Positions 1 through 64,000 of a DNA stretch of 64,000 bases are shown piece by piece; position 1 is the stretch's first letter, and the number at the start of each line of letters is the position of its first letter. The DNA comes from Leyella lascolaii (GTDB taxonomy: Bacteria > Bacteroidota > Bacteroidia > Bacteroidales > Bacteroidaceae), in assembly GCF_900079775.1 (NCBI RefSeq), contig NZ_LT556050.1:347381-411380 (forward strand), read 5' to 3'. The notes under the pieces are model-generated. The model saw nothing but the letters and a program-made list of their open reading frames with translations, ran no database searches and was not told where the DNA came from. Made by a program: the position numbers and the translations under genes.

Positions 1-598
1 TGTGCTGAATATCTATACCTGTAATAATGCTTACGCAGACATTTTTCAGACTGATTTTGGATAACGCCTACAACTTATGGGTATGATACTGCGTATTGCC
101 TCAAGTCGCATTGTGGGGTAAGGGAATATTGAGGGTTGCAGTGGGGATTTCTACCTCAATTTATCTGCTAATTCAGTAAGAGAGGACATGTACACGCAAG
201 AAGGACGTTGAAGGGCTTAGTTGAGGATTTGAGGCAAAAATTCAATATTCTTCAATTCGTTAGAATCCTTATTTGATGTCTCTAATTCTATATACAATGC
301 AAAGTAAACCATTTTTCTGTAAAAAAAGAATAAAACACGAAGAAAATAATAAAATACTTCGCCAAAATCCGTTTTTTAACATTTCACTCTTATTACAATA
401 CGTAAGCAACTCCATTAGGATAATGCGGCTCAGGCGGTATTTATTCACATATATAAATATTCTTCATTGCCGTACGTGATATATATAATAAGGTGTAAAA
501 AACATCCGGAAGGTGTTTTCATGTGTCTTATAAATCAGCTTAGCCAGTCACGCGACTTTTATAATCAGCTTCTTCCAACAGGCAGTCTGTCGTAAAAG
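1..598. other. AT-rich left edge, no convincing gene
   Basis: No open frame here resembles a protein I recognise. The frame beginning at base 2 stays open for about 20 codons to a TAA near base 62 and could be the tail of a gene cut by the window edge, but it is too short to judge. Bases 240-480 are much richer in A/T than the flanking genes. A short motif close to ATAAATCAGCTT occurs twice (about 529-541 and 560-573). Confidence 0.4.
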
Positions 599-650
599 AA
601 ACGTCGGCAGAAGTATGTCCGCATAGCTACGGACTCTTCTGCCGACGTTT
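599..650. terminator. Long hairpin, terminator of the GH125 gene
   Basis: A 15-bp perfect stem (599-613 with 636-650, core ACGTCGGCAGAAG) carries an inner 5-bp stem (617-621 with 630-634). Each outer side has a T-rich tract, so it could act in both directions. It lies about 50 bp past the stop codon of the minus-strand GH125 gene, which makes a terminator the simplest reading. The ACGTCGG/CCGACGT core recurs in the hairpin at 5683-5721. Confidence 0.7.
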
Positions 651-702
651 TATATATCCGCCCGGCACAAGCGTTGCACGTTCATGCCGCGATATGGCGT
701 TC

Positions 703-2163
703 TTATCTCTTCGCGTTCACAAGAAGATCTACCTTGCCGTCATCAATCAGCTTGAGTATAAGCTCACCGAAAAGTGTGTTCTGCCATGCGAACCAAGGAC
801 GAGTGTAGTTGTCCGGATTGTTCTTGTTGAACGATTCGTGCATCAGTCCTGTTCCGGCGTCAGTGCGCTGAAGCGTCTCTATGCACCATTTTATCTCAGC
901 GTCGTCCTGACTTGTGAACGCCTTCATCATTATGGACATTGGCCACACCATGTCATAACCGATGTGCGGACCACCTATGCCCTCGCCTTTCGAGCCGCGG
1001 AAGAAGTAAGGATTGTCCTCGCTCCATACAAAACGGCGTGTGTTCTGATAGATGGGGTCGTTTATATCAACATCACCGAGGTAAGCCATAGCGAGCAGAC
1101 TCGGGACGTTGGCGTCGTCCATGAGGTTGTAGTTGCCGTATCCGTCAACCTCGAAAGCATAAATCTTGCCATACTTGGGATGGTTGTATATGGCGTGCTT
1201 CTGCAGCGCGTCAGCCACCTCGTCAGCCAGAGCGGTACACTCGCCGGCAGTAGCTGCGTCGTTGTTTACCTTTGTAAGAATCTCGGCAGCCTTGCGCAGC
1301 GACGACACTGCCATGAAGTTTGAAGGCACGAGATAAAGGTATGTAGTGGCGTCGTCAGACGGACGGAAGAACGAGCATATGAGTCCGCACGGTTTGGCGG
1401 GAGCACCGAGTCCGTCGTTACATACGGTGTCGAGCTGACGCTCGGTCTTGCGCTGGAACTTGTACGGACCGAGTCCGTTCTTGCGCTGCTGCTCGCGGAA
1501 GGTCTTCAGTATGTTTCTTACGGCAGCCTTCCACTCGTCACCGAACACGGATGTGTCGCCCGTTACCTGCCAGTAATGGTAAGCCAGTCGGAGCGGATAG
1601 CACAGAGAGTCAATCTCATATTTGCGTTCGTGCAGCTCGGGCTTCATGTCTGTGAGGTCGCTTGCCCACGGGTTGTCCTCCAGCGGACCCGGATTGAATG
1701 CGTTGGCATACGGGTCGATGTTGATGCACTTGAGCTGGCGCAGGATCACACCGCGCAACATCTTCTTCAACTCAGGGTCTTTGTTTGCCAGCTGCACATA
1801 GGGCCACACCTGAGCTCCGGAGTCGCGGAGCCACATGGCAGCGATGTCGCCGGTGTAAACGAAAGTGTCGTCCTTGCCGTCGAAGTGCACAGTGGTGTCG
1901 ATAGTGTTCGGGAAGCAGTTCTCAAACATCCATGCCAGATATTTGTTATCCTTCAGGAGCTTCTTCACTTCCTTTATTTTCTTCTCCACAGCATCCGAGC
2001 GGAACAGACGCTCAGACTCCGCCGGACGTTTCGACACGAATGCCGTGGCATCCTTGGCGTGTGTGATGTACTTTTGCGCGTCAAAGTCTTTAGCCTGCGC
2101 AACGTTTGCCGAGAGAGCCAGCATCACGGCTGCTCCGGCAAAGAATTTAAGTCTTTGATTCAT
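703..2163 (-). CDS. GH125 exo-alpha-1,6-mannosidase
   Basis: This 486-residue protein is recognised as glycoside hydrolase family 125 (formerly DUF1237, metal-independent alpha-mannosidase). The family removes terminal alpha-1,6-linked mannose from yeast mannan backbones and N-glycan cores. Residues 1-24 form an export signal ending in AQA, so the enzyme should be periplasmic or surface-exposed. The family motif WLRDS lies at residues 111-115, followed by the conserved NPGPLEDNPWASD and EIDSLCYPLRLAY segments. Length matches the family. It lies 57 bp downstream of the GH76 gene on the same strand, so the pair is probably one operon: the endo enzyme cuts the backbone and this one trims from the ends. 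Substrate in this host is inferred from family. Confidence 0.9.
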   Translation of the reverse strand: MNQRLKFFAGAAVMLALSANVAQAKDFDAQKYITHAKDATAFVSKRPAESERLFRSDAVEKKIKEVKKLLKDNKYLAWMFENCFPNTIDTTVHFDGKDDTFVYTGDIAAMWLRDSGAQVWPYVQLANKDPELKKMLRGVILRQLKCINIDPYANAFNPGPLEDNPWASDLTDMKPELHERKYEIDSLCYPLRLAYHYWQVTGDTSVFGDEWKAAVRNILKTFREQQRKNGLGPYKFQRKTERQLDTVCNDGLGAPAKPCGLICSFFRPSDDATTYLYLVPSNFMAVSSLRKAAEILTKVNNDAATAGECTALADEVADALQKHAIYNHPKYGKIYAFEVDGYGNYNLMDDANVPSLLAMAYLGDVDINDPIYQNTRRFVWSEDNPYFFRGSKGEGIGGPHIGYDMVWPMSIMMKAFTSQDDAEIKWCIETLQRTDAGTGLMHESFNKNNPDNYTRPWFAWQNTLFGELILKLIDDGKVDLLVNAKR

Positions 2164-2220
2164 AGATTTTATATTATATATACATTATTATATTTATACC
2201 TATTATTATATACGGTCTGT

Positions 2221-3387
2221 TCACTTCACCGCCGACAGCCTCGCCATCATCTCAATCATTGCAGCCTGATTGAGCAGAGTGCGCACGCCTTTCTTTCCGC
2301 GCGCGTCATAATGGCGTCCGAAAAGTCCGTCCGCGTCACGCGAACCGCCCTTGCCCCACGCCGTGTCCATCGACGCGAGGAACGCCTTCAGATATTTGCC
2401 GTCGTTGTCCACGCCGTAAAGCTCTATATATCCGCGCAGCATCACTGAGTCGAACCACATTTCTCCGCCCCTCAGAATGCGCAGTCCGTCCGCGCGTCCC
2501 TTGTCCTCGAAGAACCTGTCGTATGCCGCAGCCGCCATGAGACGGGCGTCGTCAAGATATTTTCTGTCGCCCGTTATCTTGTAAAGCATTGCCGCCGCCT
2601 GAAGCATCTGACCCGTATTATACGAATACTTGTCGCGTCCCAGACGACCTTTCAGCGTGAGATGGTCGAAATAGAGATGGTCTGTCTTGTCCTCCAGACT
2701 GTCTTTCGTCCATTTGTATATGTCTTGTCCGCGCTCCAGATATTTCTTCTCCTTCGTAGCGTTATACATCTTCAGTGCGAACACACTTGCAGGAGCGTTT
2801 GAACATGTGTTCTTGCTCTCCTTCTTCTGCTCACACCAGTATATGCCGCCTCCGAGCTTGTCGTCATATCCGGACATCACAAACGTCCATATCTCCTCAG
2901 CCCGTTGCAGATAGCTTTTCTTCCCTGTGGCAGCGTAGAGGTCTGCCATGTCGATGCCGAGCCAAATGTTGTCGTCATAGAAACGGTCGCTCTGCGGAGC
3001 CGTGTTCACATACGACGCATATCCGGCAGGCTGCCGCTTGGTGTCATAATACTTGTCAAGACCTTTCAGCATCATGCCGTCCATGACGTCGAGCCAATGC
3101 TTGTCGCCGGACGCCTCATACATGGCACTCACCGACGACACCATAGCCGAATATCCCCAAAGGAACGAATAAGGGTTCTGTCCTTCCTTCACCGGCACCG
3201 CCTCCTGCAAAAGCACCTTGTCGTCCGTCGCCATGTGTTTTCTCACCGCGTCGAATGTCTGCGACGCTCTTTTCATAAGATAGGCATTGCCTCCGTCCTT
3301 CGCCGAGGCACTTGCGCACACACCGCCCAATGCTGCCAGTGCGACGACCGTCAGCAATATGCGGTTAAATAAACTATTGTTCGTCAT
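2221..3387 (-). CDS. GH76 endo-alpha-1,6-mannanase
   Basis: This 388-residue protein matches glycoside hydrolase family 76, which hydrolyses internal alpha-1,6-mannosidic bonds of fungal mannan. Residues 1-29 are a signal peptide (hydrophobic core LLTVVALAALG, small residues before KDGG). The adjacent aspartates of the family's catalytic pair are seen at D138-D139 in YDDNIWLGID. Aromatic helices typical of the (alpha/alpha)6 barrel follow (GGGIYWCEQ, YSYNTGQMLQ). It is the first gene of a two-gene operon with GH125. Its likely promoter is about 390 bp upstream (3777-3807), beyond a repeat array that would form the leader. No SusC/SusD or regulator lies next to it, unlike full mannan utilisation loci. 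Confidence 0.88.
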   Translation of the reverse strand: MTNNSLFNRILLTVVALAALGGVCASASAKDGGNAYLMKRASQTFDAVRKHMATDDKVLLQEAVPVKEGQNPYSFLWGYSAMVSSVSAMYEASGDKHWLDVMDGMMLKGLDKYYDTKRQPAGYASYVNTAPQSDRFYDDNIWLGIDMADLYAATGKKSYLQRAEEIWTFVMSGYDDKLGGGIYWCEQKKESKNTCSNAPASVFALKMYNATKEKKYLERGQDIYKWTKDSLEDKTDHLYFDHLTLKGRLGRDKYSYNTGQMLQAAAMLYKITGDRKYLDDARLMAAAAYDRFFEDKGRADGLRILRGGEMWFDSVMLRGYIELYGVDNDGKYLKAFLASMDTAWGKGGSRDADGLFGRHYDARGKKGVRTLLNQAAMIEMMARLSAVK

Positions 3388-3448
3388 CTTTTGTAAAAAT
3401 AATCAAGCTTATGGGTTAGTAAATACCATATAAATCAAGACAGAGAGC

Positions 3449-3785
3449 AAGGTGGTGCAAGGCGAGAGCAACGACAAGGAGGGAAAACAAAGTTTTACCA
3501 GACTTGGCATTGCCGAGCCGAAGCCCACCTTATGCAAAGGCGGTGCAAGGCGAGAGCAACGACAAGGAGGGAAAACAAAGTTTTACCGGACTTGGCATTG
3601 CCGAGCCGAAGCCCACCTTATGCAAAGGTGGTGCAAACGAGTGGAAAGAGAACTTGTTCTCAATTTTCCGAGTGCAGCCCACCTTATGCAAAGGTGGCGC
3701 AAGGCGAGTGCAACGACAAGGAGGGAAAACAGAGTTTTACCGGACTTGGCATTGCCGAGCCGAAGCCCACCTTATGCAAAGATAC
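3449..3785 (-). repeat. Two-hairpin repeat array (family 1), locus 1
   Basis: On the minus strand this is an array of units 88, 66 and 88 bp long. Each unit starts with a 7-bp stem around loop TGCAT (arms CCACCTT/AAGGTGG at 3613-3631 and 3679-3697, near-perfect at 3525-3543, half at 3767-3785). A second stem follows (AAAAC/GTTTT in the 88-bp type, GAGAAC/GTTCTC at 3648-3661 in the 66-bp type). The same plan with different arm sequences recurs at 6072, 19479, 37310 and 41268. Open frames through this array are products of the repetition. It lies between a promoter (3777-3807) and the mannanase start (3387). Confidence 0.85.
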
Positions 3786-3807
3786 AAAATAAAAATATCC
3801 GCACAAA
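3777..3807 (-). promoter_or_regulatory. Sigma-ABfr-type promoter reading into the repeat array
   Basis: On the minus strand TTTG (3807-3804) is followed after exactly 19 nt by TATCTTTG (3784-3777). This is the Bacteroidetes -33/-7 pattern. Transcription would run left through the array into the GH76-GH125 operon. The -7 box is itself the outer half of the last hairpin of the array. Confidence 0.6.
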
Positions 3808-3954
3808 TAAAATACGTCAAAAAAAACAACGCCACACCAAATAAGCACAATCGTACAACAGATGTCACAATATACCTCCGCCGCATTATCCAATCACAGG
3901 TGGCGTAATGCCTGCACACACGCCATTAACAACCAACGCTGCCTAACAAAAGTA

Positions 3955-4300
3955 GAGACGCAAAATTTTGCGTCTCACAAGCAGGAGGCTGAGGAATACA
4001 CGTGCAACTGCCTGACAATGAAGGAATGACATGATGAACGGGAGACGCAAGATTTTGCGTCTCTACTGAAGGGAGGCTGATGAATACTCATGCAACTGAC
4101 TGACAATGAAGGAATGCCATACCGACCGGGAGACGCAAGATTTTGCGTCTCTACTGGAGGATGGCTGAGGAATGCACGTGCAAACGCCCGACAATGAAGG
4201 AATGCCATGCCAATCGGGAGACGCAAGATTTTGCGTCTCTACTGGAGGACGGCTGAGGAATGCACATGCAACTGCCCGAAAATGAAGGAATGGACACTGC
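3955..4300. repeat. GAGACGC palindromes (family 2), cluster A
   Basis: Four 22-bp palindromes (GAGACGCAARA joined to TTTTGCGTCTC) start at 3955, 4042, 4130 and 4218, so the period is 87-88 bp. The 65-bp stretches between them are close copies of each other (for example GGCTGAGGAATGCAC, ACAATGAAGGAATG). It is therefore a tandem repeat and not a CRISPR array, where spacers would differ. Relatives sit at 25617, 37183 and 40514. Confidence 0.9.
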
Positions 4301-4374
4301 CGAGCCGCATCCTGTATTAATAAAATATACGTAAAAAATATTGCACAAAAGCACATGAAATAAGAAAAACAGTA

Positions 4375-4382
4375 TATCTTTG
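4375..4382 (+). promoter_or_regulatory. -7 box for the acyltransferase
   Basis: TATCTTTG lies 32 nt before the ATG at 4415. No clear -33 TTTG is seen at the expected spacing. Confidence 0.45.
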
Positions 4383-4414
4383 CACCGCTAATCATCTAAA
4401 AACCCACAAAAAGA

Positions 4415-5560
4415 ATGAACAATTTGAACAAAAAGGAACACATTGTATGGCTCGACGTCGTGCGCCTCGTCGCCATGATAATGGTAATAGGCGTACACTG
4501 CATCGACCCGTTCTACATCTCCCCGGTTCTCGGAAAACTGCCCGAATACAAGAGTTGGGCAGCCATCTACGGCTCGCTGCTCCGCCCGTCCGTACCGCTT
4601 TTCGTGATGATGACCGGTCTGCTGCTGCTCCCCATAGGCGACATGAGCATAAAGGACTTCTACAAGAAGCGCATCCCGCGCATACTATGGCCCATGCTTA
4701 TATGGTCGGTGCTCTACAACATATTCCCGTGGTTCACGGGCGTCATAGGTCTGCCGAAGGAGATTATAGGCGACTTTTTCTGCTACGTGCAGGGCAACGA
4801 GTCGCAGGCTCTCGCCGACTCTCTTCGCAGTGTGGCGATGATTCCGTTGCAGTTCAGCTTCACCGAGAACCACATGTGGTACATGTATCTGCTCATCGGC
4901 ATGTATCTCTACATACCCTTCTTCTCGGCATGGATAGAGAAATACGGCAGAAGTGCGGAACGCCTGTTCCTCACCATATGGGCTGTGTCGCTCTTCCTCC
5001 CCTACGGCGAGGCATACATCAGCAAGTATCTGTTCGGTGAGGCTACATGGAACGAGTTCGGACTGTTCTACTACTTCGCAGGATTCTCAGGCTATCTGCT
5101 GCTCGGACACTATCTGCGACGCGGCAACGACTGGAGCCTCGGCAAGACTCTCGCGGTGAGCGCGGTGATGTTCGCAGCCGGATATGCCGTCACTTTCACA
5201 GGTTTCAGCGCGGCTGCCGCCAACCCGGCGTCAACGGAGCTCGACATGGAACTGTACTTCACGTTCTGCAGTCCGAACGTGGTGCTCATGACAATCGCCG
5301 TGTTCCTCCTGCTGCAAAAAGTGAAGATAAACGGCGCGCGCATGCGCAAGGCTCTCGCCACCATGCCCAAATACGGTTTTGGCATATACATCGTGCACTA
5401 CTTCGTGGTAGGTCCGGTGTTCCTGCTCATAGGTGAGATGTCGCTGCCAATACCTCTTCAGGTGCCTGTGATGGCTATAATGATATTCATGATATCCTAT
5501 GCCTTCACATGGGCGATGTACAGACTGCTCGGCAGAAAGGCGCGTTACATAATGGGATAA
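4415..5560 (+). CDS. Acyltransferase family 3 membrane protein
   Basis: This 381-residue polytopic membrane protein belongs to the acyltransferase-3 family (OafA/YrhL/NodX type), whose members move acetyl or other acyl groups onto surface glycans or peptidoglycan. The N-terminal signature is visible: IVWLDVVRLVAMIMVIGVHCID, with the family's conserved histidine in the first membrane helix, then FVMMTGLLLLP and KRIPRILWPML. About ten hydrophobic segments span the rest. Length is usual for the stand-alone form without an SGNH domain. The gene is monocistronic, with its own -7 box and a hairpin terminator at 5683-5725. The acceptor cannot be predicted, since no polysaccharide gene is adjacent. 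Confidence 0.85.
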   Translation: MNNLNKKEHIVWLDVVRLVAMIMVIGVHCIDPFYISPVLGKLPEYKSWAAIYGSLLRPSVPLFVMMTGLLLLPIGDMSIKDFYKKRIPRILWPMLIWSVLYNIFPWFTGVIGLPKEIIGDFFCYVQGNESQALADSLRSVAMIPLQFSFTENHMWYMYLLIGMYLYIPFFSAWIEKYGRSAERLFLTIWAVSLFLPYGEAYISKYLFGEATWNEFGLFYYFAGFSGYLLLGHYLRRGNDWSLGKTLAVSAVMFAAGYAVTFTGFSAAAANPASTELDMELYFTFCSPNVVLMTIAVFLLLQKVKINGARMRKALATMPKYGFGIYIVHYFVVGPVFLLIGEMSLPIPLQVPVMAIMIFMISYAFTWAMYRLLGRKARYIMG

Positions 5561-5682
5561 ATAAGGGCTGCGGATTGCAGATCGTGGTTCTGACTTTGCA
5601 TTAATTAACAGTAAAATCGTCAGCATTTAACATACACGCGGACGCAATCAAACATATCACCAACCATAAAAGCTGACAACAG

Positions 5683-5725
5683 ACGTCGGAAACGGTAGAA
5701 CTGCAAAACCGTTTCCGACGTTTTT
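5683..5725 (+). terminator. Intrinsic terminator after the acyltransferase
   Basis: A perfect 14-bp stem (5683-5696 with 5708-5721, ACGTCGGAAACGGT) with an 11-nt loop is followed by TTTTTATTTG. Confidence 0.75.
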
Positions 5726-5860
5726 ATTTGCCGGAAAGGCTCTTCCGTGTCACAGAAAAGGCTTTCCGACGTCACAATAAAGCCTTTGTCATCATGCAGG
5801 AAAGGCTCTTCCGCAAACTGATAAAGGCTCTTTGAGAATGCGGAAGAAAACATATCGTAC
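5726..5860. repeat. GGAAAAGGCTTTTCC-like inverted repeats (family 3)
   Basis: Successive short imperfect palindromes of the kind GGAAAGGCTCTTCCG, AGAAAAGGCTTTCCG, AATAAAGCCTTTG and GGAAAGGCTCTTCCG are spaced about 25-35 bp apart. Similar runs occur at 18060-18165, 38128-38200 and 54337-54530. No gene is seen between here and 6072. Confidence 0.6.
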
Positions 5861-6071
5861 GGCTATTCATATAGAACGGACTGAAAGACAACGCATTGAG
5901 CCATACCGGTCATGACGCCCGAAAACAGCGCATAAGTCCACAGCATTACTCCGTTACGCGAATACGGAGGTTTCAGAGATTAATATTTAACACTTTATAT
6001 TTTCATTACGCAAAAATAAGTTAATAAGAATCCGTTCAACAACAATATGACCTCTTTTATCGATAAAATTC

Positions 6072-6322
6072 TTATCTTTGTATAAGATAAGCGGCGTCTC
6101 GGCAGTGTCAAGCCTGGTAAAACTCCGTTTTCCCGACTTGCCGTTGCGCTCGACTTGCATTATCTTTGTATAAGATAAGCGGCACTCGGGCAAATAAGAG
6201 CAAGCTCTTTTGCCGCTCGCTTGCATTATCTTTGTATAAGATAAGCGGCATCTCGGCAGTGTCAAGCCTGGCAAAACTCCGTTTTCCCGACTTGCCGTTG
6301 CGCTCGATTTGCATTATCTTGA
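6072..6322 (+). repeat. Two-hairpin repeat array (family 1), locus 2
   Basis: Three plus-strand units have first hairpins at 6072-6090, 6160-6178 and 6226-6244 (arms TTATCTT/AAGATAA, loop TGTAT), giving periods of 88 and 66 bp. Second hairpins are AAAAC/GTTTT (6119-6131, 6273-6285) and AAGAGC/GCTCTT (6196-6209), the latter enclosed by GGCAA/TTGCC. The order of 88- and 66-bp types matches locus 1. Each first hairpin contains TATCTTTG, a good -7 promoter box. Confidence 0.85.
6138..6168 (+). promoter_or_regulatory. Promoter inside the repeat array
   Basis: TTGC (6138-6141) and TATCTTTG (6161-6168) are separated by 19 nt. The third unit repeats TATCTTTG at 6227-6234, about 160 nt before the esterase start. 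Either could drive that gene. Confidence 0.5.
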
Positions 6323-6395
6323 ACATCAACTGACAGTATCTTGCCGTCAGGCAACACTCTCTGTAATACAGACAGTACACATAAAAAACAGGAAA

Positions 6396-7193
6396 ATGAG
6401 ACGACTCATACTTGCATTCGCGGCACTTTGCGCATCGCTTACGCTTGCCGCACAGGACAAATACAAGACAGTGAAGGACATACAATATGTCAGCGACAGC
6501 GACACATCGGCATACAGACGCGAGCGTTGCAAGCTCGACATCTACATGCCCGAAGGACGCAAGGGCTTCAAGACCATCGTGTGGTTTCACGGCGGCGCGC
6601 TCGAGGGCGGCTCAAAGGAGCTGCGTCCGGAGCTGCAAAACTCGGGCATAGCCATCGTCGCGCCCAACTACAGACTCTTTCCACGCTGCAAATGCCCCGA
6701 CTACACGCGCGACGCGGCTGCCGCCGTGGCGTGGACGGTGAAGCACATAGCCGAATATGGAGGCGACCCTTCGCAGGTTTACGTGGGCGGACACTCCGCC
6801 GGAGGATACCTCACACTCATGCTCGCACTCGACAAGAGCTATCTGGCGGAATACGGAACAGACGCCGACTCCATACGGGCTTACTTCCCCGTGAGCGGTC
6901 AGGCGGCTACCCACTACACCATAAGGAAGGAACGCAAGATTTCGTTCACACTGCCTGTCGTGGACAAATACGCACCGCTAAACAACGCGCGGAAGCTCGG
7001 CACACGCCTGGTTCTGTACACCGGAGACCGCCGTCTGGAGCAGATGGCGCGCTATGAGGAGAATCTCTACCTTAAAGCGGTGCTCGAGGGAGTGGGCAAC
7101 AGCGAGATACCCATACACGAACTAAGCGGGTTCGACCACGGAGGAGTGGTCTCACCGGCATGTCTGCTGATAAAAGGAGAGATGTCGAGATAG
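6396..7193 (+). CDS. Exported alpha/beta-hydrolase (esterase/lipase type)
   Basis: This 265-residue hydrolase of the carboxylesterase/HSL-like alpha/beta superfamily probably cleaves an ester. The oxyanion-hole motif HGG is at 65-67, the nucleophile elbow GHSAG has Ser134, and a C-terminal FDHGG supplies the likely catalytic His. The ATG at 6396 is preferred over an in-frame one at 6309 because it gives a clean signal peptide (MRRLILAFAALCASLTLAAQ), while the extension is encoded by repeat-adjacent sequence. Its leader contains the hairpin array at 6072-6322. Substrate is unknown. It lies 96 bp ahead of metF and may be cotranscribed with it, though no functional link is evident. Confidence 0.8.
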   Translation: MRRLILAFAALCASLTLAAQDKYKTVKDIQYVSDSDTSAYRRERCKLDIYMPEGRKGFKTIVWFHGGALEGGSKELRPELQNSGIAIVAPNYRLFPRCKCPDYTRDAAAAVAWTVKHIAEYGGDPSQVYVGGHSAGGYLTLMLALDKSYLAEYGTDADSIRAYFPVSGQAATHYTIRKERKISFTLPVVDKYAPLNNARKLGTRLVLYTGDRRLEQMARYEENLYLKAVLEGVGNSEIPIHELSGFDHGGVVSPACLLIKGEMSR

Positions 7194-7289
7194 CTCCGCC
7201 ACAACGCTTCAAGCCGCACGCGACGTGACATGCTACGGCTGCAAGGAGAACTAAAAATAAAACAACAAAGACAATATACGCCCATAAGA

Positions 7290-8243
7290 ATGAAAATAAA
7301 GGAAATGCTGAGCCGCACGGACAGGCGCACTTTCTCGTTCGAGGTGCTCCCGCCGCTCAAAGGCACGGGCACGGGCAGCCTGTTCTCTACCATAGAGAAG
7401 CTGAAGGAGTTCGCTCCGGCTTACATCAACATCACCACACATCACAGCGAATATGTCTACCGCGAGACCGGAGGAGGACTGTTCGAGAGACGGCGCATAA
7501 GGCGTCGCCCGGGAACGATTGCCGTCGCCGCCGCGATAAAGAACAGGTTCGGCATACCTGTCATTCCCCACGTCATATGCAGCGGAGCTACCATCGAGGA
7601 CATCGAATACGAACTGCTCGACCTCCAGTTTCTCGGAATAGACAACCTCCTGCTGCTGCGCGGAGACAAGGCTAAGGAGGACCGCAACTTCATTCCGACG
7701 CCAAACGGGCACGCGCACACCACCGACCTGATAAGGCAGGTGAACATGTTCAACAACGGATTCTTTGCCGACGGCACACCGATAAAATGTCCCATGGGCA
7801 CCTTCGACTACGGCGTGGCGGCATATCCGGAGAAACATGAGGAGGCGCCTAACATCGAGATGGACATGAAATGGCTGAAGGCGAAGCAGGAACTGGGGGC
7901 GCAGTATGCCGTGACACAGCTGTTCTACGACAACAGCAAGTATTTCGAGTTTGTCAGGAAAGCGCGCGCGATGGGCATACACATACCAATAATACCGGGC
8001 ATAAAGCCTTTCACAAAGGTGTCGCAGCTCACTGCCGTACCCCGTACGTTCAGGTGCGACCTGCCGCAGGAGCTCGCGCTGGAGGCTGTCAGGTGCAAGA
8101 GCGACGACGACGCGCGCGCCCTCGGCATAGAGTGGACCACGACGCAGTGCCGCGAACTGTATGCGGCGGGCGTGACAAACATACACTTCTACACGATGTC
8201 GGCATCCGACTCTGTGAGGGAGATTGTAAGTAACATATTGTAA
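7290..8243 (+). CDS. metF: Methylenetetrahydrofolate reductase
   Basis: This 317-residue protein is the flavin-dependent 5,10-methylenetetrahydrofolate reductase, which makes 5-methyl-THF for methionine synthesis. It shows the N-terminal FSFEVLPP signature with the family's catalytic Glu, then PHVICSG, DNLLLLRGDK, and QYAVTQLFYD followed by IPIIPGIKPF. This is the order expected of the TIM barrel, at normal bacterial length. The start at 7290 (MKIKEMLSRTD) aligns with the family; an upstream in-frame start at 7230 would add an atypical basic extension. It heads a tight same-strand run with holB, ricT and gldH (gaps 27 and 54 bp, then a 4-bp overlap). Confidence 0.95.
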   Translation: MKIKEMLSRTDRRTFSFEVLPPLKGTGTGSLFSTIEKLKEFAPAYINITTHHSEYVYRETGGGLFERRRIRRRPGTIAVAAAIKNRFGIPVIPHVICSGATIEDIEYELLDLQFLGIDNLLLLRGDKAKEDRNFIPTPNGHAHTTDLIRQVNMFNNGFFADGTPIKCPMGTFDYGVAAYPEKHEEAPNIEMDMKWLKAKQELGAQYAVTQLFYDNSKYFEFVRKARAMGIHIPIIPGIKPFTKVSQLTAVPRTFRCDLPQELALEAVRCKSDDDARALGIEWTTTQCRELYAAGVTNIHFYTMSASDSVREIVSNIL

Positions 8244-8270
8244 AATCTGAAATAGAACACTGAAGAGAGA

Positions 8271-9371
8271 ATGAGTTTTGAGGACGTAGTCGGACAGAAT
8301 GAGACAATAGACAGACTGAAGGAGATGAAGAGCGAGGGACGGGTGCCGCACGCCATACTGCTGTGCGGACCGTCGGGATGCGGCAAGATGGCGATAGCCA
8401 TGGGGTTCGCGGCATACTTGCTCGGCGACACGGCACTCACCGACCACCTCAACCATCCTGACCTTCACTTCACTTACCCCACCATCAAACTGCCGTCCAT
8501 GGGCAAGGAACACCAGCCCGTGAGCGGCGACTTCGCAAAAGAATGGCGCGAGATGGTAGCCAAAGGACCGTACTTCACATTCGAACAGTGGATGAACGCC
8601 ATCGGGGCGGCAAACCAGCAGGCTATAATAACGGGGGCTGAGAGCGACGAGCTGACACGCATACTGAGCCTCAAGCCGAGCATGGGAGGATATAAGGTGT
8701 GCATAATATGGCTACCGGAAAGGATGAACCAGACTTGCGCGAACAAGATGCTCAAGCTGCTCGAGGAACCGCCCGGACAGACTCTCTTCATCATGGTGAG
8801 CGAACAGCCCGACCAGCTGCTCGAGACAATAAGGAGCCGGACACAGCGCATAGACGTCAGACCGATAGACTCCGCCGACATGGAACGCGAGCTCATGGCG
8901 CGCAGGGGCATAGAACAGAACGTGGCGGCACGCATGGCGCGCCTTGCCGGAGGCAGCTGGACAAAGGCCATCGAGACACTCAACGCCGGCAACGAGAACA
9001 GGATGTTCTTCGACATGTTCACCATGCTCATGCGTCTGGCTTACCAGCGCAAGGTGAAGGAGCTGAAGAAGTGGAGCGACAGCGTAGCCGGATACGGACG
9101 GGAGAAGCAGAGACGCCTGCTCGACTACTTCACACACCTTGTCAGGGAGTACTTCGTGTACAACTTCCACACGCCTGAGCTCAACTACATGACGGAGGAG
9201 GAAGAGGAGTTCGCAAGGCGTTTCGCACCGTTCATCAATGAGGCTAACATTGTGGAAATGGCTGAACTGACGGCAAAGGCGAGACGTGACATAGCGCAGA
9301 ACGCCAACGCCAAGATAGTGTTCTTCGAAATGTCACTCCAGATTATCATCTTACTCCACAAGCGCAAATAA
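8271..9371 (+). CDS. holB: DNA polymerase III subunit delta-prime
   Basis: This 366-residue clamp-loader ATPase-like protein loads the sliding clamp onto DNA together with the gamma/tau and delta subunits. N-terminal FEDVVGQNETIDRL precedes a P-loop (GPSGCGKM, residues 33-40) and a sensor-like region (LLEEPPGQTLFIMVSEQ, then TIRSRTQRI), the typical SRC context of clamp loaders. The zinc-binding cysteine cluster of some delta-prime and gamma subunits is not apparent, as is usual in Bacteroidetes. It is followed by ricT, the neighbour seen in many bacteria (holB-yaaT). Confidence 0.9.
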   Translation: MSFEDVVGQNETIDRLKEMKSEGRVPHAILLCGPSGCGKMAIAMGFAAYLLGDTALTDHLNHPDLHFTYPTIKLPSMGKEHQPVSGDFAKEWREMVAKGPYFTFEQWMNAIGAANQQAIITGAESDELTRILSLKPSMGGYKVCIIWLPERMNQTCANKMLKLLEEPPGQTLFIMVSEQPDQLLETIRSRTQRIDVRPIDSADMERELMARRGIEQNVAARMARLAGGSWTKAIETLNAGNENRMFFDMFTMLMRLAYQRKVKELKKWSDSVAGYGREKQRRLLDYFTHLVREYFVYNFHTPELNYMTEEEEEFARRFAPFINEANIVEMAELTAKARRDIAQNANAKIVFFEMSLQIIILLHKRK

Positions 9372-9425
9372 GCATTCTACAACTATATATATATACTTTT
9401 ATAATACAAATTTATACTTCAAGAC

Positions 9426-10664
9426 ATGACAGACTTTAAAGATATGAAATTCAAGATAGCCCACGGCTGCGGCAGAGGACTCTGCCACGGGGCGTGCGGA
9501 AGGCAGGACAGGCAGCTCAACACCTACGACTGGCTGTACGACGTGCCCGGAAACACCGACAGGACCGACCTCGTGGAGGTGCAGTTCAAGAACACACGGA
9601 AGGGATACTATCATAATGTGAACAACATAGAACTGAAAAAGGGCGACATCGTTGCGGTGGAGGCAACCCCCGGACACGACATCGGAGTGGTCACTCTTAC
9701 GGGCGAGCTGGTGAAGCTACAGATAAAGAAAGCCAACCTGAAATCGGCTGACGACATCAAGAGAATATACCGCATAGCCAAGCCCGTGGACATGGACATG
9801 TATCATGAGGCTAAAAGCAGGGAGCACGCCACGATGATACAGAGCCGGCAGATAGCCAAAGACCTCGGACTGCAGATGAAGATAGGCGACGTGGAATATC
9901 AGGGCGACGGCAACAAGGCGATATTCTACTACATCGCGGACGAGCGCGTTGACTTCAGACAACTCATAAAAGTGCTGGCTGAAACGTTCCATGTAAGGAT
10001 AGAGATGAAGCAGATAGGCGCGCGTCAGGAGGCTGGACGCATAGGCGGGACAGGACCCTGCGGAAGGGAACTGTGCTGCGCCACATGGATGAAAAACTTC
10101 GTGAGCGTGAGCACCAACGCCGCGCGCATACAGGACATATCGCTCAATCCGCAGAAACTGGCGGGCATGTGCGCCAAGCTGAAGTGCTGTCTCAACTACG
10201 AGGCTGACGACTATGTGGAGGCAAGACGCTCCATGCCGAGCAAGGAGATTGTGCTCCAGACAAAGGACAGCGACCATTATCTCGTGAAAAGCGACATCCT
10301 CACAGGACTCGTCACCTACTCCACCGACAAGAACACGATGTCAAACGTGGAGACGATTTCATTTGACAGGGCGCACCACATCATAGAAATGAACAAACAC
10401 GGGGAGAAACCTCTCTCGCTCACCGAAAACGGGAAACCGAAAAAGGAAAGCCGTCCCGCCGACCTGCTTGCCGAGGCTGACATCAGCAGATTTGACAAAA
10501 GCAGGAAGAAGAAAAGGAACAACGCCTCGAGAAACAGGAACAACAGACAGCCCAACGGAGGAAACAGGCAGCAGGGCAACGCCGCACAGAACAGAAACAA
10601 GGACAGCATAAGGGAGACGGCACAGCAGCCGAAGAAAACCGAAACGTCACCGAAACAGGAATGA
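9426..10664 (+). CDS. ricT: PSP1-domain protein RicT/YaaT family
   Basis: This 412-residue protein has the PSP1 C-terminal domain of the YaaT/RicT family. In Bacillus the family binds an iron-sulfur cluster within the Ric complex that promotes mRNA processing; its role in Bacteroidetes is less studied. Conserved cysteines are visible in HGCGRGLCHGACG near the N-terminus, GPCGRELCCATWM, and AGMCAKLKCCLNYE. The last about 100 residues are a lysine/arginine/asparagine-rich tail (RKKKRNNASRNRNN) of low complexity, possibly contacting RNA. It sits between holB and gldH and overlaps gldH by 4 bp (ATGA), so translation of the two is probably coupled. Confidence 0.88.
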   Translation: MTDFKDMKFKIAHGCGRGLCHGACGRQDRQLNTYDWLYDVPGNTDRTDLVEVQFKNTRKGYYHNVNNIELKKGDIVAVEATPGHDIGVVTLTGELVKLQIKKANLKSADDIKRIYRIAKPVDMDMYHEAKSREHATMIQSRQIAKDLGLQMKIGDVEYQGDGNKAIFYYIADERVDFRQLIKVLAETFHVRIEMKQIGARQEAGRIGGTGPCGRELCCATWMKNFVSVSTNAARIQDISLNPQKLAGMCAKLKCCLNYEADDYVEARRSMPSKEIVLQTKDSDHYLVKSDILTGLVTYSTDKNTMSNVETISFDRAHHIIEMNKHGEKPLSLTENGKPKKESRPADLLAEADISRFDKSRKKKRNNASRNRNNRQPNGGNRQQGNAAQNRNKDSIRETAQQPKKTETSPKQE

Positions 10665-11128
10665 GAAAGACTTTTTCCGCACTCATCGTGGGAATCATTG
10701 CCGCGACGGTGCTGCCGTCCTGCAACGAAAGAAGGGTGTATGACAGATATGAGCATACACCTCTTTCGGGGTGGGAAAAGAACGACACGCTGCGCTTCGA
10801 CATCCCCAGACTCACGGCTGACGGTGTGTACAGTACGTCGCTCGGACTGAGAGCCACCGTCAGCTATCCGTTCGTGGGGCTCACTCTCATTGTGGAACAG
10901 AGGCTGGTTCCTGCCGACACCACCTTCACAGACACCGTGAGATGTGAGCTTACCGACGCCATCGGCAAGACCAGAGGCAAGGGACTGAGCTGCTATCAGT
11001 TCAGATTTCCATTGAGGGAAATGCGCCTCAGCAAGGGCGACTCGCTCCACATACGTGTCAGACACGACATGAAGAGGGAGATGTTGCCGGGAATAAGCGA
11101 CGTGGGAATATCTCTAAGTGTTGACTGA
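10661..11128 (+). CDS. gldH: GldH-family lipoprotein
   Basis: This 155-residue lipoprotein has a signal peptide ending in lipobox LPSC (Cys about residue 21). It matches the gliding-motility lipoprotein GldH family, which is widespread in Bacteroidetes, including non-gliding gut species where its role is unknown. Beta-rich segments such as YDRYEHTPLSGWEKNDTL fit the family. It overlaps the 3' end of ricT by 4 bp and the 3' end of the convergent rodA by 15 bp. No terminator is seen between gldH and rodA. Confidence 0.85.
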   Translation: MRKTFSALIVGIIAATVLPSCNERRVYDRYEHTPLSGWEKNDTLRFDIPRLTADGVYSTSLGLRATVSYPFVGLTLIVEQRLVPADTTFTDTVRCELTDAIGKTRGKGLSCYQFRFPLREMRLSKGDSLHIRVRHDMKREMLPGISDVGISLSVD

Positions 11129-12583
11129 CTTGCGGTCAGCGTCTATCCGAAGGAAGATAAACAGCAGGATGGTGAAGCCCCACAGCGACGAGCCTCCGTA
11201 GCTGAAGAACGGCAGGGGAATGCCTATCACGGGCGTAAGTCCGAGAACCATGCCGACGTTTATGAAAACATGAAACAGGAATATGCTCAACACCGAATAG
11301 CCGTAAATGCGTCCGTACTTGAATGTCTGGCGTTCGGAGAGATATATAAGCCTTAATATCAGTGCCAGGAAAAGCAGCAGCACGCCCGCCGAACCGAGAA
11401 AACCTTCCTCCTCACCCACCGTACAGAAGATGAAGTCGGTGTCCTGTTCGGGCACGAACTTGAGTTTGTTCTGCGTTCCGTTGAGGAATCCCTTTCCCTT
11501 CAATCCGCCCGATCCTATGGCTATCTCGCTCTGATGAACATTATATCCGGCGCCTGATATGTCCTCCTCCAGACCGAGCAGCACGTTGATACGCACCCTC
11601 TGATGGGGTTCCATCACATCGTTGAGCACATAGTCGGCTGAATAGAAGAACATGATGGAGCCGAGAGAGAACAGCATTATGTACAGATAGTTGTAAAGAC
11701 GGGTGCGCAGCCATTGGTAAAGAAGATAAAGCATGACAAGCACACTGAGCGCAATCTGCACCAGAACGATGTCGAACGGTATCACAAAAACAGAAAAGAG
11801 CGTTGCCGTGAGCGTTATGCCGAGCACATAGGCAAGCATGAGCCATGTCTGGCGGCGTTCCTTGCAATAGACGTAAATCATTGATGCCGTGAAGACATGA
11901 ACAAGCAGAAACACCACATACTTGCCCACAGAGGTGGGCGTGGCGGCAAGAAGCACCTGCTCATACTTTATCCCCACGACAAAATAGACTACCATCGCGA
12001 CTCCTGTGAACAGTATGCTGCCGGGCATACCTTCGCGGTAGAGCACAAGCGCGAACGACAGATAGACAAGCGCTGAACCCGTCTCGCGCTGACCGATGAT
12101 GAAGAACATCGGCATAAGGATTATGGCGCACGCTGCCGCGAAATGCTTCCAACGGTGTATGTTGAAGCCGAACGAGCTCATCAGTTTGGCAAGCGCGAGC
12201 GCTGTGGCGAACTTTCCGAACTCGGCGGGCTGAAGGCGCAACGGACCGAGAACTATCCACGAGTGGGAGCCTTTGATGTCGTGCGGGTTGAATATCGTGG
12301 CGAACAGCAACAGCAGAAGTATGCCGTAGATGATGTATGAGAACGTGTCGAAGAAGCGCGCGTCCATAAGCAGTATGGCGAAACCGAGACAGACAGACGT
12401 CGCTATCCACACCACCTGCATGCCTGAACGTGTGTCCAGACTGAAAATGTCGTTGTCGCCGTAAGTGTAGCTCGCACCGCACACACTTATCCAACCGAAT
12501 ATCAGCAGGGCGAGATAGAGTCCGATGGTCCACCAGTCTATCGAACACAAAACGCTCTGACGCCTACCTGCTCCTTGTACCAT
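11114..12583 (-). CDS. rodA: Peptidoglycan glycosyltransferase RodA
   Basis: This SEDS-family polytopic membrane protein of about 489 residues polymerises glycan strands with PBP2 in the elongasome. It shows SIDWWTIGLYLAL at the start of the first helix, QPAEFGKFATALALAK, ETGSALVYLSF, a periplasmic stretch before HQRVRINVLLG, QSEIAIGSGGLKGKG, EQDTDFIFCTVGEE and a C-terminal GGSSLWGFTILLFIF. These are hallmark SEDS segments. An in-frame ATG at 12625 would lengthen it by 14 residues; 12583 is chosen because it gives a conventional short tail before the first helix, while both overlap the PBP2 stop. It is the last gene of the mre operon. Confidence 0.93.
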   Translation of the reverse strand: MVQGAGRRQSVLCSIDWWTIGLYLALLIFGWISVCGASYTYGDNDIFSLDTRSGMQVVWIATSVCLGFAILLMDARFFDTFSYIIYGILLLLLFATIFNPHDIKGSHSWIVLGPLRLQPAEFGKFATALALAKLMSSFGFNIHRWKHFAAACAIILMPMFFIIGQRETGSALVYLSFALVLYREGMPGSILFTGVAMVVYFVVGIKYEQVLLAATPTSVGKYVVFLLVHVFTASMIYVYCKERRQTWLMLAYVLGITLTATLFSVFVIPFDIVLVQIALSVLVMLYLLYQWLRTRLYNYLYIMLFSLGSIMFFYSADYVLNDVMEPHQRVRINVLLGLEEDISGAGYNVHQSEIAIGSGGLKGKGFLNGTQNKLKFVPEQDTDFIFCTVGEEEGFLGSAGVLLLFLALILRLIYLSERQTFKYGRIYGYSVLSIFLFHVFINVGMVLGLTPVIGIPLPFFSYGGSSLWGFTILLFIFLRIDADRKSVNT

Positions 12584-14414
12584 ATGCAATTCTACTGTTT
12601 TGAAAATGCGTGGCGCGCTCCTCACTCGCCGGAGAGAGTTTGCCGGTGATATATTTCTCCATCATCAGAGAGCCGATGGGGACACCGAAGTCGGCTCCGT
12701 AACCACCGTTCTCCACATACACCGCCACCGCTATTTTGGGATTGTTCATCGGGGCGAAACCCATGAATATGGAGTGGTCCTGCCCGTGGTTCTGCGCCGT
12801 TCCGGTCTTTCCGCACACCTCATAAGCCGGAGTGTTTGCCGAGCGGCACGTTCCCTTCACCACGGCGGAGCGCATTCCAGCCACCACATAGTCGTATGCG
12901 CGGCGCGTGGCTTTGGTGTAATGACGGCGTGTATATGTTGTATCGAGCGGCATGTCCTGTATTTTCCGCACCACATGAGGCACATAATAATATCCTCTGT
13001 TGGCTATCGTGGCGCACAGGTTTGCCACTTGCAGCGGCGTGAGAGCCACCTCTCCCTGACCGATGGAGATGCTTATGACCGTCAGCGCGTTCCAATAGCC
13101 CTGATACATGTCGCTATAATACGACGCGTTGGGAATCATTCCGCGCTTCTCTCCGGGCAAGTCAACACCGAGCTTGTAGCCGAAGCCCATGCTCACCATG
13201 TAGTCGCGCCATGTGTTGAGAGCCTCTGCCTTGCTCTTGTACTTGCGGCGGTTGCTAATCATGTTGTACAGTCCCCAGCAGAAATAAGAGTTGCACGACG
13301 TGCTGAGCGCGCCCACCAGAGCCACTGGAGAGGAATGGGAATGGCATCCCACGTGCATTCCCCGGTAATAGAAACCGTGATGGCACGGATAGGCAGTGCC
13401 GGGACCGATGATTCCCTCCGACATGAACGTGAGCGCCTGTGACGTCTTGAACGTCGAGCCGGGAGGATACTGACCCATCACACTACGGTTGAACAGAGGC
13501 TTCCAAGAGTCGAGCGACAGTTTCTTATGGTTCTTTCCGCGCAATCTTCCCACCATCATCTTCGGGTCGTATGTAGGCGACGACACCATGCAAAGCACCT
13601 CTCCGGTGGACGGTTCGATGGCTACGATGCTCCCGATTTTCCCTTCAAGCAGTCTCTCTCCGAGAGCCTGAAGCTCAAGATCGATGCTCAGGGTGAGGTC
13701 GCGCCCCGCAACCGGCTTGCGGTCGTATGCTCCGTTCATGTACTTTCCCTGTATCTTGCCCCTCGCGTCGCGCAGGAATATCTGCACACCTTTCTCCCCC
13801 CGCAGCACCTTCTCGTACGACTTCTCCACTCCCAGCTTACCTATGTAGTCGCCGGGCTGGTAATAATCGTCGTCCTCAAGGTCGCTTTGAGACACCTCCG
13901 CCACGTCTCCCAGCACGTGGGCGGCATGACTGTACTGATACTGACGTATGCTTCGCTTCTGCACATAGAACCCCGGGAAGCGGAATATCTTCTCCTGGAA
14001 CATGCTGAACTCCTCGTTCGAGAGCTGGCTCATGAACAGTTGCTGGGTGAAACGCGAGTATCCCGGATTCTTGGAACGGTCCTTTATCTCAGCCATACGC
14101 TCTATGAAGTACTCCTTTGATATGCCGAGCGTGCGGCAGAACTCCATGGTGTCGAGCCTTCCTTTCTCCTCGTTCATCACCACCATGATGTCGTATGCGG
14201 GCTGGTTATACACGAGCAGCTTGCCGTTGCGGTCTTTTATGATACCCCGCGACGGATATTCTATCTTTTTAAGAAAGGCGTTACTGTCCGCGTTTTTCTT
14301 GTAGTCGTCACTCATCAGCTGTAGAGTGAAAAGTCTGATGATGTATATCAGCACGATGACCACAGCCACTCCGCCGATGACAAAACGCCGGTTTTCAAGA
14401 CTGAAGTCCTTCAT
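12564..14414 (-). CDS. mrdA: Penicillin-binding protein 2 (elongation transpeptidase)
   Basis: This 616-residue class B PBP crosslinks peptidoglycan during lateral wall growth, working with RodA. It has one N-terminal membrane anchor (VAVVIVLIYIIRLFTLQLM), a dimerisation/pedestal domain starting at YPSRGIIKDRNG, and a transpeptidase domain. The catalytic motifs are SxxK S319-TFK (PPGSTFK), SxN S372-CN and KTG at 535-537. Length is typical. It overlaps mreD by 4 bp upstream and rodA downstream, which implies coupled translation in the order mreB-mreC-mreD-mrdA-rodA. Confidence 0.96.
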   Translation of the reverse strand: MKDFSLENRRFVIGGVAVVIVLIYIIRLFTLQLMSDDYKKNADSNAFLKKIEYPSRGIIKDRNGKLLVYNQPAYDIMVVMNEEKGRLDTMEFCRTLGISKEYFIERMAEIKDRSKNPGYSRFTQQLFMSQLSNEEFSMFQEKIFRFPGFYVQKRSIRQYQYSHAAHVLGDVAEVSQSDLEDDDYYQPGDYIGKLGVEKSYEKVLRGEKGVQIFLRDARGKIQGKYMNGAYDRKPVAGRDLTLSIDLELQALGERLLEGKIGSIVAIEPSTGEVLCMVSSPTYDPKMMVGRLRGKNHKKLSLDSWKPLFNRSVMGQYPPGSTFKTSQALTFMSEGIIGPGTAYPCHHGFYYRGMHVGCHSHSSPVALVGALSTSCNSYFCWGLYNMISNRRKYKSKAEALNTWRDYMVSMGFGYKLGVDLPGEKRGMIPNASYYSDMYQGYWNALTVISISIGQGEVALTPLQVANLCATIANRGYYYVPHVVRKIQDMPLDTTYTRRHYTKATRRAYDYVVAGMRSAVVKGTCRSANTPAYEVCGKTGTAQNHGQDHSIFMGFAPMNNPKIAVAVYVENGGYGADFGVPIGSLMMEKYITGKLSPASEERATHFQNSRIAYGTRSR

Positions 14415-14914
14415 TCTCTTTTAACCAGGTTTTCTATTACCCACACCATAACCAGTGTCAGTAGCATGCTTCCACCCGCGCTGGCAAGCCATTGCAGCCA
14501 GTTGAAGAAACTGAATATCTCCAATGAGAAGAACACCACGCTGTAGACAAACACCAGGATGAAGGTGTAGAACATATATTTTGCCGCTCCCAGCGAGCGG
14601 AAAGAGGGTTTCAGGTCGTCAGGACTGTCGCGCGGCACGAAAAGCTCGAGCAGATATGGCTGTATGAGAGCCACGAGTGTCATGGATGCGGCTGCAAGTC
14701 CGGGCGTGTTGGAAAAGACATCCACCGACAGTCCGAGCAGGAAAGCCCACAGCAGCAAAGCCCATTTGGGGAAGCCGCGGCGTGCCGGAAGCACGAAATA
14801 AACATATAAAAGAGGTGTCGCATAGCCGAACAGATGGATGTGATTGAACACAAGCACCTGCACAAGCAGCAGAACTATAAAGAACGACAAAGTCTTGACC
14901 CAGTCCAGATTCAT
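14411..14914 (-). CDS. mreD: Rod shape-determining protein MreD
   Basis: This 167-residue inner-membrane protein has about five hydrophobic helices (for example WVKTLSFFIVLLLVQVLVFN and FYTFILVFVYSVVFFSLEIF). It is assigned as MreD by weak family resemblance plus its position between mreC and mrdA. MreD links the cytoskeletal MreB to the wall-synthesis enzymes. Its stop overlaps the mrdA start by 4 bp. MreD sequences diverge strongly, so synteny carries much of the weight. Confidence 0.88.
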   Translation of the reverse strand: MNLDWVKTLSFFIVLLLVQVLVFNHIHLFGYATPLLYVYFVLPARRGFPKWALLLWAFLLGLSVDVFSNTPGLAAASMTLVALIQPYLLELFVPRDSPDDLKPSFRSLGAAKYMFYTFILVFVYSVVFFSLEIFSFFNWLQWLASAGGSMLLTLVMVWVIENLVKRE

Positions 14915-14974
14915 GTCTCAGAAATCGTTATTATCCATGTGAAACAACCGCATGCGCCCCCTTTCAGCCGTCTG

Positions 14975-15835
14975 TCAGTACTTCGGCTTTATAGAGTCGA
15001 CAGCCGCATTGAGCAACTGCTGCCTCTCTTTCATAGAAGAGTCGCTTATCACACACACATCGCGCAGGCATCCGAAATCGGTCGACAGCTTCACTCTCAG
15101 TCTGTATGAGAGACCGTTGTCCGAATTGTACACATGCTTTATGGTACCCACGACCACACCCCTCGGAAACACCGAAGAATATCCGCTCGTTATCACCACA
15201 TCACCTATGCGGAATCGAGCGTGGCGCGGAACGTCGTCCACATAAGCCTCATCGGATGCGCCTCCCGTCCAGTGAAGGTATCCGAAATAACCCTTTCCGC
15301 GTATGGTACAGCTGATATTGGAGTGCGAATTGAGCACGGGGATGACCACAGAATAATGTTCGGACACGAGATATACAATGCCCACCACTCCGAAACCGCA
15401 CGCCACGCCCATGTCTTTCCTCACTCCGTCGGCATAGCCCTTGTCTATTGTGATGAAGTTGTCGAGCCTGTTGACAGAGTTGCTCACCACTTTTGCGGGT
15501 ATGGTGACAAGCCCCCGCATTGTCTCCATCTGAAGACGCTCCAGGTAAGTGGTGTCTTTCCTCTCGCTCACCTGTCGCTCGGCAACCGCCGAGAGCTGTC
15601 TTTCGAGATACAGGTTGCGCTGAGTGAGTTTCTCGTTCACCTCGGTAAGCGAGAAATACTGTTCCACCGCAGAGCTCCACGCATACACCTTTCCAGCCAC
15701 GGCATTAGCCGACGAGAACCACACACTGCCCTGATAGCTGTTGTAACGGAACAGCAGTATGACGCTGACTGTCTCCAGCAGCAGAAACAGAAACCAGTGG
15801 TAATGTCTTGCAAGAAAGTCTAAAAGATTGCGCAT
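14975..15835 (-). CDS. mreC: Rod shape-determining protein MreC
   Basis: This 286-residue protein has a short cytoplasmic tail, one transmembrane helix (HYHWFLFLLLETVSVILLF), a coiled-coil segment (VNEKLTQRNLYLERQLSAVAERQ) and a periplasmic beta-domain with GYADGVRKDMGVACGFGVVG and VVITSGYSSVFPRGVVVG, the typical MreC motifs. MreC binds PBP2 and activates elongation. It is followed 60 bp later by mreD. The 127-bp gap upstream to mreB holds a GC-rich hairpin (CCCGCAGTGCGGG near 15898) that might tune expression. Confidence 0.95.
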   Translation of the reverse strand: MRNLLDFLARHYHWFLFLLLETVSVILLFRYNSYQGSVWFSSANAVAGKVYAWSSAVEQYFSLTEVNEKLTQRNLYLERQLSAVAERQVSERKDTTYLERLQMETMRGLVTIPAKVVSNSVNRLDNFITIDKGYADGVRKDMGVACGFGVVGIVYLVSEHYSVVIPVLNSHSNISCTIRGKGYFGYLHWTGGASDEAYVDDVPRHARFRIGDVVITSGYSSVFPRGVVVGTIKHVYNSDNGLSYRLRVKLSTDFGCLRDVCVISDSSMKERQQLLNAAVDSIKPKY

Positions 15836-15962
15836 CGTTCAACTCATCATCCATAAACGACAATTCACGACTCCCCGACCACAAGCGCGCGCACCCTCCC
15901 GCAGTGCGGGAAGAAATGCCGTGATGCCGGTCACGGGCGGAGAGTCATGAATTATCAGAAAA

Positions 15963-16985
15963 TCATCTCATCAGGAACGAGAACCTGTCAATGTTCTTCA
16001 GCGCGATGCCGGTTCCCTTTGCAACACTGTGCAACGGGTCTTCGGCAATCTGGAACCTGATGTTTATCTTGTCGGTAAGACGCTTGTCAAGTCCTCGGAG
16101 CAGCGCGCCGCCACCGGTAAGATATATGCCGTTCTTCACGATGTCGGCATACAGCTCCGGCGGAGTGTTCTCCAGAGCGGAGAGGACAGCGTTCTCTATC
16201 TTTGCCACAGTCTTGTCCAGACAGTGCGCTATCTCCTGATAGCACACCGGAACCTCCATAGGCAGTGCCGTGATGCGGTTAGGTCCGTGCACGATGAAGT
16301 CCTCCGGACCCTCCTCGCCGAGGTCTGTCAGGGCAGAGCCCACATGTATCTTGATGCGCTCAGCCATACGCTCGCTCACCTTCACGTTATGCTGGCGTGC
16401 CATGTATTCCTGAATGTCGGCTGTCAGGTCGTCACCGGCTGTGCGTATGGAGTTGTTTGACACGATGCCGCCGAGCGATATTACGGCAATCTCGGTGCTT
16501 CCTCCGCCTATGTCGACAATCATGTTTCCCTCCGGAGCCTCAACATCGATGCCAATGCCTATCGCCGCAGCCATGGGCTCGAAGATAAGATACACGTCGC
16601 GTCCGTCGGCATGCTCGGCACTGTCGCGCACCGCGCGCAGCTCCACCTCGGTGCTTCCCGAAGGCACTCCTATCACCATGCGCAACGACGGCGAGAACAG
16701 TCTGCTGCCGGTGTGCACCATCTTTATGAGTCCGCGCATCATCTGCTCGCACGCCGTAAAGTCGGCTATCACTCCGTCGCGAAGCGGCCTTATGGTGCGT
16801 ATATTGTCGTGCGTCTTCTCATACATCATCTTTGCCTTTGCGCCGACAGCAATCATCTTGTCTGTGCGACGGTCGAGCGCGACCACTGACGGCTCGTCAA
16901 CGACAATCTTATCATCACTGATAATGATTGTGTTCGCCGTACCCAAATCCATTGCTATCCCTTGAACGAATGAAAAAAATCCCAT
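15963..16985 (-). CDS. mreB: Actin-like cell-shape protein MreB
   Basis: This 340-residue MreB of the actin/Hsp70 ATPase fold is the cytoskeletal scaffold for lateral wall synthesis. Phosphate-binding loops are visible at MDLGTANTIIISDD (phosphate 1) and VDIGGGSTEIAVISLGG (phosphate 2), with an adenosine motif at YLTGGGALLRGLDKRL. The N-terminal FFSFVQGIAMDLG contains a membrane-binding amphipathic start. Length is normal. It heads the mre genes and lies 120 bp downstream of the IMP cyclohydrolase gene, matching the purH-mreB order common in Bacteroidales. Confidence 0.97.
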   Translation of the reverse strand: MGFFSFVQGIAMDLGTANTIIISDDKIVVDEPSVVALDRRTDKMIAVGAKAKMMYEKTHDNIRTIRPLRDGVIADFTACEQMMRGLIKMVHTGSRLFSPSLRMVIGVPSGSTEVELRAVRDSAEHADGRDVYLIFEPMAAAIGIGIDVEAPEGNMIVDIGGGSTEIAVISLGGIVSNNSIRTAGDDLTADIQEYMARQHNVKVSERMAERIKIHVGSALTDLGEEGPEDFIVHGPNRITALPMEVPVCYQEIAHCLDKTVAKIENAVLSALENTPPELYADIVKNGIYLTGGGALLRGLDKRLTDKINIRFQIAEDPLHSVAKGTGIALKNIDRFSFLMR

Positions 16986-17105
16986 TTCCTTAATTATTGA
17001 ATTTCTGTTTTGCTGTTTCTTTTGCGTGTCAGCCGGACCATCCGCACCACTCCAACGTGTCTCTCGCCGATGCGTCCGGCATATCGCGGGAATATAATCA
17101 GGACA

Positions 17106-17699
17106 TCACTTGCTGAACCAATCGTGTATCGCAGTGTCGTAATGGCTGCTCACTCCGAATGCTCTCGTGGCGAACATCTTGCGGTCCTCAAGGTCGGTCT
17201 GCGCGCCCTTACGGTTAAGGATGTCGAGCAGCACGCCATATTCAGCCTTGCTCGGGACAATGACCACGTCGTTGAAATTCTTTGCTCCGGCACGTATGAG
17301 AGATATGCCGCCTATGTCTATCTTCTCAATTATGTCGGCGTCTGACGCTCCGCTTGCCACTGTCTGTTCGAAAGGATAAAGATCCACTATCACGAGATCT
17401 ATCTCCGGTATCTCATACTGAGCCATCTGCTCGCGGTCGCCCTCGTTGTCGCGGCGTCCGAGAATGCCTCCGAACACTTTCGGGTGAAGGGTCTTCACAC
17501 GGCCTCCGAGTATGGACGGATATGTGGTGACACTCTCCACGGTGCGGCATTCGTATCCGAGCGACTCTATGAATTTCTGTGTGCCTCCGGTAGAAAGGAA
17601 TTTCACGCCCTCGGCATTGAGCTTTGCAAGCAGTTCGTCAAGTCCGTCCTTATGGTAGACGGACACAAGTGCAGTCTTGATTTGTTTTGTTCCAGCCAT
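17106..17699 (-). CDS. purH: IMP cyclohydrolase (PurH N-terminal half only)
   Basis: This 197-residue protein equals the N-terminal MGS-like domain of bifunctional PurH, which closes FAICAR to IMP in the last step of purine synthesis. Conserved parts are VSVYHKDGL, STGGT, GGRVKTLHPKVFGG (Lys69 in the cyclohydrolase site), DLVIVDLYPFE and IDIGGISLIRAGAKN. The protein ends naturally after the inter-domain helix (SSHYDTAIHDWF), and nothing resembling the transformylase domain follows in the 120 bp before mreB. The missing half is encoded separately at 45205-46386. A TAACTTTG box lies about 29 nt upstream. Confidence 0.93.
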   Translation of the reverse strand: MAGTKQIKTALVSVYHKDGLDELLAKLNAEGVKFLSTGGTQKFIESLGYECRTVESVTTYPSILGGRVKTLHPKVFGGILGRRDNEGDREQMAQYEIPEIDLVIVDLYPFEQTVASGASDADIIEKIDIGGISLIRAGAKNFNDVVIVPSKAEYGVLLDILNRKGAQTDLEDRKMFATRAFGVSSHYDTAIHDWFSK

Positions 17700-17727
17700 T
17701 TTAAATTTATTATATGCGTTCGAGATG

Positions 17728-17735
17728 CAAAGTTA
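17728..17735 (-). promoter_or_regulatory. -7 box of the purH/mre operon
   Basis: On the minus strand TAACTTTG stands about 29 nt before the start codon at 17699, the expected place for a Bacteroidetes -7 element. It may serve the whole purH-mre-rodA run. Confidence 0.55.
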
Positions 17736-17879
17736 CTAAAAAGGCATGATATTACATATTAAAAAAATAGAAAAAATCTGCCGTCATGTTTATTTGTGCA
17801 GGCAGCCATGCGGACGGGGGCAAACAGGGACTGTGCGGCGGCTCTGTGAAAGCGGCGGAAAGACATGGTCGGGACTACG

Positions 17880-18308
17880 CATAATTATGCATGCATTTCC
17901 GTATATTCATGCAGAAAAGGCGGCGGAGACCATACCTCAACTTCACGAGAACCGAATATTTACGGAAAAGATGCCTTCCGACGAGGAAAACGCAGAAATA
18001 CGGCGTTACGCATAACTCCCAGCCACACAACCAATTACGCCTGACGCCATTTCCGCATAGGCACAACGGCACTGCGGAAAAGCCTTTCTCATGCCGCGAA
18101 AGAGCCTTTTCGGGAGTGCGGAACAGTGCTTTCCGTATGCCGGAAAACACCATATCGTATAGCGAAAGACAATATTTCACTTTATAAAATACACCATTCG
18201 CACACTTTAAGGAGGCGCGGACGGTGTTCTATTGTCATTTTCACATCTTTCCGCATTCTCTTTCGCGAATTACGGATGTCAAGATTTTTTACCGTCAAAA
18301 GCGTATAT
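17880..18308. repeat. Gene-free region with composite repeats (family 3)
   Basis: No gene is seen between purH and the AraC-type gene. TTTCCGTATATTCATGCA (17896-17913) is the exact inverted copy of 54170-54187. CGAGAACCGAATATTTACG near 17945 resembles CGAGAACCGCGTATTTGCG near 54228. Imperfect palindromes of the GGAAAAGCCTTTC type run from 18075 to 18165. ATTTTTTACCGTCA with CGTATATTTATGCA (about 18284-18315) matches 54587-54616 closely. Confidence 0.6.
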
Positions 18309-19247
18309 TTATGCATCCGACGTCACCTTTTTCAGACTGTCGTATTCCGACCTGAACTCCGTGGGCGTAACTCCCGTGAGCCTCCGGAAATATTTGCAGA
18401 AAAAACTGTCGTTGGCGAAATGTAGTCTGTAAGCTATCTCGCCGACAGGCATTCGGGTGTGGCACAGCATCACCTTCGCAGCCGTAACGACAGCCCGGTC
18501 AATCCATTCCTTTGCAGTGACACCGCTCGCCTTCCTCACGAGTGTGCCAAGATAACGCTCGCACATGCACATCCTGCCGGCATAGAACGACAGCTGACGC
18601 TCGTCCCTGCAATGGGTGTTGACAAGGGTGATGAACCTCTCGAACACCTCGCGCCCACGCGAACGGACGTTCACCGGCGAGCTTATCAGCCGTTGTCTGA
18701 GCCAGTCGGCATAATTGACAAACGCCGACGCCATGCCCAACACCGCGTCGCGGCAGAAAGGTGACTGATGTACGACATCCCATATCACGCGCATCATGCC
18801 GGAGAGAACCGCCATGTCGTGTTCGGGGAGAAGCATATGAAACGACGACTCACTGCCGCACAGCGACACGGGGAGGCGTCCGTCGAACGCGAGATTGAGG
18901 AAGTCGTCGCCCATCAGCATGCCATGCGGCATAAAGTCGTGACTCACACGGTTTATCTGCGCCACACTCCCCCGCCCCACATATATGAGCATGCCGGCGT
19001 GAAACCTGCGGTTAATCAGATTCACTGTGACGTCTGCCTCACCTCGCATCAGCAGCAGGAACCTGCTGTCCTCGACGAGAAACGGAGCCTTACGGTTTAG
19101 AATATTGTCGAAAACCTTGTTATAGCCTTTTATCATGGCAAAGTCGTGACCGAGGAAAAAGGTCTTCCCGTCAGTATCCCTGTCATCTACCATCCTTCGC
19201 ATATCAGAGAATGAAAGGCGGTCGAAAGTATTGTGATTTTCCGACAT
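18309..19247 (-). CDS. AraC-family transcriptional regulator
   Basis: This 312-residue regulator carries a C-terminal AraC/XylS DNA-binding domain. A first helix-turn-helix lies around LSFYAGRMCMCERYLGTLVRKASG, and a second at MPVGEIAYRLHFANDSFFCKYFRRLTGVTPTEFR, the strongly conserved AraC signature. The N-terminal about 180 residues look like a small cupin-like sensing domain (FLLLMRGEADVTVNL, MLIYVGRGSVAQI). It lies divergently from the tolC-type efflux operon (start 19674), an arrangement common in Bacteroidetes where the regulator controls the exporter. The effector is unknown. Confidence 0.9.
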   Translation of the reverse strand: MSENHNTFDRLSFSDMRRMVDDRDTDGKTFFLGHDFAMIKGYNKVFDNILNRKAPFLVEDSRFLLLMRGEADVTVNLINRRFHAGMLIYVGRGSVAQINRVSHDFMPHGMLMGDDFLNLAFDGRLPVSLCGSESSFHMLLPEHDMAVLSGMMRVIWDVVHQSPFCRDAVLGMASAFVNYADWLRQRLISSPVNVRSRGREVFERFITLVNTHCRDERQLSFYAGRMCMCERYLGTLVRKASGVTAKEWIDRAVVTAAKVMLCHTRMPVGEIAYRLHFANDSFFCKYFRRLTGVTPTEFRSEYDSLKKVTSDA

Positions 19248-19478
19248 AATATATAATATAATGTGTAAGCAATATATTCAGCGTGGCGCGACAACGGTAC
19301 GGATGCGTCTGTCAACGCGAGGTTTTGCGTATTTACAGGGCGGACAGCAGTCGCATACGCCCCACCACGACTGCAAATATAATCAATTCATGGTTCAAAC
19401 ATGCAGACGTCGGTATAAAATATTACAAAAAGAACATTCATAAATAAGTAATGATAATGAAGTGTAGCGGTTTATGCA

Positions 19479-19600
19479 CTATCTTTGCCAAAGATAAGAT
19501 GCGGTTCGGCAATATCAAGTATGGAAAACAAAGTTTACCATCCATGCTACTGCACTCACCTTTCATTATCTTTGTCATAGATAAGCTGCACACCGGGAAA
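19479..19600 (+). repeat. Two-hairpin repeat (family 1), locus 3
   Basis: Two first-type hairpins, 19479-19497 (CTATCTT/AAGATAA, loop TGCCA) and 19566-19584 (TTATCTT/TAGATAA, loop TGTCA), are 87 bp apart. Between them is a second-type hairpin ATGGAAAAC/GTTTACCAT (about 19521-19541). Both first hairpins hold TATCTTTG (19480-19487, 19567-19574). The second lies 100 nt before the efflux operon and is its best promoter candidate. Confidence 0.75.
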
Positions 19601-19673
19601 GGGAATACAACGTCTCATTGCACTCGGTTATACTTTCCCTGAAAAATATAAAAGACAACGTATGTATATAAGA

Positions 19674-20921
19674 ATGACAAACAGAACATTACAGGCAATA
19701 ATCGCGGTTGTGCTTTCACTACCGGCAGGGGCTCAGGTGACACTCGACGAATGCAAGACTTCGGCAAGAGAGAACTATCCTTCCGTGAAGCAGTATCGGC
19801 TGATAGAGCTGAGCCGCGACTACACCGTGGACAACGCGTCGAAGGCATGGCTGCCCAAGATAAGCGTGGCGGCGGGTGCCGTACTGATGTCAGACATTAC
19901 CGGGAACGTGGCTGGAGGCGCGCCCGGAGAAATAAGCAACGACATATACGGAGCCATGCTACAGGTGAAGCAGACCATATATGACGGAGGCTCCACCGCA
20001 GCGAGGAAGCGCGTGACACGTGCAGAGGCTGATGTGGAGAAAAGCCGACTCGACGTGACAATGTACGACATAGACAGCCGTGTGGAGGAACTATTCTTCT
20101 CAATACTGACCTTGGACGAGAAGATGAAGCAGATAAGGCTGCTTCAGGACGACCTCGCACTAAGCATGCGCACCGTGGAGGGACTGATGAAAGGAGGACT
20201 TGCCAACCAGTCGGATGCGGACGCCATAAAGGTGGAACAGCTGAAGGCGCGCCAGCAGGAGAGCGGTATGGCGACGTCACGCGACGCTTACGTGAGGATG
20301 CTCGCCGCATTCACAGGGAAAGACCTGACGTCTGAGACACAACTGCAAAGACCTGCCGACACAGTGATACCCGACCATGGAGGTGTGGAGAACCGCAGAC
20401 CGGAACTGGAATATTACTCCGCCCGCATGCGTCTGCTTGACAGACAGCGCAGCGCACTCGACACCCGTCTGCTCCCACAGATATCGCTTTTCGGCGCGGC
20501 TGTCTATCACAACCGCATCAACAACATCGTAAAGAACGGCACACTGGCTGCCGGAGTGACCCTCAGCTGGAACATCGGGGCTTTGTACACACGCAGGAAC
20601 GACATAAGAAACATAGAAACGCAAAAGCGGAAAACGGAGTCGCTGCGTGAGACTTTCATGCTCGACACACGCATGCAGAACGAAAACTCATACGGCAGCA
20701 TCGACGGTCTGAGAAAGCAGATAGAACTCGACGACGAGATAATAGCACTGCGCCTGAACATCAGGAAAACTACGGAAAAGAAGGTGGAGAACGGCACGGA
20801 GACCGTGAACGAACTGCTCAGGCACGTCAATGCCGTGAGCGAGGCGAGACTGGACAAGGCTATGCACGAGCTGATGCTTACGAGGGAACTTTACTCTCTG
20901 CGCCACAACAACAATATGTGA
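19674..20921 (+). CDS. TolC-family outer-membrane efflux protein
   Basis: This outer-membrane channel of about 415 residues belongs to the TolC/OEP family. It has a signal peptide (TLQAIIAVVLSLPAGAQ) and a first repeat beginning VTLDECKTSARENYPSVKQY. Heptad-rich helices include EADVEKSRLDVTMYDIDSRVEELFFSIL, and the second repeat ends in TVNELLRHVNAVSEARLDKAMHELMLTRELYSL. It is the first gene of a five-gene exporter operon. ATG 19674 is chosen over 19662, which adds four residues; both keep the signal peptide. Substrate is unknown. Confidence 0.88.
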   Translation: MTNRTLQAIIAVVLSLPAGAQVTLDECKTSARENYPSVKQYRLIELSRDYTVDNASKAWLPKISVAAGAVLMSDITGNVAGGAPGEISNDIYGAMLQVKQTIYDGGSTAARKRVTRAEADVEKSRLDVTMYDIDSRVEELFFSILTLDEKMKQIRLLQDDLALSMRTVEGLMKGGLANQSDADAIKVEQLKARQQESGMATSRDAYVRMLAAFTGKDLTSETQLQRPADTVIPDHGGVENRRPELEYYSARMRLLDRQRSALDTRLLPQISLFGAAVYHNRINNIVKNGTLAAGVTLSWNIGALYTRRNDIRNIETQKRKTESLRETFMLDTRMQNENSYGSIDGLRKQIELDDEIIALRLNIRKTTEKKVENGTETVNELLRHVNAVSEARLDKAMHELMLTRELYSLRHNNNM

Positions 20922-20988
20922 ACGCACAGTAACGGGTTAAATACCCGGAAACAGGAATGATATAAACTGACAACAGCCAAAACGAACA

Positions 20989-21891
20989 ATGATGAGAACA
21001 GGAACGATGATAATGATTACGGCTGCCGCAATGCTTGCCGCATGCGACAGCAGGGAGAAGGGTTTTGACGCGACCGGCATCTTCGAGGCGACCGAAATAA
21101 CAGTATCGGCACTGGAGACGGGACAGATTGTGCGCCTTGACGCCGAAGAGGGCACGCTGCTGAAGAAAGGACATCAGGCGGGACTCATCGACACCGTGCA
21201 GCTGGCACTAAGCGCGATAAGGCTCGGAGCTACGAAAGAGAGCATCGCGAGCAGCAGACCTGACATACAGACACAGATAGCCGCCACCAGACAACAGATT
21301 GAAAAGGCGGAGATGGAGAAGCTGCGCTTCGAGAGACTCGTGCGCGACAACGCGGCTAACAGGAAACAGCTGGACGACGCGGAGAGCGCGCTGAAGGTGT
21401 TGAGGCGGCAGTTGCAGGCGCAGCTTTCGTCGCTCGGCAACAGCACCCGCAGCCTCGACAAGCAGATGAACGCCACGGACATACAGAGAATGCAGATACT
21501 CGACAGACTCGGGAAATGCAGGATTGTGGCACCGGTCACCGGAACAGTGATAGAGAAATATGCCGAACAGGGCGAATTCGCCACGACAGGCAGACCGCTG
21601 TTCAAGATTGCGGACACGCGCAGAATGTACATAAGGGCATACATCACGTCCGAACAGCTGGCGGAGGTGAGGACAGGACAGAAGGCGGAGGTGACCTGCG
21701 ACTATGGCAACGGCAAGGGAAAGACTTATGAGGGGACGGTGACGTGGATAGCGCAGAAGTCTGAGTTCACACCCAAAACAATTCTCACCGACGACGAGCG
21801 AGCCTCTCTCGTATATGCCGTAAAGATAGCCATAGACAACGACGGGGGCGCGAAGATAGGTATGTACGGCAAAGTGAGGTTTCTGAAATGA
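20989..21891 (+). CDS. HlyD-type periplasmic adaptor lipoprotein
   Basis: This 300-residue membrane-fusion protein resembles the YbhG/YhiI type. Its signal peptide ends in a lipobox (MLAAC, Cys about residue 19), so it is probably lipid-anchored. The order is biotinyl-lipoyl half-motif (VSALETGQIVRLDAEEGTLLKKG), alpha-hairpin coiled coil (residues about 80-160), second lipoyl half (RIVAPVTGTVIEKYAEQGEFATTGRPLFKIAD) and a beta-barrel domain. It bridges the inner-membrane ABC pump to the TolC partner. It follows the tolC gene and overlaps the ATPase gene by 4 bp. Confidence 0.9.
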   Translation: MMRTGTMIMITAAAMLAACDSREKGFDATGIFEATEITVSALETGQIVRLDAEEGTLLKKGHQAGLIDTVQLALSAIRLGATKESIASSRPDIQTQIAATRQQIEKAEMEKLRFERLVRDNAANRKQLDDAESALKVLRRQLQAQLSSLGNSTRSLDKQMNATDIQRMQILDRLGKCRIVAPVTGTVIEKYAEQGEFATTGRPLFKIADTRRMYIRAYITSEQLAEVRTGQKAEVTCDYGNGKGKTYEGTVTWIAQKSEFTPKTILTDDERASLVYAVKIAIDNDGGAKIGMYGKVRFLK

Positions 21892-23351
21892 TCGCACTCG
21901 ACAACATATGCAAGAGTTACGGCGGCGCGACGGCACTCGACAGGGTGTCGCTGAGAGTGGAACGCGGAGAGATGGTTGCCCTTACCGGATGTGACGGAGC
22001 GGGGAAATCGACTCTGCTGCGCATAGTCACGACACTGCTCCTGCCCGACTCCGGCAGCGGCACGGTGGGAGGAATGGACATAAGAAGGCAGGCTTCGGGG
22101 ATAAGACGCATATGCGGCTACATGCCGGAACGGTTCTCTCTCTACGAGGATCTGACGGTGGAGGAAAACCTGAAGTTCTACGCCACCCTGTTCGGAACAA
22201 GCATAAGGGAGGGCTACGGAAACATAAAAGGCATATACAGTCAGATAGAACGGTTCAAGGACAGGCGCGCCGGGGCGTTGTCGGGAGGAATGAAACAGAA
22301 GCTGGCACTGTGCTGCGCGCTGGTGCACAAGCCTCAGCTGCTGGTGCTCGACGAGCCTACGACGGGTGTGGATCCGGTGTCGAGAAAGGAATTGTGGGAC
22401 ACGCTCGGCACAATAAACAGAAGCGGCGTGACGGTCATAGCTGCCACTCCGTACATCGACGAGATAAGAAGATGCGGACGGGCTGTGTTCATAGACAAGG
22501 GCTGCGTCATGGGTACAGGCAGCCCGGACGACATACTGACGCGCTTTGCCGACATATTCTGTCCCGACAGACCGCGCACGCAGAATGACATGAAAGACAG
22601 CGGCAGGCAGGAGGTGATAAAGGTGAGCCGTCTGGTGAAAGCCTTCGGCAGCTTCAGGGCGGTGGACGACATATCGTTCAACGTGAGGAAAGGAGAGATA
22701 TTCGGATTTCTCGGAGCAAACGGAGCAGGAAAGACAACGGCAATGCGCATGCTTACCGGTCTGAGCCGTCCCACCTCCGGACACGCGGAGGTGGCTGGAT
22801 TTGACGTCGCCGCACAACACGAGCAGGTGAAGAGACACATAGGATACATGAGCCAGAAGTTCTCTCTGTATGGCGACCTGACGGTGAAAGAGAACCTGAG
22901 ACTGTTCGGAGGGATATACGGAATGGCAGAAAACGACATAAAGCGGAAAAGCCGCGAGGCGGTGGAACGGCTCGACATGAAAGCCTTGGAAAACACCCTC
23001 GTGAGGGAGCTGCCGCCCGGATGGAAACAGAAGATAGCCTTCACGGTGAGCATAATGCACAATCCGGAGGTGGTGTTCCTTGACGAACCCACGGGAGGAG
23101 TGGACCCTAAGACAAGGCAACAGTTCTGGAGACTCATATACGAAGCTGCCGGACGCGGCATAACCGTGTTTGTGACGACCCACTATATGGACGAAGCCGA
23201 GTATTGCGACCGCATATCAATAATGGTGGACGGGCAGATACGCGCCATGGGAACACCCGGAGAACTGAAGTCAAGGTACGGATGCGACGACATGGACGGA
23301 GTATTCACAAGACTTGCCATGACGGCAAAGAGAGGAGAGCGGGCACTATGA
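21888..23351 (+). CDS. Dual-domain ABC transporter ATPase (RbbA/YhiH-like)
   Basis: This 487-residue protein carries two ABC nucleotide-binding domains. Domain 1 has Walker A GCDGAGKST, a standard signature LSGGMKQKL and Walker B LLVLDEPTTGVDP. Domain 2 has GANGAGKTT, a divergent signature ELPPGWKQKIAF and VVFLDEPTGGVDP followed by the H-loop VTTHYMDEAEY. The PPGWKQ form of the signature is characteristic of the RbbA/YhiH group. In E. coli RbbA the ATPase is fused to a permease; here the permeases are separate downstream genes. Overlaps of 4 bp on both sides indicate coupled translation. Confidence 0.92.
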   Translation: MIALDNICKSYGGATALDRVSLRVERGEMVALTGCDGAGKSTLLRIVTTLLLPDSGSGTVGGMDIRRQASGIRRICGYMPERFSLYEDLTVEENLKFYATLFGTSIREGYGNIKGIYSQIERFKDRRAGALSGGMKQKLALCCALVHKPQLLVLDEPTTGVDPVSRKELWDTLGTINRSGVTVIAATPYIDEIRRCGRAVFIDKGCVMGTGSPDDILTRFADIFCPDRPRTQNDMKDSGRQEVIKVSRLVKAFGSFRAVDDISFNVRKGEIFGFLGANGAGKTTAMRMLTGLSRPTSGHAEVAGFDVAAQHEQVKRHIGYMSQKFSLYGDLTVKENLRLFGGIYGMAENDIKRKSREAVERLDMKALENTLVRELPPGWKQKIAFTVSIMHNPEVVFLDEPTGGVDPKTRQQFWRLIYEAAGRGITVFVTTHYMDEAEYCDRISIMVDGQIRAMGTPGELKSRYGCDDMDGVFTRLAMTAKRGERAL

Positions 23352-24436
23352 GAGAATTCATGGCATTCATATCGAAAGAGACGAAACACATCCTACGCGA
23401 CAGCCGTACGATGATGGTGCTGTTCGGCATGCCGATAGTGATGATGCTGCTGTTCGGATTTGCCATATCGACAGATGTGAGAAACGTGAGGACTGTGACC
23501 GTGGCTCCGGTGGAGGACATGCTCACCCGACGGATAGCGGAACGGTTGGATGCGTCGGAATATTTCACCGTCACCGGCAGCACGGACTCTCCGGAAAGCG
23601 CGGCAAGCATGATAAGAAGCGGCAGGGCTGACATGGCGGTTGTATTCCAGCCTTCTCCGGCAAGCCACAGATACGACGGCGAGGAGGCGATACAGATAAT
23701 GACGGACGGCTCAGACCCAAACATGTCTGTATTGCACGCCAACTATGCCGGACTGATAGCGGCGGAGACACTCTACGGACAGACGGCGGCGGGTCAGGCA
23801 GTTGAGACAAGACTGATGTGCAACCCGCAGATGAAAAGCTCCTACAACTTCGTTCCGGGCATCATGGGGATGCTGATGCTCATCATATGCACCATGATGA
23901 CGTCTGTGAGCATAGTGCGCGAGAAGGAACGGGGAAGCATGGACACGCTGCTCGTGTCGCCGGTAAAGCCGGTTGTGATAATAACAGCCAAGGCGGTGCC
24001 CTATTTCGTGCTGTCGACAGTAATACTGGCATGCATAATCACAATATCACGTTTTGTGCTCGGCGTACCGATAGCCGGGAGTCTTCCGGTCATTGCTCTG
24101 GTGTCGTTTATATACATCGTGCTCGCGCTGTCGCTCGGACTTCTCATCAGCACAGCCACACATACACAGGTCGCCGCACTGCTTGCCTCGGGAATGGCGA
24201 TGCTCGTTCCCACCCTTCTGCTGTCCGGAATGATATTTCCGGTGGAGAGTATGCCGGGGATACTACAGTATGTCTCAGCCGTGGTTCCGGCAAGATGGTA
24301 CATCTCAGCCGTAAGGAAAATCATGATAATGGGGGCAGAGCCATCCACCATAACCGTAGAGACGTGTGTGCTGCTCGCAATGACCGCAGTGCTGCTTGCT
24401 GCCGCCCTGAGGAATTTCAAAGAGCATCTGAAATAA
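23348..24436 (+). CDS. ABC-2 type permease (first)
   Basis: This 362-residue permease of the ABC-2/YhhJ family has an N-terminal helix (TMMVLFGMPIVMMLLFGFAIS), a large extracytoplasmic domain of about 140 residues, then five membrane helices. The motif VREKERGSMDTLLVSPV before the second helix and GMIFPVESMPGILQYVSAVVPARWYI near the end are typical. The ATG overlaps the ATPase stop (ATGA), which fixes the start; longer in-frame readings would run inside the ATPase gene. Confidence 0.9.
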   Translation: MREFMAFISKETKHILRDSRTMMVLFGMPIVMMLLFGFAISTDVRNVRTVTVAPVEDMLTRRIAERLDASEYFTVTGSTDSPESAASMIRSGRADMAVVFQPSPASHRYDGEEAIQIMTDGSDPNMSVLHANYAGLIAAETLYGQTAAGQAVETRLMCNPQMKSSYNFVPGIMGMLMLIICTMMTSVSIVREKERGSMDTLLVSPVKPVVIITAKAVPYFVLSTVILACIITISRFVLGVPIAGSLPVIALVSFIYIVLALSLGLLISTATHTQVAALLASGMAMLVPTLLLSGMIFPVESMPGILQYVSAVVPARWYISAVRKIMIMGAEPSTITVETCVLLAMTAVLLAAALRNFKEHLK

Positions 24437-24449
24437 AAAACATCATGTT

Positions 24450-25547
24450 ATGACAATAAGATACCTGCTGGAAAAGGAGTTCATACAGATAATGCGGAAC
24501 ACGTTCATTCCTAAAATGATTTTTTTGTTCCCTATTATAATAATGTGTGTTACGCCTTGGGTGACAAGCTTCGAGGTGAAGAACATAAAGGTGAGTGTGG
24601 TGGACAACGACCATTCCACGCTTTCGTCGCGACTGATACACAGGATAGAGGCGTCCGACTACTTCGATTTCGCAGGAACGGAGAGAAGCCACGAGGAGGC
24701 GATGCAGGCAATGGACAGATGCAGGACGGACGTAGTTGTAGTGATACCGGAGAACTATGAGCGCGATGTGACTAACGGCAGACAGCCGAAAATATTGATT
24801 GACGCGAACGCGGTGAACGGCATTAAAGGAGGAATGGGGGCATCGTACATAGCTAACATAATGAACGACAATCTGAAGGAGCATGCCCGCCCTGCGGTGG
24901 AAGGGAAAGGGGAGAAGCTTGCGACATTCAGTCTTTTCAACAAAGGGCAGAACTACAAGATATTCATGATTCCGGCACTGATGGCGATACTCATAGTGAT
25001 GTTCTGCGGATTTCTGCCGGCACTCAACATCGTGGGGGAGAAAGAGCAAGGCACCATTGAGCAGATAAACGTGTCGCCGGTAGCAAAAACCACATTCATC
25101 ATCGCAAAACTCATTCCTTACTGGATTATCGGCATGATAGTGATGACAATATGCTTTGTGCTGTCATGGGCTGTATACGGCATTGCCCCAAAGGGAAACA
25201 TACTGCTGCTTTATATGCTTGCGATGCTGCTTGCGCTGACTTTCAGCGGCATCGGACTGATGATAAGCAACTACAGCCATGCCATGCAGCAGGCGATGTT
25301 CGTAATGTGGTTTGTCATGGTGTGCATGATACTGTTGAGCGGACTGTTCACACCCGTCAGCTCTATGCCCGACTGGGCAATATACATCACCACGGTGAAT
25401 CCTTTGAGATACTTCATCGACGGCATGCGCACAGTGTTCATAAAAGGAGGAACGCTATGCGACATACTGCCGCAGACAGCCGTTCTCACCGCCTTTGCCA
25501 TAGTGGCAAACACTCTGGCGGTGTACAGTTATAAAAAGAACGGGTAG
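24450..25547 (+). CDS. ABC-2 type permease (second)
   Basis: This 365-residue paralogue of the preceding permease has the same layout: N-terminal helix (MIFLFPIIIMCVTPWVTSF), external domain, and C-terminal helices with VGEKEQGTIEQINVSPV and GLFTPVSSMPDWAIYITTVNPLRYFI. The two permeases probably form a heterodimer with the dual ATPase, giving a complete ABC pump joined to the adaptor and TolC. It is the last gene of the operon, 13 bp after the first permease. Confidence 0.9.
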   Translation: MTIRYLLEKEFIQIMRNTFIPKMIFLFPIIIMCVTPWVTSFEVKNIKVSVVDNDHSTLSSRLIHRIEASDYFDFAGTERSHEEAMQAMDRCRTDVVVVIPENYERDVTNGRQPKILIDANAVNGIKGGMGASYIANIMNDNLKEHARPAVEGKGEKLATFSLFNKGQNYKIFMIPALMAILIVMFCGFLPALNIVGEKEQGTIEQINVSPVAKTTFIIAKLIPYWIIGMIVMTICFVLSWAVYGIAPKGNILLLYMLAMLLALTFSGIGLMISNYSHAMQQAMFVMWFVMVCMILLSGLFTPVSSMPDWAIYITTVNPLRYFIDGMRTVFIKGGTLCDILPQTAVLTAFAIVANTLAVYSYKKNG

Positions 25548-25560
25548 TTTTTTAATGCAA

Positions 25561-25727
25561 AACAGTGCCAGTGAGCGCATGACAAAACCCGTTATTTAGG
25601 CGGACTATCCAAAGTAGAGACGCAAAATCTTGCGTCTCACAAGCAATGATACGCAATAAACTTATGTGATTATATGCCTGTCATTGCCGCGATTTTTCCT
25701 CGGGAGACGCAAGATTTTGCGTCTTTA
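25561..25727. repeat. Paired GAGACGC palindromes, cluster B, with family 1 fragment
   Basis: Two palindromes (25617-25638 and 25704-25725; the second ends in T instead of C) are 87 bp apart. Their outer flanks (ATCCAAA before, GGCGGACGCC after) match the flanks of cluster D read on the other strand. Bases 25561-25585 contain AACAGTGCCAGTGAGCGCAT, the reverse complement of a family 1 unit end. No gene lies between here and the tRNA. Confidence 0.8.
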
Positions 25728-25903
25728 CAGGGCGGACGCCAATATTGTTTTAAAATAAAACAAACTATATGAATTGTCCATACGGGCAGGACGGCAACAG
25801 CGACTCTACCGGAACGCGACATGGCATTGACATGACGGACTGATGAAAAAGAAAAAGCCATAAGCGGAAAACCACCTATGGCAAATATTTCTGTATCACT
25901 TTG

Positions 25904-25977
25904 TAGCGGGACCCAGGATTGAACTGGGGACCTCATGATTATGAATCATGCGCTCTAACCAGCTGAGCTATCCCGCC
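25904..25977 (-). tRNA. tRNA-Met (anticodon CAT)
   Basis: The minus strand folds as a 74-nt cloverleaf. The acceptor stem is GGCGGGA with TCCCGCT (a G-U pair at the end). The D arm has AGCTCAGCTGGTTAGAGC. The anticodon stem CATGA/TCATG encloses loop TTCATAA (anticodon CAT), and the T arm is CCAGTTCAATCCTGG. The paired first base argues against the initiator type. A CAT anticodon is shared by the lysidine-modified isoleucine tRNA, but the overall sequence resembles elongator Met. CCA is not encoded. Confidence 0.93.
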
Positions 25978-25994
25978 TTTCGTTTTTGCGAGTG

Positions 25995-26025
25995 CAAAGA
26001 TAATACAATTTTATTAAACTGCAAA
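25995..26025 (-). promoter_or_regulatory. Promoter of tRNA-Met
   Basis: On the minus strand TTTG (26025-26022) and TATCTTTG (26002-25995) are separated by 19 nt, ending 17 nt before the tRNA. Confidence 0.7.
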
Positions 26026-26133
26026 ATATTTTCTTCTTTTTTGCTGTTTTGCATATCAAATATATTATTTTTGCACTGTAAACAGTTAAGATGTAAGATG
26101 TTCTGAAGAAAAACAACCTACACCAAACTCCAG

Positions 26134-26532
26134 ATGAAAAAAGAGAAAATAGTAATTGAACAAAGACTGAATTCAAAATCACCCAACATCATATGGAATC
26201 TGATAGGGACTCCCGAGGGTATGGGTAAATGGCTCGCCGACGAAATAGAACAGGAAAATGACAGACTTACATTTACCTGGGGAAAGGTATGGAGCAATCA
26301 TGAGATAAGACATGCGAGAGTGATTGAATGTGAGAAATTCTGCAACATTCGCTTCGTGTGGGAAGACGAGAAGGAGGAAAACACGTACGTTGACCTGAGA
26401 ATGGAAAGAAACACGCTGACCGGTGACTTTACGCTCCACATTACAGATTTCGCCGAAGAGGAGGACGTGGATGCCCTTCAAAGCATATGGGCAGAGAACA
26501 TGAAGAGGCTTCACCACACAAGCGGGCTTTAG
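26134..26532 (+). CDS. START-like domain protein
   Basis: This 132-residue soluble protein resembles the START-like/SRPBCC proteins found across Bacteroidetes (related to AHSA1-type folds). Typical features are IIWNLIGTPEGMGKWLADEIE near the N-terminus, alternating beta strands, and a C-terminal helix QSIWAENMKRLHHTSGL. The fold usually forms a hydrophobic cavity, but no ligand is known for this group. It lies 118 bp upstream of the LptF/G-type permease gene, separated by that gene's own -7 box. A TATTTTTG box at 26066-26073 precedes it. Confidence 0.8.
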   Translation: MKKEKIVIEQRLNSKSPNIIWNLIGTPEGMGKWLADEIEQENDRLTFTWGKVWSNHEIRHARVIECEKFCNIRFVWEDEKEENTYVDLRMERNTLTGDFTLHITDFAEEEDVDALQSIWAENMKRLHHTSGL

Positions 26533-26650
26533 ACCGAAAGCACACATCTTAAATAAATAATAAAAAAGTATAAATGGAAACGTTTCATATTTTTTTTACT
26601 AATTTTGCAGGCTGACAAGCACTGATTCGTGCAAAAAGCTTTTGCCAACA

Positions 26651-28546
26651 ATGTTTCGTATAAAAAAGTTAGATATATTCATCGCCAAACAGTTCGGCAT
26701 CCTCTTTATAGGCACCTTTTTCATCTGCCAGTTTGTGCTGATGATGCAGTTCTTATGGAGATACATTGACAAACTTATCGGGAAAGGACTGTCAATGGAT
26801 GTGTTGGCACAGTTTTTCTGGTACATGGGACTCATGCTTGTCCCCCAAGCCTTTCCTCTGGCGATATTGCTTTCATCGCTCATAGCATTCGGAAACTTAG
26901 GCGAAAGCAGTGAGCTCACAGCAATAAAGGCAGCCGGAATATCACTTATGCAGACATTCAGATCGCTCATTGTGATTTCCATTCTGGTATGTCTTGCCTC
27001 ATTCTATTTCCAGAACAGCGTAGGTCCGTCAGCCAACATGAAACTGGGACAGATTCTGATGTCGATGAAACAGAAGAGTCCGGAGCTGGAAATACCCGAA
27101 GGTGTGTTCTATGACGGTATCCCGAACAGCAACCTTTACGTGCAGAAAAAAGACTTGAACACGGGAAAGCTCTACGGAATCATGATATACCGCATGACAG
27201 GCAGCTATGAGGATCAGGCGATAATACTCGCCGACTCGGGCATGCTGCAGGCAACGGCAGAGAAAAAGCACCTGCTGCTGACACTGTGGAGCGGAGAGTG
27301 GTTTGAGAACATGAAATCTCAGGAGTTTGCCAACAGCGCATCCGTGCCATACAGACGAGAGACGTTCGTGAACAAGAAGATTGTGCTCGACTATGACGGT
27401 GACTTCAACATGGCGGACGCCACATCTCTTTCAAACGACGCAAGGGCAAAGAGTCTCACGCAGATAAACCATTTCGTGGACTCAATAAAGCATGATTACG
27501 ACAGCATAGGACGGGCTTATTACATCAATGACAAGATGTCGTTCTATTATCTTCCGCAAGTCTCCAAGAAAGACTCCATAACAGCAGTGAGAAGGGCTGC
27601 GGAAGTGGCATACAACGTCGATTCGGCTTACGCAAAGCTCCCGCCGGAGAAAAAGAGAATGGCTGCCAACGACGCATTGAACAAAATACAGCAGCATGTG
27701 ACCGACCTCGACTTCAAAAGCATGATAACCGATGACGGTGACAAACTTATAAGACAGCACAAGATTGAGCGTATAAAGAAATTCACGACGGCTCTCTCCT
27801 GTCTGGTTTTCTTCTTCATAGGAGCACCGCTCGGGGCTATCATACGTAAAGGTGGGCTCGGGATGCCTGTGATAATATCGGTGCTGGTGTTCATTGTGTA
27901 CTATATACTTGAGAATTCCGGCAGCCGCATGGCAAGCGGAGGCATGTGGAGCATATGGTTCGGAACAAGTCTGGCATCCGCAGTGCTTATCCCAACAGCC
28001 GTATTTTTCACATATAAGGCAAACAAGGATTCAACGGTGTTCAACATAGACGTGTATATCAACATATTGCGCAAACTCCTCGGATTAAGGATAAAACGCC
28101 ATATCGCCGCTAAAGAAGTGATAATAGAGACACCCGACTACAAGAACGACGCGGCTGGACTGCAGAAAATAAGCACCGAGATATACGAATACTCAAAGAG
28201 ACACCGGCTGAAATCGGCGCCAAACTGCATAAAAGTGTTCTTCAGATATGAGCCGGACCATGAGATAGAACGCATAAACAAAGAGCTTGAGGGGATAATA
28301 GAGGATCTGGCAAACACAAAAGACAGTATAATACTGAACGAGCTCAACGCTTATCCCATAATATCGGAAAAGGCACATACGAGACCTTTCGACCGCAAAT
28401 GGCTCAATATTACGGCAGCTATAATCGTACCGCTGGGAGCCATACTATATATAAGAATGTGGCGATACAGACTGAGATTGCTTCAGGATCTCAAGAACAT
28501 CAAGAATACAAATGACAGAATAATAGCACGGATAAACAAGATGTGA
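26651..28546 (+). CDS. LptF/LptG-family permease (YjgP/YjgQ)
   Basis: This 631-residue inner-membrane protein of the YjgP/YjgQ family extracts LPS as part of the Lpt exporter. N-terminal helices (FGILFIGTFFICQFVLMMQFLWRYID, GLMLVPQAFPLAILLSSLIAFGNLGESSELTAIKAAG) include the conserved family segment. A periplasmic domain follows, then three C-terminal helices (FFFIGAPLGAIIRKGGLGMPV). It is longer than E. coli LptF/G (about 360) because of an enlarged periplasmic part and a soluble tail of about 160 residues with a final helix, as is usual in Bacteroidetes. ATG 26651 is preferred to a TTG nine bases earlier. TAATTTTG at 26600-26607 is the likely -7 box. Confidence 0.88.
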   Translation: MFRIKKLDIFIAKQFGILFIGTFFICQFVLMMQFLWRYIDKLIGKGLSMDVLAQFFWYMGLMLVPQAFPLAILLSSLIAFGNLGESSELTAIKAAGISLMQTFRSLIVISILVCLASFYFQNSVGPSANMKLGQILMSMKQKSPELEIPEGVFYDGIPNSNLYVQKKDLNTGKLYGIMIYRMTGSYEDQAIILADSGMLQATAEKKHLLLTLWSGEWFENMKSQEFANSASVPYRRETFVNKKIVLDYDGDFNMADATSLSNDARAKSLTQINHFVDSIKHDYDSIGRAYYINDKMSFYYLPQVSKKDSITAVRRAAEVAYNVDSAYAKLPPEKKRMAANDALNKIQQHVTDLDFKSMITDDGDKLIRQHKIERIKKFTTALSCLVFFFIGAPLGAIIRKGGLGMPVIISVLVFIVYYILENSGSRMASGGMWSIWFGTSLASAVLIPTAVFFTYKANKDSTVFNIDVYINILRKLLGLRIKRHIAAKEVIIETPDYKNDAAGLQKISTEIYEYSKRHRLKSAPNCIKVFFRYEPDHEIERINKELEGIIEDLANTKDSIILNELNAYPIISEKAHTRPFDRKWLNITAAIIVPLGAILYIRMWRYRLRLLQDLKNIKNTNDRIIARINKM

Positions 28547-28599
28547 GTCCGCTGCAATACATATATTATAACACGAACATTTAAAAAGAATACGAGAAT

Positions 28600-29811
28600 A
28601 TGACTGAGTTCAACCTCAACAGCATCGAAGATGCGATAAAAGATTTTAAAGAAGGAAAATTCGTAATAGTCGTTGATGATGAAGACAGGGAAAACGAAGG
28701 CGACCTGATTATCGCAGCGGAGAAGATCACTGCGGATAAAGTGAATTTCATGCTGAAGAACGCGCGCGGCGTACTTTGCGCTCCAGTGACGCTCTCACGC
28801 TGCGAGGAGCTTGACTTGCCAAGACAAGTGAGCAACAACACATCAGTGCTCGGCACCCCTTTCACCGTGACAATTGACAAGCTGGAAGGATGCACCACAG
28901 GCGTTTCCGCCCACGATAGGGCTGAAACAATAAAGGCTCTTGCCGACCCGGCTTCAACGCCTCAGACATTCGGAAGACCCGGACACATAAACCCTCTATA
29001 CGCTCAGGACAACGGTGTATTGAGACGTTGCGGACACACCGAAGCGACAATAGACCTGTGCAAACTGGCTGGACTGTATCCGGCGGGGGCACTGATGGAA
29101 ATTATGAGCGATGACGGGACGATGGCAAGAATGCCGGAACTTACCAGACTGGCTGAAAAATGGGGACTCAGAATAATAACAATCAAGGATCTCATTGCCT
29201 ATCGTCTGAAAAAGGAGTCAATAATAGAGGTAGGCGAAGAAGTCGACATGCCTACAGAATACGGTCATTTCCGCATTATTCCGTTCCGTCAGCAAAGCAA
29301 CGGAATGGAACACATGGCACTCGTGAAAGGGGAATGGAAAGAAGACGAGCCAATACTGGTAAGAGTCCATTCGTCGTGTGCTACAGGAGACATACTGGGA
29401 AGCAAAAGATGCGACTGCGGCGAACAGCTGCATAAATCGATGCAGATGATTGAGAAAGAAGGTAAAGGTGTCATCATATACATGCAGCAGGAGGGTCGCG
29501 GCATAGGTCTTATGAATAAAATCGCGGCATACAAGCTGCAAGAAGAAGGCTATGACACAGTAGACGCAAACATCCATCTCGGATTTCAGCCTGACGAGCG
29601 TGATTACGGATGTGGGGCACAGATGCTGCGCCACTTGGGTGTACACAAGATGAGACTTATGACCAACAACCCGGTAAAACGAGTAGGACTGGAGGCTTAC
29701 GGACTGGAAATAATAGAGAATGTTCCCATTGAGATAACACCCAACGAATACAACGAACGCTATCTGAAGACAAAGCGTGACAGGATGGGACACACCCTTC
29801 ATCTGAAATAG
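28600..29811 (+). CDS. ribBA: Bifunctional riboflavin enzyme RibBA
   Basis: This 403-residue fusion supplies both branches of riboflavin synthesis. The N-terminal half is 3,4-dihydroxy-2-butanone-4-phosphate synthase ([16 protein letters not shown] metal/acid motif, then GRPGHINPL and [14 protein letters not shown]). The C-terminal half is GTP cyclohydrolase II, with zinc cysteines in [17 protein letters not shown], the [11 protein letters not shown] loop and [18 protein letters not shown]. Both active sites appear intact. It lies 53 bp after the permease gene and may share its transcript. No FMN riboswitch is visible in the short leader. Confidence 0.96.
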
Positions 29812-29850
29812 GAACGGACTTCTGCAATACTGCGGTGTAAAACCCGTATA

Positions 29851-30039
29851 ATGAAATATAAATACATAATATATCTTATAGACGGAGTCGTATTCTCTGT
29901 CTCAATCATGCTCGGTACGGCAATTGGTGCGAAATCAGGCAATATAAGGTCGGGACTGATATACGGACTGCTCGCAGGAGCGCTCGTTGCCGCAATAATT
30001 AACATCTTTGTACTCATAAAATTCAAGAATAATCAATAA
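29851..30039 (+). CDS. Small two-helix membrane protein, unknown
   Basis: This 62-residue protein begins with the basic MKYKY, has two predicted membrane helices (IIYLIDGVVFSVSIMLGTAI and GLLAGALVAAIINIFVLI) joined by a short polar loop (GAKSGNIRS), and ends in KFKNNQ. I do not recognise the family. The gene follows ribBA by 39 bp on the same strand, and its codon use and sensible topology favour a real gene over chance. Confidence 0.6.
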   Translation: MKYKYIIYLIDGVVFSVSIMLGTAIGAKSGNIRSGLIYGLLAGALVAAIINIFVLIKFKNNQ

Positions 30040-30091
30040 AGTTATAAATCATTACAATTATATTAACAATATAGAAATATACTATCTTTTC

Positions 30092-30123
30092 TTTCGGCAT
30101 AATGAATTAATTTCTTAATTTTG
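30092..30123 (+). promoter_or_regulatory. Promoter of the aminotransferase
   Basis: TTTC (30092-30095) and TAATTTTG (30116-30123) are 20 nt apart, ending 23 nt before the start codon. Confidence 0.55.
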
Positions 30124-30145
30124 CAAAATAAAAAACATAAAAATT

Positions 30146-31339
30146 ATGGCACAATTATCTGATCGTCTTAACAGACTCGCACCGTCCGCAACACTTGCCA
30201 TGTCGCAGAAAAGCAGCGAGATGAAAGCACAAGGCATTGACGTTATAAACATGAGCGTAGGTGAGCCTGACTTCAATACTCCCGACCACATCAAAAATGC
30301 GGCAAAAGAAGCTGTTGACAATAATTATTCTCGTTATTCTCCAGTACCGGGATATGCCGATCTGAGAAAAGCCATTGCCGCAAAACTGAAAAGAGAGAAC
30401 CATCTTGAATACAATATTAATGAGATACTGGTGTCAAACGGCGCAAAACAAAGCGTATGCAACACCGTAATGGCTCTCGTTAACGACGGTGACGAAGTGA
30501 TTATTCCGACACCGTATTGGGTGAGCTATCCGCAGATGGTAAAACTTGCCGGTGGAAACCCGGTCTTTATCAATGCGGGATTCGAGCAGAACTTCAAAAT
30601 CACAGCACAACAACTGGAGGACGCCATCACTCCAAAAACAAGACTGTTGATTCTTTGCTCTCCAAGCAATCCTACCGGAAGCGTATATACAAAAGATGAA
30701 CTTGAAAGCTTAGCTGAAGTGATAAAGAGTCATGAAGACCTCTTTGTACTTGCTGACGAAATATACGAACACATCAATTATACAGGTCGTCACGAAAGCA
30801 TTGCCCAATTCCCTGGCATGAAAGAACGGTCAATCATCGTAAACGGTGTATCTAAAGCATATGCCATGACAGGATGGCGTATAGGCTTCATTGCAGCTCC
30901 GGAATGGATAGTAAAAGGATGCAACAAGCTGCAAGGACAATACACGAGCGGTCCGTGTTCAGTAAGCCAGAAGGCTGCGGAAGCTGCATATACACTGCCG
31001 CAAGACTGTGTTGAGGAAATGAGAAAAGCTTTTGAACGCCGCCGCAATCTGATTGTTGAACTGGCAAAAGACATTCCAGGACTTGAGGTGAACACCCCGC
31101 AAGGTGCCTTTTACCTGTTCCCGAAATGCAGCAGCTTCTACGGTAAGAGCGACGGAAAGCACACAATAAACAATTCTACGGACTTTGCGATGTATCTGCT
31201 TGAAGTCGGTCATGTGGCAACAGTAGCCGGTGACGCATTCGGTGATCCTGAATGTTTCCGCATGAGTTACGCTACAAGCGATGAAAACATACGCGAAGCG
31301 ATGAGCAGAATAAAAGACGTGCTTTCACGCCTGAAATAA
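30146..31339 (+). CDS. PLP-dependent aspartate-type aminotransferase
   Basis: This 397-residue fold-type I aminotransferase of the AspC/AAT I-gamma group probably interconverts aspartate or another amino acid with its 2-oxo acid. Motifs in order are MSVGEPDFNTPDHI, SNGAKQSVCNTVMAL (phosphate-binding turn), CSPSNPTGSVY, LADEIYEHINY (Asp contacting the PLP ring nitrogen), SKAYAMTGWRIGF with the Schiff-base lysine, and a C-terminal arginine in FRMSYATS. Exact substrate (aspartate, prephenate or aromatic) cannot be fixed from sequence. It is monocistronic with its own promoter. Confidence 0.92.
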   Translation: MAQLSDRLNRLAPSATLAMSQKSSEMKAQGIDVINMSVGEPDFNTPDHIKNAAKEAVDNNYSRYSPVPGYADLRKAIAAKLKRENHLEYNINEILVSNGAKQSVCNTVMALVNDGDEVIIPTPYWVSYPQMVKLAGGNPVFINAGFEQNFKITAQQLEDAITPKTRLLILCSPSNPTGSVYTKDELESLAEVIKSHEDLFVLADEIYEHINYTGRHESIAQFPGMKERSIIVNGVSKAYAMTGWRIGFIAAPEWIVKGCNKLQGQYTSGPCSVSQKAAEAAYTLPQDCVEEMRKAFERRRNLIVELAKDIPGLEVNTPQGAFYLFPKCSSFYGKSDGKHTINNSTDFAMYLLEVGHVATVAGDAFGDPECFRMSYATSDENIREAMSRIKDVLSRLK

Positions 31340-31424
31340 ACTTCAAACATCAAATGTCCTGACTAATTTAAATAAATTCACTGTTAAAATACGCAAATAC
31401 AAGTTTCAATTATACTTAAATTGT

Positions 31425-31432
31425 TATCTTTG
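31425..31432 (+). promoter_or_regulatory. -7 box of the exbB-tonB operon
   Basis: TATCTTTG lies about 120 nt before exbB. A TTTC 17 nt upstream is a weak -33 candidate. The leader is A-rich and shows no strong hairpin. Confidence 0.5.
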
Positions 31433-31553
31433 CCTCAAGATTACATACCGGAAAGCAAAATAGCAAGTAAGAACAAAAGCAAACAGTCGATATAAATAAT
31501 TAAACATAACAACCAAAAAAATTTATTAACAACTAAAATTAAAATTTTAAATT

Positions 31554-32378
31554 ATGGCAACTACACAAAAGAACAGCCCGAAATCACAGGGTTTCCAAGG
31601 AGTTAGAGACGCAATTTGGATCATAGTAATATGTGGCGTAATTGCATTCCTTTTCTATGAATATTTCCTCGGTAACCCATCAAACTTCCATGGCGGAGAC
31701 AACAGCGGAGAACCTGCCAACCTTCTTGGTACAATCTATAAGGGAGGTATCGTCGTTCCTGTAATCTTCACATTGCTTTTCACAGTTATCTCACTTGGCG
31801 TTGAGCGTTATCTCGCACTGCGTTCTGCATTCGGTAAGATGCCTTTGGCAAAATTCACCGCACAGATTAAAGCAGCTATAAAGAGCGGTGATTTCGCAAC
31901 AGCACACCAGCTTTGCGACAAGATGAGAGGCTCTGTAGCAAACGTTGTTTCCGCATCTCTCAATGCATATGAGGATATGGAAAAGACAACCGGCATCAAA
32001 AAGAGCCAGAAGATAGCTAAGATTCAGCAGGCACACGAAGAGGCTACCCAGCTTGAAATGCCTACTCTTCAGATGAACCTTCCCATCGTAGCTACAATCG
32101 TAACACTTGGTACACTTACCGCTCTGTTCGGAACCGTTGTCGGTATGATCCGTTCATTCGCTGCTCTGGCAGCTGGTGGAGGTGCTGACTCTCAGGCTCT
32201 TTCAACAGGTATTTCTGAGGCGTTGGTAAACACAGCATCAGGTATTTTGACATCTTGGTTCGCTGTAGTTATTTATAACTTCTTTACAAACAAGATCGAC
32301 AAGCTGACATACGCTCTCGATGAAGTTGGTTACACTATCGCACAGACATACGAAGCCAACCACGGAGAAGAGGCTTAA
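31554..32378 (+). CDS. exbB: ExbB/TolQ-type proton channel
   Basis: This 274-residue MotA/TolQ/ExbB family protein has an N-terminal helix (IWIIVICGVIAFLFYEYFLG), a second at GGIVVPVIFTLLFTVISLGVERY, and the conserved C-terminal pair of helices (LPIVATIVTLGTLTALFGTVVGMIRSF and SGILTSWFAVVIYNFF) lining the proton pathway. It forms the motor with the two ExbD proteins and TonB that powers outer-membrane transporters. The long N-terminal extension relative to E. coli ExbB is usual in Bacteroidetes. First gene of the operon. Confidence 0.93.
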   Translation: MATTQKNSPKSQGFQGVRDAIWIIVICGVIAFLFYEYFLGNPSNFHGGDNSGEPANLLGTIYKGGIVVPVIFTLLFTVISLGVERYLALRSAFGKMPLAKFTAQIKAAIKSGDFATAHQLCDKMRGSVANVVSASLNAYEDMEKTTGIKKSQKIAKIQQAHEEATQLEMPTLQMNLPIVATIVTLGTLTALFGTVVGMIRSFAALAAGGGADSQALSTGISEALVNTASGILTSWFAVVIYNFFTNKIDKLTYALDEVGYTIAQTYEANHGEEA

Positions 32379-32408
32379 TTTTTGCTAACCCTTTAAACTT
32401 TTATCACT

Positions 32409-33035
32409 ATGGGTAAAGTAAAAATTAAGAAAAACGACATCTGGATAGACATGACTCCAATGTCCGACGTGATGGTGCTTTTGCTGTGTTTCTTCATGTT
32501 GACATCAACATTCGTGAAGAACGAACCGGTGAAAGTGCTCACCCCGAACTCGGTGTCGGAGATTAAAGTTCCGGAAACAGATGTCTTGAACGTACATGTT
32601 GCCAAAGATGGCAAAGTGTTCATGTCCATTGACAATACCAATGATCTGGTATCAATGGTAGATGCTATGACAGGAAAATTCGGAATATCCCTTACGGGCA
32701 CCCAGAGAGAGACACTGAGAAAACACTCTATGCTTGGTGTCAGCATGGACAAACTGACAGCCTATCTCAGTCTTCCTGAGGATCAGCTGGCAACAGCCAT
32801 ACAGAAAGAAGGTATTCCGACCGACAGTATTGATGACGGCTCCGGCAAGAAAGACAAAAGCGAATTCCAGCTTTGGGTTACAGAAGCACGTAATGCAAAC
32901 GAGAATATAAAAATCGCAATCAAAGCCGACCAGGACACTCCGTACAGTGCCATCAAGACTGTAATGTCTGAACTTCAAGATATGAACGAAAACCGTTACT
33001 ATCTCATAACTTCATTAAAAACAGAGGAGGATTAA
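32409..33035 (+). CDS. exbD: ExbD-type protein (first)
   Basis: This 208-residue ExbD/TolR protein has one N-terminal helix, DMTPMSDVMVLLLCFFMLTSTF, with the protonatable aspartate at Asp20. The large periplasmic domain is longer than in E. coli ExbD (141 residues). It lies 30 bp after exbB and 2 bp before the second exbD. The paired, non-identical ExbDs are typical of Bacteroidetes TonB systems. Confidence 0.92.
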   Translation: MGKVKIKKNDIWIDMTPMSDVMVLLLCFFMLTSTFVKNEPVKVLTPNSVSEIKVPETDVLNVHVAKDGKVFMSIDNTNDLVSMVDAMTGKFGISLTGTQRETLRKHSMLGVSMDKLTAYLSLPEDQLATAIQKEGIPTDSIDDGSGKKDKSEFQLWVTEARNANENIKIAIKADQDTPYSAIKTVMSELQDMNENRYYLITSLKTEED

Positions 33036-33037
33036 GA

Positions 33038-33682
33038 ATGGCCAAGCAAAAAGAAAGCAAGCAGAAAAAGATGAATGTCCGCGTGGACTTCACGCCTATG
33101 GTGGACATGATGATGCTTCTTATCACATTCTTCATGCTCTGTACATCTCTGGCAAAACCACAGACAATGGAGTTGAGTATGCCGAGTAACGATAAGAATC
33201 AGACAGACGAGGATAAGTCTGTAACAAAAGCCTCATATACCATTACGATATATGTAGGAGCCGACGATCAGATTTACTATATCGCAGGACTTCCTAAGTA
33301 TGATGATCCGACATGTCTTAAAAAGACCACATGGGGAAAAGACGGAATCCGCAAGGTTCTCATTTCCCACGTGACAGAAGACGGAACCCAGCCGGTACAG
33401 CAGGTGATGCTTGCAAAAGCCAAGCTTGATGAAAAGAAGCTGGCAGATCCGACATATCCTGACTCTATTTACAACAAGGAGCTGTCAAAGATCAAGGCTG
33501 GAGAGATTGACGGACAGAAAATCTCTACAATGACCATCATTATAAAGGCCACTGACAATTCTGCCTACAAAAACCTTATCAGAGCTCTTGATGAGATGCA
33601 GATATGCAGCATTGGTAAGTATGTGATCGACAAGATTAACCCGGACGACCAGAAGCTTCTCGACAAGGTAGGAGTGAAATAG
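33038..33682 (+). CDS. exbD: ExbD-type protein (second)
   Basis: This 214-residue second ExbD has a lysine-rich N-terminus (KQKESKQKKM), then RVDFTPMVDMMMLLITFFMLCTSL with the conserved Asp23, and a periplasmic domain that diverges from the first copy. It probably forms a heterodimer with the first ExbD inside the ExbB pentamer (inference). Translation is likely coupled to the first copy, whose stop lies two bases upstream of this start. Confidence 0.92.
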   Translation: MAKQKESKQKKMNVRVDFTPMVDMMMLLITFFMLCTSLAKPQTMELSMPSNDKNQTDEDKSVTKASYTITIYVGADDQIYYIAGLPKYDDPTCLKKTTWGKDGIRKVLISHVTEDGTQPVQQVMLAKAKLDEKKLADPTYPDSIYNKELSKIKAGEIDGQKISTMTIIIKATDNSAYKNLIRALDEMQICSIGKYVIDKINPDDQKLLDKVGVK

Positions 33683-33716
33683 TCGCTGAATGTTGAACAA
33701 TTAAAACGAAAAGACT

Positions 33717-34550
33717 ATGTCAAAGATAGATTTAATTTCAAACGACTGGGTTGATTTAGTATTTGAAGGTCGCAACAAATCCTACGGAGCCTACAGACTC
33801 CGCAGGAGCACATCAAAGCGCAATATAATCGCTATCATCTCAGTATTGATTCTGGTTGCTGTATGTCTCGTAGTACTTATATTCAAGAACTTCGTTGATG
33901 AACAGCGCTCAAAGGTTGCCGTAACGCAGGTGACAGAGCTTTCCGCTCTTAAACAACCGAAGAAAAAGCCGGAAGTAAAGCAGAAGAAGATTGAAATCCA
34001 GCAGCCTGAAAAGGTCGTTGAACGTGTAAAGAGCTCAATCAAGTTTACAGCTCCTGTCATCAAGAAAGACGAAGAGGTAAAACCTGAAGAAGAGCTTAAG
34101 ACACAGGACGAGCTCATGAACACCAAAGTTGCCATCGGTACTTTTGACGTAAAAGGAAACGATGACGCAAACGGTGAAGTGCTCAAGGCAAAGGAAGTAA
34201 TCGCACAGCCCGAACCGCCTAAAGCCGAAGAAAACAAAATATTCGAGGTGGTTGAGCAGATGCCTGCATTCCCCGGCGGTGACGCAGCTCTGATGAAATA
34301 TCTGCAGGAGAACACCCACTATCCTACAATTGCAGCTGAAAACGGTGTACAAGGCCGTGTTGTTATAGGCTTCGTTGTAGAGAAGGACGGCTCCATCACA
34401 GATGTAACAGTCATCAAGTCACAGGATCCTTCGCTCGACCGTGAGGCAACACGCGTTGTGAAGAGCATGCCGCGCTGGATTCCCGGTAAGCAGAACGGTT
34501 CTGCAGTACGTGTGAAATATCAGGTACCGGTTACATTCAGATTACAGTAA
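33717..34550 (+). CDS. tonB: TonB energy-transducing protein
   Basis: This 277-residue TonB has a cytoplasmic start (LISNDWVDLVFEGRNKSYGAYRLRR, a Bacteroidetes TonB feature), one helix (IIAIISVLILVAVCLVVLIF), a Lys/Glu/Pro-rich periplasmic linker (residues about 80-175), and the C-terminal TonB domain starting at MPAFPGGDAALMKYL and ending VKYQVPVTFRLQ. The YP motif (THYPTIAAENGVQGRVVIGF) that contacts TonB boxes is present. It lies 35 bp after the second exbD. Confidence 0.95.
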   Translation: MSKIDLISNDWVDLVFEGRNKSYGAYRLRRSTSKRNIIAIISVLILVAVCLVVLIFKNFVDEQRSKVAVTQVTELSALKQPKKKPEVKQKKIEIQQPEKVVERVKSSIKFTAPVIKKDEEVKPEEELKTQDELMNTKVAIGTFDVKGNDDANGEVLKAKEVIAQPEPPKAEENKIFEVVEQMPAFPGGDAALMKYLQENTHYPTIAAENGVQGRVVIGFVVEKDGSITDVTVIKSQDPSLDREATRVVKSMPRWIPGKQNGSAVRVKYQVPVTFRLQ

Positions 34551-34563
34551 CAAAACAGAAAGA

Positions 34564-35526
34564 ATGAGAAAAGAAACAATATCTTACATATTCGTAGGAT
34601 TAGCACTGCTTGCGAGTCTTTGCGTTTCCTGTAACAAGAAGCGCAAAGACGGCAGGACAGATACATATTCGTCAGGGGTGATAAGTTTCGCCTCTGACGA
34701 AAGTTTTAGTCCCATTATAGAAGAAGAGCGCGAGATATTCGAGTTCACATACCAACAGGCAAAGGTCAATCCGATATACACAAACGAGTCGGATGCAATA
34801 AGCATGCTGCTCAACGGAAAGGTTTGCCTTGCCATAACATCACGCGACTTCAAGGAAAACGAAAGACAGAATCTTCGTGACAGAAGATTCAACCCACGCT
34901 CAAAAGCCATTGCCTACGACGCACTCGCTCTCATCATAAACAACGAGAACACCGACAGCTGCATTTCCGTAAAGGATATTAAGGAGATACTTAGCGGAAA
35001 GGCAACCAAATGGAGCGACATATATCCAGGCTCGAAACGCGGTGACATAATCGTAGTGTTCGACAACAAGAAATCAAGCACCGTGCATTTTGCCGAAGAC
35101 AGCATTCTTGGCGGCAAACCGATAACGAGTCCTAATGTCGTGGCAACAAAAAAGACAGCAGATGTCATCACCTACGTTGAGAAGACACCGAATGCCATAG
35201 GCATCATCGGAAGCAACTGGCTCAACGACAAACGTGACTCGACAAACCTCACGTTCAACAAAGACATACGTGTAATGTCTGTCAGCAGAATAGACGAAGC
35301 GACACCAGCCAACAGCTGGAAACCGTATCAATATTACATGTATAACGGCAATTACCCGCTCACGCGCACAATATGGGCATTGCTTAACGATCCGCTGCGC
35401 GGTCTGCCATGGGGATTCTCCAACTTCATTTCATCCCCGAAAGGACAGATGATTATTTTCAATGCAGGATTACTGCCTGTACAAGGCAACATCACAATCC
35501 GCGATGTCAAGGTGACAAACGATTGA
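34564..35526 (+). CDS. PstS-like phosphate-binding lipoprotein
   Basis: This 320-residue lipoprotein (lipobox CVSC near residue 23) of the PBP-like/PstS family has SSGVISFASDESFSPIIEEE, VCLAITSRDF, KDIKEILSGKATKWSDIYPG and FVSSPKGQ-like FISSPKGQMIIFNAGLLPVQ. The PstABC permease is not in the window. The gene instead sits between tonB and the TPR gene, an order I recall as common in Bacteroidales, so it may serve the TonB system and not classical phosphate import. The ligand is therefore uncertain. Confidence 0.8.
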   Translation: MRKETISYIFVGLALLASLCVSCNKKRKDGRTDTYSSGVISFASDESFSPIIEEEREIFEFTYQQAKVNPIYTNESDAISMLLNGKVCLAITSRDFKENERQNLRDRRFNPRSKAIAYDALALIINNENTDSCISVKDIKEILSGKATKWSDIYPGSKRGDIIVVFDNKKSSTVHFAEDSILGGKPITSPNVVATKKTADVITYVEKTPNAIGIIGSNWLNDKRDSTNLTFNKDIRVMSVSRIDEATPANSWKPYQYYMYNGNYPLTRTIWALLNDPLRGLPWGFSNFISSPKGQMIIFNAGLLPVQGNITIRDVKVTND

Positions 35527-35579
35527 AATACCGGATGAGCACAACAGCAATGAAAATTTAACTGAACATAATAAAGGAT

Positions 35580-37016
35580 ATGAAAGCAATAAAATATTTA
35601 CTTATCGGAGCTTTGATGATAGGCATCAACACTCCATCTACAGCACAGGAAGAAGACCACAAGGCTGTTATCGAACAACTCACCAAAGTTATCAAATCTG
35701 ACGCTCCCGACAAAGAGGATCAGGTAAAGGATCTTTTCAAGGAGTATAAGAAAGAGCCGGACGTGATAGTTGCCGTCGGACGGGCATACCTCGACATTAA
35801 AGACACAGAGAACGCCCAGAAATATGCCGACATGGCTATCAAGCGCGACAAGAACTATGGCGACGCTTACGTACTGGCTGGTGACATCCAGGTTATCAAC
35901 GACAACGGTGGTGCAGCATCAGCTCTTTTCGAGCAGGCTATCTATTTCGACCCTAAAAACCCCAACGGTTACCGCCGCTACGCACAAGTGAACAGCAAGG
36001 CTAACCCGAGCGCAGCCGTTGCCAAACTGGAAGAGATGAAAAAGCAGATACCCGACTATCCCATCGCTCTCATCTCCGCTGAGATATTCAGCAAGTCCGG
36101 TGATCTGGACAAGGCAATACAATACTACACACAGGTGGACAAGTCTCAGATGGAAGACTACCAGCTGGTGGACTTTGCACTCTCCTACTTCCTTAAAGGC
36201 GAGTTTGAAAAGAGTCTGGAGATTTCGCAGTTCGGAAACAACAAGTTCCCGCGCAATCCCGCCCTCAACCGTATATCGTTCTTCGACCTTACAAACCTCA
36301 AGCGTTACGACGAGGCACTGCAGTATGCCCACAAACTGTTCAATGAGTCGGATGAGACAAAAATAACCGAAAGCGACTATCTCTACTACGGTTACGCTCA
36401 CTTGGGCAAAGGCAACTACGACGATGCCATCGCCATGTTCCAGAAGTCCATCGAAAACAACAAGGACAACGAGGCTGACAAGAACGACGCTATGAAGAAC
36501 ATTGCCGAGGCGTATAAGAAAAAGGGCGACTACACAAACGCCATAAGCACTTACGAGAAGTATCTTGACAATCTGAAACAGAAGACTGCCAACGACATAA
36601 ACATACTCGCAACGATGTATATGTCAGAAGCAGCCGACTCAACTATAGCTGAAGACAAGAAAAAGATATACTACGCAAAGGCTGACTCCATCTATGGAGA
36701 GATGGCAACTAATATGCCGAGTGTAGCCGACTACGCAACACTGCAGCGCGCGCACATAGGCTACGCTCTCGACCCGGAGACAAAAACAGGTCTTGCAAAA
36801 CCGCACTACGAGAAGCTCATTGAGCTTATCAACGCCAAACCGACAAAGGACGAGACCGACAACGAGCGTCTGATAGAATCATACCGCTACATGGGCTACT
36901 ACTTCCTGCTTAAGAAGGATAAGGCAAACTCTGTAATGTATTGGAACAAGATTCTTGAAATCGACCCGGAGAACGCAATGGCAAAGCAGGCTCTCGGACT
37001 GGCAGAGCAACTGTAA
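35580..37016 (+). CDS. Periplasmic tetratricopeptide-repeat protein
   Basis: This 478-residue protein has a signal peptide (YLLIGALMIGINTPSTAQ) and at least eight TPR-like helical pairs, for example AVGRAYLDIKDTENAQKYADMAIKRD, SKSGDLDKAIQYYTQV, YGYAHLGKGNYDDAIAMFQKSIENN, and AYKKKGDYTNAISTYEKYLDNL. TPRs mediate protein contacts. Its place at the end of the exbB-exbD-exbD-tonB-pstS-like operon suggests a scaffold for the energy-transduction complex (inference). A strong terminator follows at 37040-37077. Confidence 0.85.
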   Translation: MKAIKYLLIGALMIGINTPSTAQEEDHKAVIEQLTKVIKSDAPDKEDQVKDLFKEYKKEPDVIVAVGRAYLDIKDTENAQKYADMAIKRDKNYGDAYVLAGDIQVINDNGGAASALFEQAIYFDPKNPNGYRRYAQVNSKANPSAAVAKLEEMKKQIPDYPIALISAEIFSKSGDLDKAIQYYTQVDKSQMEDYQLVDFALSYFLKGEFEKSLEISQFGNNKFPRNPALNRISFFDLTNLKRYDEALQYAHKLFNESDETKITESDYLYYGYAHLGKGNYDDAIAMFQKSIENNKDNEADKNDAMKNIAEAYKKKGDYTNAISTYEKYLDNLKQKTANDINILATMYMSEAADSTIAEDKKKIYYAKADSIYGEMATNMPSVADYATLQRAHIGYALDPETKTGLAKPHYEKLIELINAKPTKDETDNERLIESYRYMGYYFLLKKDKANSVMYWNKILEIDPENAMAKQALGLAEQL

Positions 37017-37039
37017 GACATCATTTATCAATATACCAC

Positions 37040-37077
37040 ACGCATGCGGCACTTACCTGTCGCATGCGTTTTTTTTA
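37040..37077 (+). terminator. Intrinsic terminator of the exbB-TPR operon
   Basis: The stem ACGCATGCG (37040-37048) pairs with CGCATGCGT (37061-37069) and is followed by eight T residues. Confidence 0.88.
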
Positions 37078-37182
37078 TTAAACAGACTGCGCTCGACAAT
37101 CCGAAAACGAGTATATAATGCGATCACTGGAACTGTTTCACACTTGAAATAAAACGCTATTATATGTGTGCAATCCAAAGTA

Positions 37183-37290
37183 GAGACGCAAAATCTTGCG
37201 TCTCACAAGCAAGAAGACGCATGAATATAGGTAATTATATGCCCTTCATTGCGATGATGATTCCTCGGGAGACGCAAGATTTTGCGTCTT
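37183..37290. repeat. Paired GAGACGC palindromes, cluster C
   Basis: Palindromes at 37183-37204 and 37269-37290 (last base T) are 86 bp apart. The flanks ATCCAAA on the left and GGCTGACGCC on the right equal those of cluster B, so both have the same orientation, opposite to cluster D. Confidence 0.85.
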
Positions 37291-37309
37291 TACTTGGCTG
37301 ACGCCAACA

Positions 37310-37450
37310 TATTTTCAGCACAAAACAGGCTGCGCTCGGCAATATGAAAGCAAGCTTTCACTGCTCTCACTGGCACTGTTTTTGAATAAAACAGGCTGCG
37401 CTCGGCAATATGAAAGCAAGCTTTCATTGCTCTCACTGGCACTGTTTTTG
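37310..37450 (+). repeat. Two-hairpin repeat (family 1), locus 4
   Basis: Two 66-bp units share a first hairpin CTGTTTT/AAAACAG with loop TGAAT (37376-37394; halves at 37322-37328 and 37442-37448). Second hairpins are TGAAAGC/GCTTTCA (37345-37360 and again 66 bp later). A decayed copy precedes it at 37077-37145. The promoter-like TATCTTTG of other loci is absent here. Confidence 0.82.
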
Positions 37451-39073
37451 TATCATGAAGAATACTCACTTAAATCGGAAAAGCACGTTCAGACAATCAA
37501 CACAAACCTTACAGCATAATCATCATAGGTTGGACAAAAATGAATGTAGAGAGAGTGGTTATTCCTAATCCGCAGTTATGCTCAATACGTATATACAGTT
37601 CCAGTCATACAGACTGCCTTTCTGGCTTGGCTGAGAAGCGGATATACACACGGAGGGAAAATACATGGCAGGATGCCGGCGTCAGTGCAGAAGAAAGACA
37701 TGTGACATACAGTCAAACGAGAAAAATCAGTGCGGACGGTCTGACATCATATTCGCGATTAAAAATTAAAATCAAACATTAGAACACTAACAATAAATAC
37801 ACGATTGACGGTACAATCCTTATCTGTCTTCCACACCATTGCCGCAATCATATTCTGTCTTTTTGCCCGATGCAAACACTCATATCCTCGGTATAAATTA
37901 AGCCGAAATTCATGACGGTAACGTGCCATCCGGTTGAAGTCTGATGCCAGATTCCGGATAAAGAAAAACCGTCTACTGACTGCATAATTATACATAGTCA
38001 TCCTCACGAGAGCACGTTATATGCAACAAGACAACCACATGCACGCATATACACGAGTATTCCGACAATACGATAAAGTCCTGACAATCAACCGGATAAC
38101 ATTACATGCATCACAATTATCAGAAAACACGACTGCAAGAAAGCCTTTTCCATACTGCGATAAAGGCTTTTCCGTCCGTCAGAACGTACCGTTTCACGAC
38201 TCAAAAGAGCATGTTCTGACGCTCAAAATAAGCCTAAATAGTGAATAAAAAGCGTAACGAAGACATTCAGAATGTACCAAACCATACTTCCGAATCAATT
38301 CATCCGACAGACAAACCAATCACTGACACTCCACAGATTCTCTTTTTCTGATTATCAGAATACTTTCTCTTAATCCCTAAAATGTATATTTATACATAAA
38401 AAAGAAGCGGTAATCACAGTGCCACAGCCTCGTTCTCACTTGACCGACTCTTCTCCATCCCATTGCCTCACCGTCATTACAATCCTTCTTCCCTCCTTTG
38501 TCTGCTGTGCCAGCCCACATATCCTGCAAAACCGGAAAAACTTCCGTATGACGTCTGCACTAATTAATGACGATGCCTTCCTTCCTATTCCGGATAAAAC
38601 ATTACATCCCGCCACCCCTCCGCATTTATCTCATGTCCGTCTCACACCGCCGCTTCCTGACCAGCACACGTCTCTCCCGACAATGCCGACCGAATGCCTG
38701 CGATTTACTTCACGTTAAAGATGTGACGACAAAACCACATTGTCATGCTACTGACCAGACCCGCTAATCAGAACGCCAATCATACGCTTACACCATATTG
38801 CCGCCGCCTCAGCCACCCCTCATGCCTGTTCCGCTATACTATATTCCACTTGTTACGGATGCTCCGCAATATATCATCAATAAAGAAACGAATGTTTCCA
38901 CATTACTTCAGCTCAAAATACAGAAGAGCAATAAGCACAATGTCGAAAACAAAAAAAGCGACCGCGCAAACGCGCAGCCGCAAAAAATAATCATGATTAA
39001 ACAATGCAGGCAAATGCAATGAGCACAAGTGCTCAACCTGTCAGGCACAGCCCGCTTCTTAGTAAAATCGTTA
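37451..39073. other. 1.6-kb gene-free region
   Basis: I see no supported gene. Short open frames on both strands lack recognisable domains. A family 3 pair (AGAAAGCCTTTTCC, ATAAAGGCTTTTCCG) lies at 38128-38200. TGTATATTTATACA (38381-38394) is a perfect palindrome. The stretch 38440-38580 is rich in C and T and loosely resembles 41400-41520. Old repeat insertions or decayed genes are possible. Confidence 0.5.
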
Positions 39074-39241
39074 TTATGGAAGGCTGATAGCCTCAGAAGG
39101 ACAAACATCAGCACATGTGCCGCACTCAGTGCACATGTCCGGATTGATAGAATACTTTTCTCCCTCTGAGATTGCGCCAACCGGGCACTCGTCAATACAT
39201 GTACCGCATGCGATACAATCGTCACCAATTACGTAAGCCAT
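39074..39241 (-). CDS. 2[4Fe-4S] ferredoxin
   Basis: This 55-residue protein carries two complete CxxCxxCxxxCP motifs: CIACGTCIDECP (residues 9-20) and CTECGTCADVCP (residues 37-48). It is a classical clostridial-type low-potential ferredoxin that carries electrons between oxidoreductases such as pyruvate:ferredoxin oxidoreductase, in the cytoplasm. The start MAYVIGDDCIACG is typical of Bacteroidales and the length is normal. It stands alone, with its own promoter box at 39317-39324. Confidence 0.96.
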   Translation of the reverse strand: MAYVIGDDCIACGTCIDECPVGAISEGEKYSINPDMCTECGTCADVCPSEAISLP

Positions 39242-39316
39242 AGTTAAAATAAATTTATAATGTTAATAATGTTATTGTACATTCTCACTGCCGGCACACA
39301 CCGGATGCGTACGGTG

Positions 39317-39324
39317 CAAAGTTA
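39317..39324 (-). promoter_or_regulatory. -7 box of the ferredoxin gene
   Basis: On the minus strand TAACTTTG lies 75 nt before the ferredoxin start. No clear -33 is seen. Confidence 0.5.
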
Positions 39325-39435
39325 CATTTTTTATCCCGAATACACTCATTCGTCATATTATTTTAACTAAATTATACACTGTCTTCACCCGGTGTGATAC
39401 AATAAGCCAACGCAAACAGCGTTATTAATACATAT

Positions 39436-40182
39436 ATGAGACGTTTCGCGACAACGATGATATTGATTCTCGCCTGTGTGTCACATGCATTATCGCAGAC
39501 GCGCACGGTGCAGAACAGACCTTACACAGACCTCCGCCCGTTCCACTTCGGAGTGGTCGTCGGCACTCATTTGCAGGATCTCGAACTGCTGAACGCCGGT
39601 CCGCAGATCATTACAAACGAGGACGGCACAACCGTAGAGACTCTTGTCACTGCCGACCAGGACCGCTGGGACACGGGATTCAACGTGGGTGTGGTGGGCG
39701 AATACCGCATAAGCACTTATTTCCAGTTCCGTGTGGCTCCAACGCTTTACTTCGGCAACCGCCACATAACGTTCCGCGACATGACCGACCTCGACCCTGA
39801 AGGCAAGCCCAGAGAGCAGAACCAGAATCTCAAGTCGGTGTACATCTCCTCCGCACTCGACCTCATATTCGCCGCACCGCGGTTCAACAACCACCGCCCT
39901 TACCTCATAGCCGGTGTCAACCCGATGATAAATCTCAGCGGCAAGAGCACCGACTACATCCGCCTCAAACGCTACGACATATGCGCTGAGGTGGGATTCG
40001 GCTGCGACTTCTACCTCCCGTTCTTCAAGCTGCGACCCGAACTGAAGTTCATGTACGGACTGGGCAACAGCCTCGACACCACTCACGCCGACCGTCTGCG
40101 CGACAGAAACATGCTGCGCTTCGCCAAATCAGTGAAGGAGGCACACACGAAGATGATTGTCCTCAGCTTCTATTTCGAATAA
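39436..40182 (+). CDS. porT: PorT-family outer-membrane protein
   Basis: This 248-residue beta-barrel-like protein has a signal peptide (TMILILACVSHALSQ). It matches the PorT family, which was first linked to gingipain export and the type IX secretion system of Porphyromonas and is also found in many Bacteroidales. Typical parts are RPFHFGVVVGTHLQDLEL, TGFNVGVVGEYRIS, FRVAPTLYFGNRHITF and a terminal aromatic FYFE. No other type IX genes are in the window, so a role in that pathway here is inference only. Confidence 0.85.
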   Translation: MRRFATTMILILACVSHALSQTRTVQNRPYTDLRPFHFGVVVGTHLQDLELLNAGPQIITNEDGTTVETLVTADQDRWDTGFNVGVVGEYRISTYFQFRVAPTLYFGNRHITFRDMTDLDPEGKPREQNQNLKSVYISSALDLIFAAPRFNNHRPYLIAGVNPMINLSGKSTDYIRLKRYDICAEVGFGCDFYLPFFKLRPELKFMYGLGNSLDTTHADRLRDRNMLRFAKSVKEAHTKMIVLSFYFE

Positions 40183-40489
40183 TCATCCTGACCGGAATAT
40201 GCGATAGGAACGATATTCATCATTTCACACACTATTGCCAGCTCCATGCCATCCCGCCACACCACCGCCGACATTCTTTCACAGGCTTTTTGCCGGTGTA
40301 ACCGCATAATGCCACATATTGCACTAAATAGGAATAAACAATGTCTGAAAGCAGCACGGAAAACGGATGAATCATAATGGCAGATTCCGAACAAATGCAA
40401 TCCTTCTTTTCCTCTTCAGTCATCGCACAATCCACATATACACGAACAAAAATCGGACATCAGACCGTCAATGCATCTTTTTATATTAA

Positions 40490-41174
40490 AACAATGATGG
40501 CGTCAGCCCAGTAGAGACGCAAAATCTTGCGTCTCACGAGCAAAAGGCTCGACAACGACAGACATATATTCACCTCGCTTCATTGCGCATACTTGCCTGT
40601 GAGACGCAAAATTTTGCGTCTCTACTTTGGATTATCCACATATATTCCGCGTTATTCTCATGTATCAAACGGTTGCGGCTATAACGACAAAAGCATGCCA
40701 TCCAATTGTCAATCACGCCTGTTTTACATTAAATAATGATGGCGTCAACCCAGTAGAGACGCAAAATCTTGCGTCTCACGAGCAAAAGGTTTGGCAACGA
40801 CAGGCATATATTCACCTCACTTCATTGCGCATGTTTGCTTGTGAGACGAAAGAGGAGCGACAACGACAAGCATCTATTTAACTCGCTTTATTGCGCATAC
40901 TTGCCTATGAGACGCAAAATTTTGCGTCTCTACTTTGGATTATCCACATATATTCCGCGTTATTCTCATGTATCAAATGGTGGCGACTATAACGACAAAA
41001 GCCTGCCATCCTATTGTCAATCAAGCCTGTTTTACATTAAACAATGGTGGCGTCAGCCCAGTAGAGACGCAAAATCTTGCGTCTCCCGTGCAAAAGGCTC
41101 GACAACGACAGACATATATTCACCTCGCTTCATTGCACATACTTGCTTGTGAGACGCAAGATTTTGCGTCTCTA
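40490..41174. repeat. Three tandem paired-palindrome elements, cluster D
   Basis: Palindrome pairs start at 40514/40601, 40756/40843 and 41064/41151, always 87 bp apart. In the middle element the second palindrome has lost one arm (GAGACGAAAGAGG), and a fifth intact copy follows at 40909-40930. The elements are joined by near-identical stretches of about 130 bp (TTTGGATTATCCACATATAT to GATGGCGTCA). The two ends of each element form a 25-bp terminal inverted repeat (GTAGAGACGC to GCGTCTCTAC). Confidence 0.88.
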
Positions 41175-41267
41175 CTTTGGATTACCAACGTATAATACCG
41201 CGTTATTTTCATTTGCGAGACAGTATCGGTAAGCACAATACGAGTTTTTAAACATCCTGATGCCGTA

Positions 41268-41351
41268 TGTTTTTGAATAAAACAGGCTGCGTTCGGCAAT
41301 ATGAAAACAAGCTTTCATTGCACTCACTGGCACTGTTTTTGAATAAAACAG
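41268..41351 (+). repeat. Two-hairpin repeat (family 1), locus 5
   Basis: One full 66-bp unit has first hairpins TGTTTT/AAAACA with loop TGAAT at 41268-41284 and again 66 bp later, and a second hairpin with GCTTTCA at 41311-41317. It follows cluster D by about 95 bp. Confidence 0.78.
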
Positions 41352-41542
41352 AATAGTCCATCAGACCGTCAAAACTTTTTTGTTACTTTATTGCCGACCT
41401 ATCCGTTCCTCTTCCGCAATGCCGACACAATCTTGCATTCTGCCTTTTCCCGGTACATCCTGTCACATCTTCTACATAACCGGAAACCAATCTGCATGAC
41501 AGCAGCACCTAATACGTATGGAGTCAAAACGCGGTTCAGAAT

Positions 41543-41572
41543 AAAAAAGTCTCACCATTTCTGATGAGACTT
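41543..41572 (-). terminator. Terminator of the 5'-nucleotidase operon
   Basis: On the minus strand the stem AAGTCTCA/TGAGACTT (41547-41554 with 41565-41572) is followed by TTTTTATTCT. Confidence 0.82.
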
Positions 41573-41623
41573 TCCTTTCATATATGCTCCGGCACATGCT
41601 TTCACTGCAAGTGCAGCAGCACA

Positions 41624-42481
41624 TCACTTGTCAAAACTGAGCACTATCCGACCCACATACACTCCGTGTTTGCCGTTCTGATCGTTTGGTATCTCCTTGC
41701 CTTCGGCATTCTTCACATATTTCAGTTCTTTAAAATAAGAATGCGAGTGACCTCCGAGCACAATGTCTATGCCACTTGTCTCAGACATGAGCTTGCTGTC
41801 GCCTTCCTCTCCTTCGTCATCCCATCCCAGATGAGACAGGCACACCACCACGTCGCACTTCTCGTTCTCCCTAAGTGTCTTCACCGTTCTGGCTGCCGCA
41901 CTCTCCGGATTCTCGAATTTCACTCCGCGACAGTTGTTCTCGTCAACAAGCCCGTCAAGTTCGGGACACACACCGAACACGCCTATCCTCACTCCCTTGC
42001 GCTCTATCACGACATACGGTTTCACGAGTCCTTCAAGCGGTGTTGACGTGAAGTCATAGTTGCAACACACCACCGGAAACTTCGCCATTCTGAAGAGACG
42101 CGCCATGTTCTCCAGTCCGAAGTCGAACTCATGGTTGCCTATAGTCACCGCATCATAGCCCATAAGATTCATAAGCCCCACCTCCACATCACCATGGAAA
42201 AGGGTGTAGTAAGGCGACCCCTGCGAGAAGTCACCGCTGTCCAGCAGCAGCAACTCGGGGTCTTTACTGCGCTCGCGGTTCACAAGCTCCAGGCGTCTCA
42301 CGAATCCTCCGCGTCCTGCCACCACCGTGTCGGCAAGGTTTCTGCTCAACGGCAGTATACAACTGTGCGTGTCGTTGGTGTGCAGTATCTCTATCTGTGT
42401 CTGTGCCTCCGCCGCCATTGACGACACGATGAGCGCACAGCTCATTATAATATTCCTTATCATATGTCTCCGATGTTTCAT
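41624..42481 (-). CDS. Metallophosphoesterase half of a 5'-nucleotidase
   Basis: This 285-residue protein corresponds to the catalytic N-terminal domain of UshA-type 5'-nucleotidases. Metal-binding motifs are visible: EILHTNDTHS, LLLDSGDFSQG, GNHEFDFG and LGGHSHSYF. A signal peptide is present (IIMSCALIVSSMAAEAQ), so it acts outside the cytoplasm on nucleotides or related phosphoesters. The C-terminal substrate-binding domain is encoded by the upstream gene 42478-43269, which it overlaps by 4 bp. Confidence 0.9.
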   Translation of the reverse strand: MKHRRHMIRNIIMSCALIVSSMAAEAQTQIEILHTNDTHSCILPLSRNLADTVVAGRGGFVRRLELVNRERSKDPELLLLDSGDFSQGSPYYTLFHGDVEVGLMNLMGYDAVTIGNHEFDFGLENMARLFRMAKFPVVCCNYDFTSTPLEGLVKPYVVIERKGVRIGVFGVCPELDGLVDENNCRGVKFENPESAAARTVKTLRENEKCDVVVCLSHLGWDDEGEEGDSKLMSETSGIDIVLGGHSHSYFKELKYVKNAEGKEIPNDQNGKHGVYVGRIVLSFDK

Positions 42482-43269
42482 TCCACAACTATGCGTCCCT
42501 CAACCCTGCTCTCCACCGGACGCCCGTTCTTCTCCTGCTCTCTGAAATAATTCTCGATGATATGCCTCACGTTGTTCTCCTCACTCTTAGGAGACACCAC
42601 TCCGGTCTTGTCCTTGAACGCCTCAAGTCCGTCGTTGCCCTGTGCCAGATAGTCGAGTGTGGCAATGCGGTACTGTCTGTCCTTTTCTATACCTTTTCCT
42701 CCTACGAGAGCCGACCTCAGCTTTCCGTCCTTCGTTATTACAAGCCTTACGCCATGGCTTACAGCCTCTCCTCCCGACGCGGCAATCTGTTCAAACAGTT
42801 CCTCCACCTTGTCTCCGTCGAGCGTGAGGAAACATATCTTGTTCTCAAACGGAGCCACGTCAAGCACGTTTCCTATCGTCACAGCCCCCTCCGACAGGGC
42901 TGCACGTATGCCGCCCATATTATATACGGCGAAGTCGGGCTTCTCTCCGAATGCCCTGCTGCCCCACATCAGTATGTCGGCAAGCAGGTTGGACAGGTCG
43001 CTTTCAGGTCGCGCCGCCTCCATGTAGTGTGCCGCGTGCCCTACGACAGGACTCATCAAACTGTCCACCTTTGCCTTGTACGGTGAGAGGAACCTCATAC
43101 CCGAACTGTCGCTCACGGTGTCATACCTACTGTCCACCAGCATCCGTCCGCGCTCCACACCCGTCAGCTGTATGCCTGAAGAGCATGCCGCAAACAGAAG
43201 CACTGATGTCAGCAGTCCGCAGTCAAGCACCCGTCTGCGCATTTTTCTTTTCATATTGTCTGTTGTCAT
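42478..43269 (-). CDS. 5'-nucleotidase C-terminal domain lipoprotein
   Basis: This lipoprotein of about 263 residues (signal LDCGLLTSVLLFAAC, lipobox FAAC) equals the C-terminal domain of UshA-like 5'-nucleotidases, which binds the nucleoside. Conserved pieces are DFAVYNMGGIRAAL, APFENKICFLTLDGDKVEELFEQ and YRIATLDYLAQGNDGLEAF. In most bacteria this domain is fused to the metallophosphoesterase. Here it is a separate gene translationally coupled (ATGA) to that enzyme. Alternative starts at 43329 and 43254 exist; 43269 is chosen to keep a normal signal peptide. Confidence 0.87.
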   Translation of the reverse strand: MTTDNMKRKMRRRVLDCGLLTSVLLFAACSSGIQLTGVERGRMLVDSRYDTVSDSSGMRFLSPYKAKVDSLMSPVVGHAAHYMEAARPESDLSNLLADILMWGSRAFGEKPDFAVYNMGGIRAALSEGAVTIGNVLDVAPFENKICFLTLDGDKVEELFEQIAASGGEAVSHGVRLVITKDGKLRSALVGGKGIEKDRQYRIATLDYLAQGNDGLEAFKDKTGVVSPKSEENNVRHIIENYFREQEKNGRPVESRVEGRIVVE

Positions 43270-43352
43270 ATAATGTGTGTATTTTCCGGTCAGCCCATAC
43301 AGCGGTCTCAAAAGCCTTCTCCTCCGCATTCAGCACCGGATGTTCAAGCTAC

Positions 43353-43360
43353 AAAGTTAA
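43353..43360 (-). promoter_or_regulatory. -7 box of the 5'-nucleotidase operon
   Basis: On the minus strand TAACTTTG lies 84 nt before the chosen start at 43269. Confidence 0.5.
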
Positions 43361-43533
43361 TGCAACTATCGCATAATGCAAAGCCAAACGTTCATTTTCT
43401 TATTCATGTTTATTTGCTGACACGACAAAAGGAACAGAACGGATATCATTGTCATGAAATATGACGGTCACATGGTGCATTTACTGAAAACGCCCGTTAT
43501 TTAACTGATTAACAACAAATTTAGAGGCATAAA

Positions 43534-43565
43534 TTTGTCCGTTCTGAATTATTGTAGTAACTTTG
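43534..43565 (+). promoter_or_regulatory. Promoter of rplS
   Basis: TTTG (43534-43537) and TAACTTTG (43558-43565) are 20 nt apart. The leader to the ATG is about 80 nt and includes CCGCTTTTCGGCG, a possible small hairpin. Confidence 0.75.
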
Positions 43566-43649
43566 CACCGCTTTTCGGCGTAACCGCTGACAACGGAAGA
43601 GTCGCTGGTCATGTTGCGTTGGGCGATAAACAAATTTAATTATCAAGAA

Positions 43650-44009
43650 ATGGACTTAATTAAAGTTGCTGAAGAAGCATTTGCAACCGGCAAGAAGTTC
43701 CCGGAATTCAAGTCTGGTGACACTATCACTGTCGCTTACAAAATTATCGAGGGAAACAAAGAGCGTATTCAGCTCTATCGTGGTGTCGTAATCAAAATCA
43801 ACGGTCACGGTGACAAGAAACGCTTCACCGTACGCAAGATGTCAGGCACCGTAGGTGTTGAGCGTATTTTCCCGATTGAGTCACCGAACATTGACAGCAT
43901 CGAGGTGAACAAACATGGTAAGGTACGTCGCGCCAAACTTTACTATCTGCGCAAGCTTACAGGTAAGAAAGCACGTATCAAAGAGAAGAAGGTCATCACT
44001 GGCGAATAA
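43650..44009 (+). CDS. rplS: Ribosomal protein L19
   Basis: This 119-residue bL19 sits at the interface of the 30S and 50S subunits. It shows [56 protein letters not shown] and [25 protein letters not shown], all canonical. The start at 43650 ([11 protein letters not shown]) matches the family; an in-frame ATG at 43611 lies within the leader. It is monocistronic, with a clear promoter and terminator. Confidence 0.97.
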
Positions 44010-44052
44010 TGCGCATACGCGCTTTCAGGGATTACATTCTTGCAAAAGAAAT

Positions 44053-44088
44053 AAAAGGTTTTGCCGCAGTCATGCCGCAAAACCTTTT
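44053..44088 (+). terminator. Terminator of rplS
   Basis: A 12-bp perfect stem AAAAGGTTTTGC (44053-44064) pairs with 44077-44088 and is followed by TGTCGTT. The flanking A and T runs make it usable in both directions. Confidence 0.75.
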
Positions 44089-44619
44089 GTCGTTAATGGC
44101 TCTATACATTGTCCCTGACCGCTCGTCACTCTTCATTCGTATTCAGTCCTGTGCTCAGGATGTTTTCATTGATGCCTTATTGAAGGCGCGGCGGACTGAA
44201 TCAGGAAAAAGCGGGAGACAATATGGCGGCAGAAGTGCGGAAAAAGGATGAAGAGCCTACAATGTGTTTAAAACACAGCTTTTGCGTTCTTATGACCGGC
44301 TCGTGACTGTAATTCCACGCATAACAGCCATCAATACATCAAAACATGCCACATCCAGCCGCATCATCCTGCCACGGCTCAAACGGCAGACATCACATCC
44401 GTCTGTCTTAATCGGAATGCCTCGCTTTATGATTTCACACGCAAACCACACCGGAACATCCCTTACAGACGACACGCGGTATAAAAGACGCATGCCGCAC
44501 TCTTACCTGCCGGACACTCAAAGAACGTCTGAGCCCGGCAGTCTGCGCAAGCCTTGTTCCGCAACAAGCGGAAACACAGCGGTCATTCCTGATTCTTATA
44601 TACCCTATGAGTGAAGGCG
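44089..44619. other. Gene-free stretch
   Basis: Nothing recognisable is seen. Short frames here have no domain or signal features, and no repeat family member was found. Confidence 0.5.
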
Positions 44620-44904
44620 TCAATGTCCTGCCGGTGCGTTGTGAGGTCTCTCCTCCGTGTCCGCGTCTTCATCCTCAAAGTTCGACAGTCCGTCAGCCGA
44701 GCCGTAGATAGCGGCTTTAAAACTCTCCCAATCCTGAAATCCGGCAAGCAACGACAGTCTGTCGAGCGTCTCTTTACCCGGTTTCTCGGCACTTTTGATG
44801 TGTGCGGCTATTTTCTTCAGCACAGCCGGCTTATGCGCATTGTCGTTAAACTTTCTCTCAACTGCCTTGAGCAACATGCTCAATTCCCAATGCTTCCTTT
44901 CCAT
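44620..44904 (-). CDS. Small conserved-looking protein, unknown
   Basis: This 94-residue soluble protein is not recognised. An amphipathic helical N-terminal part (HWELSMLLKAVERKFNDNAHKPAVLKKIAAHIKSA) leads to ETLDRLSLLAGFQDWESFKAAIYG, followed by an acidic, disordered-looking tail (FEDEDADTEERPHN). The composition is that of a real protein, and the leucine-rich helices argue against chance. It is a single minus-strand gene between rplS and the AICAR transformylase gene. Confidence 0.6.
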   Translation of the reverse strand: MERKHWELSMLLKAVERKFNDNAHKPAVLKKIAAHIKSAEKPGKETLDRLSLLAGFQDWESFKAAIYGSADGLSNFEDEDADTEERPHNAPAGH

Positions 44905-45137
44905 ACTACATTACCAACGCTTAAATTCCAGAGCATCGCATTTACGTTCCAGCCTGATTCCACGTCACGTAATGCATGCCTTACAGTGGCATAAACCATT
45001 GCAGCCATACCCTTCGGAAACAGTGGAAAAGTGCTCCGCTCTGTGCCTGCAAAAGTAATACAAACATACGTTTCCGCAAAACAATAAGTGTGAAAAATAA
45101 ACATGCCGCGCTACATCAGCGACAGCCGTTTCCCATA

Positions 45138-45169
45138 TTTGCATATGTCATGAAAAAATCGTAATTTTG
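45138..45169 (+). promoter_or_regulatory. Promoter of the AICAR transformylase gene
   Basis: TTTG (45138-45141) and TAATTTTG (45162-45169) are 20 nt apart, 35 nt before the start codon. No PurR-like operator or riboswitch is recognised. Confidence 0.75.
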
Positions 45170-45204
45170 TCGCCTGAAAACGATTATATTCTCAATATCA
45201 CAAT

Positions 45205-46386
45205 ATGAAAGAATTAGCACTAAAGTACGGATGCAATCCGAACCAGAAACCGTCACGCATCTTCATGACTGAAGGCGAACTGCCGATAGAAGTGCTCAAC
45301 GGGCGACCGGGATATATCAACTTCCTCGACGCGCTCAACTCATGGCAGTTAGTTAAGGAACTCAAAGAGGCAACAGGCATGCCTGCCGCCGCGTCGTTCA
45401 AACACGTCTCACCGGCAGGTGCGGCAATAGGTCTGCCGCTGAGCGACACACTGAAGAAGATTTATTTTGTGGACGATGTGAACATTGAACTTTCACCTCT
45501 CGCATGCGCATATGCAAGAGCGCGCGGAGCCGACAGAATGAGCTCGTACGGTGATTTCGTGGCATTGAGCGACACATGTGACGCCGCTACGGCGACACTA
45601 ATCAAGCGAGAGGTAAGCGACGGTGTGATTGCGCCAGGCTATACTCCTGAAGCTCTCGAGATACTTAAAGGCAAACGCAAAGGCACATACAACGTCATCA
45701 GCATAGACCCTCAATACGTTCCCGAGCCGATAGAGCGCAAACAGGTGTTCGGAATAACATTCGAACAGGGACGGAACGAGATAAAGCTCGACGACCCTGC
45801 GCTCTTTGCGAACATCCCCACAAAGAACAAGACATTCTCGGACGAGGCAAAACGCGACCTCATCATAAGCCTCATCACACTCAAATACACACAGAGCAAC
45901 TCAGTGTGCTACGTGAAAGACGGACAGGCAATAGGCATCGGAGCCGGTCAGCAAAGCCGTATACACTGCACACGCCTTGCCGGAAACAAAGCCGACATAT
46001 GGTGGCTGAGGCAGCATCCGAAAGTAATGGACCTGCCGTTCATTGACGGTATACGCCGCGCAGACCGCGACAACACCATTGATGTGTACATCAGCGATGA
46101 GTACGACGACGTCCTGCGTGAAGGCACATGGCAGCAGTTCTTCAAGGAAAAACCAGAGGTGCTCACGGCAGAGGAGAAAAAAGAGTGGATAGCACGCAAC
46201 ACCGACGTGGCTCTCGGAAGCGACGCGTTCTTCCCGTTCGGTGACAACATCGAGCGCGCACACAAGAGCGGAGTGCGCTACATAGCCCAGGCTGGAGGCT
46301 CAGTACGCGACGACAACGTTATAGAGACCTGTGACAAGTACGACATCGCGATGGCTTTCACAGGTGTGAGACTGTTCCATCATTGA
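45205..46386 (+). CDS. purH: AICAR formyltransferase (PurH C-terminal half only)
   Basis: This 393-residue protein is a stand-alone 5-aminoimidazole-4-carboxamide ribonucleotide transformylase, which transfers formyl from 10-formyl-THF to AICAR. The start is already inside the transformylase domain (LKYGCNPNQKPSRIF, equivalent to RYGENPHQ of fused PurH). The catalytic Lys-His pair is K66-H67 in SFKHVSPAGAA. Further conserved parts are SYGDFVALSD, GAGQQSRIHCTRLAGNKAD, ALGSDAFFPFGDNIERA and GGSVRDDNVIE. It resembles the single-domain clostridial type. The partner cyclohydrolase is 27.5 kb away (17106-17699). Confidence 0.95.
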   Translation: MKELALKYGCNPNQKPSRIFMTEGELPIEVLNGRPGYINFLDALNSWQLVKELKEATGMPAAASFKHVSPAGAAIGLPLSDTLKKIYFVDDVNIELSPLACAYARARGADRMSSYGDFVALSDTCDAATATLIKREVSDGVIAPGYTPEALEILKGKRKGTYNVISIDPQYVPEPIERKQVFGITFEQGRNEIKLDDPALFANIPTKNKTFSDEAKRDLIISLITLKYTQSNSVCYVKDGQAIGIGAGQQSRIHCTRLAGNKADIWWLRQHPKVMDLPFIDGIRRADRDNTIDVYISDEYDDVLREGTWQQFFKEKPEVLTAEEKKEWIARNTDVALGSDAFFPFGDNIERAHKSGVRYIAQAGGSVRDDNVIETCDKYDIAMAFTGVRLFHH

Positions 46387-46405
46387 TCAGAAAACACTTT
46401 TCGGA

Positions 46406-46600
46406 ATGAGCAACGAAATTGATGATATAATAAGCGGAGGCGGACTTGTATTCAAAAAGAAAAGCACCGCTCCCAAGGAAGATGGCAAGGTGAAGACCAA
46501 AGCCAAGAAAAAGAAATACATAACCGGTGCGCACGGCAGCGGCTCTGCACGTCAGAAAGCCAAATACCGGGAGCAGAGGGCTAACAGACACAAGAAATAA
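46406..46600 (+). CDS. Small basic protein, unknown
   Basis: This 64-residue, very lysine-rich protein has a short acidic start (MSNEIDDIISGGGLVFKKK), then KTKAKKKKYITGAHGSGSARQKAKYREQRANRHKK. No fold is recognised; it could bind nucleic acid. It follows the AICAR transformylase by 19 bp on the same strand, so it may share its transcript. Low complexity makes a chance frame possible, but the ordered acidic-to-basic layout and close spacing favour a gene. Confidence 0.5.
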   Translation: MSNEIDDIISGGGLVFKKKSTAPKEDGKVKTKAKKKKYITGAHGSGSARQKAKYREQRANRHKK

Positions 46601-46653
46601 CACGGACGTGTCTGCACTTTATGTCATCATGCTCTGGACGAAACACTCATAAG

Positions 46654-46693
46654 CGAATATGGCTGCAACCTCTTCAGATTGCAGCCATATTCG
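46654..46693. terminator. Bidirectional hairpin between convergent genes
   Basis: A perfect 15-bp stem CGAATATGGCTGCAA (46654-46668) pairs with 46679-46693 around a 10-nt loop. It lies between the convergent small basic gene and the M23 peptidase gene. No long T tract follows. Confidence 0.65.
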
Positions 46694-46785
46694 TATCATC
46701 ACATTATTTATATATAGCGGCATGTGATGACCCGACTTACGCCGTCACATGCCTCACTGCCTCATCGCGCCCCGCAGCCTATCCG

Positions 46786-47940
46786 CTATGTGCGGGATGA
46801 CGGACTTTTTCCCTGCGCGTAGTAGTTCTTGCGTGAGCTTACCTTGCCGCTCTTGTTTAGTGTCAGCGTCGCCTGCTGAAGCGTTCTGTTGGCACAATCG
46901 AACACAACGGTAGGATTGAGCCGTTTTCCTCTGAACGAAATCTCGAAATGCAGATGCTCCGTTGTGGCGCGTCCGGTGCGTCCGGTAAGCCCTATCACCT
47001 GTCCGGCTTTTACCTTGTCACCCACCTTAACCATGTTTTCGGACTGATGACTGTAAAGCGTCTCAAATCCGTACGCGTGCTTTATCACAATACAGTTGCC
47101 GTATCCGTAATACGGTCCGGAGCGTGTCACCACTCCGTCGAACGCCGCCACAATCTCGTCATTCGGCTTTGTCTTCAGGTCCACACCCGAATGTCTGCGC
47201 CGTCCGCCATAAGGACTGATAACCTTGGCACCCGGCAACGGGAACGCCCAATTGCCCTCATCAAGGTCGGAGAGGTTGAGCTCGAACTTCGATTCAGTCT
47301 CGAACGGGTCGTCATCCATGCTTTCCGCCGCCATCAGGACATTTGCTCCTGACGAAGATGTCACGTCAACATACGAGCCGTTACGCTTGCACATCAATGT
47401 CTGTTTGCGCAACCTGTGACTGTTTATGTTTATTATCGTCGACGGATTTATCCTGCATCCGTTCACCATAATGGAAAAGTCGCAGAACGTCTTTCCCTCA
47501 CCGGTGCCGACAAAAGCTATCGTATGCCCCGCCTTCACCTTCTGACCGACCTTCACTACGTTGCTCTTGTTGTTCGCATACACGGTCTCGAGTCCGTTGC
47601 GATGGCGCACCACGATGACGTTTCTCATTCCGTCGTGATGCCGCGAGAGCCTTACCACACCGTCGAACATGGCTTTCACCGCATCGCCTTCCTTCGTCTC
47701 TATCCTCAACACATTGTCATCCTGCAGCGTGGCTTTGCCTACCGGCAACGGAAAAGAATAGTCATTGTCCTTCACGGAAGAGAAATCCACGCTGAAAGCA
47801 TCCGAACGGCTGAACAGTCCGGGCGTCTCTATGCTAATCTGCTGCTGCTCCGCCGCAGTGAACTTATACTTCACCGGAGCGGCTGCCGTCAGTGTAACAA
47901 CAAATGATATCAGAAGAAACAGTTGTCTTAGTATACTCAT
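46786..47940 (-). CDS. M23-family peptidase with a degenerate duplicate domain
   Basis: This 384-residue exported protein has a signal peptide (LFLLISFVVTLTAAA) and two tandem M23 (LytM) domains. The second is complete: HSGVD (H250, D254), SHQ with H298 and HLHFE with H329/H331, so it should cut peptidoglycan peptides. The first (about residues 61-170) keeps the fold (SFPLPVGKA, VVKVGQKVKAGHTIAFVGTGEG) but has no HxxxD, and FCDFSI replaces HLHFE, so it cannot bind zinc. It is the last of the hpt-adk-obg-pgeF run, 137 bp after pgeF. The inactive copy may be regulatory. Confidence 0.9.
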   Translation of the reverse strand: MSILRQLFLLISFVVTLTAAAPVKYKFTAAEQQQISIETPGLFSRSDAFSVDFSSVKDNDYSFPLPVGKATLQDDNVLRIETKEGDAVKAMFDGVVRLSRHHDGMRNVIVVRHRNGLETVYANNKSNVVKVGQKVKAGHTIAFVGTGEGKTFCDFSIMVNGCRINPSTIININSHRLRKQTLMCKRNGSYVDVTSSSGANVLMAAESMDDDPFETESKFELNLSDLDEGNWAFPLPGAKVISPYGGRRRHSGVDLKTKPNDEIVAAFDGVVTRSGPYYGYGNCIVIKHAYGFETLYSHQSENMVKVGDKVKAGQVIGLTGRTGRATTEHLHFEISFRGKRLNPTVVFDCANRTLQQATLTLNKSGKVSSRKNYYAQGKSPSSRT

Positions 47941-48077
47941 CGTCAGTAAATTGTTTGTAGTTTAAGATAAACAGACTGCGGACATCGGTATTGGAACATA
48001 TGCCCGTAGAATCCGCCCGCACTGTTTTTTAAAGGGAAACAAGCCGTCTGAGACGGCTCAGACATATCCGCGCCGTG

Positions 48078-48887
48078 TCACTGACGCAGGTATATCGCAT
48101 TGAAAATACGGCCAGACTCCGTTCCGAGTCTGCGTGCCGAGAAGTAGTCGTCAGCGTTTTTGAAGGTGCATATTCCGCACGAATATATGTTGCCGTCATC
48201 GACTCCCGACTCCACCATCTGCATGCGGTTGCATCCGGGAAGGTCTATATGCCACTTCCCTTTCCTGCAACTGATGCCCTGCATGTCAAAACCGGCAGCA
48301 CAGAATCTGTCATACACCTCTTCGCCGACCTCAAAACTGTCAAGCGATATGCCCGGTCCTATAACCGCCTTCAAGCGTGAGGCGTCAGTACCGTATACCG
48401 CGTTCATCTCCACAATTGCCTTCTGTACGATACGCATCACAGTCCCCCGCCATCCGGCATGGACGGCACACACAGCATGATTGTACGCATCATAAAGAAG
48501 CACTGGTATGCAGTCGGCAGTGGATACGCCTATGCACACACCTCTCACAGAGGTCATCAGAGCATCCACACCTTCCAGCACCATGTGCCGGGTGCGGCTG
48601 CCCAGTTCAAGAAATTCGGGTCCTATCACCCTTGTTTCAGTACCGTGCGTCTGATGAGGCATCACAATGTGACTGCCGTCTATACCGAGCGCATCGCTCA
48701 AAGCCTCACGGTTGCGGCGCACGCAGTCCTCATCATCACCGCAATAAGCGTTTATACTGAAACCGGAATAGGCTCCCTTTCCACATCCGCCGTGGCGTGT
48801 TGTGCTGAACGCCACGACCTCATCTGCGACGTCATAATACGTTATGACAGGCGGCTCAATCATCCGTATCCTCTTCGTCGTACTCAA
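48078..48887 (-). CDS. pgeF: Peptidoglycan editing factor PgeF (YfiH/LACC1 family)
   Basis: This 269-residue YfiH-family protein has [29 protein letters not shown] and [19 protein letters not shown], with the Cys/His metal-site residues. In E. coli PgeF removes mis-incorporated amino acids from UDP-MurNAc; related enzymes act on nucleosides and phenols. The start overlaps the 3' end of obg by 32 bp; a second in-frame ATG at 48863 reduces the overlap to 8 bp. The link to wall quality control agrees with the M23 gene next in line. Confidence 0.9.
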
Positions 48888-50025
48888 AATCGTCGAGGTC
48901 CTCTATCTCGTCCTCGTCAATATATATTATCTCGTCCTCGCCCTCAGCCTGCATCTCCGCCGCGAAACGGCTCATGTCCTTGTCACGGTGTACGAGATTG
49001 TCCTCGGCGATGATGCCCTGCAGCTTGTTGCTCTCGCTGTTGAGCTCACGCCACAGCACGTCTTTCAGCTCGTTGAGCCCCATGCCTGTTACAGACGAAA
49101 TGAACACCACGGGCACATCCTCCGGCAAAGTGTCACGCAGCATATCTATGAGCTCATCGTCCAGAAGGTCGCATTTGGTCACGGCAAGCACGCGGTGTTT
49201 GTCGAGCATGTCAGGATTGAACTGTCTCAGCTCGTTAAGAAGTATCTCATATTCGCGCTTTATGTCGTCGGTGTCTCCGGGCACCATGAACAGCAGAAGC
49301 GAGTTGCGCTCGATGTGACGGAGAAATCTCAGACCGAGTCCTTTGCCCTCGCTCGCACCTTCTATTATTCCCGGGATGTCCGCCATGACGAACGACTGCC
49401 TGTCATGATAGCCCACAATGCCGAGCGACGGCTCGAGCGTTGTGAACGGATAGTTGGCTATCTTCGGTCTCGCGCTCGACAGAGAAGAGAGCAGTGTCGA
49501 CTTTCCCGCGTTGGGAAATCCCACGAGTCCCACATCCGCAAGCAGCTTCAGCTCGAGTATGATGGTCATTTCCTCCATCGGCTCACCGGGCTGCGCGAAT
49601 CGCGGAGTCTGGTTGGTGGCACTGCGGAACTGGAAATTGCCCAGTCCGCCGCGTCCTCCCTTGAGCAGCAGCACCTCCTGTCCGTGATAGGTGACGTCGC
49701 ACACATACTTTCCCGTCTCGGCGTTATACACCACCGTTCCGCACGGAACGTCAATATAAACATCCTTTCCGTCCTTGCCGTGACACTTGTCTCTGCCGCC
49801 GTTTCCACCGTGTTCGGCAAACACGTGACGCTGATATTTAAGATGCAGCAGAGTCCAGTAATTGTGGTTGCCGCGCAGGTATATGTTTCCTCCCCGTCCG
49901 CCGTCGCCTCCGTCGGGACCGCCGTTGGGCTGATATTTGATGTGCCGCAGGTGCATGGAGCCACGTCCACCTTTTCCCGAGCGGCAATATATCTTCACGT
50001 AATCTACAAAGTTGGATTCTGCCAT
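48856..50025 (-). CDS. obg: Ribosome-assembly GTPase Obg
   Basis: This 389-residue Obg/CgtA has a glycine-rich N-terminal Obg domain (residues about 1-160, [27 protein letters not shown]). The G domain follows with G1 [10 protein letters not shown]3 [16 protein letters not shown] and G4 TKCD. A strongly acidic tail ([20 protein letters not shown], then EEDTDD) ends the protein. Obg acts in 50S maturation and stress responses. It lies 29 bp after adk. Confidence 0.97.
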
Positions 50026-50054
50026 ATCTTGTTTTCAGTGTGTTGGTGTTCTTG

Positions 50055-50627
50055 TCAGATATTGTCGATAACAGCGCATATGTCAGCGAAGATGCGGTCG
50101 AGCTCACCATATCCGTTGATGTGATGATGCAGCCCTTCGCTCTTATACCACTCTATGAGCGGTGCCGTCTGTGTGGAATACACCTTCAGACGCTTATTTA
50201 TTGTCTCCTCGTTGTCGTCCGTACGACCCGACTCCTGTCCGCGCTTTATCAGCCTTTCCATCAGCTTGTCCTCCGGAACGTCGAGCTCTATCATCGCAGC
50301 CACGTTGTGTCCGCGTTCGGCAAGCATTGTCTTGAGAGCCTCAGCCTGCGGTATGGTGCGCGGGAATCCGTCGAAGATGACACCCTTATGCTCCTTGCCG
50401 AAGCTGTCGTAGACACTTGCGAGAATGTCTATCATCAGCGCGTCGGGTATGAGCTGTCCGTTGTCAATGTATCCCTTGGCTGTCTTGCCCAGCTCCGTGC
50501 CGTTCTTTATCTCATTGCGCAGCACGTCACCGGTAGAAATATGGTTGAATCCATACTTCTTGATCATCAGGTCACTCTGTGTGCCCTTGCCTGAACCCGG
50601 GGCACCGAAAATCACGATATTCTTCAT
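50055..50627 (-). CDS. adk: Adenylate kinase
   Basis: This 190-residue adenylate kinase interconverts 2 ADP with ATP and AMP. P-loop GAPGSGKGT is at residues 8-16, followed by ISTGDVLRNEI, FDGFPRT and a short LID (SGRTDDNEETINKR) with no zinc cysteines, the short form found in Bacteroidetes. ATG 50627 (MKNIVIFGAPG) is the canonical start; an in-frame ATG at 50660 would add 11 residues before the first strand. It lies 83 bp after hpt. Confidence 0.97.
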   Translation of the reverse strand: MKNIVIFGAPGSGKGTQSDLMIKKYGFNHISTGDVLRNEIKNGTELGKTAKGYIDNGQLIPDALMIDILASVYDSFGKEHKGVIFDGFPRTIPQAEALKTMLAERGHNVAAMIELDVPEDKLMERLIKRGQESGRTDDNEETINKRLKVYSTQTAPLIEWYKSEGLHHHINGYGELDRIFADICAVIDNI

Positions 50628-50710
50628 CTTTATGTTTTGATTGAAATTATATGTATACATGCGTAGCGCGCTCCAGCCATCACACGATGCCCGGACACGT
50701 CCGCATCAGG

Positions 50711-51253
50711 TTATTCCTCCACAAGCGTATATATGTCGCGCAGGTTGCGTCCCTGCTGGTCGTAGTCGAGCCCGTAGCCCAGAATGAAGTCGTTGGGTAT
50801 CTTCATCGCCACATAATCCACGTCGAGCGGCACCTTCAGACGTTCCGGCTTGAGCAGCAGCGTGCATATGTGTATGGACTCGGGATTGCGCGTCCCGAGC
50901 GACTCTATCATGCGTTTCACCGTCAGTCCGGTCTCCACGATGTCCTCCACTATTATCACCGTGCGCCCTGTCAGGTCTTCGTTTATGCCTATCACTTCCT
51001 TTATCCGCCCGGTAGAGGTGGTGCCCTGATAGGATGCCAGTTTCACAAACGAAATCTCACACGGTATTGTTATCATTCTCATGAGGTCAGCCGCAAATAC
51101 AAACGAACCGTTCAGCACTGCGAGCAACAGAGGATTTTTCCCCGCCATGTCGGCGTTTATCTTGTCTGCCACAGCCTTGACGCGCTTCAATATCTCAGCT
51201 TCCGGTATGGACGTTCTGAACGTCTTGTCCTTTATTCTTACCGTACTGTCCAT
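50711..51253 (-). CDS. hpt: Hypoxanthine phosphoribosyltransferase
   Basis: This 180-residue type I phosphoribosyltransferase salvages hypoxanthine/guanine to IMP/GMP. The PRPP loop VIIVEDIVETGLT, the upstream LLAVLNGSFVFAADLMR and the flexible-loop SYQGTTSTG are intact. The C-terminal VAMKIPNDFILGYGLDYDQQGRNLRDIY matches the purine-specificity region. It heads the minus-strand hpt-adk-obg-pgeF run; a TAAATTTG box at 51277-51284 (minus) lies 24 nt upstream. Confidence 0.95.
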   Translation of the reverse strand: MDSTVRIKDKTFRTSIPEAEILKRVKAVADKINADMAGKNPLLLAVLNGSFVFAADLMRMITIPCEISFVKLASYQGTTSTGRIKEVIGINEDLTGRTVIIVEDIVETGLTVKRMIESLGTRNPESIHICTLLLKPERLKVPLDVDYVAMKIPNDFILGYGLDYDQQGRNLRDIYTLVEE

Positions 51254-51459
51254 GGTGTTTAATTTATATTTGCCCGCAAATTTACAAAAAATATGCCGAA
51301 CGTTGCAGGCTCTTTACATTTATTTCGGATTTTTACAGCGGCGCGCACCGCACATCCCCCAGTCCTCTCACGCTCCCCACGCCCTATGGCAGGCTCTCCG
51401 CGGACTTTCCGGCGCAGGAAGGCGGCATGCCGGCAAAGCCCCGAAAAAAAGACCAAATT

Positions 51460-51491
51460 ATTGTCGGGCACGAATTTATTTTGTATCTTTG
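51460..51491 (+). promoter_or_regulatory. Promoter giving a near-leaderless nnr transcript
   Basis: ATTG (51460-51463) and TATCTTTG (51484-51491) are 20 nt apart. The ATG at 51498 comes only six bases after the -7 box, where transcription itself should begin. Confidence 0.6.
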
Positions 51492-51497
51492 CCCCGT

Positions 51498-53024
51498 ATG
51501 AAGATATTTACTGGCTCACAGATTCATGAGCTCGACAAATATACAATAGAGCACGAACCGGTCAAGTCGGTTGACTTGATGGAGCGTGCCGCCAAAGCCA
51601 TCACCGCCGCCATAACGGATGAATGGCCCTCCGATAAGAATGTCATAGTGTTTGCAGGTCCGGGAAACAACGGAGGAGACGCCCTCGCGGTGGCACGAAT
51701 GCTGCTCGACAGAGGATATGATGTCGCCGTATGGCTGTTCAACATAGGCAACCGTCTTTCCGAAGACTGCGCCGAAAACCGCAGACGGCTCACCGCTCAC
51801 AGTCTCATGAAGAAGTTCACGGAGGTGACAACCGACTTCGACCCGCCGAGACTCGACTCGGGCACGCTGCTCATAGACGGACTGTTCGGCTCCGGACTCA
51901 ACCGTCCGCTCACAGGAGGATTCGCCTCTCTCGTGAAATACATCAACCAGTCACATGCCACGGTGATAAGCATCGACGTGCCGTCAGGACTCATGACCGA
52001 GGACAACACAGCCAACGTGCAAGCCAACATCGTCAGGGCACACACCACACTGACACTGCATCAGAAGAAGCTCGCCATGATGTTCGCTGACACACAGCCT
52101 TTCCTCGGACGGGTGAAAGTGCTCGACATCGGACTGTCGGAAGAGTTCATAAGAGACGCTTCATGCCGGTATACCACGGCAGAAGAGGCTGACATAAAGG
52201 GAAACATCATAAGACGAGACCCCTTCGCGCACAAAGGCGCCATGGGGCACGCACTCCTCATAGCCGGAAGCTACGGCATGGCGGGAGCCGCAGTGCTTGC
52301 TGCGGAAGCCTGCATGCGCTCCGGAGCGGGCAAGACCACCGTGCTTACGCCAGACTGCAACCGCTCCATCATACAGACGGCAATACCCGAAGCCATAATG
52401 AGAGAGACCCGCAGCGGGAGGTGTTTCACCGAAGCCGTAGACACCGAAGCATACAACGCCGTGGCAATAGGTCCGGGACTGGGCACCGACGAGGACACGG
52501 CTGTCGCGCTCATGGCACAGCTCAGACGCACGGCATGCCCCATAGTGCTCGACGCCGACGCGCTCAACATCATAGCAGCCCACCGCACATGGATGCAGCA
52601 CCTGCCCGCAGGACTCATCCTTACGCCCCACCCAGGAGAGATGGACCGCCTGTGCGGCAACAAGTCACAGAGCGGATACGAACGGCTCGAAGCGGCATGC
52701 GACATGGCGCAACGCCTTCAGGCTCACATCATTCTCAAGGGTCACCACTCCGCACTGTGCGCGCCAGACGGCAGCGTGACGTTCAACACCACAGGCAACG
52801 CGGGCATGGCGACAGCCGGAAGCGGCGATGTGCTCACAGGAATAATAGCAGGACTGCTGGCGAGAGGGTATCAAAGCGCACGCGCGTGCCTCACCGCCAT
52901 GTATCTGCACGGACTCGCAGGCGACATCGCGGCACGGCAGACAGGCGAGGAAAGCCTCATGGCGAGCGACATAATAAGACACATTCCACACGCATTCAAA
53001 CAACTAACCGACGATAGACAATGA
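51498..53024 (+). CDS. nnr: Bifunctional NAD(P)HX epimerase/dehydratase
   Basis: This 508-residue fusion repairs hydrated NADH/NADPH. The N-terminal YjeF_N epimerase (residues about 1-215) shows AGPGNNGGDALAVARML and IDGLFGSGLNRPL. The C-terminal ADP-dependent dehydratase (about 225-500) shows KGAMGHALLIAGSYGMAGAA, AIGPGLGTDEDT, LTPHPGEMDRL and GNAGMATAGSGDVLTGIIAGLLARG. Both halves look complete. The start at 51498 gives the canonical MKIFTGSQIHELD; longer in-frame readings run antisense through hpt. It overlaps the next gene by 4 bp. Confidence 0.95.
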   Translation: MKIFTGSQIHELDKYTIEHEPVKSVDLMERAAKAITAAITDEWPSDKNVIVFAGPGNNGGDALAVARMLLDRGYDVAVWLFNIGNRLSEDCAENRRRLTAHSLMKKFTEVTTDFDPPRLDSGTLLIDGLFGSGLNRPLTGGFASLVKYINQSHATVISIDVPSGLMTEDNTANVQANIVRAHTTLTLHQKKLAMMFADTQPFLGRVKVLDIGLSEEFIRDASCRYTTAEEADIKGNIIRRDPFAHKGAMGHALLIAGSYGMAGAAVLAAEACMRSGAGKTTVLTPDCNRSIIQTAIPEAIMRETRSGRCFTEAVDTEAYNAVAIGPGLGTDEDTAVALMAQLRRTACPIVLDADALNIIAAHRTWMQHLPAGLILTPHPGEMDRLCGNKSQSGYERLEAACDMAQRLQAHIILKGHHSALCAPDGSVTFNTTGNAGMATAGSGDVLTGIIAGLLARGYQSARACLTAMYLHGLAGDIAARQTGEESLMASDIIRHIPHAFKQLTDDRQ

Positions 53025-54067
53025 TGAGAAAGATACTGTCAACCCTAATGATGGCAGCTGCCGCAGGCACTGCCTGCGCGCAGAAAGACAACGGCAACTT
53101 CACATACTTCCTGCCGAAGACAGAAGTGAGCATATCGCTGCTCATAGAGAAAACCACATACACCCCGGGAAGACTTGCCGACTACTGCGACCTGTATTTC
53201 AAGACAAAGGCACAGAAAGAGCCGGAGGTAAGCTACAGAATAGTAGGAATGACATTCGCCACGGACGGAGTGCCGGACGAAAGCAAGCAATACAGCCTTG
53301 TGGTGGACAAGAAACACAGCATCCTGAGCATCGACTGCGACAGGAACGGTGTGCTGAAAGCCATAAACACCAAGGGCAACGACGAACAGCGGCAGCAACG
53401 TTTCACACCGGCACCGCGACCCGCCCTGCCCTCGCCCAACGACTACATGAGCCAGGACATACTCTCGTCTACCAACCTGCCGAAGATGGCGCAGATGGTG
53501 GCACAGGAGATATACGACATCCGCGACAGCCGCAACCAGCTGTCACGGGGCGAAGCCGAGTTCATGCCGAAAGACGGAGAGCAGCTCAAGATAATGCTCG
53601 CGCAGCTCCAGACCCAGGAGAACGCGCTCATGCAGGTGTTCGAGGGAACCACCGTCACCGACACCACCGAGGCTGTAGTGTCGTTCGTTCCCGACAAGGA
53701 AAACGCCAGGCAGACGGTCTTCCGCTTCTCAAGACACTTCGGACTCACCTCTGCCGACGACCTCTCGGGTGCTCCGTTCTATGCCGTGACAGAGGATATG
53801 CAGACCCCGGCGGAGGCTCCCGTGATTGACGAGAAGCTGAAGAAGCAGAAGGACGACATGATTATCGGGGTGAACATACCGGGAAAGATAAAGATAAGAA
53901 TAACCGACGGCACCAACACTTTAGGCTCGTTCAGCACATATGCGGCACAGTTCGGCACCGTCGACACGCTCAGCGGCTCGCTCTTCGGCAAGAAATTCAC
54001 ATCGCAGATTGTGCTCGACAAGGCGACAGGAGGCATAACAAGCCTTCACACCGAACCGCTCGACTGA
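53021..54067 (+). CDS. DUF4831 family exported protein
   Basis: This 348-residue protein has a signal peptide (ILSTLMMAAAAGTACAQ) and matches the DUF4831 family known from Bacteroidales (YFLPKTEVSISLLIEKTTYTPG, YMSQDILSSTNLPKMAQMVAQEIYDIRDSR, SRGEAEFMPKDGEQL). Function is unknown. It is translationally coupled to nnr by a 4-bp overlap, but the localisation differs, so a shared pathway is doubtful. A weak hairpin terminator (AAAAGCCGTT/AACGGCTTTT, 54427-54457) lies 360 bp downstream. Confidence 0.82.
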   Translation: MMRKILSTLMMAAAAGTACAQKDNGNFTYFLPKTEVSISLLIEKTTYTPGRLADYCDLYFKTKAQKEPEVSYRIVGMTFATDGVPDESKQYSLVVDKKHSILSIDCDRNGVLKAINTKGNDEQRQQRFTPAPRPALPSPNDYMSQDILSSTNLPKMAQMVAQEIYDIRDSRNQLSRGEAEFMPKDGEQLKIMLAQLQTQENALMQVFEGTTVTDTTEAVVSFVPDKENARQTVFRFSRHFGLTSADDLSGAPFYAVTEDMQTPAEAPVIDEKLKKQKDDMIIGVNIPGKIKIRITDGTNTLGSFSTYAAQFGTVDTLSGSLFGKKFTSQIVLDKATGGITSLHTEPLD

Positions 54068-54159
54068 CGCCCATACACGGTAAGGCGAAGTACGCGCGCC
54101 TCACTTCCGGCGCACGGCTCCGACGCTTCCCGTCCGTGACACCGACGCATGTGCACCAC

Positions 54160-54640
54160 GCTGTATTATTGCATGAATATACGGAAAACACTGTCTGACG
54201 CATGCATAAATATACACGGCAACTCCGCGAGAACCGCGTATTTGCGCGTGACGGCACATCCGGGCGCAAATACGCGAGTTTCAGGCAGTCTGCCCATCAC
54301 GCTGACAGTCAGCGGCTTACGCCCGACACGCCCGTAAGAAGCATTTTTCCGCGCTGCCGGAAAGCCTCTTCGGCACTGCGGAAAAGCCTTTTTGGCACAC
54401 TCATAATGCCTGTATCACACAACAATAAAAGCCGTTTCGCGTTGCGGAACGGCTTTTTCCGTATCATAAAACAGACTTCACGTGGACATATAATACCCGA
54501 AAAGGCTCTTCCGTATGGACGGAAGCATGTCGCGGAACGTTTTCCGGCGTTCTGTCATTTCTATTTTGTCATTTTCCTTTGTCAATATTTTTTACTGTCA
54601 GACCGCATATTTATACAGTTCCGTAAAGTGCCCTCATCCG
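54160..54640. repeat. Composite repeat region related to 17.9-18.3 kb (family 3)
   Basis: TGCATGAATATACGGAAA (54170-54187) is the inverted copy of 17896-17913. CGAGAACCGCGTATTTGCG follows. Inverted units of the GGAAAAGCCTTTT type run from 54337 to 54540, including AAAAGCCGTT/AACGGCTTTT at 54427-54457. TGTCATTTTC and ATTTTTTACTGTCA with GCATATTTATACA (to 54616) close it, as in the other region. No gene is seen. Confidence 0.6.
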
Positions 54641-54675
54641 TGCGTGAGCAAACATCCGGACCATACACGGGGCAA

Positions 54676-54731
54676 ATAAAAACCGGACCGCGCGGCGCAA
54701 GCGTCATGCAGACTCACGCCGTACGGTCCGG
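54676..54731 (-). terminator. Terminator of the GH3 gene
   Basis: On the minus strand the stem CCGGACCG/CGGTCCGG (54683-54690 with 54724-54731), with an inner GGCG/CGCC pair, is followed by TTTTTATTTG. Confidence 0.78.
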
Positions 54732-54752
54732 ATGCAAGTGTAAGTTGAATGC

Positions 54753-57017
54753 CTATTCCACGTTTAGCACAGCCTTCTTCAGGTTGCGGCTGTCCGGTCC
54801 AACCATTATCTCGACCTCTCCCGGGTCTATGCCGTAGCGCAGACTGCTGTCATAATACTTCAGAAGCTCGGGAGTTATGTCGAACGACACGTCCTTGCTC
54901 TCTCCGGCGGCAAGATGTATGCGGCTGAAGCCTTTGAGCTCCTTAACAGGTCGCGATATGCGTGCCGCGCGGTCGTGTATGTACATCTGCACCACCTCGT
55001 AGCCGTCGCGGCTGCCGGTGTTGGTCACGGTGACTGTCGCCCTCACACTTCCTCCGGGAGCGAGAGTGCCCTTGCTCAGTTTCAGGTCGCTGTAGGCGAA
55101 GGTGGTGTAGCTCAGTCCGTAGCCGAACGGATAGAGCGGGTCGTTGCGCACATCGAGATAGTTGCTCTGATACTTGCGGTAGTCCTTCGCCCCGTCAGGC
55201 ACGGGGCGTCCTGTGGGAAGGTGGTTGTAGTATATCGGCACCTGTCCTGTCGCAGCCGGCAAAGTCATGGTGAGCTTGCCCGACGGCACCTTGTCGCCGA
55301 ACAGCACGTCGGCAATGGCGTCGGCAGCCTCGCTTCCTCCGAACCACACATTCATGATGGCAGGCACGTGTCTGCTCTCCCATGTCATCACAGTGGGGCG
55401 TCCCGAGAAGTTGAGAAGCACCACGGGCTTGCCCGTAGCCACAAGTTCCTTGAGCAGGGACATCTGTATGTCGGGCAGGGTGAGGTCTGAACGGCTCGAC
55501 GACTCACCGCTCATCTCCGAGCTCTCTCCCATGGCACACACTATCACGTCGGCGTCGCGCGCCACTCTCAGAGCCTCAGCCCTCATGGCGTTGTCGTCGC
55601 CGCGCTTTATTGTCCTGCCGAACTCGGCGTCCTTCTGCATCTGTGCGTCGGCAGTGAGGTTGCATCCCTGGGCATAAAGAATCTCCGCCTTGCCTGCCAC
55701 GGCACGCTCGAGTCCTTCCTTGAGAGTGGAATATCTGTCCGGCGTATATGCCACACACCACGTTCCAGCCATGTTGGCGCGCGTGTCGGCGAGCGGACCT
55801 ATAAGTGCTATCTTTCCCTTCTTCTCGAGCGGCAGCAGGTTGTTGTCGTTCTTCAGCAGCACGAATGTCTCTGCCGCCATGTCGCGTGCGGCTCTGCGGT
55901 TCTCCTCTGTGAAGATGTCTTTCTTGCGCCGTTTGCCGTCACAGAACTTGTAAGGGTCGTCAAACAGTCCGAGTATGTATTTCGCCTCAAGCACCCGGCG
56001 GCATGCGTTGTCTATGTCGCTCATGCTCACACGTCCCTCTTCCAGCGACTTCTCGAGCGTCTGCACGAATCCGCGCGTACACATGTCCATGTCTGTCCCA
56101 GCCTTCAGTGCCTGTGCCGAAACCGAAGGAAGGTCGCCCAGCCCGTGGGTCATCATCTCTCCAATGGAGCCGTAGTCTGAAGCCACGAGCCCGCCGAAGT
56201 GCCACGTGTCACGCAGCAGTTCGGTGAGAAGCCATCTGTTTCCCGTCGCCGGAACGCCGTCCACAATGTTGAACGACGACATGACGCTGCTCACACCGGC
56301 ATCGACAGCCGCCTTGTAAGGTGGCAAATACTGGTTGAACATGCGCACGCGGCTCATGTCCACGGTGTTGTAGTCGCGTCCAGCCTCGGCTCCGCCATAC
56401 AGCGCGAAGTGCTTCAGGCATGCCATGATGTTGCTGTTCTGCGAGTAGTCTCCCTGATAACCGCGCACCATTGCCTCGGCTATGCGCGAGCCGAGAAACG
56501 GATCCTCGCCTCCGCCTTCAGCCACACGGCCCCACCGCGCGTCCACGCAAATGTCCACCATCGGGCTGAAAGTCCAGTTTATTCCGTCCGCGCTCGCCTC
56601 CTTGGCAGCTATGCGCGCGCCCTTCTCTATGGCTTCCATGTCCCAGCTGCACGACTGTGCGAGAGGGATGGGGAATATGGTCTCATATCCGTGAATGACG
56701 TCCATGCCCACAAGCAGCGGTATTCCCAGACGGCTTTTCTTCACAGCCACCTCCTGCAAGGCGCGTATGCCGTCCACTCCCTTTATGTTGAAGACGCCTC
56801 CTACACTGCCTGCCGCTATCTCTCCTCCTACTTCCGAATCGGCTGCCTTGCCGGTTGTGATGTCTCCGGCAACGACAAGATTCAGTTGTCCTATCTTCTC
56901 CTTGACTGTCATCTTGGACATAAGCTTGTCCACAAATGCCTTCATTTCATGGTTGTCCGCCATCATCGCCGGCACCGACATCAATACCGCCAGCACGGAC
57001 ACAATAATCCTTTTCAT
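54753..57017 (-). CDS. GH3 beta-glycosidase (BglX-like)
   Basis: This 754-residue family 3 glycoside hydrolase is probably a periplasmic beta-glucosidase or beta-xylosidase. It has a signal peptide (IIVSVLAVLMSVPAMMA). The order is a TIM-barrel domain with KHF (K202-H203) and the nucleophile Asp281 in VASDYGSI, an alpha/beta sandwich domain (LIGPLADTRANMAGTW, CAMGESSEMSGE) and a C-terminal fibronectin III-like domain (VTVTNTGSRDGYEVVQMYI). Start 57017 is used because 22 extra residues from 57083 precede the signal peptide. It has no sugar-uptake genes beside it. Confidence 0.93.
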   Translation of the reverse strand: MKRIIVSVLAVLMSVPAMMADNHEMKAFVDKLMSKMTVKEKIGQLNLVVAGDITTGKAADSEVGGEIAAGSVGGVFNIKGVDGIRALQEVAVKKSRLGIPLLVGMDVIHGYETIFPIPLAQSCSWDMEAIEKGARIAAKEASADGINWTFSPMVDICVDARWGRVAEGGGEDPFLGSRIAEAMVRGYQGDYSQNSNIMACLKHFALYGGAEAGRDYNTVDMSRVRMFNQYLPPYKAAVDAGVSSVMSSFNIVDGVPATGNRWLLTELLRDTWHFGGLVASDYGSIGEMMTHGLGDLPSVSAQALKAGTDMDMCTRGFVQTLEKSLEEGRVSMSDIDNACRRVLEAKYILGLFDDPYKFCDGKRRKKDIFTEENRRAARDMAAETFVLLKNDNNLLPLEKKGKIALIGPLADTRANMAGTWCVAYTPDRYSTLKEGLERAVAGKAEILYAQGCNLTADAQMQKDAEFGRTIKRGDDNAMRAEALRVARDADVIVCAMGESSEMSGESSSRSDLTLPDIQMSLLKELVATGKPVVLLNFSGRPTVMTWESRHVPAIMNVWFGGSEAADAIADVLFGDKVPSGKLTMTLPAATGQVPIYYNHLPTGRPVPDGAKDYRKYQSNYLDVRNDPLYPFGYGLSYTTFAYSDLKLSKGTLAPGGSVRATVTVTNTGSRDGYEVVQMYIHDRAARISRPVKELKGFSRIHLAAGESKDVSFDITPELLKYYDSSLRYGIDPGEVEIMVGPDSRNLKKAVLNVE

Positions 57018-57488
57018 GCTTTTCTTCTCTGTGTTATTATGTTTCTTATAGTATCTCTTATTATTATCTGTATTGCATGACATTATTATCGGCAGGATGC
57101 GATGTCGCTGTCAATAGTATGTGTCATTATGATTTATGCGTCAAAAGCGTGTTTACTCTGTATCATTCTCCGCAGAACCATAGCCCGCACCACTGTCGGC
57201 AATACGGAGAGGGCATGCGCTTTTATGCCGCCCGTCTGTTAATCCAACGTTCTATTTCTATTATTATTACCTCATTCTTAACATCGTTTCACGATACAGC
57301 GATTGTAAGCGTGCCATTTCACTTATTTTAAACAAAACGTACATAGAAGCGGATGAATCCATGTCACACCTTATTATATATATGTCACGCTCATGAAAAG
57401 CTGTCCGGCGGCACATGAATAAATCTTACCCGGCGCGCATTCAGGCGATGGTCTGCCGGCATAAGGGCTGCGGCGTGATATGAGGAAA
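57018..57488. other. Gene-free stretch upstream of GH3
   Basis: No supported gene. No clear promoter box for GH3 was found. Bases 57250-57400 are A/T-rich. Confidence 0.45.
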
Positions 57489-57489
57489 A

Positions 57490-57537
57490 TAAAAAAGTCC
57501 TTTTGTCATGCCTTGGATGTGCATGGACAAAAGGACT
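57490..57537 (-). terminator. Terminator of the aldolase gene
   Basis: On the minus strand the stem AGTCCTTTTGTC/GACAAAAGGACT (57537-57526 with 57507-57496) with an inner ATGC pair is followed by TTTTTTATTTTCC. Confidence 0.9.
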
Positions 57538-57569
57538 GTTTGTGTCATGACATTGTGTCTGCCATATTA

Positions 57570-58580
57570 TCAGTCGAGCTGAGCCAGCTTGCCGTCAGAA
57601 CCGAGTACCTCTTTGATTTTGTGCTCATAGAGCTCAATCATGAGGTCACGTGCCGGTCCGCAGTACTTACGCGGGTCGAACTCACCCGGTTTCTCAGCGA
57701 ACACCTTACGCACAGCTGCTGTGAAAGCAAGACGTGAGTCTGAGTCGATGTTGATTTTGCAGACTGCGCTTGCGGCTGCCTTGCGGAGCTGTTCCTCAGG
57801 TATGCCCACTGCGTCAGGCAGCTTGCCGCCATACTGGTTGATCATGTCTACATACTCCTGTGGAACAGAAGAAGAGCCGTGGAGCACGATTGGGAATCCC
57901 GGCAGTTTCTCCATGATGGCGTCGAGAACGTCGAATGCCAATGGAGGAGGAACCAGACGGCCTGTCTTCGGGTCGCGTGTGCACTGCTCCGGTTTGAACT
58001 TATAAGCACCGTGGCTTGTACCTATGGAGATGGCAAGTGAGTCAACTCCTGTCTTTGTAACGAAGTCGATGACCTCTTCCGGCTTTGTGTAGTGAGACTC
58101 TTCTGCAACAACCTCATCCTCAACTCCGGCAAGAACGCCGAGTTCGCCTTCCACTGTAACGTCGAACTGATGTGCGTATTCCACAACCTTCTTGGTGAGA
58201 GCTACGTTCTCATCGTATGGAAGAGCAGAGCCGTCTATCATCACAGAAGAGAAGCCCATGTCCACACAGCTCTTGCAAAGCTCGAAGCTGTCACCGTGGT
58301 CAAGGTGGAGAACGATTTCAGGATGTTTGCATCCGAGTTCCTTTGCATATTCTACAGCACCCTGTGCCATGTAGCGCAGAAGTGTCTGGTTGGCGTAGTT
58401 GCGCGCTCCTTTGGAAACCTGAAGAATCACCGGAGACTTCAGTTCAGAAGACGCCTTGATGATTGCCTGCAACTGCTCCATGTTGTTGAAGTTGAAAGCA
58501 GGGATAGCATAACCTCCATTAATGGCTCTTTTGAACATCTCACGTGTGTTCACCAAGCCTAAATCTTTATAGTTTACCAT
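57570..58580 (-). CDS. fba: Class II fructose-bisphosphate aldolase
   Basis: This 336-residue zinc aldolase splits fructose-1,6-bisphosphate to triose phosphates in glycolysis and gluconeogenesis. Motifs are GYAIPAFNFNNMEQLQAI, VLHLDHGDSFELCKSC (metal His and catalytic Asp), MIDGSALPYDENV, VEGELGVLAGVED, ISIGTSHGAYKF and LHGSSSVPQEYVDMIN. All are intact, at standard length. It has its own promoter (58630-58660) and terminator. It lies divergent from the inositol-phosphate synthase gene. Confidence 0.97.
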   Translation of the reverse strand: MVNYKDLGLVNTREMFKRAINGGYAIPAFNFNNMEQLQAIIKASSELKSPVILQVSKGARNYANQTLLRYMAQGAVEYAKELGCKHPEIVLHLDHGDSFELCKSCVDMGFSSVMIDGSALPYDENVALTKKVVEYAHQFDVTVEGELGVLAGVEDEVVAEESHYTKPEEVIDFVTKTGVDSLAISIGTSHGAYKFKPEQCTRDPKTGRLVPPPLAFDVLDAIMEKLPGFPIVLHGSSSVPQEYVDMINQYGGKLPDAVGIPEEQLRKAAASAVCKINIDSDSRLAFTAAVRKVFAEKPGEFDPRKYCGPARDLMIELYEHKIKEVLGSDGKLAQLD

Positions 58581-58629
58581 AATTGTAAAAGTTTATTTAA
58601 AACGTTGTCTTATGTCATATAACCGATTG

Positions 58630-58660
58630 CAAAGTTAGTATTTTAATTTGGCAACACAAA
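58630..58660 (-). promoter_or_regulatory. Promoter of fba
   Basis: On the minus strand TTTG (58660-58657) and TAACTTTG (58637-58630) are 19 nt apart, 50 nt before the start codon. Confidence 0.75.
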
Positions 58661-59006
58661 GTGATACAACGTTTTTTAACCCAAATAGGCATTATGAATA
58701 CGGCATGTCGCGGGGGCGTTCTTACGCACGGAGGCAATCGTCCTGCCGCAAACGCACCGGGCGACATATCCGAAGGATGAGAAACGGGGCACCTGATGTG
58801 ATGCGAAAGGTGTACGGACACCGGGCGGAACATGAGGGTCTGAGCCGTACTGTTACTGTAATCGAGTGCTCGAAAACGCCGCAATCAATACTAAAAGTAT
58901 ACATTTTATCACTGTTTTTCCTTACTTCAAAATCAAAATGTAGTTCATTTTTACTAATTAATGATAAAAAACTGACAAACAAAGCTGTTATCAAATCTTA
59001 AATACG
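58661..59006. other. Divergent intergenic region, no gene seen
   Basis: Open frames here have no recognisable features. Bases 58880-59000 are A/T-rich and could hold upstream regulatory sites for either neighbour. Confidence 0.45.
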
Positions 59007-59014
59007 TAACTTTG
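59007..59014 (+). promoter_or_regulatory. -7 box of the inositol-phosphate synthase gene
   Basis: TAACTTTG lies 96 nt before the ATG. No clear -33 box is seen. Confidence 0.5.
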
Positions 59015-59109
59015 CAAGTAGCGGATTATTACCTTACAGGCATCACCGGATACCTATACCGCACATTGACAACAGTCAGAACCAAAAATAATTAAAAACA
59101 TAACAGATA

Positions 59110-60417
59110 ATGAAACAGACAGACATCAGACCCGCAAACGGGAAACTCGGAATCATGGTCGTCGGATGCGGCGCCGTGACAACAACATTCATGACAGGCG
59201 TACTCATGGCACGCAAAGGACTGACAAAACCCGTTGGGTCAATGACACAATACGACAAGATTCGCGTAGGTAAAGGCAACGAGAAGAAATATCTGCACTA
59301 TGCCGACATAGTTCCGCTTGCCTCGCTTGACGACATTGTGTTCGGGACATGGGATGTTTACCCCCAGAACGCCTACCAGGCGGCTATGTACGCCGAGGTT
59401 CTTAAGGAGAAGGACATCGAACCCGTACGCGATGAGCTTGAGAAAATTGTGCCGATGAAAGCTGCTTTTGACAAGAACTACGCAAAACGACTGGACGGCG
59501 ACAACGTGAAAGACTGCGCCACACGATGGGAAATGACCGAGGCTCTGCGCCAAGACATACGCTCCTTCAAGGAGAAAAACGGATGCTCGCGCATCGTTGT
59601 GATATGGGCGGCTTCCACAGAGATATATGTTCCCTACTGCGAAGAGGTGCACGGAACGCTCGAGGCACTCGAAAAGGCGATGAAGGACGACGACCGCGAG
59701 CACGTGGCTTCGTCTATGTGCTATGCATACGCGGCACTGGCAGAGGGCGCTCCGTTCATAATGGGAGCGCCGAACACCACGGTTGACATTCCGGCAATGT
59801 GGGAAATGGCGGAAAAGACAAAGATGCCTATCGCAGGAAAAGACTTCAAGACCGGACAGACTCTGGTGAAAAGCGGATTCGCACCCATCATCGGCACACG
59901 CTGCCTCGGACTGAGCGGATGGTTCTCTACAAACATTCTCGGCAACCGCGACGGTCTTGTGCTCGACGAACCGGCTAACTTCCACACGAAGGAAGTGAGC
60001 AAACTGTCTACTCTGGAGACAATCCTGAAACCGGAGGATCAGCCCGACCTGTACACTGACTATTATCATAAGGTGCGCATAAACTACTATCCTCCACGCA
60101 ACGACAACAAGGAAGGATGGGACAACATCGACATTTTCGGATGGATGGGATACCCCATGCAGATCAAGATTAACTTCCTCTGCCGCGACTCAATACTCGC
60201 CGCGCCGCTGCTGCTCGACCTCTGTCTGCTCAGCGACCTTGCGGCACGGGCAGGACGCTACGGCATACAGCGATTCCTGAGTTTCTTCCTCAAGAGTCCG
60301 ATGCACGACTTCACAAAAGGCGAGGAGGCTGTGAACAACCTCTATCAGCAGTACACCATGCTGAAGAACGCAATACGCGAGATGGGCGGTTATGAGGCAG
60401 ACGAGGAGATAGACTGA
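59110..60417 (+). CDS. Myo-inositol-1-phosphate synthase
   Basis: This 435-residue NAD-dependent enzyme converts glucose-6-phosphate to myo-inositol-1-phosphate. The nucleotide loop MVVGCGAVTTTFMTGVL is at the N-terminus. VIWAASTEIYVPY, GAPNTTVDIPAM, AGKDFKTGQTLVKSG, LGLSGWFSTNILGNRDGLVL and HKVRINYYPPRNDNKEGWDNIDIFGWMG cover the catalytic and NAD-binding parts. The family is used in some Bacteroidetes to make phosphoinositol lipids. No phosphatidylinositol synthase follows here: the next gene is an alkaline phosphatase, separated by a terminator at 60466-60507. Confidence 0.93.
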   Translation: MKQTDIRPANGKLGIMVVGCGAVTTTFMTGVLMARKGLTKPVGSMTQYDKIRVGKGNEKKYLHYADIVPLASLDDIVFGTWDVYPQNAYQAAMYAEVLKEKDIEPVRDELEKIVPMKAAFDKNYAKRLDGDNVKDCATRWEMTEALRQDIRSFKEKNGCSRIVVIWAASTEIYVPYCEEVHGTLEALEKAMKDDDREHVASSMCYAYAALAEGAPFIMGAPNTTVDIPAMWEMAEKTKMPIAGKDFKTGQTLVKSGFAPIIGTRCLGLSGWFSTNILGNRDGLVLDEPANFHTKEVSKLSTLETILKPEDQPDLYTDYYHKVRINYYPPRNDNKEGWDNIDIFGWMGYPMQIKINFLCRDSILAAPLLLDLCLLSDLAARAGRYGIQRFLSFFLKSPMHDFTKGEEAVNNLYQQYTMLKNAIREMGGYEADEEID

Positions 60418-60465
60418 CGTCCGCAACACACAGGACATTCTCTCCGGAAAACCGGCGGAGACGTG

Positions 60466-60507
60466 ACGGCGGCTGTGCCAACGAGGTACAGCCGCCGTGT
60501 TTTTTTA
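60466..60507 (+). terminator. Terminator of the inositol-phosphate synthase gene
   Basis: The stem ACGGCGGCTGT (60466-60476) pairs with ACAGCCGCCGT (60488-60498) and is followed by GTTTTTTTA. Confidence 0.9.
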
Positions 60508-60571
60508 CATTCTCAATGGCTGAAATCATATTTATACGCAGTCTAACCATTCGTGTAAACAAAAAAATTCG

Positions 60572-60579
60572 TAATTTTG
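60572..60579 (+). promoter_or_regulatory. -7 box of the alkaline phosphatase gene
   Basis: TAATTTTG lies 93 nt before the ATG at 60672. The -33 region is weak. Confidence 0.45.
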
Positions 60580-60671
60580 TATGTGTAATTCCTAACGTAC
60601 AAGACACCCGCATTCTTCCATCGGATGCTACACGCGAGAACTGAAACAATCTGACAACAAACTTATCCGCT

Positions 60672-61802
60672 ATGAATATCAGAAGTATCCTGCTGGTCAG
60701 CGCACTTGTTCTGACATTTAAACCGGCAGCAGCACAAAATGACAAGCCGCAGACATACATCTGCGAGAAACCGTATGAGGTGGAGAAGATAACACCTCCG
60801 CAAGGCAAGAAAGTAAGGAACGTCATACTGATGATAGGCGACGGCATGAGCCTTATGCACGTCTACTCGGCATGGACGGCAAATCACGGGCGGCTTTGGC
60901 TGGAAAACGCGCAATTCACAGGGCTGTCCAAGACCTACTGCACCGACCGTCTCATCACCGACTCCGGTGCCGGAGGCACTGCATTAGCCACCGGACACAA
61001 GACCAGATACCACGCTGTGGGAGTGGATCCGGACGGCAAACCGCTGACCACGCTGTGCGATGTGGCAAAATCACTCGGCAAGGATGCTGGCATAGCTGTC
61101 ACATGCCGGCTGTGGGACGCCACACCCGCCGACTTCTGCTGCCACAACTCCGACCGCGACAACGAGCAGGAGATAATAGCCGACTACGTTGACTGTGGCA
61201 TAGACTATGCGTTCGGAGGCGGAGCGAAATACTTCACAAAGCGCAAGGACGGACGCGACATCTTCGAAGAACTGAGACAGAACGGCTACCACATATCGCG
61301 CTCATGGGAAGACCTTTCTGCATGGAAGAAGGGCAAAGTGTTCGCTGTTCCCTACGAAGTGGACACTCCCCTGCCCGACGAAAGGGGCGATCTGCTCGCA
61401 CGAGCCGCGCTGAAAGGCATATCGCTCATGAACCAGAACGCTAACGGATTCTTCATGATGATAGAAGGATCGCAGCTCGACGACTACGGACATTTCAACC
61501 AACTGGACATGCTGATGAAGGAAACGCTCGACTTCGACCGCACCGTCGGCGAGGTGATGAAGTGGGCGGCGCAGGACGGCGAGACCCTTGTCGTAGTGAC
61601 AGCCGACCACGAGACGGGCGGACTAACGCTCATCGACGGTGACAAGGAAGAAGGAAAGATAACATGCCGGTTCTCCACCGGAAGCCACTCAGGCGTGATG
61701 GTGCCGGTCTATGCGTTCGGTCCGGGCTCGGAAAACTTCACGGGCATAATGGAGAACACTGACATTTTCTGGAAGATAAAGAGCCTTATGGAACGCCGAT
61801 AA
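60672..61802 (+). CDS. Alkaline phosphatase (PhoA superfamily)
   Basis: This 376-residue exported phosphatase has a signal peptide (SILLVSALVLTFKPAAA). Metal and nucleophile motifs are NVILMIGDGMS, then TDSGAGGTALATGHKT with Ser98 as the phosphorylated residue, GSQLDDYGHFN, VVVTADHETGGL and STGSHSGVMVPVYAFGPG. These are the standard zinc/magnesium ligands. It is shorter than E. coli PhoA (about 450 precursor residues) but usual for Bacteroidetes. A hairpin GAACGCCG/CGGCGTTC overlaps its stop codon. The next gene starts 83 bp later. Confidence 0.92.
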   Translation: MNIRSILLVSALVLTFKPAAAQNDKPQTYICEKPYEVEKITPPQGKKVRNVILMIGDGMSLMHVYSAWTANHGRLWLENAQFTGLSKTYCTDRLITDSGAGGTALATGHKTRYHAVGVDPDGKPLTTLCDVAKSLGKDAGIAVTCRLWDATPADFCCHNSDRDNEQEIIADYVDCGIDYAFGGGAKYFTKRKDGRDIFEELRQNGYHISRSWEDLSAWKKGKVFAVPYEVDTPLPDERGDLLARAALKGISLMNQNANGFFMMIEGSQLDDYGHFNQLDMLMKETLDFDRTVGEVMKWAAQDGETLVVVTADHETGGLTLIDGDKEEGKITCRFSTGSHSGVMVPVYAFGPGSENFTGIMENTDIFWKIKSLMERR

Positions 61803-61885
61803 GGCGGCGTTCCGGATGCGGGAACGGCTCTTCCGCCGTCACGCAAGACTAAAGAAACACTCACCACACAACTCAAATACACATC

Positions 61886-63493
61886 ATGAGAATAAAAACA
61901 ATAACGGCAGTCATGCTTGCCGCACTTGCAACAACAGCCGGAGCGCAGAACCTCATTCCGTCCGGCTCACCGCTGTACAAGCTTCCATACAAGAACACTT
62001 ACGTCATGCAGACTCTCGTGGCAGAGAATACCTTCCGCACGGCAAAGGTGGAAAAGACCGTGCCGGGCTCTTTCGAGAAGGCACGAAAAGTACTTCCCGC
62101 ACCTTACTGGGAAGGTCATGAGAAGGAAATAGAGATGTACTGGAAGGCATGGCAGATAGGAATAAAGAACATATGCCAGCCGCTTGACGACTCAGGATTC
62201 GTCACAAGCTACATCGCGCCAGCCTACAACGGCAACATATTCATGTGGGACGACGCCTTCATAACGATGTTCTGCCGCTACGGGCGCAACTTCTTCCCCT
62301 TCCAGAAGACACTCGACAACTTTTACGCAAAGCAGCATCCTGACGGTTTCATATGCCGCGAGATACGCGCAGACGGCTCCGACTGCTTCAGCCGATACGA
62401 CCCCACGAGCACCGGTCCCAACCTTCTGCCGTGGTCGGAATGGAAATACTACACTCAGTTCGGTGACGACAACAGGCTCAACAAGGTGTTTCCCGTGCTT
62501 GCGGCATACTACAAATGGCTGAAGCTCAACCGCACATGGCGCAACGGCACCTACTGGAGCAGCGGCTGGGGAACGGGCATGGACAACATGCCACGGGTAC
62601 CCGAAGGCTACAACACCATATACAGCAACGGCCACATGATATGGCTCGACGCATGCCTACAGCAGATAATGGTTGCCGACATACTGCTTAAAATGGGCTT
62701 CTATCTGGAACGCTGGCAGGAGATAGAGGAGTTTGAGGACGACATAAAGAAGCTGTCCGAATACATAAACAATAATATGTGGAGCGAGAAAGACGCTTTC
62801 CTATACGACCAGTATGCCGACAACAGCCTCAGCACTACGCAAGGCATATACGCCTACTGGGCACTGCACACCGACGTTCTGCCCAAAGACAGGCTCGACG
62901 CGCTGGTGAGCCATCTCGAGGACACCACAAAGTTCAACCGTCCCCACCGCGTGGCGTCACTCGCGGCAGACCATCCCAAGTACAAGGCAAACGGCAGATA
63001 CTGGACCGGCGGAGTGTGGCCCGGCACAAACTATATGGTCATCTCCGGACTTACCGACAAAGGATACCGCCGTCTGGCGCACGACATCACAATGAACCAT
63101 TATAACAACGTGCTGAAAGTATATGAGAAGACAGGCACCTTCTGGGAGTATTACGCACCGGAGAAAGCCGAACCCGGATTCATGGCACGGAAGGACTTCG
63201 TGGGCTGGACGGGACTGCCGCCTATCGCAGAGATCATTGAATACATCTTCGGAATACGCGCCAACGTGCAGGAAAACAACATAACGCTCGATGTGAACCT
63301 TACCGACGGATACGGCATAGACCGCTACCCGTACGGTGCCGACGGACTTATATCGTTCAAGGTGGCACGCCGGGGCTCAGCCGGAGAGAAGCCGAAGGTG
63401 ACCGTCACCACCAACACACCGTTCAGACTCACCCTGATGTGGGGCGACAACAAGATTGAAAAGGAAATAAAGAAAGGCACCCAGACTGTATGA
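61886..63493 (+). CDS. Trehalase/MGH1-like glycoside hydrolase
   Basis: This 535-residue exported protein (signal ITAVMLAALATTAGAQ) has an (alpha/alpha)6-barrel hydrolase typical of the GH37/GH63/MGH1-like clan. Visible parts are GNIFMWDDAFITMFCRYG (conserved WD-D motif), NMPR, TYWSSGWGTGMDN, GIYAYWALHTDVLP, YWTGGVWPGTNYMVISGL and FWEYYAPEKAEPG. Substrates in the clan include trehalose, kojibiose-type glucans and mannosylglycerate, so the target here is open. The downstream convergent MFS gene could import a released sugar (inference). Confidence 0.8.
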   Translation: MRIKTITAVMLAALATTAGAQNLIPSGSPLYKLPYKNTYVMQTLVAENTFRTAKVEKTVPGSFEKARKVLPAPYWEGHEKEIEMYWKAWQIGIKNICQPLDDSGFVTSYIAPAYNGNIFMWDDAFITMFCRYGRNFFPFQKTLDNFYAKQHPDGFICREIRADGSDCFSRYDPTSTGPNLLPWSEWKYYTQFGDDNRLNKVFPVLAAYYKWLKLNRTWRNGTYWSSGWGTGMDNMPRVPEGYNTIYSNGHMIWLDACLQQIMVADILLKMGFYLERWQEIEEFEDDIKKLSEYINNNMWSEKDAFLYDQYADNSLSTTQGIYAYWALHTDVLPKDRLDALVSHLEDTTKFNRPHRVASLAADHPKYKANGRYWTGGVWPGTNYMVISGLTDKGYRRLAHDITMNHYNNVLKVYEKTGTFWEYYAPEKAEPGFMARKDFVGWTGLPPIAEIIEYIFGIRANVQENNITLDVNLTDGYGIDRYPYGADGLISFKVARRGSAGEKPKVTVTTNTPFRLTLMWGDNKIEKEIKKGTQTV

Positions 63494-63510
63494 CTACAGC
63501 CGTAAGAGAC

Positions 63511-63552
63511 ACGGGCAAGGGGAACACCGCTGACAGCATTCCCCTTGCCCGT
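63511..63552. terminator. Bidirectional terminator
   Basis: The stem ACGGGCAAGGGGAA (63511-63524) pairs with 63539-63552 and is followed by ATTGTTTT. It lies between two convergent genes. Confidence 0.8.
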
Positions 63553-63594
63553 ATTGTTTTATGATATTCGTCACCGCGCCATCGCGCCGGTTCT

Positions 63595-64000
63595 TCAGCG
63601 GCTGCGCCTCCCTGCGACAAGCCTGAAGGCATAAGCCAGCACCATCGCAAAGCCTGCCAAAGGAATGACAAACGGCACGATGTTGTTCACACTGTCAGCC
63701 ACAAGTCCCATGAGAAGGAACGCGCAGCCACCCACCGGAGTCATCATGAGTATGGAAGACGCACTCTTCGTGAGTCCGCCGAGCCCCCGCAGGGTGAGCG
63801 AGAAGATTGTCGGGAACATTATAGCCTCAAACATATAGTTGCACATCAGTGCCACAAGCGATACCCTGCCGAAATTGCCCAACACCGTCAGCATGCACGC
63901 CACAGTGCCCACAGCACACCAGAAGAGCATCTTCTCCGCCGCCACGCGCCGCATTATCCAGCTCCCGACGAAGCGTCCTATCATGAAAACGGCAAGCGCA
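63595..64000 (-). CDS. MFS sugar transporter, C-terminal part (cut by edge)
   Basis: About 135 residues of the C-terminal half of a major facilitator protein are present; the frame stays open to base 64000, so the N-terminal part lies outside. GRFVGSWIMRRVA is the cytoplasmic-loop motif seen in the FHS (FucP/GluP-like) group. MLVALMCNYMFEAIMFPTIFSLTLRGLGGLTKSAS-like features (NYMFEAIMFPTIF, GLTKSASS) and later helices (VGGCAFLLMGLVADSV, VIPLAGFAMVLAYAF) agree with that family. The likely substrate is a monosaccharide imported with protons. Confidence 0.82.
   Translation of the reverse strand, partial: ALAVFMIGRFVGSWIMRRVAAEKMLFWCAVGTVACMLTVLGNFGRVSLVALMCNYMFEAIMFPTIFSLTLRGLGGLTKSASSILMMTPVGGCAFLLMGLVADSVNNIVPFVIPLAGFAMVLAYAFRLVAGRRSR

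Follow-up and report, generated by a model that had tools for sequence, protein, structure and literature searches.

Tandem hairpin repeats in register with -7 promoter boxes upstream of a mannanase operon and many other genes of Leyella lascolaii

The tandem hairpins that lie between the promoter and the first gene of a GH76/GH125 mannanase operon in Leyella lascolaii are one member of a dispersed, promoter-hugging family of repeats, and not an element special to mannanase genes. We consider it reasonably likely that this family is a tandemly amplifying hairpin repeat that is anchored at -7 boxes, and the function of such a promoter-anchored repeat, if it has any, is general across genes. The mannanase array is located in the window, by which we mean the whole 64-kb stretch of DNA that was analyzed, and the coordinates of the pertinent features are collected in Table 1.

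As the initial annotation had stated, inspection of the minus strand upstream of the GH76 gene revealed TTTG, a 19-nt spacer and TATCTTTG (3807-3804 and 3784-3777, respectively), an arrangement that corresponds to the -33/-7 promoter of Bacteroidetes (TTTG, about 19 nt, TAnnTTTG). The motif TTTG-N19-TAnnTTTG was observed 6 times in the 64-kb window, compared to 0.17 occurrences expected from 100 shuffles. The annotation had also seen no better promoter box at 3388-3449, and our search extends that observation, as TAnnTTTG was absent from both strands of the segment 3388-3776; the coding start that it had placed 390 nt downstream of the box, at 3387, belongs to a gene with Pfam support. The predicted transcription start falls near A3772, because we took the -7 box to occupy positions -12 to -5, as is given for Flavobacterium in the available portion of PMC9723704. 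The sole canonical promoter that we found precedes the array, and the most probable transcript at this locus therefore has a hairpin leader. The mannanase transcript probably starts at the edge of the array, and its leader of about 385 nt would then consist of about 322 nt of hairpins, out of an array of 330 nt, followed by 63 nt of ordinary sequence. The suggestion of a transcript that opens with stacked hairpins is thus likely to be correct, given the start position predicted from the box.

The array (3780-3451, minus strand) comprises four abutting imperfect hairpins of 88, 66, 88 and 88 nt. In the predicted folds of the corresponding transcript stretches, each unit forms one long interrupted hairpin; the interruptions in the helices caused a plain ungapped palindrome scan of the window to miss the array. 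The fold of the whole leader was far more stable than that of shuffled sequences (z -7.4), and the 69-nt stretch 3448-3380, which includes the ordinary leader and the GH76 start, folded like its shuffles (z 0.62). One structural detail of the earlier proposal did not survive: the -7 box had been described as half of the last hairpin, but the outer stem here is AAGGTGG/CCACCTT and the TATC is unpaired with it. Also, the box precedes the predicted start at this locus and so would not be transcribed. The -7 box and the first arm do make up a short palindrome in many other arrays (TATCTTTGCATAAGATA). The terminal box of unit 4 has changed to CACCTTGC, which leaves the gene end of the mannanase array without a -7 box.

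Table 1. Positions in the window of the mannanase promoter, genes and array units, and of two further arrays of the same family
Feature	Positions	Strand	Basis or remark
-33 element TTTG	3804..3807	-	sequence; motif enrichment in window
-7 element TATCTTTG	3777..3784	-	its TTTG (3780-3777) doubles as the first four bases of the array
Predicted transcription start, about A3772	3772	-	inferred, +1 five bases past the box; first outer-stem pairs
Array unit 1, 88-nt type	3693..3780	-	model R1, 107.8 bits; fold z -3.86 (3685-3772)
Array unit 2, 66-nt type	3627..3692	-	model R2, 91.4 bits; fold z -2.84 (3619-3684)
Array unit 3, 88-nt type	3539..3626	-	model R1, 107.7 bits; fold z -3.89 (3531-3618)
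Array unit 4, 88-nt type	3451..3538	-	own-genome match C17:350827-350918; fold z -4.61 (3443-3530)
Ordinary GH76 leader, 63 nt, without TAnnTTTG	3388..3450	-	motif search; fold
GH76 gene, alpha-1,6-mannanase family	2221..3387	-	Pfam PF03663, E 7.8e-42
GH125 gene, exo-alpha-mannosidase family	703..2163	-	Pfam PF06824, E 5.8e-177; next in presumed operon
Second family array, 88/66/88, behind TATCTTTG 6073-6080	units 6077-6322	+	models; upstream of esterase-like gene, probable start 6396
Single 88-type unit behind TATCTTTG 19480-19487	19480..19574	+	same-strand gene called 88 nt downstream

The annotation had read the hairpins as a leader of the mannanase operon that could attenuate or stabilize the mRNA; as an operon-specific regulator, such a leader would do so under yeast mannan. 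To a leader specific to this operon we now give hardly any credence. It is true that no canonical promoter other than the one upstream of the array was found for the operon and that the leader is strongly structured, but arrays of the same family are present at 119 other places in the genome, 96 of them with a same-strand gene called downstream, and the nearest orthologous operon, which is described below, is without a unit. Simple attenuation is further spoken against by the segment 3300-3860, in which we found no terminator-like site (a G+C-rich hairpin followed by a T run). An Rfam search of the window gave no riboswitch or leader above the gathering score, and only a tRNA elsewhere. It is possible that the array would stabilize the mRNA.

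When the mannanase array was used in a BLAST search of the 3.77-Mb genome, at least 64 matches were obtained with 40 of the 112 candidates scored. Covariance models were built from aligned units (34 of the 66-nt type and 40 of the 88-nt type), and for each model the best 150 of more than 2200 candidates in the genome were scored. The 66-type model gave at least 150 matches, corresponding to at least 150 units. For the 88-type model, 139 matches were listed and 129 units were retained; the ten left out are eight that lie on 66-type units, a weak match at C5:637713, and C16:233091-233180 (49.7 bits), which would lengthen one array if it were included. The genome thus contains at least 279 units in at least 120 arrays of 1-7 units, 54 of these arrays being single units, and neighboring units, which follow one another head to tail, abut exactly in 154 of the 159 cases among the arrays listed. 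By a simple codon-usage caller, which is crude and missed metA behind the array at C11:150627, a downstream gene was called for 107 of the 120 listed arrays, with 97 of these genes on the same strand as the array and 10 on the opposite strand (binomial p 5e-19), and no downstream gene was called for the remaining 13. The distance from array to same-strand gene has a median of 102 nt and is 250 nt or less in 82 of the 97. Array-bearing genes include what we take to be leuS, purL and metA, names that come from reading the sequences via relatives.

Two additional 66-type units with lower model scores were detected in the window at 37381-37450 and 41272-41341, the first of which has the boundary TTTTTGAAT. 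The window also contains repeats of other kinds. A second and unrelated array at 3955-4292 has an 88-nt period and the palindrome GAGACGCAAAATTTTGCGTCTC; a genome-wide search for its pattern, GAGACGCAANATNTTGCGTCTC, gave 321 sites versus 0 for the reversed control, and this REP-like, high-copy family coexists with no Y1_Tnp match in the genome. A 308-bp tandem repeat with the GAGACGC palindrome is present in two copies at 40550-41161, and short tandem repeats with a 22-nt unit lie at 5735-5787, 38132-38173 and 54347-54398. Words resembling GGCTTTCC or AAAAGCC occur in the units at 5735 and 54347, which may represent another dispersed family of palindromes.

The first unit opens with the TTTG of a TAnnTTTG box in 95 of the 120 listed arrays, and TAnnTTTG is present at 105 of 159 internal junctions. 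In the sequence that precedes the first unit, and so is not part of the repeat, TTG shows peaks at -27 and -26 (17 and 20 arrays, respectively), positions that correspond to spacings of N19 and N20 from the box. The first junctions of the 120 listed arrays therefore exhibit T-rich flanks together with a correctly spaced TTG, features that the repeat does not supply. In 33 arrays the closing arms mostly lack TA, and the first junction has nonetheless kept TA in 18 of them, which argues that the box at that position is not simply part of the repeat. With the box at -12 to -5, transcription would be predicted to begin at one of the first two pairs of the outer stem. There are observations that count against anchoring at promoters: TTG is raised also at -10 (22 arrays), -20 (13), -21 (10) and -7 (9), where most other offsets have 0-6, and TAnnTTTG is missing at the first junction in 25 of the 120 listed arrays, three of which carry a variant, TGTTTTTG. 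Arrays with this boundary, which are found elsewhere in the genome and are without the TA of a -7 box, may mark insertions at sites other than promoters. With regard to a possible target-site duplication, TTTG is present at the opposite end, beside the gene, in 88 of the 120 listed arrays, though TTTG is also the unit's own end.

Possibly, the repeat is instead a mobile promoter, such that the right end of a unit (TTG, 19-20 nt, TAnnTTTG) drives the gene and the array is upstream of the start. Behind 88-type units, TAnnTTTG with TTG at N19-21 was observed at 46 of 73 internal junctions and at 31 of 56 last junctions, and among 20 sampled arrays from relatives, right-end TTG-N19-TAnnTTTG was observed near the gene in 8 (genomes G009, G069, G019, G052 and G004). 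However, the other 12 sampled arrays are without right-end TTG at this spacing, as are all own-genome junctions behind a 66-type unit (0 of 86 internal and 0 of 64 last), and the mannanase array itself ends in the altered box described above. Moreover, a promoter in the right end would leave unexplained the promoter features upstream of the first unit. We judge this explanation to be highly improbable for the family, while some arrays may act as promoters themselves, in which case the array would not always be transcribed.

Loci without arrays were compared with those that have them. The closest named GH76 relative, at locus L135 of a Prevotella MAG, is 65% identical and has GH125 behind GH76; its operon displays a bare TTTG-N20-TAATTTTG that ends 34 nt before the ATG, and neither covariance model found a unit in the 9 kb of this locus, whose GH76 flanks barely align with those of our locus, so that the correspondence is one of position only. 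Applied to the other 79 loci from the GH76 search, the 66 model had no match with an E value of 1 or below, and the only two matches of the 88 model, both at E 0.47, are taken as chance. For murG, an array (3 units) was present in one of 30 genomes of the genus, G010, and the covariance models agreed, as the G010 locus was the only one with real matches; one further match, of E 0.37, lay at the border of a different locus. A genome outside of the 30, G251, also carries a murG array. In 21 of the 29 array-free murG loci, a bare TAnnTTTG precedes the start; the other 8, which are without TAnnTTTG in the 300 nt examined, count against our reading. The G010 array sits between TATCTTTGCATAA and TATCTTTGCATAA plus a short leader, a layout that fits the expectation if units were added at the box. 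By these comparisons, with bare promoters at the L135 operon and 21 of 29 murG loci, units appear to have been added between the -7 box and the leader. It must be weighed against this that no near-identical pair of filled and empty sites was found among the 300 genus genomes scored, of which the closest was 73% identical over a 3.4-kb test region; 98 further genus genomes could not be scored in this comparison.

The 66 model had matches in 20 of 24 genomes of the genus (own included) and in 1 of 16 genomes of other families, and the 88 model, with strict filters, had matches in 28 of 60 genus genomes (own included) and in 6 of 8 selected near relatives. Among 149 genomes of the order, matches were found in 3, namely our own and two from other families; at the four loci of these two genomes that were inspected, like hairpins lie shortly before a reading frame. 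Copy number varies strongly between species, and related arrays include other unit lengths. The genes that bear arrays mostly differ between species as well: comparison of 41 sampled arrays from relatives with those of our own genome (G000) gave 3 likely orthologues (leuS, purL and metA) and a weaker, kinase-like match (45%), a degree of sharing that is not significant, since, with 120 arrays and 3200 genes assumed, we estimate that about 1.5 would be expected. The murG array is common to two relatives. A strict 22-nt period, as for the 11-bp turn of an A-form helix, does not describe the family, as relatives space their units at about 73-74 nt (G251, G009) and 86-87 nt (G009, G065), and also at 66 nt. 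At loci L227 and L228 of G009, the junction between units has an extra small hairpin, the arm of which, examined by eye, may pair backwards or forwards.

Within the units, the two arms have changed in concert. Both sides had changed at 12 of 18 pairs in the 66-type unit and 15 of 28 in the 88-type unit; the covariation score was reached by 0 of 500 shuffles and slid pairings dropped to 33-55% paired, results that are to be read with the caveat that related sequences can beat shuffles without selection and that the structure was derived from the same alignments. The outer stem, AAGATAAGC/GC(A)TTATCTT, which provides the units with terminal inverted repeats like those of a MITE, was paired in 98.0 and 95.9% of aligned-unit cells. 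Sequence identity was 0.925/0.936 within arrays and 0.760/0.798 between arrays. In 37 mixed arrays, moreover, 66 and 88 units shared a 7-nt arm in 78% of comparisons, versus 28% when shuffled, and arms are therefore homogenized within an array irrespective of unit type. A mismatched module, CTCG opposite CTCG with a variable bulged base, is kept in both types, and its two CTCG elements occurred together in 105 of 139 units and 75 of 119.

One explanation for this structure is a genome-wide RNA leader device, whereby the mRNAs of about 100 genes carry hairpins that function as RNA, for example by protecting the message as 5'-terminal stem-loops or by binding a protein that recognizes the conserved U.C/C.U internal loop and its bulged base. 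Such a device would be consistent with the location of arrays between promoter and gene, with a start predicted no more than one or two bases from the outer stem, with the strong covariation of the arms, with an unpaired CTCG/CTCG module that is conserved in both unit types while its bulge varies, and with three pairs of the 88 unit that are rich in G-U on the sense strand. Yet the sense RNA folded better than the antisense RNA in just a minority of units (45 of 125 for the 66 type, 16 of 113 for the 88 type), so selection on an mRNA hairpin is not supported, and few array-bearing genes are shared between species (the three likely orthologues and one weaker match noted above). Counts of G-U and A-C appositions were mixed. 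By the full sense model of the 88 unit, G-U exceeded A-C (208 vs 75 cells) and the three G-U-rich pairs favored the sense RNA, an outcome that counts against the explanation we prefer. In contrast, A-C exceeded G-U at strand-neutral pairs, that is, those predicted on both strands (G-U vs A-C, 15 vs 24 for the 66 type and 11 vs 24 for the 88 type). When the 88-unit pairs 29-68, 30-67 and 39-59 were set aside, there were 42 G-U and 94 A-C cells, or 39 and 86 array-level events, and the inner stems alone of this reduced set gave 29 and 39 events. Because these counts vary with the pairs chosen, we gave more weight to the fold energies of the two strands. An RNA leader device is in our judgment unlikely, and we infer that it is chiefly a process acting on DNA that keeps the arms paired.

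For the dispersed repeat anchored at -7 boxes that we prefer, the following course of events may be envisaged. A unit would have entered directly 3' of the -7 box in a pre-existing promoter, and its right end would have re-created a TATCTTTG-like end; the re-created end would let further units join in register, by insertion or by unequal exchange. The gene would have retained its promoter and acquired a structured leader. Pairing of the arms could be kept by template switching in palindromes or by recognition of the single-stranded hairpin, and any effects on mRNA stability or translation would be secondary and not gene-specific. It counts against this scheme that our profile search, which was for Y1_Tnp, identified no transposase or recombinase. 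Y1_Tnp (RAYT, PF01797) had matches in 11 of the 20 genomes searched but none in G000, G251, G062 and G009, all of which carry the element, and RAYT is therefore not the general mobilizer. A more particular possibility, which we regard as quite unlikely, is that a mobile hairpin enters active promoters where RNA polymerase has melted the DNA, in a transposition-like process that is guided by open transcription complexes. The hairpin would join 3' of the -7 box and its right end would re-create the box as the next target, so that arrays would grow in register and point towards the gene.

If the preferred reading is correct, hairpins that are registered on promoters and point towards genes would equip about 100 genes together with long, structured leaders, in a manner that varies between species, and would offer a natural test of the effects of 5' structure on Bacteroidetes mRNAs. 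It would also raise the question of what enzyme places DNA behind -7 boxes. Our observations are a warning against taking such arrays for operon-specific regulators.

In searches of PMC literature, the titles and abstract openings obtained contained no description of this hairpin-repeat family, most subscription papers being outside that scope. Among the described elements that we found, and from the portions of the papers available, the nearest are BrickBuilt, the pneumococcal BOX element and REP palindromes. BrickBuilt, a MITE of Porphyromonas gingivalis, is described in the sections available as having a 23-nt unit, a leader, a tail, terminal inverted repeats and 19 copies (PMC4596501). It resembles the present family in that both are dispersed, intergenic tandem repeats of Bacteroidales with varying copy number, and in the patterned changes inside one element; promoter activity, together with target duplications at some sites, is described for BrickBuilt (PMC4596501). 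The arrays described here are not BrickBuilt elements, however: their units are hairpins of 66 or 88 nt that abut in 154 of 159 cases, no leader or tail was recognized, at least 120 arrays are present, and these mostly have one orientation, towards the gene, with the first base at the -7 box.

The BOX element of Streptococcus pneumoniae (boxA-boxBn-boxC), for some copies of which transcription has been shown, is likewise a modular dispersed repeat with a variable number of modules and strong predicted RNA structure, and its authors, in the text available, favor a parasitic origin (PMC3049150). Pneumococcal repeats are there reported as enriched between convergent genes, in contrast to the arrays here, which are 5' of genes. 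REP palindromes, in the available account of the CGTC and GTAG classes, are 20-40 bp long with a GTAG or CGTC tag, and RAYT is associated with GTAG (PMC3733652). They share with our units a high copy number of hairpins, the exchange of complementary stem bases and, in some families, clustering. Our 66- and 88-nt units fall outside of the REP/RAYT group, as inspection of the alignments gave unit ends of TTTG..CATAAG and ..TATC with no GTAG or CGTC tag seen, and there was no Y1_Tnp match. The first unit of an array is registered on the Sigma-ABfr promoter of Bacteroidetes, with -33 TTTG and -7 TAnnTTTG in the available parts of PMC7366714 and PMC9723704, which is a promoter class and not a repeat.
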